NCBI GenBank assembly: GCA_002104895.1
Contig: MCFG01000090.1
Coordinates: forward strand, 160,001 to 187,498
DNA from: Anaeromyces robustus
Lineage: Eukaryota; Neocallimastigomycota; Neocallimastigomycetes; Neocallimastigales; Neocallimastigaceae
Length of the DNA: 27,498 nucleotides
Direction of reading: 5' to 3'
In this document: positions 1 to 27,498 of the stretch, in pieces
Layout of the letters: the number at the start of each line of letters is the position of its first letter
Numbering within the stretch: position 1 is the first letter of the stretch
Program-made: the position numbers and the translations under genes
Notes under the pieces: model-generated
Databases searched by the model: none
Seen by the model: the letters and a program-made list of their open reading frames with translations, nothing else
What the model was told of the DNA's origin: nothing

Positions 1-1363
1 ATAATAATAAAATATATATATATAAATATTGTAAAAAAAAAAAAAAAAAAAAAATAAAAAAAATAAAAAAAAAAAAAGATTTTTTTTGTAAGAATATTTT
101 AGTGTTGATGGTGATAATATTGATGGTGATAGTATTGATGATGATGATACTATATATATATGTATATATATTGTATATTGTTTATATAAAAATAGCAATT
201 ATTATAAATCATAAAGTGAAATAAAATTTATAGTGATTGCTTTTTTTCTTTTCTTTTTTTAATGTATGATTATATATTCTAAAAAGTAAAAGAAAAGTAA
301 AAAAGAAAAGTAAAAAAAAAAAAAAGATTGAAAAATTGAAAACTTAATAAATAATAAAACAATGAAATAATAAAATAAGAAAATAATTATTATTTTACAA
401 TTTATTTGATGAATTTAACTATCTTTTCCTCTTCTTCTCTCTCTCCTTCCCCCTCTCAAAGGAAGAAAGGAAGAGGTTAACTTTTAAAAATATTTATAAA
501 GAGATTTATAGTGTATATTGTATACATATATTTTATACATCATACTTAATAAAAAAAAGAGAATAAATATTGAAAATAAATCTTTTTTTTTTTTTTTACT
601 ATTTATTACAAATTGTAAAATAAAGTTTTATTAATTAATATAGATTTTTCTATCCTCAATTATTTTATTATTATGATTATTTATAATTAATAATAATCAT
701 AATAAATTTAATCTATTAAAATATAATATATTAATAAATAAATATATTATACATACTATAATATTTTACAAAAAAAAAAAAAAAAAATTTTTTATACAAT
801 AAAAGGAATTTCTTTTTTTTTTTTTTTTTTTTTTATTTTTTTTTTTCTTAAGAAATAATTTTTTGTAATGTTGGTAACATCTCTATAAAGAATTTTCATT
901 GTCAAATAAATAAGTTTTAAGTAAAAATCTTTTAATAAAATCATTAAATATATTATAACATTTTTTAAAAAAAAATATATATATATAATATAAAATGAGT
1001 ATAGAAAAAAAGTAAAAAATAAAAACCGTTAATTATGATAACACAATATATTCTACATAATCTATGTAGATTTTAAATGATAAATCATAAATGATATATA
1101 TATATATATCATTATTATTAAAATAACCAAAGTTTTAATAATTGAAAGTATTTTTTTTTCTAATTTAAATATTTAAAAATAAAATCAAAAAAATTAAAAT
1201 AATAGTTATTAATTGAATTTATATTTAATATAAAATACTACATTGTTTTTTTTTTTTAATATATTTTATTTAATAATTTTTTTTTTTTTTTAAAAAAAAA
1301 AAAAGAAAAATAAAATATAAAAATAATAATATAAGTTTTTAATAATATATAAAATATGAATTT

Positions 1364-1395
<32 letters not shown>

Positions 1396-1789
1396 AATAA
1401 ATTTAATAAGAATGAATCAATTAATTTATGATGATGATAATTAATAATTAATTGATTTTAATATTAAATATAAATATAAATATAAATAATAGTAAATATA
1501 ATTATAAATGTAAATATAATAGATCATTTTTTTTTTAAGGAAAAATATACATAAAATATATAATAATAATAATAAATGAATGATTTGAAAAAAGAAATAT
1601 TTTTTTTATAAGTATAAATATATAAATAACTATAAAATATTCAAATTGTAATTTTTTTTTCTTATTATTATTTTTTAAAAAAAAATAAAAATAAAAATAA
1701 AAAAAAAAAATTAGAAAATATATAAATATGTTAACAGTTTTATGTAAATTATAAATAATTTTTAATTTTTAATCTTTTTTTTCAACCAT
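1..1789. other. A+T-rich stretch with no recognisable gene
   Basis: This stretch lies 3' of the large minus-strand LRR gene. It consists of poly-A and poly-T runs, TA dinucleotide runs and short palindromes, for example a hairpin-like pair around 669-711 built on ttattatgatt and its complement. A small stretch at 107-149 is a 15-base repeat (gat ggt gat aat/agt att) that would read DGDNI DGDSI on the plus strand, but no open frame or splice context supports a gene there. No exon with convincing splice sites was found on either strand. Confidence 0.6.
421..476. repeat. Polypyrimidine tract followed by polypurine tract
   Basis: About 37 bases almost purely C and T (cttcttctctctctccttcc-like) are followed directly by about 18 bases of A and G (ggaagaaaggaagagg). 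The two halves are partly complementary, so the stretch could fold as an imperfect hairpin. It is among the most C/G-rich short spots in an otherwise A/T desert. No coding role is visible. Confidence 0.6.
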
Positions 1790-3485
1790 TTAAATATTTT
1801 CAATAAAACCTTTTATATTTAAATTTAATGCTTTTAATATACTTTTAACTATATTTAAAAGTTGATTAATAAGATTCATAATTTTTTCTAAAAAGTTGTT
1901 GCTTTTCTTCTCATCATTTTCATTATTAATTTTTTGATCATTAATTTCAATAAAAGTAGAATTATCAATTTCATTAAGTTGACTAACATCACCTTCTGTA
2001 TCAGAGAAATTATCAGTTTCATTAAGTTTGTTAACATCATTCTCTATGTCAGAGGAATTATTAATTTCATTAATTTTGTTAACATCACTTTCTACATCAG
2101 AGGAATTATTAATTTCATTAATTTTATTAACATCACTTTCTACATCAGAAGAATTATCAATTTCATTAATTTTATTACCATCACTCTTTATATCAGAGGA
2201 ATTATCAATTTCATTAATTTTGTTAACATCACTCTCTATATCAGAGGAATTATTGATTTCATTAATTTTGTTAACATCACTTTCTATATCGGAGGAATTA
2301 TCAATTTCATTAATTTTGTTAACATCACTTTCTATATCAGAGGAATTATTAATTTCATTAATTTTGTTAACATCACTTTCTACATCAGAAGAATTATCAA
2401 TTTCATTAATTTTATTACCATCACTCTTTATATCAGAGGAATTATCAATTTCATTAATTTTGTTAATATCATTTTCTATATCAGAAGAATTATTGATTTC
2501 ATTAATTTTGTTAATATCACTTTCTATATCAGAGGAATTATCAATTTCATTAATTTTATTACCATCACTTTCTATATCAGAGGAATCATTGGTTTCATTA
2601 ATTTTATTACCATATTTTGTATCAGAATTATCTTCTTTATTTGATTTATCATTTTTATCATTTTTATTTTCTTTACCATCTTTATTTTTGTCTTTTTTAT
2701 CATCCTTATTATTTTTGTCTTTTTTATCATCCTTATTATTTTTGTCTTTTTTATCTTCTTTATAATCTTTTTTATCATCTTTATTAGTTTTGTCTTTGTC
2801 TTTCTTATCTTCCTTATTTTTGTTCTTTTCATCATCCTTATTAGTTTTGTCTTTATTATCATCTTTATTAGTTTTGTCTTTGTCTTTTTTATCATCTTTA
2901 TTAGTTTTGTCTTTGTCTTTTTTATCATCCTTATTAGTTTTTTCTTTATCTTTTTTATCTTCCTTATTTTTGTTCTTTTCATCATCCTTATTAGTTTTGT
3001 CTTTATTATCATCCTTATTATTTTTATCTTTTTTATCATCCTTATTAGTTTTGTCTTTGTCTTTTTTATCATCTTTATTAGATTTATCTTTTTTATCATC
3101 TTTATTAGTTTTGTCTTTATTATCATCTTTATTATTTTTGTCTTTGTCTTTTTTATCATCCTTATTATTTTTATCTTTTTTATCTTCCTTATTTTCCTTA
3201 TTTTTGTTCTTTTCATCATCTTTCTTATTATCATCATCTTTCTTATTATCATTTATATCAGAATCATTAGTTGGTGAAGTTATTTTGGTTATAGTTTTTA
3301 TAACAGTTGAAGTAGTAGTTGATTCATTTTCAATGTTAGTGGTTGTAGGAATATTTTCAATCGTTTTTGTTATTGTTTTTGTTATTGTTGATTGTGTTGG
3401 TTCTTCAGTTTCATTATTACATGGATCATTTTTAAAACTCTTTAAATCTTTAATTCCTTCACTATTTTTTTTATAAATAACTTCC
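1790..3485 (-). other. Terminal exon 49: low-complexity, highly charged tail
   Basis: This 1696-base exon (565 codons including the stop) follows an acceptor ending ATAG at 3486-3487. It opens with EVIYKKNSEGIKDLKSFKND and a Cys, homologous to the first exon of modules 3 and 4, then leaves that homology. A Thr/Ser-rich linker follows at about 3250-3420 (TSTVIKTITKITSPTN and similar). A Lys/Asp/Asn-rich region follows at about 2632-3250 (KDDNKDKTNKDDKKDKDK type), then the 48-base acidic repeats. The last 60 or so residues include FLEKIMNLINQLLNIVKSIL, an amphipathic helix-like stretch, before the TAA. No start codon is needed because the frame is entered by splicing. Open frames on the opposite strand and in other frames here are shadows of the repeats. 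Confidence 0.85.
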
Positions 3486-5555
3486 CTATAATCATTATAA
3501 AATATAATGAAATTAATTTTATTTTATTATTATTATTATTATTATTTTTAAAATGAAAGATTAAAATTATTATAAAAATATAAATTTTATTAATTTTTTT
3601 TATTAATTATTATTTTGTTTTCCTAATAAAATAATAATAATAGAAAAAAAAAATATATATATTAAATATATTTACAATGAACAACGAGTTTCTAAATTTT
3701 TTAATTTTTTGTAACCTTCTTCACTTAAATCTATGAAACTGTTACTTTGAGAAAAATCACTAAATTTATATTTTAATATATATATATTTTATATGATTAA
3801 TTTTTTTTTAATAATTTTTTAAATTTATATATATATATATATAAAATGATTTAATTTAATATAAATTTTTTTAAATAGAATATATTGTCATATATAAATT
3901 GTATTCTACTTACATGTGATTAAGATTAGTTGAAACTTCAATAGCATCAGCAACAGCATCTACAATATAATATCCTTCCATATACCTAATTGTATTAATA
4001 ATTAATTAATAAAAAAAATTAATCATCATAGCAAACTAAATTACTTATTATTATTATTTTTTTATTATTATTAAATAATAGCAAATATCTTACAATGATT
4101 TTAAATTATTGGATTCAGGTAATTTAAACTGTTCAATATCATCAAACATATCATGGGATTTAATAATAAATACATAGTTTGAATAAAGAGTTCTAAGATA
4201 ATATAATATATAATATAATTTAAAAATAATTATATTAAATATTAATATATATCTAATTAAATAATAATAATAATAATAAAAAAAAAAAAAAACAAAGTAA
4301 TAAAAAACAATATAATAATAATATCTTTAAACTTACAAATCAACAAGATTATCTAATTTTTCTAAAAAGGAAAGATCTTTTGAATTTGTATGAAGGGATC
4401 TTGAATATAAAAATTTTTTTTTTAATTTTATAATAAATGAATATATTAATATTATGAGTGTAATAAATAATTATAATATAAAATATAATATTATATTATA
4501 TTTGACCATATTATATTATTTTATTTTATTTTATTTTGTATAATGTATTATTTATTTTTATTTTTATATAATTTTTAAATTATAAATATATAAACTTACA
4601 ATTTTGTAAGATTTTTTAATTTTGTTAATTGATTTACTGCACTTTCACCATTTAAATCAGCATTTCTGTATTAAAAAAATAATCAATAAATATATATATA
4701 GTAAAAATACATTTATTTAATATTTTATATTTATTATAATATATTTATAATATATAAATTAGATGTTTGATATATATATATATTTTTTTTTTTTTTCTTT
4801 TTTTCTTTCTTTGACAATATTAATAAAATAGAAATATAATTATTTTTTTAAAAAATAATTATATTTCCTTTATGTATCATTTCATTTTTGTTTTTAATTA
4901 AAAAGTTGTTTAATAACAATATTATTATTAAAAATTATAGTATAACTTACAAATTCTTTAATGATTTGAAACTAGTTATTAATTCAGCAAGACTTTCTTT
5001 TTTAATGAAATGATTGTTATATCTATTGGTATATCTATTTTTTATTTTTCTATTTAATTAAATAACAATAAGATATTAAATATATAAATATATATAATAT
5101 ATTAAATATAATTTTTTTTAATATTATATTAGAAATAAATGATTAATAAAATATTTAATTGAAATTTATATATATATATATATATAGAATACTATGATGA
5201 ATTATATATAAATTATAGAAATTTACAAATTGGTCATTTTATCAAGATTACTCAAAGATTCATAATTTAAAGTACCATCAGTAGTTAATTCAGAAAGAGT
5301 TCTAATAATTAATAATAATAATATATATATATTAATTAAAATATATTACATAATATATTTAAATATTTATTTATTATAAAAGGAAAAAAAAAAAACTTAC
5401 AATGATTCTAAATTACTTAAAGTAGAAATATCATCAATATTGTCTTGAGATATTAATATTCCAAAAATATTCCTAAAATTTTTTTATCAATTTTTTATTA
5501 TAAAATAAAAAATAAAAATATATTAATATATCAAAATTACTATTACTTCTGTAAA

Positions 5556-5614
<59 letters not shown>

Positions 5615-7412
5615 CTTTTTTAATTATAATATCAAAACTTACAAATCCTTTAAATTCGTTAAATCTTTTAAAGTATTCTTTTCGATAACATTTAATGAAT
5701 AGTCAGGACACCATGTACTACAATAATTAGCTTCTTCTTTATAGCTAATTGTTCTATTTTAATTTTTTTATAAAATTAATAGAATAATATTATATTTTAT
5801 TATTAAAAGATAATTAATTTTTTTTTTAAAACTAATAGAAAAAAAAAATATATATATATATTATTCTTACAAAGATGTTAAATTCTTTAAATTGTTAATA
5901 AAAGATGGAATATTTTTATAAAATTGTATTTCTTCAGGATTATAGGCATTTACTATAACTTCATAATGACTAAAAAAATAGAATATATATATATTAATTA
6001 TTTTTTTTTAAAAAAAAAAATACAATAAAATATAAAATAAAAAATATATATTAAAAAAAAATAATTTATTTAATTATTAATTATTAATTTCAAATAGATA
6101 TAAATTTATATTTATTTATAAACATACAGTTCTGTAATGCTATCATAAGATAACATTTTTTTAATTTCATCTTCCAATAAATCATAATTTTCTATAGTTC
6201 TATATTAAATATATTAAAATAAAAATTAATAAAAAGTTAATATAAAAAAATAAGAAGAGAACATATATTTAGAGATTAAAAGATTAAATGATATTATGAT
6301 AATATCATATTAATACTAATAACTAAAAAAAAAAGAGAGAAATTTATTTTTTTTTTTTATATTTCATTAAAAAAAATTTTTTTAATAAACAATTTCTTTT
6401 AATGAACTTTAAGTAATTAAGTAAAAAAAAAAATTATTACTTACAATTTACTTATTTTTCCTTCACCATCATTACTACATGAAGTAATTTTACTTTTTCG
6501 ATCTTTTAAATAATCTTGAAGTTTTCCACAATCACTTAAATCAAGTTCTTTATCAATACATGATTCATTTTTAAAACTATGTAAATCATTAACAGCCTCA
6601 CTATTTTCTGAATAAATCACTTCCCTTTATATATATATATATTTATATATATATTTTATATATATTTTAATTATAAAATGAAAAATTTATTATTCAATCT
6701 ATTACCATAATATATTCTTATTATTATTATTTTTTATTTTATATATTTTCTTAAAAATTATAATAATAATAATAGTAATAAAAAAATAATGAAAGAAAGA
6801 AAAAAAAACATATATTTACAAAGAGCAACGAGTTTCTAAGCTTTTTAATTTTTTATAGCCTTCATCACTTAATTTTTTGAAACTGGTTATTCGATGGAAT
6901 TCTCTAAATTTATAATATTTTTATATATTAATAATTTTAATAATATTAATATATAAATTATATTTATTTATGTTATTAAATTTTTTTTTTTAAAAAATTT
7001 TTTAATTTGTAAATTATTAAAATAATATTTAAAAATATAATCATATATTATAAGTTATATTATTTTACATTTGATTAAGATTAGTTGAAGCCTCAATAGC
7101 ATCGGCAACATCATCTATAATATAAAATCCTTCCATATACCTAATAGTGATAATAATAATAATATTTAATAAAAATTTAATAATAATAGTCAAATAGATT
7201 TACTGTTTTATTCAAATAATAAATAAATATCTTACAATGTTTTTAAATTATCAGGTAATTTAAATTTTTCAATAGTATCATAAACTTCATTGGTTTTAAT
7301 TTCAAATACAGAATATGAATAAAGTGTTCTTTATCGATAAATAAATAAATAATTTTATTAATATATATTGATTTGTTAAATAAACAAACAAATAAATAAA
7401 TAATAAGTAAAC

Positions 7413-7443
<31 letters not shown>

Positions 7444-8545
7444 TTTTTATACTTACAAATCAGTAAGATTAGTTAACTTTTCTAAAAAGGTGTAATCTAC
7501 TGTATTTGTATGAAGAATTCTAAGGAAAAAAAAGTATATTATTAAAAATTTTAATTTTTATAATTATATGTGTTAAATAAATTTGTTTTATAAATAGTAA
7601 ATAAAATAGAAATTATAATGTATATTTTATATTATTAAATTATTATCATTAATAAATAAATAAATAAAATTTATAAAATTTATAATAATAACTTACAATT
7701 TAGTGAGGTTATTTAATTTCGTTATTTTATTTAAAGTACTTTCATCATAGATATCAGCATCTCTATTAAAGAAAAAATAAAAAAATTATAATAATAATAT
7801 TTTAAATTAATATTTTAATTAATTTATTATGTTTTATATATATATATTCTTTTCTTTAACAGTAATTAATAAAACTAGAAATTTTACTATTTTTGAAATT
7901 GAATTTTTATATAAATTATTTTTTCATTTTATTTTTTTATCAATATCATTTTTTTATCAATAAAAATGTTTATTAATTTTATTAACAAATTATTGTGTTA
8001 ACTTACAATATCTCTAATGATTTAAAACTAGTTATTAATTCATCTGAATTTTCTATTTTAGTCATAAGATCATTATAATAACAAGGACTTTTATCTTGGA
8101 TTTTTCTAAATAATTATATATTAATAATAAAATTTTTTATATATTAATATGTTTAAATTTTAATTTTATATTTAAAAAATTTTTCTTTTTTTTTTATTTT
8201 TTATTTAGTCAAATTAAAATAGTTAAAATAGAAATAGGAATAATAAATAAAGTAAAAAAAAATTTACAATTTAGTCAATTTATCAAGATTATTTAAAGAT
8301 TTATAATCTAAAGTACCATCAGTACCAAATTCAGAGAAAGTTCTAATATAAATAATAACATATATAATAATTATATATATTAATAAAATATTTTTTTTTT
8401 ATTAAATTAAATAATATATTTTAAATAATTATTATAATTATTATTGATTATAAAAGGGAAAAAACTTACAATGATTCTAAATTATTTAAAGTAGATATTT
8501 CATCAATATTATCTTGAGATATCAAAATTCCATGAATTTCCCTAA

Positions 8546-8617
<72 letters not shown>

Positions 8618-10885
8618 TTAAAAGTAAATATATAGTAATATAAAATTTATAAAGAAAAGTTTTTTTTTCATTTTAAATCTAAGCTTACAAATCTTTTAAA
8701 TTTATTAAATCCTTTAAAGTATTTTTATCAATAACATTTAAATAATACTCAGGACACCATCTACTACAAGAATTATATATTTCCGCATAATCAATTGTTC
8801 TAAATAAAAATTAAAAAAAAAAAAGAAAGTATAATAATCGATTATTAAAAAATTTATATATATATATATTTTTAATTAATGTTATTAATATATTTATAAA
8901 CTAAAGCATATGTTCTTACAAAGATGTTAAATTCTTTAAATTATTAATAGAAGATGGAATATCTTTATAAATATCATTTGAAAAATAACGATTTCCATAA
9001 ATGAGATATTTACTAAATTATTTGTTAATATATTTTACAAGAAAAAAAAAGATTAATTATTAAATATAGATTCATTATTAATAATTTATTTATTTATTTA
9101 TTTATTAAAATTAACAGATATATTATAAATAAGTTATATTTTTATATAAACATACAGTTCTGTTATAGTATTATAGGATAATATTTTATTAACTTCATCT
9201 TCATTCAAGTCATAATTAAAAATATTTCTGTTAATATACAAATAATTAATATATAATTAAAAAAAACAATAATAATAATAAATGAGATTGAATTATTATT
9301 ATTAATATTATATTTTAATTGTATTTATTTTATTATATATTTTATTTTATTATATTTTTATTTTATTTTTTTTTTTTTTAAAAAAATTTTTTTGAATTAT
9401 TATTATTACTATAAATAATTAAAAAAAAAAAATCCCACTTACAAACTACTTATTTTTCCTTCATTGTTGTTTTCACAAGAATGAATTTCACTTCTTTTAT
9501 CTTTTAAATATTCTTTAAGTTTTTCACAATCACTTAAATCAATACTTTCATCTAGGCATGGCTCATTTATAAAACTTTTTAAATCTTTAAAATCTTCATT
9601 CATTTGTGAATAATCAATTTCTCTATATTTATATATTAATAAACAATATAAACAATGAAATAAAATTTTAATTCACATATATATATGTATATATATATAT
9701 ATATATATTTGTTTGATTATTATAAGTTATTTATTTAATAATAAAAAAAAATTTTTTTTTAATATTTTTATATATAATTACAAAGAACAATGGTCTTCCA
9801 AGCTTTTTAATTTTTTAAAACCTTCATCACTTAAATTTTTGAAACTATCATAAGAAAAATCTCTAAATATATATATAAATATATTATAATAATGTATTTT
9901 TTTTAAAAAAGTTTCTTTTTTTGATGATTTTAATAGTATAATAAATCTACTATATTTTTTTTTAAAAAAAAATGAAATTAGCATGTTAATTGTATTATCT
10001 TACATTTTATTAAGACCAGTTGAAGTCTCAATAGCATCAACAATAGGATCTGTAATATAAAATCCTACCAAATCCCTAATATCAATAAAATTAAAATTAA
10101 ATGTAGTTAGTAATAATAATCGAATAATATTATTTGATTCGATAAGATATATCTTACAATTTTTTCAAATTATTCGATTCAGGTAATTTAAATTTTTTAA
10201 TATCTTCAAAAATACCATGAGATCTAACATAAGTCATAGATAATGAAATAATTGACCTACAATAAATTTAGAATTATATTAATTAAATCAACAGAAATAG
10301 ATAAAAGTGAAATTAATTAAAAATAAAAAAGAAAAAAAAATAAGAATAATAATACTATTGGTATTACTACTACTATTACAACTACTGTTAATACCAAGAA
10401 TATTAATAATGATAATAATAATAATATATAATAATAATCATAATAATTTTAAAATTTACAAATCAACAAGGTCGTTTAGTTCTTCTAAGAAAGTAAAGTC
10501 TTCTGAGATCGAACCAAGACGCCTAAACCAAACAAATTTAAAAAAAATCAGTCATTAAAATAATATAGTATTTTTTTTTTAAATTATTTATTAATAAATA
10601 AATTATATTATACTACTTTATTTTTTATATTATTAAATTATATATATATATAAATTTATATGTATTTTTTTTATTATATATATATTAATAAAAAATACTT
10701 ACAATTTAGTGAGGCTATTTAATTTTCCTAAATAACTAATATCTAAATATTTATAGAGATCAGCATTTCTAAAAAATATTTTTATAAAATAAATAAAATA
10801 ATTAATTTTTAATTATGAATTATTAATTATTAATTAAAAATATTTTTATTTATCATATTTATATTATATATTATACATATTTTTT

Positions 10886-10922
<37 letters not shown>

Positions 10923-13900
10923 CAACATCTCTACTGATTTAAAATTTTTGATTAATTCATCAATATTCATCATATTGTAATTTTTATTATCATATATACG
11001 TGGATTATAGCCTATAATTGATCTAATAAATTAAATAATAACAACAACAACAATAATAATAATAATATTAATATTAATAATAACAATAATAATAAGGAAT
11101 ATAGAAATATATAAACCAATTAATATTATTTGATAATAATATTGTATATAAATTTATCATTAAAAAATTTAATTTGTTAGAATAATATGAATGATGAAAT
11201 TTACAAGTTTTTCACTTTATCAAGGTTACTTAGAGAGCTATAATCTAAAACATCATTAGTAGCTGTTTCAGAGAAATATCTAAAAATATATATATATAAT
11301 ATAAATATATATTTATATATATTAATAGAATAAATAGTTGAATAAAATGAATTAATTAATGATTATTTAAAATAAATATATATATAATATCATTATATTT
11401 AATTAATTTTATTTAATGATAATAAAGAAAATAAAAATGAAAATGATCAAGAATAAGTAAAAATATTTACAAAGTTTCTAAATTTTTAAGAGTAGAAATT
11501 TCATCAATATTGTCTTGAGATATTAAAATTCCAAAAAGTTGTCTGTTTTTTATAGAAGAAATATTTTTAAATGTATTGTCATATTTAAAGAAAATATTAT
11601 TTTTAATTTTATTAATATAAAAATAATAATGTTATTGAATGATATAAAAATTTAACATATTATTTATAATAATAATAATAATAAGATAAAATAAAAAAAA
11701 AGTTTTAATTTCCAGACTTACAAGCTTTTTAAATTTTTTAAATCTTTTAAAAGGTCTTTTTCCAAAGTATTTAAATGATATTCAGGACACCATGTAGTAC
11801 ACATATTATATTCTTCCATATAGTTAATAGACCTAATAAAAATTTTATTATTAAAAATAGATATATGAATGATAAAGTTAATAAGTAATTGATAAATAAT
11901 GGAATAATAAATAATAATTATTATTTAACAAATTTTTCCTTTAATTATTATTATTAATCAAGTAAAAAAAATACTATATTCTCTTACAAAGATGTTAAAT
12001 TCTTTAAATTTTTAATAGAAGATGGAATATCTCTGTAAGATGGACCTTCTTTAAGATTTCCTTCAACTTCATAATAACTAAAATTTATATTAGAATTTAA
12101 AAAATGTGTGATTACATAATTTTTATTTATTAGTTTTTATATTCCTTATTTTTTTTTAAACTAATTAAAATATGCATTCATTTATTTATATTTTATAGGT
12201 TTTATATTAACATACAGATCTGTTATTGTATCATAAGATAATATTTTATTAATTTCTTCTTCCTTCAAATCATAGTTTTTAATTTCTCTTCATTAAATAT
12301 TAAAGATAGAAAAAAAAAATTAAAAAAGAAAAAAAAAGTTAATTATATATATTTAAAAATGTATATTATTTTATATTATACTTATTTATCTTCTTTATGT
12401 ACGATTTAAAAAAGAACATACAATTTACTAATTTTTCCTTCATCATTATTAATACAAGAAACAATTTGAGTTTTTCTATCTTTTAAATTATCTTGAAGTT
12501 TTTCACATTCACTTAAATCAAGATTTTCACCAATGCATGGTTTATTATTATTATTAAAACTTTTTAAATCTCTGAATTTGACAGAATATGAAATTGTTCT
12601 ATTAATAAAAAATAATAGATAAATAAATAAATAAATAAATAAAATATAAAAATATTTAGTTATTATATTTATAATAATAATTTTAATTATTATAATTAAT
12701 TTTTTTGAAAATAAATTAATTACAAAGAGCAACGATTTTCCAAGCTTTTTAATTTTTTATAACTTTCATCACTTAAGTCATTAAAATCATTAAATTCATA
12801 AAATCCTCTAAATTAATATAAAAATATGTATTTAAATTAAAATTATTAATTTTTTTAAAAATTATTTATTTATATATATTTATTTATACTAATAATATTA
12901 ATAATATTATTTATCTATTAATATATATATATATATATATATATATTTAATTCTTGTATATATTATATATCTTACATTTCATTAATATTAGCTAGATTTG
13001 TTATTCCATCAACAAAATCATCGTTAATTTTATATCCGAATATATCCCTATATAATAAATTTTATTTTAAATTATTATAATTTTAATTTTTAATATAATA
13101 ATATTTATAATTTATAATTATAATGTTTTATTTGTTATAATTAATCTTACAATGTCTTTAAATGTTTTAAATTAGACCAATTTATATTACTGATATTACT
13201 AGGACTATAGTTTGGACCGGCATTATATATTAACTTTGTTGGATACAATTCTCTAATATAAAAAAAAATTAATAAATTCATTAACAATAATATAATGTTT
13301 TTATATATTGAAAAATTTTATATACGAATATATATATACATAAATATATAATAAATTTTTTTAAAAAAAAAAAAAATGAAAAACAGAATAATATAAAAAA
13401 TAAAATAAAATTTTAACATAAAATATATATATTTATGTATATAATAATTATTGTTTAATATTTCTTAAAAAAAAAATTAATAAAAATTTACAAATATTCA
13501 AGGTCTTTCATATTATTTAAAAATGAAAAATCAGAAAAATATGATTTAATACGTCTAGAATATTAATAAAAAATATATATAATTAGAGTTAGTATAATGA
13601 GTAGTTTTAATGATTATTATATCAATGTATCATAATTTATTTATTTATCTTTTTAATTAATATATTCCATTTTATTTCATCCTTTTTTTTTTTTTTAACT
13701 TTATCCATTTGTTTATTAATTTATTTATTTTTTTTTATTTATATATTTATCAAATAAAATTAATTTAATATTAAAAAACTTACAAAAAAGTGAGATTATT
13801 CAATTGTTTCAAATAACTAGTGTCTGGATCTGTATCGAATATTTCAACAACACTAATTATATTTATTATATAAAAATGATTTATTTATTTATTTATTTAT

Positions 13901-15660
13901 TTATTTATTATTTAAATATAATTAATTAATAATAAATAGATTTATATATTTATATATATATTATTTATGAATATTTTTGTTTTAAATAATTAATGTAATT
14001 CATTAATAATAACTTACAGTGATTTTAATGATTTAAAGGTACTTATCAATTCTTTTTGATTTTTATTTGTAGAAAAATATTTTGATACTTCTGGAATATT
14101 ATAATTATAATAATTCCATCCATGTATAATATATCTTATAATATAAGAAAAAACATTAACATATTTATTAAATTATTTGATTTTAATATATATATATATA
14201 TTTAAATATATATAATGTTAATAAATAATAAAAAAAAAATTACAAGGAGGTCACTTTATCAAGGTTACTTAAAGGTTTATAATCTAAAGAGCTCCCTAAA
14301 GAAGAATGATAAAAATCACTTATATAATATATTTATAAATATTGAATAATATTCAAAAGATAAATTGTTTAATTATTAATTAATTAATTAATTAATTAAT
14401 TAATTATTAATTTATTATATTTTATTAAATATTATATTAATTTTATATTTATATAATAAAAATTTTTAAAAATAATTATTTCATGGTAATAATAATGAAT
14501 AATAAAACTTACAGCGATTCTAAATTAGTTAAAGTAGAAATTTCATCAATATTATCTTGAGTTATCATAATTCCAGAAATAATCCTTTAATATTATATAT
14601 ATATATATATATTTATTTATAGTAAAAAAAACAGTTTATATAATGGTTGTAATAATTGTTTTTAAAACTCATATATATATAATAAAATAAAATAAAATCT
14701 TTTTATTATCTAGTCTTACAAATCTTTTAAATTCTTTAAATCTTTTAAAGTATTTTTTTCAATAATGTTTAAATAAAATTCAGGACAATATCTGCTACAT
14801 TCATTTATATAATCATCATAATAGATTTGACTAATAATTTTATTTCAATGAAAAATAGATATATATATGTATGTATGTTATAAACAATAATTTATAATAA
14901 ATATTTATAAAAAATAAAAAAAAAATATTAACATTTTTTCAGTTATTAATAATAATAGTTATTATTCAATATATATAATATATTTTTTTTCCTTACAGGA
15001 TTTCTAGATTCTTTAAATTGTTAATTGAAGTTGGAATATTCCTGTATGGTGGTTCATACATCATCCTTACTTCATATGTGCTAAAAACAATTATATAAGC
15101 AATTTAATCATATTTAATGTTATTATTTTTATACCATGATATAAAATATGATTTAAAATATTAATAAAATAAATTTATTTATTAAATAATATTATATACA
15201 TATTTTTATATTAATATATATATTATCATATTATCATTATCATTAATTTACATACAGTGATGTTATCGAATCATAAGAAAATATTTCATTAATATCATCT
15301 TCTGTCAAGTCATGATTATCAATTGATCTATATTATTATGTATAAATGTATATAAGTATAATATAAAAGATAATAAGAATATATAATATTTATTTTTGTT
15401 TTATTATTGTATATTTTCATTATTCATTATCTAATATATATATATATATATAAAGTTTTTCATAACAACATATATAAATAAATAAATACTAACAAATAAT
15501 CGATTTTTCCTTCATCATTATTTCTACAAGATATTATACTTTTTTTGGATGATAAATAATTTTTAAGCCTTTCACACTCATCTAATTTTAAACCATAAAC
15601 ACTGGATGTTATTATAGATAGCAAACTCAGTGACGATTTTAATAAAAAATTCAGCTTCAT
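1790..15660 (-). CDS. Secreted multi-module leucine-rich-repeat protein, 49 exons
   Basis: The spliced gene encodes 2010 residues. It starts at the ATG at 15658-15660, followed by a clear signal peptide (MKLNFLLKSSLSLLSIITSS, then VYG). Residues 1-1445 are four LRR modules and residues 1446-2010 are a low-complexity tail ending at the TAA at 1790-1792. The splice model rests on GT donors (mostly GTAAGT, GTAAAT or GTATGT) and AG acceptors. All 48 introns (82-285 bases) are phase 2, the spliced length is exactly 2011 codons, and every exon I translated in the chosen frame was open. Exons typically end in an LRR signature such as NLKNLxSL, with the intron splitting the last Leu codon. LRR folds bind proteins or glycans, and the signal peptide implies secretion or surface display. 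The ligand is unknown. There is no obvious transmembrane helix or enzymatic domain. A break into several adjacent genes is possible but unlikely, since only the first module has a start codon and signal peptide. Confidence 0.88.
1995..2620 (-). repeat. 48-bp coding minisatellite, about 12-13 copies
   Basis: The unit reads on the minus strand SSDIESDVNKINEIDN (16 residues), with V/G, I/L and N/D/S exchanges. The copy nearest the C-terminus is degenerate (FSDTEGDVSQLNEIDN), as is the first copy on the Lys/Asp/Asn side. All copies stay in frame. Units are 48 bases, and a higher-order period of 240 bases (five units) is also visible. The peptide is acidic with Ile/Val every 3-4 residues. It could be an extended spacer or a weak helical stalk; no known domain is recognised. 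Confidence 0.9.
3676..6624 (-). repeat. LRR module 4 (exons 37-48)
   Basis: Exons: 6445-6624, 6128-6199, 5871-5969, 5643-5753, 5401-5472, 5227-5301, 4951-5049, 4600-4665, 4337-4399, 4094-4192, 3914-3985, 3676-3759. Lengths are 180, 72, 99, 111, 72, 75, 99, 66, 63, 99, 72 and 84. The cap reads ESCIDKELDLSDCGKL, then SCSNDGEGKISKL. The module closes with LSEEGYKKLKNLETRCSL, matching the SDEGFKKLKSLEDHCSL-type ends of the other modules. The intron at 5473-5642 carries a long (AAT)n tract. The 285-base intron at 4666-4950 is the longest in the gene. Confidence 0.88.
6820..9622 (-). repeat. LRR module 3 (exons 25-36)
   Basis: Exons: 9443-9622, 9156-9227, 8920-9012, 8689-8799, 8470-8541, 8268-8342, 8007-8105, 7697-7762, 7457-7519, 7236-7328, 7069-7140, 6820-6903. 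Lengths are 180, 72, 93, 111, 72, 75, 99, 66, 63, 93, 72 and 84. The cap reads EPCLDESIDLSDCEKL, then HSCENNNEGKISSL. Other landmarks are ILSYNTITEL (exon 26), DIPSSINNLKNLTSL (exon 27) and CSRWCPEYYLNVI (exon 28). The intron at 8542-8688 carries a long pure (ATT)n tract. Sequence and exon lengths are closest to modules 2 and 4. Confidence 0.88.
9782..12598 (-). repeat. LRR module 2 (exons 13-24)
   Basis: Exons: 12422-12598, 12216-12287, 11988-12077, 11722-11832, 11471-11542, 11205-11279, 10924-11022, 10703-10768, 10460-10522, 10158-10256, 10004-10075, 9782-9862. Lengths are 177, 72, 90, 111, 72, 75, 99, 66, 63, 99, 72 and 81. The first exon joins the previous module in frame and repeats the cap in place of a signal peptide: KPCIGENLDLSECEKL, then SCINNDEGKISKL. 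Later motifs include ILSYDTITDL (exon 14), CTTWCPEYHLN (exon 16), FGILISQDNIDEIS (exon 17) and LSNLDKVKNL (exon 18). Every exon was translated and is open in the chosen frame. Confidence 0.88.
12724..15660 (-). repeat. LRR module 1 (exons 1-12)
   Basis: Exons in transcription order: 15494-15660, 15256-15327, 14997-15080, 14720-14830, 14513-14584, 14244-14318, 14018-14134, 13784-13852, 13492-13554, 13151-13252, 12976-13047, 12724-12807. Lengths are 167, 72, 84, 111, 72, 75, 117, 69, 63, 102, 72 and 84, giving residues 1-362. The first exon carries the signal peptide and an N-terminal cap (LDECERLKNYLSSKK, then SCRNNDEGKID). The fourth exon has CSRYCPEFYLNII, a CxxxC pair conserved in all modules. 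The last exon ends ENRCSL. This module differs from the others at the seventh, eighth and tenth exons (117, 69 and 102 bases against 99, 66 and 93-99), so it looks like the most diverged copy. Confidence 0.88.
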
Positions 15661-15993
15661 TATGGTATAAACCTTGTTTATCGTTTATTTTTTTTTTTTA
15701 TTTTTTTTTTTATTTTACTGTATTTATATTATTTTAATTAATTCTTTTACTTCAAAAAAAAAAAAAAAAAATTATATTATAGTATATATTTTTTATTTTA
15801 AGAATACATTTATAATTAATAGAAATAATATATTATTATTATAATATATTATATACTATAAATGTTTAATTTCTTTAATAAAAAAAAAAAACAAAAATAA
15901 AATGATTTGTTTTTTTATCTTTTATAATAAAAAGATAAAAACTTTTTAAAATTTAATTAACTTAGAGTAATTACATAAATTTATTTAATTAAT
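15661..15993 (-). promoter_or_regulatory. Upstream region and A-rich leader of the LRR gene
   Basis: Read on the minus strand, the start codon is preceded by ttataccataATG and, further up, by long A runs broken by T (plus-strand T runs at about 15688-15717). Such A-rich leaders are usual for genes in very A+T-rich fungi. I see no distinct TATA box or other named element, and transcription start cannot be placed from sequence alone. Confidence 0.4.
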
Positions 15994-16711
15994 TGTGGCG
16001 TAGATATTTTTTGAGTAAGGGTATGTGACACTCGTAATTGTTTTTATTATTAATATGTAATTCTTAGTTTACTAAATTTAAAATATTATAATATAATATT
16101 TATATATTTATTTATCAAATTCTACCAATTCCTCTTCAGAACTAAGTTTTTATTTACCAAAAAATGTTATCTGTGAATTTTGTTTACACTTATACTTAGT
16201 TTGTTTATACTTGTATAAAAGGGTCTACTAAAACTTTTCCGTATTAATATATATTCTAGAATATTCTTTCACATATTTGTAGCAATTATAATAATCATAA
16301 TATATATCTAGGCATATTATACTATATATTCTTCGAGTTGTTTTTCTAATTCGTTAATTATTTTGATATCTTAAACAGTTTTATTTTGTTTTTTATTTTA
16401 ACGTTTTTAATTTTCTATTTGTTTTTTAATTAAATTTGATTTAATAAAATTTTTAATTCTATTGATTTTAAAATATTGATGATAAAGAATTCCCATTCTT
16501 CAAAGTTGTTCTTTGTATGAATTTATTCAACTTGGAATTGATTTTCCAGAGACATATAGAAACGCTTAATCTATATTGAAAAATAGTTAAAAAAAGTTTT
16601 AAAATTTAGTAAAAATTTTACTAAAAATTTAAAGGTAATTATTTATTTATAGTAAATAAATAATTGTGGCGTGTATATTTAATAAGTTATGTATAAACAC
16701 GTGTACATAAT
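15994..16711 (+). mobile_element. Possible relic of an LTR-type element (fossil)
   Basis: Two decayed direct repeats sit 671 bases apart. Each begins aattgtggcgt and continues with an atatttt..taagg..tatgt..acacg-like stretch (15991 and 16662). The TGT start, a good TATA-type box at 16214-16223 (tataaaaggg) and the spacing recall the LTR region of a fungal retroelement. I see no primer-binding site, no recognisable protein domain and no target-site duplication. The family is not determined, and the element is clearly broken and looks old. It could also be an unrelated repeat. Confidence 0.3.
16605..16665. repeat. Two adjacent perfect palindromes
   Basis: 16605-16625 reads tttagtaaaaattttactaa plus a final a, with self-complementary arms. 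16637-16665 has 13-base arms (aattatttattta and its complement) around a 3-base centre. The second palindrome ends exactly where the second tgtggcgt direct repeat begins, which suggests a structural boundary. Both could form hairpins in single-stranded DNA or RNA. Confidence 0.75.
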
Positions 16712-18514
16712 TTATTATTTTTGTACTTTGTTTATATTAAAATATTAATATTAGTTAATATACTTTTCTATTTATTACACAATTCATATATTATTATGAA
16801 CTAAAAATTATATTGCAATATTAAATTTTTTAAATTCAATATAAAATTTATATAGGAAATTCTTTATATGTAATATAATTATTTTAATAAATAATTAATT
16901 AATTATAAATATATAATAAATATATTATAATATGTCAAATATTTTAATATTTATTTCCAAAAAAGAATCTTCAGCGTCATAATAAAATAAATATATAAAT
17001 AATATATAAATGAGTATATTATTTATATATTTATATTTTAAATTAAAATATATTATGATATATGAAACATATATTATGAATATATAATAATACAAATTAA
17101 TATATATTAAATAACCATTATTCTATACTTTTTTTTTTATTACCTAACAATTTATATATATATTAAATTAAAAAAAAAAATTTCGGAATCATATAATATT
17201 ACTTATTATTTTCTATATTCCATATTACATATAGACATTATGAATTTACTCAAACTTTGGTAAGTCATATAATATTAAATAACCGAAAAAAAAAATAATA
17301 AAAATAGTTATATTAATGATTGAATAATTTTTTCTTTTTTTTAATGAATATTTGATACACTTAATAATAATCAAAATGTTGAGTAAAAAAGATCAATATT
17401 ATATTATTTATAAAGAGAAGATATTTTTAACATCATAAAATCATCTTATTAGTGATTTTTTTATTAATAAAAAATATTTATTTATTTATTTATTTAAGAG
17501 GTAAAAATATAAATATTTACACAATTCAAATAAAAAATTGTATTTTATTTTTATGAAAAAAAAATTATTAGAATGTAAAAAAATATATATTTTTTTTTCA
17601 CATTCTATAATATTTATAATACTCAATTATAAATATAATACTCGATTATTGTAAATAAGTATATAAATGAAAAACTACATATTATAAAACTTTATTAATT
17701 AATAATAAAAGTATAATAAAAGTTTAATAATATCATCCAAGACTAGAAGTTTATTTTTACTTTTTACTTAGTAGTATTATTTTATTAACAATTGTTATTT
17801 GAAAATAGAATTAATCGATTTCTTAAAAAAGAAAAGAAAAAAACAACTAAATGTAAATATAATATTCTTATTATAAAATGTAAAAAAATATATATATTTG
17901 TGGCTATACTATACCATATTCCATACAGTTAAATGTATAAAAAATTTTTAAGTTTTAAAGTTAATTATTTAAATTAATTAATTAATATTATTTATTTATT
18001 AAATATTTAAATAATTAATTAATTAAAAAAACATTGAATGAGAATTTTTTAATATATATTTAAATATATAAAGTTTTTCTATACATTTTTAAGTTTTTTA
18101 AAATTTTGGAGCTCCTCTTATCATTTTATTTAAGTTTTTAATTTTTTAATATATATTAAGAATTAATAATAATGATAGTATCTTATTATGAAAAAACATT
18201 TAAACTGTTCAAAAATAATAAAAATAATTAAATAATAATATAATGAAATATAATTAAAAATTTTAATAATAATAAAAAACAATTTTCAACAATATTATAA
18301 ATATTAAAGATTTTTAATTCTATAATTCAATAAAAAAAAAACAAATATAAATTATAATAATAATATATAAAATTTACTTAATTATTTTTATCTCTTCTAT
18401 AAAAGTTTTTAAAAATTTATATTATGAATTCATTAACTATAATTTTTTTTTCAAGTTTTAAATTTTATTAAAAAAAAGTTTTAATAAAAAAAATTTAAAA
18501 GTAATATAAATAAT

Positions 18515-18547
<33 letters not shown>

Positions 18548-18655
18548 GAATTACTGAAGTGTAACAATAATAAAAAATTAATAAAAAATAAATAAGAAAA
18601 AAATTAATAAAATTTTTAAAATAATTAATTATTAATTAAAATTGTTCAATTAACC
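16712..18655. other. A+T-rich gene-free stretch
   Basis: No exon-like pattern or protein similarity was found on either strand. There are several palindromes, the clearest at 17570-17606 (agaatgtaaaaaaatatata against its near-complement ending cacattct). A longer inverted pair of ttaaattaattaa type lies at about 17965-18025. A run of about 27 A residues lies near 18521-18547. Confidence 0.55.
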
Positions 18656-18766
18656 ATTAAAATGAAAAAGAAAAATTATTAATATGAAAAAGAAAAACTA
18701 TTAAAATGAAAAAGAAAAACTGTTAAAATGAAAAAGAATAACTATTAATATGAAAAAAGAATAATA
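18656..18766. repeat. 22-bp minisatellite, about five copies
   Basis: The unit is attaaaatgaaaaagaaaaa plus ct/tt, at 18656, 18678, 18700, 18722 and 18744. Copies differ by single bases (a/t at position 6, a/t near the 3' end). No gene is associated with it. Confidence 0.85.
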
Positions 18767-19151
18767 TCTATAAAAAGTAAATTTAATTTTTTTTTAGTGT
18801 TAATACTAGAAATTTAATGGTAATATAATTATTTTAATATATATATATTTTTTAAATATTTTTAATGTGATATTTTTTAATTTATAAAATAAAATATATC
18901 AAATTTCTCTTGCTATATATAAATTAGTTCTAACAAATAATTAAAAATAAAAATAATAAAACTAAAAAATTGAAATGTATCCAAATATATTTGGTAAAAA
19001 AAGAAAGTATATATAGAAAAAGGATCTTCTTCAGTTTTCTTTTTTTTTTTTTTTTTTTTTTTTTATTTATGAGTAGTAAAGTTATTTTACTTTACCTATT
19101 TTTTTTTTTAATCTTCTTCAATTTTTTTATGGCTTCACAAAGTTTATTATT
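18767..19151. other. A+T-rich stretch with no gene
   Basis: The stretch is T-rich, with a run of about 25 T at 19039-19064. A frame from 18970 to 19305 is open but encodes mainly Phe, Leu and Ile from the T runs. It continues across the boundary of the 383-base tandem repeat, so it is not a credible gene. Confidence 0.55.
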
Positions 19152-20056
19152 TTACCTTATTTCTTATTTTATTTTCTTTACGAAATTTATAGTAAATTAC
19201 AAAAAAATATTTAATGAATTTATTTTATTTTTATTTTTTTTTAATGTTTTCAATTTTTTTTTTTTTTTTTTACAAAATTTACTTTACTTTTACTTTACTA
19301 TATAATTTACTTCATAGATTTTTTAAAAATTTATATAATTAAATTTTTATGATTTAAATATATTTTAACAGTTTATTTTATATTAAATAAAAAAGTTATA
19401 ATTAAAATATTAATATTAATTATATAACTATGATTATTATGATTATGATTAATTATTAACAATTTAAGCACAAAAAAAAAAAAAAAATGAAATAATAATA
19501 TTAATTAAAACAAAAAATAAAACAATCTTGATTATTTACCTTATTTCTTATTTTCTTTTCTTTACGAAATTTATGTAAATTACAAAGAAATATTTAATGA
19601 ATTTACTTTATTTTATTTTTTTTTTTAATGTTTTCAAATTTTTTTATTTTACTTTACAGAATTTTTTACTTTTACTTTATTTTATTTTCTTTTACTTCAT
19701 AGATTTTTTTATAATTTTTATAATTAAATTTTTATTATTTAAATATATTATAACAGTTTATTTTATATTAAATAAAAAAATTATAATTAAAATAATAATA
19801 TTATATAATTATTATGATTATTATGATTATTATTAATTATTAACAATTTAAGCACAAAAAAAAAAACAATGAAATAATAATATTAATTAAAACAAAAAAT
19901 AAAACAATCTTGATTATTTACCTTATTTCTTATTTTCTTTTCTTTACGAAATTTATAGTAAATTACAAAGAAATATTTAATGAATTTCCTTTATTTTATT
20001 TTTTTTATTGTTTTCAAATTTTTTTTTTACTTTACAGAATTTACTTTACTTTTACT

Positions 20057-20094
20057 TTATAAAAAAATCTATGAAGTAAAAGAAAATAAAATAA
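20057..20094. other. 38-bp micro-inversion within the third repeat copy
   Basis: Bases 20057-20094 are the exact reverse complement of the corresponding bases 19677-19714 in the second copy. The flanks cttttact on the left and tttttataatt on the right are in the same orientation in both. The segment begins ttat and ends ataa, so short inverted repeats mark its ends. The first copy retains the catagatttttt orientation of copy 2, so copy 3 is the derived one. Confidence 0.88.
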
Positions 20095-20142
20095 TTTTTA
20101 TAATTAAATTTTTATTATTTAAATATATTATAACAGTTTATT

Positions 20143-21233
20143 AAATGATAAATTAAACAATATTTCATCCTCTTCTAAAGAAATTTTGGAATTCTATTGG
20201 TACAGAGACATGAACAGTGATAAATCGATTAAAACTAAAACATATAAAATGAACAGTTTTGAAAAATCAAGAAATTACTTAAAGCTTTATCTAGAATTTC
20301 CTGAATATAGCAAAGGTTTTAGGTGGCTACTTAGGGCATGATGTGGATATAAAATTGATGCTAGAGTTGCTAAAACTGTTAAAATGATTAATAATTATTG
20401 ACCTAATTGTTGTTCATGTTGTTTCCATTGTGACAGTTATCAGAGAATTGACCATTGGTTTATAAATTGTTTCTTATTTAAAAATCATCGTATTAATCAC
20501 TTCTCTGATCTAGATAGAAATTTTTTTTATTTTTTAGATAGTCTTTTTAATAGTTTGGTTGTGACCAGTGAAAACTCTAGTGTAGATAATAGAATTAATA
20601 ATATTGTTATGGGTTATAAAAGTAGTAATAATATTAGGATTAATAGTATAAGTAATATAGATATTTTAGGTAATAGAAAAATAGTTAATAGGTATCGAAT
20701 TTATTTTTTTTAATTGGTGGAAGAGAATATGGTTTTAGTGATAGAAATAACAATTGTCCATACAAAAAGGAATGGGAATGTTTGTTTAAGTGTCAGACTG
20801 AATCTGGTACTTATTCAAAATCTCCATTCTTGTTGCGATCTGCGGCTCTATTGAATGATATCTGTAAAAGACAACATATATTGTTCAATAAATCCAAAAC
20901 CAACCTCTCCAGGAACGTCAATGCTGATAACACAGTAGGACAGTAGTAGGGCAAATGTCAATCCTATTTCCGACCCAAGTGGAATAGGATAGATCAATTT
21001 TACTTTAATTCTATATTTAGAATTAAGGGCTTGTATGGATTTATTGTTTTTAAATATTATTATACTACTTTTTTTCCCTCCAGTATTATTTATTATTATC
21101 TATAATATTTTACTGGTTTTTTATTTTTTTGTATCTTTTTTTTTTTTTTCATTATGTGTTATTTTTATGATTCATGTGTTTTAATATTTAAATTCAATAA
21201 AAATGACGTACAAATTGTGTGTCATAAAAAAAA
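20143..21233 (+). mobile_element. 5'-truncated LINE (non-LTR retrotransposon) 3' end
   Basis: The insert is flanked by a 13-base target-site duplication, ataacagtttatt, at 20130-20142 and 21234-21246. It ends in a short A run (21226-21233) after a 3' UTR of about 280 bases. What remains is the C-terminal part of the reverse-transcriptase ORF. It includes a zinc-knuckle CX2CX7HX4C at 20420-20470 (Cys-Phe-His-Cys ... His-Trp-Phe-Ile-Asn-Cys), with KGFRWLLRA upstream and PFLLRSAALLNDICKRQHIL downstream. The RT catalytic core is missing. The frame has TGA stops at 20339 and 20399 and a frame change in the T run 20704-20711 (one T short), and the ORF ends with TAG TAG at 20944-20949. It is dead and non-autonomous. 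The clade is not certain; the knuckle is shared by several LINE groups. Confidence 0.85.
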
Positions 21234-21404
21234 ATAACAGTTTATTTTATATTAAATAAAAAAATTATAATTAAAATATTAATAATATTATATAATTATT
21301 ATTATTATTATTAATTAATTAATTATTAACAATTTTAGCACAAAAAAAAAACAATGAAATAATAATATTAATTAAAACAAAAAATAAAACAATCTTAATT
21401 ATTT

Positions 21405-22440
21405 AAATCTTTCTTTTATAATATTGTTTAATATTGTTTTCATTGTAGTTATAAATATATTTACAATATCCATAGAACTGTGGATTAAGTATTTTTCTTT
21501 TTTTTTTTAATAGTATGTGATTATTTAATTCACTTTTAATAATAAAAATAAGTTAAATAAAAATATTAAGAGGAATTAATAATATAAAAAAACTTATTCT
21601 TAATAGTAAGAATAATCCATATAAAAATAATATGGAGGATTCCTTAATACTACAAGAGAAATTAAAGACAATTTAAATATTAAATATTAAAAATAAATTT
21701 TTCTATTTATTCTTTACAACATTTTTGTGATATATATAACCATAATACCATAATATATTTTTTATTTTTTTTTAGTTCTAACATATAATATATAACTTTT
21801 TAAATATACAATTATAATAGAAATTATTAACTATTATTTGTTCTTTGATTATAATAAAAAAATATTAAATATATATATTTTACTCTCACTATTATTCAAG
21901 GATTACAGAAACTCACATCATTATTAAAATATATATATATATAATTGTTTAAACACTTATCAGCAATTACCAATATTGAAATATTCTATTTTTTATTTGA
22001 TAATATAAGATTAAAAAGGTTTATAAGCATGATAATAATAGTAACTAAAATAATATATTTATAATTATGATATTTATTAATAATTAAAAAGGTTGACATA
22101 ACATTTTTAATTATTTTGGAGAGAAGTTAAAACAAAACTATCTAGAATGTTGATAATTAATTATTGATATTTAATAAAATTATAATTAATCAAAAATATT
22201 TAAATTCAAAATTTTAATACTTTTTATTTTTTTGGTTTCTTTGAATTATTTAGTCTTTCATTTACCTACTAATTATATATACAGTTATCTATGTATAACG
22301 TTTTAAAATACAAATATTAGTCTAAATAAGAAAAAAGTTAAAGAATAATTTTTTTAATCATTTTTGCTGGACATTGTTACATGGTCCAAAAAAAAAAAAA
22401 AAAAGATTCATCTTATTTTCATGATCAAGAAGTAAAACTT
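21405..22440. other. A+T-rich gene-free stretch
   Basis: No exon or domain is recognised. A short frame-like segment at about 21594-21676 (ILNSKNNPYKNNMEDSLIL) has somewhat more coding-like composition but no start, splice sites or known similarity. A small inverted pair (tggac/gtcca) lies at about 22368-22386. Confidence 0.5.
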
Positions 22441-23400
22441 TATATATATTAATATTTTTACTTTTATTGCTTATATAAAAATTTGTAAGAAATAATAATT
22501 TTTAATAAAATATATATATATATATATATTATTTAATTCTTATATTTTTTTAATTAAATAATAAAAAAGTATCATAACATTTTTTAACTATTATAATAAA
22601 TGATAATAATAATATTTGTTTAAGGTTAGATTATGTTTAATGAACATTATATTATTACCTATATAAAGATTTGTAAGAAAAAAATATTTTTAATAAAAAA
22701 AATACTTAATGAACATTATACAATATTTTATCTCATTTACAGATATAACTTTATATCTATTTAATTCTTTTATTCTATTTTAATAATAAAAAAGTATCAT
22801 AACACTTAACTATTATAATAAATGATGATAATTTGTTTAAGGTTAGATATTTATATTATATTTAATGAACATTATATTATTACCTATATAAAGATTTGTA
22901 AGAAAAAAATATGTACTTAATGAATATTATACAATATTTTATCTAATTTACAGATATAATTTATATCTATTTAATTCTTATATTTTTTAATTAAATAATA
23001 AAAAAGTATCATAACATTTTTTAACTATTATAATTAATGATAGTAGCAATATCTGTTAAGGCTAGATATTTGTATTTTATTCTTATATTTCATTTATATA
23101 ATAAAAAAAGTATCATAGAATTTTTAATTATTATTATATATGATAATAATAATATCTGTTAAGGTTAGATATTTATATTTAATTCTTATATTTTTTAATT
23201 AAATTATAAAAAAAATACTGTAACATTTTAATTATTATAATAAATAATAAATAATAATAATAATATCTGTTAAGGTTAGATATTTATATTTTATTTAATT
23301 CTTATATTTTAATTAAATAATAAAAAGTACAATAGCATTTTTAATTATTAAAATAAGTAATAATAATAATACCATGAAGGTTAAATATTTTAATTTTTAG
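22441..23400. repeat. Decayed tandem array built on a ~110-bp core
   Basis: The core runs through ttaattcttatatttttt, aattaaataataaaaaagta, tcataacattttt, an attataataaatgataata block and ttaaggttagatattta. I count about six to seven copies (cores beginning near 22534, 22760, 22972, 23080, 23190 and 23295). The first two spacings are about 215-225 bases, because extra material (aatgaacattatattattac and tttacagatataa blocks) sits between cores. The later spacings are about 105-110. No coding frame is supported. Confidence 0.75.
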
Positions 23401-23739
23401 CTTGATTTATAAGAATTAAAATATTAAAATGTTAATTAGAAATTTATTGTAATTAATAATATTTCATTTTTTTTCAAAAAAAAAAATAAAATAAAGTAAA
23501 ATAAAATAAAATAAATAAATAAATAGTATATATATTTAATACTATATTTAAATATAAATCTCAAATCTTAAGAATTCAAACAATATATATTTATATTATG
23601 TTTATATGTTATATAAAGTATTTAATTATTTTTTCATTTTATTTATATAAAAGTATTTATATATTATTTAGAACAGTACCTAATAAAACTTTAATGATGT
23701 AATATTATTTAAATACTTTAATATTAATTTAAAAAAAAA

Positions 23740-23977
23740 GATATCTTTTATTAATATTTTCTTAATTATTATATTTATAATTTCTATTCTAATTGTTATT
23801 ATAATAACACAATAAAAATATATAATATAGTTTTTTTTTTTCTTTAGTTAAACAATAGATATCTTTTATTAATATTTTCTTAATTATTATATTTATAATT
23901 TCTATTCTAATTGTTATTATAATAACACAATAAAAATATATAATATAGTTTTTTTTCTCTTCTTTAGTTAAACAATA
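23740..23977. repeat. Recent 118-bp tandem duplication
   Basis: Bases 23740-23857 and 23858-23977 are nearly identical, from gatatcttttattaatattt to ctttagttaaacaata. They differ only in the T-rich stretch near the 3' end (all T against ttctctt). The identity in such a fast-changing background implies a recent event. Confidence 0.9.
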
Positions 23978-26812
23978 TAAGTTAATGTTATAATAGGATC
24001 AATGTGTATGGTGTATATTATTAAAATACTAAAATTTCTTTATCAATGTTTATTTTTTTTTTTTTTTTAAAAAAAGAAAAAAGAAAAAAGAAAAATCTTT
24101 AAAAATAATTTGTGATACTATAATTTAAGAAAATATAAATAATAAAATTTAAATAATAAATATCAATTTTAATAAAGTTACCATAAATGTTAAGTAATTT
24201 AAAATAATTTTTTTTATTTAAAAAATAGATTTTTTATATGTTTAGCTTTTTTATAAATTTATATTATATGTTTAGCTTTTTTATAAATTTATTTACTTAA
24301 CAGATGATATTTTATTTATATAATTTTAGATAGATAAAAATTAGTAAACTTATTTGTTAATCATCTTAATATTTCAATTAAATCGATGTATAGAAAACAA
24401 TATTATTAATTTTTTTTTTTTTTTAATATATACTTTTTAAAAATCAAAAAATCAAAAAAATATCTTCAACATAAATCACAAGTTTTTAATTAAATATGTT
24501 ATGTATAATTTTAATTAAACCATTTTAAAACCATAAAAACCAATACTCTTAAATGTTTTATTATATTTATGGTATCTATTTTAATTTTATGTCATTTTTG
24601 AATATCTATTTTAATTTTACGTCATTTTTGAAAAAAAAAAAAAAAAAATACATAAAAAAATACATAAAACAGAAAATCTTTAAAAAATTGTAATATATAT
24701 ATATAAACAAATTAGGAATATAAAATAAAATATTTATATTTTTCTTTCATATTGTAATATATTAGCATCTTATGATTATTATATTTTATTATGAATTTAT
24801 ATAAAATAATAAAAAGAAAAAAATATTAATTGCTTTCTAATTGCTTTTTTTATAATTGTTTTTTTTTTCTTTTAGTAATTCATATAGTTGAAGAAAGTTA
24901 ATAGGTCGATACTTACATTATACAGTGTGGCTGAGTTATGATTTTCCACAATATTAACTAAATTTTTTCTATTTAATTAAACAGGTTCTTCCATATTATA
25001 TGAATATGACATGACAATCATGCATAAAATATTTCGAGAATAATGACAATGTAAATTATTTTATTAACAAAAATAAAGAACAGGAATGTTTTATTTTTAA
25101 AAATAAAAAAGAAAACATAAGTATATCCGTACATAGATTTAATATATTTAAAACATACATACATACCTACATACATACCTACATACATAAATAAATATAT
25201 AAATACGTAAATATATAAATACGTAAATATATATAAAATAATCATAACATATTTTATACAGACATATAATAAATATTCTTTATAGAAAATGCATAAATTA
25301 CAAAAAAGAAATATATTTAAATTAATTAATATTTATTTTATATATTTTATATATTTTATAGATTTTTATATTATTTTATTTTATATATTTTATTTTATTA
25401 TTTTTATTTTATTTTATTATTATTATTTGTTAACAGTTTTTTATCTTCTTTTGTTTTATGCTATAAAAATTTTTTTTCTATTTATTTAAATAAAATAAAA
25501 CATATACATTTTAAATAAAATGTTTATATTGTAATATATTATATAGTATATTATTAATATATTATCATAAAACACAGATATATTGAGTAATAAATTAGAA
25601 ATATTGTTTATTTAAAATAAATTAAATTATTTTTAATGAGTATGATTCTCATATTAAATAAATAAATAAATAAATAAATAGATAAATATTATATTAATAA
25701 ATAAATAAATGAATAAATAAATTAAAATTGTTAAAATAAAGTTTTTTTTATTCATTATTAAAAAAAACTTTAAGATACGGATTAAATTAAATCTATAGAA
25801 ATTTTCATGACAAGACAATAAAGTTTTTATTATATTAAAAAAAGAAAAATACAAAATTTAAAAATTTTATAAAAAAATATATATATATCTATATATATAA
25901 TAAATATATATGAAAACAATAATAATAATAATAAATAATTATAATAATAATTAATAACTATAATAATAATAATAATTAATAATTAATAATTAATTAATTA
26001 TATCTATAATAAAATAAAATATGTAAGAAATCACTTTTTTTTTATAATTTATATAATAAATTAGTTTTAAATACTTTTTATTTTTATAATTAATTATTTT
26101 TTAATTATAATATATATAATTCTTTATAATAATATTTATATTTCATTATTGATAACTTATAATAATTTCTATTTAACATTTTTTTCATATTATTTATTTA
26201 TTTATTTATTTAATTTATTTATTTAATTTATTTATTTATTTATTTATTTATTTAATTTATTATTATTATTATTATTAAAAACGATAATGGAAAAATGAAA
26301 TAATATGATAAAACAATTATGGAATAATTAAAACAGAATGATTTTATGATTAATATTATATTATAAACTTTATTAACCATTTATTAATAATACATTCATA
26401 TTATATATTTAAACATATATTTGTATATAATTTTTATATATTATATTATTCATCTTTATCTATATTATTTCAGTTTAAAATTTATTATTTTTTTTCTCAT
26501 TACACAAATGTTTTTAATTTGAACAATAATAACAAATAAATATACTTATATATTATATATAATATATTCTATAATATATTATACATATATTATTAATTGA
26601 AAGATTTCAATTACTAATATAAATATTAAAATAAATGAAAAACTTTTTTTTTTTTTTTTAACCTATAAAAATTTAAATTATTAAAAAAAAAAAGCAGATA
26701 AAAAAATTTTTTTTTCCTGGCCATCAAATATATATATACAATAAAAAAAAATAATTTTTTTTTTTTTTTTTTTTTTTTTAAACAAAATTAAAAGTAAAGA
26801 TAAAAAAAAAAT
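23978..26812. other. A+T-rich gene-free stretch with microsatellites
   Basis: Apart from the listed repeats I find only simple sequence. There is a cataca/taccta microsatellite with aaatacgtaaatatat repeats at 25153-25230, (TTTA)n and (TTA)n tracts at about 26191-26278, and (AAT/TAAT)n at about 25918-25995. The open frames here encode Ile/Tyr/Phe-rich low-complexity peptides and are not credible. One short exon-like island at 24917-24957 is described under the findings. Confidence 0.55.
24235..24632. repeat. Two separate 30-bp tandem duplications
   Basis: At 24235-24294 the unit tatatgtttagctttttta is repeated with a period of 30. At 24573-24632 the unit tatctattttaattttat plus gtcatttttga is repeated, also with a period of 30, with one t/c difference. 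The two units are unrelated in sequence. Confidence 0.85.
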
Positions 26813-26884
26813 AATTGTTTTGTAATTTTAAATAAATAAAAATAAAAGTAAAAATAAAAATAAAAGAAAAATTACAAAACAATT
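26813..26884 (+). promoter_or_regulatory. Perfect inverted repeat upstream of the transporter gene
   Basis: The 17-base arms aattgttttgtaatttt (26813-26829) and aaaattacaaaacaatt (26868-26884) surround a 38-base A-rich loop. The left arm starts 215 bases before the ATG at 27028. It could be a binding site for a dimeric protein or a hairpin in the 5' leader. Such palindromes also arise by chance or by replication slippage in DNA of this composition, so the role is unproven. Confidence 0.5.
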
Positions 26885-27027
26885 GAAAATAAAAAAAAAA
26901 TCCACATAAAAAATAAATTAATTTAAAAGAAAAAAATAATAATAATTTATCAATTTATTAATTTAACTTAAACAAAATCATTTTAATTTAAAGTTTGAAA
27001 ATTTGAAAATAAAAAAAAAATAACAAA

Positions 27028-27498
27028 ATGTTTGATACACAAGTACAATTATATATAGCTGTATCAATTTTTTGTATTAACCTATTTATTTATTATAATA
27101 GAAACATTTGACAGAACCGTTGTTGCTCTCAGCGGTGCTGCTTTAATGCTTTTATTAAAGATTATAGGTCAAAAAGAAGCAATCAAAGAAATTGATTTCA
27201 ATACTCTCGGTTTATTAATAGGTATGATGATTTTGGTTATGATAACCAAAAGAAGTGGTGTATTTGAATATATTGCTATTAAATTAGTTAAAATTGCAAG
27301 AGCTAGTCCAAAGAAAATTATGATATATTTATCTTTTACTACAGGTTTATTATCAGCATTATTAGACAATGTAACTACTATAATGTTAATTATACCCATT
27401 ACATTGAATATTACTGAAGAATTAAATATCAGTCCTATACCATTGATTATTACAGAAGTATTCGCTTCTAATGTTGGTGGAACAGGAACATTAATTGG
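27028..27498 (+). CDS. ArsB/NhaD/P-type ion transporter, 5' part, apparent frameshift
   Basis: This is the N-terminal part of a membrane permease of the ion-transporter superfamily (CitMHS-like; ArsB, NhaD and P protein relatives); the substrate could be an anion or sodium/proton exchange. The frame starts at ATG 27028 in a good A-rich context (aacaaaATG, MFDTQVQLYIAVSIF) and closes at TGA 27109. The downstream homologous frame carries DRTVVALSGAALMLLLKI, DFNTLGLLIGMMILVMITKR, GLLSALLDNVTTIMLIIPIT and EVFASNVGGTGTLIG; LLDNVTT and SNVGGTGTLIG are family hallmarks. About four membrane segments are covered before the window ends. The two parts meet if the T run 27068-27073 is read as five T instead of six (then SIFVLTYLFIIIETFDRT). 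No GT-AG intron in the needed phase explains it. The sequence resembles bacterial members, so acquisition from bacteria is plausible. Confidence 0.85.

Follow-up and report, generated by a model that had tools for sequence, protein, structure and literature searches.

Tandem LRR architectures and the gene in the window

Each leucine-rich repeat (LRR) domain of the animal protein Slit has its own caps, and the Slit LRR exons are about 72 bp long. Slit, a secreted axon-guidance ligand, is described as carrying four tandem LRR domains (PMC6094464), and modular LRR-coding exons have been noted in human families that include it (PMC6642158, citing Little et al. 2002). In mammalian Lrrc17, given as LRRNT-4LRR-LRRCT-LRRNT-3LRR-LRRCT, a C-cap is followed by an N-cap between LRR blocks (PMC2235866). 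Brown-algal ROCO genes are reported to have one LRR per phase-2 exon, typically of 72 bp, and up to 49 tandem LRRs per gene (PMC11378527). For fungi, Soanes and Talbot (2010) listed fifteen secreted LRR proteins without a membrane helix, from 10 species, in a survey of 49 fungal species; their paper describes secreted LRR proteins as not widespread among fungi and reports that fungi lack LRR pattern-recognition receptors (PMC2939053). Our searches of openly licensed literature turned up no description of multi-module LRR proteins in anaerobic gut fungi.

The window analyzed here is a 27,498-nt stretch of the genome of the anaerobic gut fungus Anaeromyces robustus. In the gene model on its minus strand, four LRR modules, each with both caps, follow one another in a single chain, which would give a tandem multi-solenoid arrangement like that of Slit. 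The window gene shares with Slit the number of LRR domains and the modular LRR-coding exons, and its product, like Slit, is probably secreted. The EGF repeats, laminin-G domain and C-terminal cystine knot of Slit were all absent, by Pfam, from its 564-residue tail. Lrrc17 has the same succession of internal caps but only two short blocks, whereas the modules of the window gene number four, are long, with 12 exons each, and are paralogous to one another. The window gene and the brown-algal ROCO genes both devote a single phase-2 exon to each LRR; however, the latter encode LRR-ROC-COR GTPases with near-uniform repeats, while the window gene has caps, a signal-like start and irregular exon lengths that recur by module position. 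Pfam scans of modules 1 and 3 and of the tail matched no ROC-COR domain. In contrast to the survey of Soanes and Talbot, we find in one genome many LRR exon genes, tandem modules and CBM18 domains. The preliminary description knew of no described protein with this arrangement, a statement that has to be withdrawn in view of Slit and Lrrc17 and of the tandem-module LRR genes held by C379, C54, C56 and C750 in the same genome.

Gene model and module boundaries

Read in the spliced frame from an ATG at 15660 to a stop codon ending at 1790, the gene has 2,010 stop-free codons, distributed over 48 LRR exons and one long last exon (Table 1). All 48 LRR exons are open, phase-2 and GT-AG-bounded, and all 47 internal exons are symmetric. 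The 48 acceptors are TAG (38), AAG (7) or CAG (3). Every LRR exon ends in an intron-split hydrophobic codon (Leu in 44, Ile in 4), a property that was itself required by the candidate-exon filter. The 48 exon lengths proposed earlier were all recovered as open phase-2 exons (M1/M2/M3/M4: E1 167/177/180/180; E2 72 each; E3 84/90/93/99; E4 111 each; E5 72 each; E6 75 each; E7 117/99/99/99; E8 69/66/66/66; E9 63 each; E10 102/99/93/99; E11 72 each; E12 84/81/84/84). Alternative in-frame acceptors or donors exist for many exons; the sites chosen are consistent over the four modules. A dynamic-programming exon model reproduced 47 of the 49 hand exons, an agreement that is partly circular since the same exons had served as training data for the codon and splice scores. 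The two mismatches were the stop-codon coordinate and M4E7, for which the model took the nearer acceptor (84 rather than 99 nt, frame kept). Over the LRR region the model found 48 exons with a score of 1550, as compared with at most 38 in dinucleotide shuffles (n = 20), which rules out chance open frames, and 59 on the opposite strand.

Table 1. Positions of the parts of the window gene.
Feature	Position	Strand	Basis or content
Whole coding span	1790..15660	-	49 exons, 2,010 aa, 48/48 introns phase 2
M1E1: signal-peptide-like N-terminus (MKLNFLLKSSLSLLSIITSSVYG) and first N-cap	15494..15660	-	spliced translation, hydropathy
Module 1, exons M1E1-M1E12	12724..15660	-	gene model
Boundary exon M2E1: module 1 C-cap, linker, module 2 N-cap, in one open exon	12422..12598	-	
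Module 2, exons M2E1-M2E12	9782..12598	-	gene model
Boundary exon M3E1: module 2 C-cap, linker, module 3 N-cap	9443..9622	-	
Module 3, exons M3E1-M3E12	6820..9622	-	gene model
Boundary exon M4E1: module 3 C-cap, linker, module 4 N-cap	6445..6624	-	
Module 4, exons M4E1-M4E12	3676..6624	-	gene model
M4E7: two in-frame acceptors	exon start 5049 or 5034	-	
Terminal exon: module 4 C-cap, then tail	1790..3485	-	gene model
Thr-rich tail stretch	3260..3400, approximate	-	read from translation
Lys/Asp-rich low-complexity tail stretch, internally repetitive	2628..3255, approximate	-	
48-nt (16-residue) tandem repeats, 13.6 copies, 89% matches	1959..2613	-	
C-terminal segment, mildly hydrophobic, amphipathic-looking stretch	1793..1905	-	best 19-residue hydropathy 1.17, no clear membrane helix

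We recognized caps from conserved cysteines and position; cysteines are conserved across the modules both in the caps and in exon 4, and a Pfam scan of modules 1 and 3 matched no cap family. Internal caps had been proposed at each module start, and a C-cap and an N-cap do occur together within each open boundary exon. Because these exons carry both neighboring caps, we conclude that this is one gene and not four: the module boundaries fall inside single open exons, and the intervals between modules are ordinary introns. The four linked solenoids of the preliminary description stand as four linked capped modules, each of which may fold as a separate solenoid. Assembly can be misled by repeats, and one might therefore suspect that the array is misassembled or decayed, or that four clustered genes lie here. 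We regard this, already disfavored, as highly improbable: the introns preceding the boundary exons are of ordinary length (125, 159 and 195 nt; that preceding the tail exon has 190 nt), the internal cap exons lack a signal peptide and hold both caps in one frame, and the protein difference between modules (35-55%) is excessive for an assembly artifact. The long stop-free frame, the purifying selection described below and two uninterrupted single-frame relatives in C56, which show the two-cap layout without introns, argue in the same direction.

Duplication history, relatives and selection

Protein identity between modules ranges from 45 to 65%. By peptide alignment, the nearest exon was the one at the same position in another module for 45 of the 48 exons (the exceptions being M1E8, M1E10 and M1E11). 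An eight-row protein tree gave the order M1,(M2,(M3,M4)) and placed M1-M4 in one clade (support 100/99) relative to C764, C136, C634 and C460. Three rows, C89, C202 and C358 (intronless), were dropped from this tree because in an eleven-row tree M1 was placed weakly beside long-branched rows. The proposal that a cassette was duplicated several times within one gene is supported.

That the cassette was copied with its introns holds for some of the module pairs. Raw intron identities were about 0.82 at matching and non-matching positions alike and are uninformative because the aligner gaps freely; a permutation test was used instead. Support from same-position sequence similarity was direct for M3-M4 (p = 0.0001, the test floor) and for M1-M2 (p = 0.0002), and weak for M2-M3 (p = 0.037); intron lengths correlated with r = 0.95 in M3-M4 and r = 0.53 (p = 0.08) in M1-M2. 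The similarity did not reach the 0.05 level for M1-M3 (p = 0.24), M1-M4 (p = 0.22) or M2-M4 (p = 0.07), whose introns share position and phase only, and for these pairs the claim is not borne out. The intron similarity of M1 and M2 is not what the tree order would predict, since M2 groups there with M3 and M4; the duplication history may thus be more complex.

The same genome contains single-module relatives with a similar exon-length pattern and signal-peptide-like starts (C136, C634, C764, C460 and others). In C136, C634 and C764, exon 2 has 72 nt, exon 4 111-114, exon 5 72 and exon 6 75; an extra exon of 57 nt follows, and then exons of 66, 63-66, 93-99, 72 and 81-84 nt. By exon lengths and tree, these three and the window gene have homologous LRR modules whose exons follow one order. 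Other LRR genes of the genome are modular to different degrees, with 1, 2, 4, about 5 or about 11 modules, and are not all of one subfamily: C379 has a gene with two modules and C54 one with at least two, C56 has two uninterrupted intronless frames, each with two modules and the two-cap layout (42% identity between the modules of the frame compared, 192 aligned columns), and C750 has about 11 and about 5 modules by cap count.

An exon structure of this kind might serve a repertoire in which in-frame skipping or swapping of exons yields numerous combinations of LRRs, an idea put forward for the ROCO genes of brown algae. The internal exons, all symmetric and made up of whole codons, would allow it, and alternative splicing has been reported both for the 72-bp phase-2 LRR exons of brown-algal ROCO genes (PMC11378527) and for LRR exons of human NLR genes (PMC6642158). 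Exon duplication by itself, however, predicts symmetric phase, and the order and position of the exons are kept across the modules and the single-module relatives, which suggests fixed solenoids. We consider exon skipping unlikely.

Each of the six pairwise module comparisons shows purifying selection, with omega values of 0.095-0.308 (pairwise maximum likelihood) and likelihood-ratio values of 28.7-74.2 against omega = 1. An arms-race receptor is therefore not favored. When we tested whether the concave face changes faster, the result was mixed: the odds ratio exceeded 1 in 8/8 comparisons, with nominal p < 0.05 in four, but the comparisons are non-independent and the p-values uncorrected, and the effect was almost nil for M2-M4 and M3-M4. 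Among the relatives, a Nei-Gojobori excess of dN over dS between C136 and C634 did not stand as positive selection, as a codon model with base composition gave an omega of 1.17, not different from 1. The analysis shows the architecture of the gene model, its modularity and its coding constraint, along with the other tandem-module genes and the chitin-binding relatives in this genome.

Sequence similarity, tail and proposed function

The predicted product has the tandem LxxLxI-type strand repeats of the extracellular LRR superfamily, to which it probably belongs. It has a signal-like start (hydropathy maximum 1.36), resembled by those of C136, C634, C764 and C89, and conserved Cys caps that match no Pfam cap family. 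Internalin A binds extracellularly through its concave LRR face, and matched in a profile search with E 5e-14; Internalin A and other LRR adhesins of this kind are bacterial and have one solenoid, so that the likeness lies at the level of the LRR superfamily. The LRR profile matched 25 distinct solved sequences, nearly all LRR-type by name. The best was a "Rab family protein" (E 9e-20), which we take to be the LRR part of a bacterial Roco; the others were internalins, LRR proteins, repebodies and one uncharacterised protein. In the two modules scanned with Pfam, 1 and 3, every LRR match was below the curated cut-offs, including LRR_14 (E 4e-9 and 1e-9, respectively). Viral origin and bacterial transfer gained no support: a profile scan of viral contigs gave 101 pattern matches and no relative, and a scan of prokaryotes a single 30% match (Lagierella), whose open reading frames were uninformative. 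NCBIfam returned one weak, irrelevant match.

The tail had no Pfam match up to E 0.1, and hence no CBM18 (Chitin_bind_1) domain. The single membrane helix of LRR receptors has no clear counterpart in the gene (best 19-residue hydropathy beyond residue 30, 1.17). The length and low complexity of this tail, its 16-residue tandem repeat and its lack of a Pfam domain would suit a structural wall or stalk protein, with arms and tail as spacer or filler without a specific ligand. The modules, however, are under selection at the omega values given above, irregular exon lengths are kept and the cysteines of the caps and exon 4 are conserved, and we judge a mainly structural role to have a low probability. 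It is very unlikely that the LRR arms are accessories of the extracellular enzyme complexes, organizing other secreted proteins as dockerin-LRR proteins might. One protein that combines a leucine-rich repeat with two CBM10 dockerins is listed for an anaerobic fungus (PMC12421816), and fungal dockerins (CBM10) are abundant in this genome, as expected of an anaerobic gut fungus, but the tail of the window gene has neither CBM10 nor any other Pfam match.

The last exons of C136, C634 and C764, the three scanned, all contain Chitin_bind_1 (92, 93.6 and 112.1 bits, respectively; cut-off 27.8). The single-module relatives and their CBM18 domains, absent from the preliminary description, bear on the function of the window gene; since the gene itself has neither CBM18 nor a clear membrane helix, wall attachment is argued wholly from its relatives. 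We think it moderately probable that the gene encodes a multivalent protein for recognition or adhesion, secreted and probably associated with the wall, that arose by repeated cassette duplication. Its origin would be a gene with a single module, each LRR on a phase-2 exon of its own, followed by successive duplications of the 12-exon cassette in which, by the protein tree, M1 split first and M3/M4 last. The product would have a signal peptide and four capped LRR solenoids on short linkers, followed by a long tail (Thr-rich, Lys/Asp-rich and with 16-residue repeats) that may act as a stalk, and would most likely reside at or near the fungal cell wall. The concave beta-sheet of each solenoid may face a protein or glycan ligand from plant fiber, other microbes or other fungal cells, and the four arms, whether redundant or specialized, could give avidity or several specificities.

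The gene and its relatives are candidates for recognizing or holding plant fiber, bacteria or methanogens, and suggest that the genome of a gut fungus encodes a set of surface proteins for recognition or adhesion that has received little study. When Caecomyces churrovis is co-cultured with a methanogen, the CAZyme class reported to be most upregulated is CBM18, for which the authors propose a part in fungus-methanogen contact; for A. robustus the same paper names a carbohydrate esterase, not CBM18, as the top upregulated gene (PMC8665504). The tie between LRR and CBM18, together with the rise of CBM18 in the C. churrovis co-culture, makes this a testable link. As the host is a fungus whose genome holds single-module relatives, the likeness to Slit points to convergence and, if so, would clearly exemplify how a four-solenoid layout can evolve convergently through cassette duplication. 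More tentatively, anaerobic gut fungi may possess a large repertoire of extracellular LRR proteins, exon-modular and multi-solenoid, with up to about eleven capped solenoids per chain; CBM18 would anchor some of them, and tandem LRR genes that encode membrane helices would add to the set. Such a repertoire would have grown by whole-cassette duplication, perhaps diversified by exon skipping, and would be a fungal counterpart of plant and animal LRR recognition. If true, this would mean LRR recognition in a kingdom reported to be without LRR pattern receptors (PMC2939053).

Gene model and module boundaries

The window covers positions 160001-187498 of contig C760, within a 70.17-Mb genome of 769 contigs, and has a GC content of 9-26% per kb. 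We listed GT/AG-bounded phase-2 exons on its minus strand and chained them from the ATG at 15660, obtaining 49 exons and 2,010 codons without a stop, closed by a TAA that ends at 1790. The preliminary description had proposed one LRR gene built from four copies of a 12-exon cassette, and all 48 of its exon lengths were recovered in the joined chain, which confirms the observation. The LRR exons end in Leu (44/48) or Ile (4/48) with the codon split 2/1 by the intron, a split Leu/Ile codon having been a filter condition in the exon listing. Introns are 82-285 nt long. An exon-chain model, trained on these same exons, returned 47 of the 49 exons identical to the hand chain, with a score of 1550 vs at most 38 in dinucleotide shuffles (n = 20).

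The first exons of the second to fourth modules (M2E1, M3E1 and M4E1) lack a signal peptide, and each carries a C-cap, a linker and the next N-cap within one reading frame. They are preceded by ordinary introns of 125, 159 and 195 nt. The locus thus reads as one gene with internal caps, as had been suggested. The last exon opens with the same C-cap, followed in place of a new N-cap by a tail in which a Thr-rich part, a Lys/Asp-rich part, an array of 48-nt repeats and a C-terminal segment of mild hydrophobicity (hydropathy at most 1.17) succeed one another; no Pfam match was found in the tail up to E 0.1. The repeat array is likely a site of length polymorphism.

Features of the window and of related loci
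Feature	Location	Strand	Detail
LRR gene	window 15660-1790	-	49 exons
48-nt repeat (coding minisatellite)	window 1959-2613		within tail; 13.6 copies, 89% matches
Repeats at ~380-nt spacing	window 19087-21512		around GC-richer stretch (25.7% at 20001-21000) that by eye looks like a decayed mobile element
Roughly 92-nt unit	window 23018-23323		three copies, spacing 103-111 nt
CitMHS-family transporter start	window 27146-27496	+	Pfam E 1.8e-35; runs off window
Intronless LRR relative	C358 (L037) 3097-5505	+	802 residues, acidic tail; adjoins CBM1 gene
Frame with RGS domain	C379 (L055) 126-1661	-	511 residues; lies downstream of two-module LRR gene; by eye, several hydrophobic stretches; perhaps GPCR-RGS-like
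Single-module LRR genes	C80 (L059, L060) 66-82.6 kb		five adjacent, in tandem
Caps from cap search	C750 83.5-102.8 kb	+	11
Caps from cap search	C750 73.6-80.4 kb	-	5
Probable divergent gene pair	C750 (L061, L062) ~73.6-102.8 kb	+/-	~11 and ~5 modules

Duplication history of the modules

The four modules (M1-M4), of about 360 residues each, align over 375 columns at 45-65% protein identity, M3-M4 being the top pair. Conserved Cys residues lie in the N-cap (C...SCxNxxEGKI), the C-cap (DLxSFxN..xC) and exon 4 (CxxxCP). Exons group by module position, as predicted: for 45/48, the nearest relative is the exon at the same position in another module. Omega ranges from 0.095 to 0.308 across the six module pairs. 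A tree of eight rows gave the order M1,(M2,(M3,M4)) and separated M1-M4 from the relatives on C764, C136, C634 and C460 at 100/99; with eleven rows the position of M1 was weak. The further proposal that the cassette was copied together with its introns stands in part. Compared with permuted introns, same-position introns were more alike in M3-M4 and M1-M2, and weakly in M2-M3, but the 0.05 level was not reached in M1-M3, M1-M4 or M2-M4. Since the tree order does not account for the M1-M2 likeness, the modules may have duplicated in a more complex way than that order implies.

Single-module and tandem-module relatives

Relatives were read on 14 contigs selected by search matches rather than as a census (C358, C460, C136, C634, C764, C89, C379, C419, C202, C41, C56, C54, C80 and C750). 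On C136, C634 and C764 (L039, L040 and L041) we found a single module each, with near-identical exon lengths and one extra exon, the last exon carrying 3, 3 and 4 Chitin_bind_1 (CBM18) stretches, respectively. The LRR parts of the C136 and C634 paralogues gave an omega of 1.17, not different from 1, and we regard them as under relaxed or mixed selection. CBM18-like tails were seen by eye on C460 (L051) and C41 (L052). The C89 relative, as far as read, has the first 11 exons and then regular LRR exons of mostly 66-72 nt, and those on C419 and C202 are partial. Genome-wide, CBM10 (fungal dockerin) and CBM18 each gave at least 150 matches, and neither was matched in 14 control genomes. Taken together with the AT-richness, these matches point to an anaerobic gut fungus, probably of the Neocallimastigomycota.

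Tandem modules are also present elsewhere. On C379, as far as read, a 312-nt exon consisting of C-cap, Ser-rich linker and N-cap connects two modules; on C54 there are at least two modules, linked through a 246-nt exon with the same make-up. Downstream on C54 lie a C-cap and then, by eye, CBM18-like repeats, which we infer to belong to the same gene across DNA that is partly N. Two neighbouring frames on C56 (L056), of 453 and 440 residues with two N-caps each, are uninterrupted and therefore display the tandem arrangement without any assumption about splicing; in the one frame compared, identity between the modules is 42% across 192 aligned columns. A similar intronless frame was noticed by eye on C460 (L038). 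The 13 kb read on C750 contain a chain of 56 exons, seven of them cap exons, and the plus- and minus-strand caps point to what is probably a divergent gene pair, seven caps having been read directly and the others coming from the cap search. The window-type cap search gave one weak match outside the window, on C460, and the exact cap pattern occurred at 11 places (vs 3 in the reversed control), with no contig other than the window's having more than one. The four-module cassette of this subfamily has therefore so far been seen in the window only, while the tandem-module principle occurs elsewhere too.

Function and the wider LRR gene set

The analysis shows a modular architecture at the level of the gene model, coding constraint and relatives with chitin-binding domains; secretion, fold, wall contact and ligand binding of the protein are inferred. 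The concave-face test was mixed, with odds ratios of 1.08-4.25 in eight comparisons and nominal p < 0.05 in 4/8. According to PMC8665504, CBM18 was the most upregulated CAZyme class in Caecomyces churrovis with a methanogen, and its authors suggested that CBM18 takes part in contact between fungus and methanogen; the gene ranking first in a third fungus, A. robustus, encoded a carbohydrate esterase. PMC12421816 includes an anaerobic-fungus protein that combines an LRR with two dockerins. Searches of an open-licence library turned up no account of tandem-module LRR proteins from anaerobic gut fungi.

NL[K/E/N/D]xL|GTAAG, a DNA pattern that marks where LRR exons end, occurred at 113 places vs 21 in the reversed control, which suggests many LRR exon genes in the genome. 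Three of the five C80 models terminate in a segment of strong hydrophobicity plus a short basic tail; the two segments measured scored 3.36 and 3.43, and the third was judged by eye. From their sequences these genes look like LRR membrane proteins of receptor-like type. In Soanes and Talbot (PMC2939053), LRR membrane proteins were found in 6/49 fungal species, or 4 after two probable model errors were removed; LRR receptors were reported absent from fungi and secreted LRR proteins not widespread.

The preliminary description knew of no described protein with a comparable arrangement, but Slit comes close, and the tandem modules on C379, C54, C56 and C750 show that other genes of the genome share the principle. 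Like the window gene, Slit contains four LRR domains in tandem (PMC6094464), and its LRR exons are modular too (PMC6642158); the other domains of Slit are missing from the window gene. Brown-algal ROCO genes likewise have one phase-2 exon per LRR, and alternative splicing of their LRR exons is also described (PMC11378527). The window gene is a variant of a known arrangement, not a unique one, and leads to a wider group of extracellular LRR genes in this fungus.
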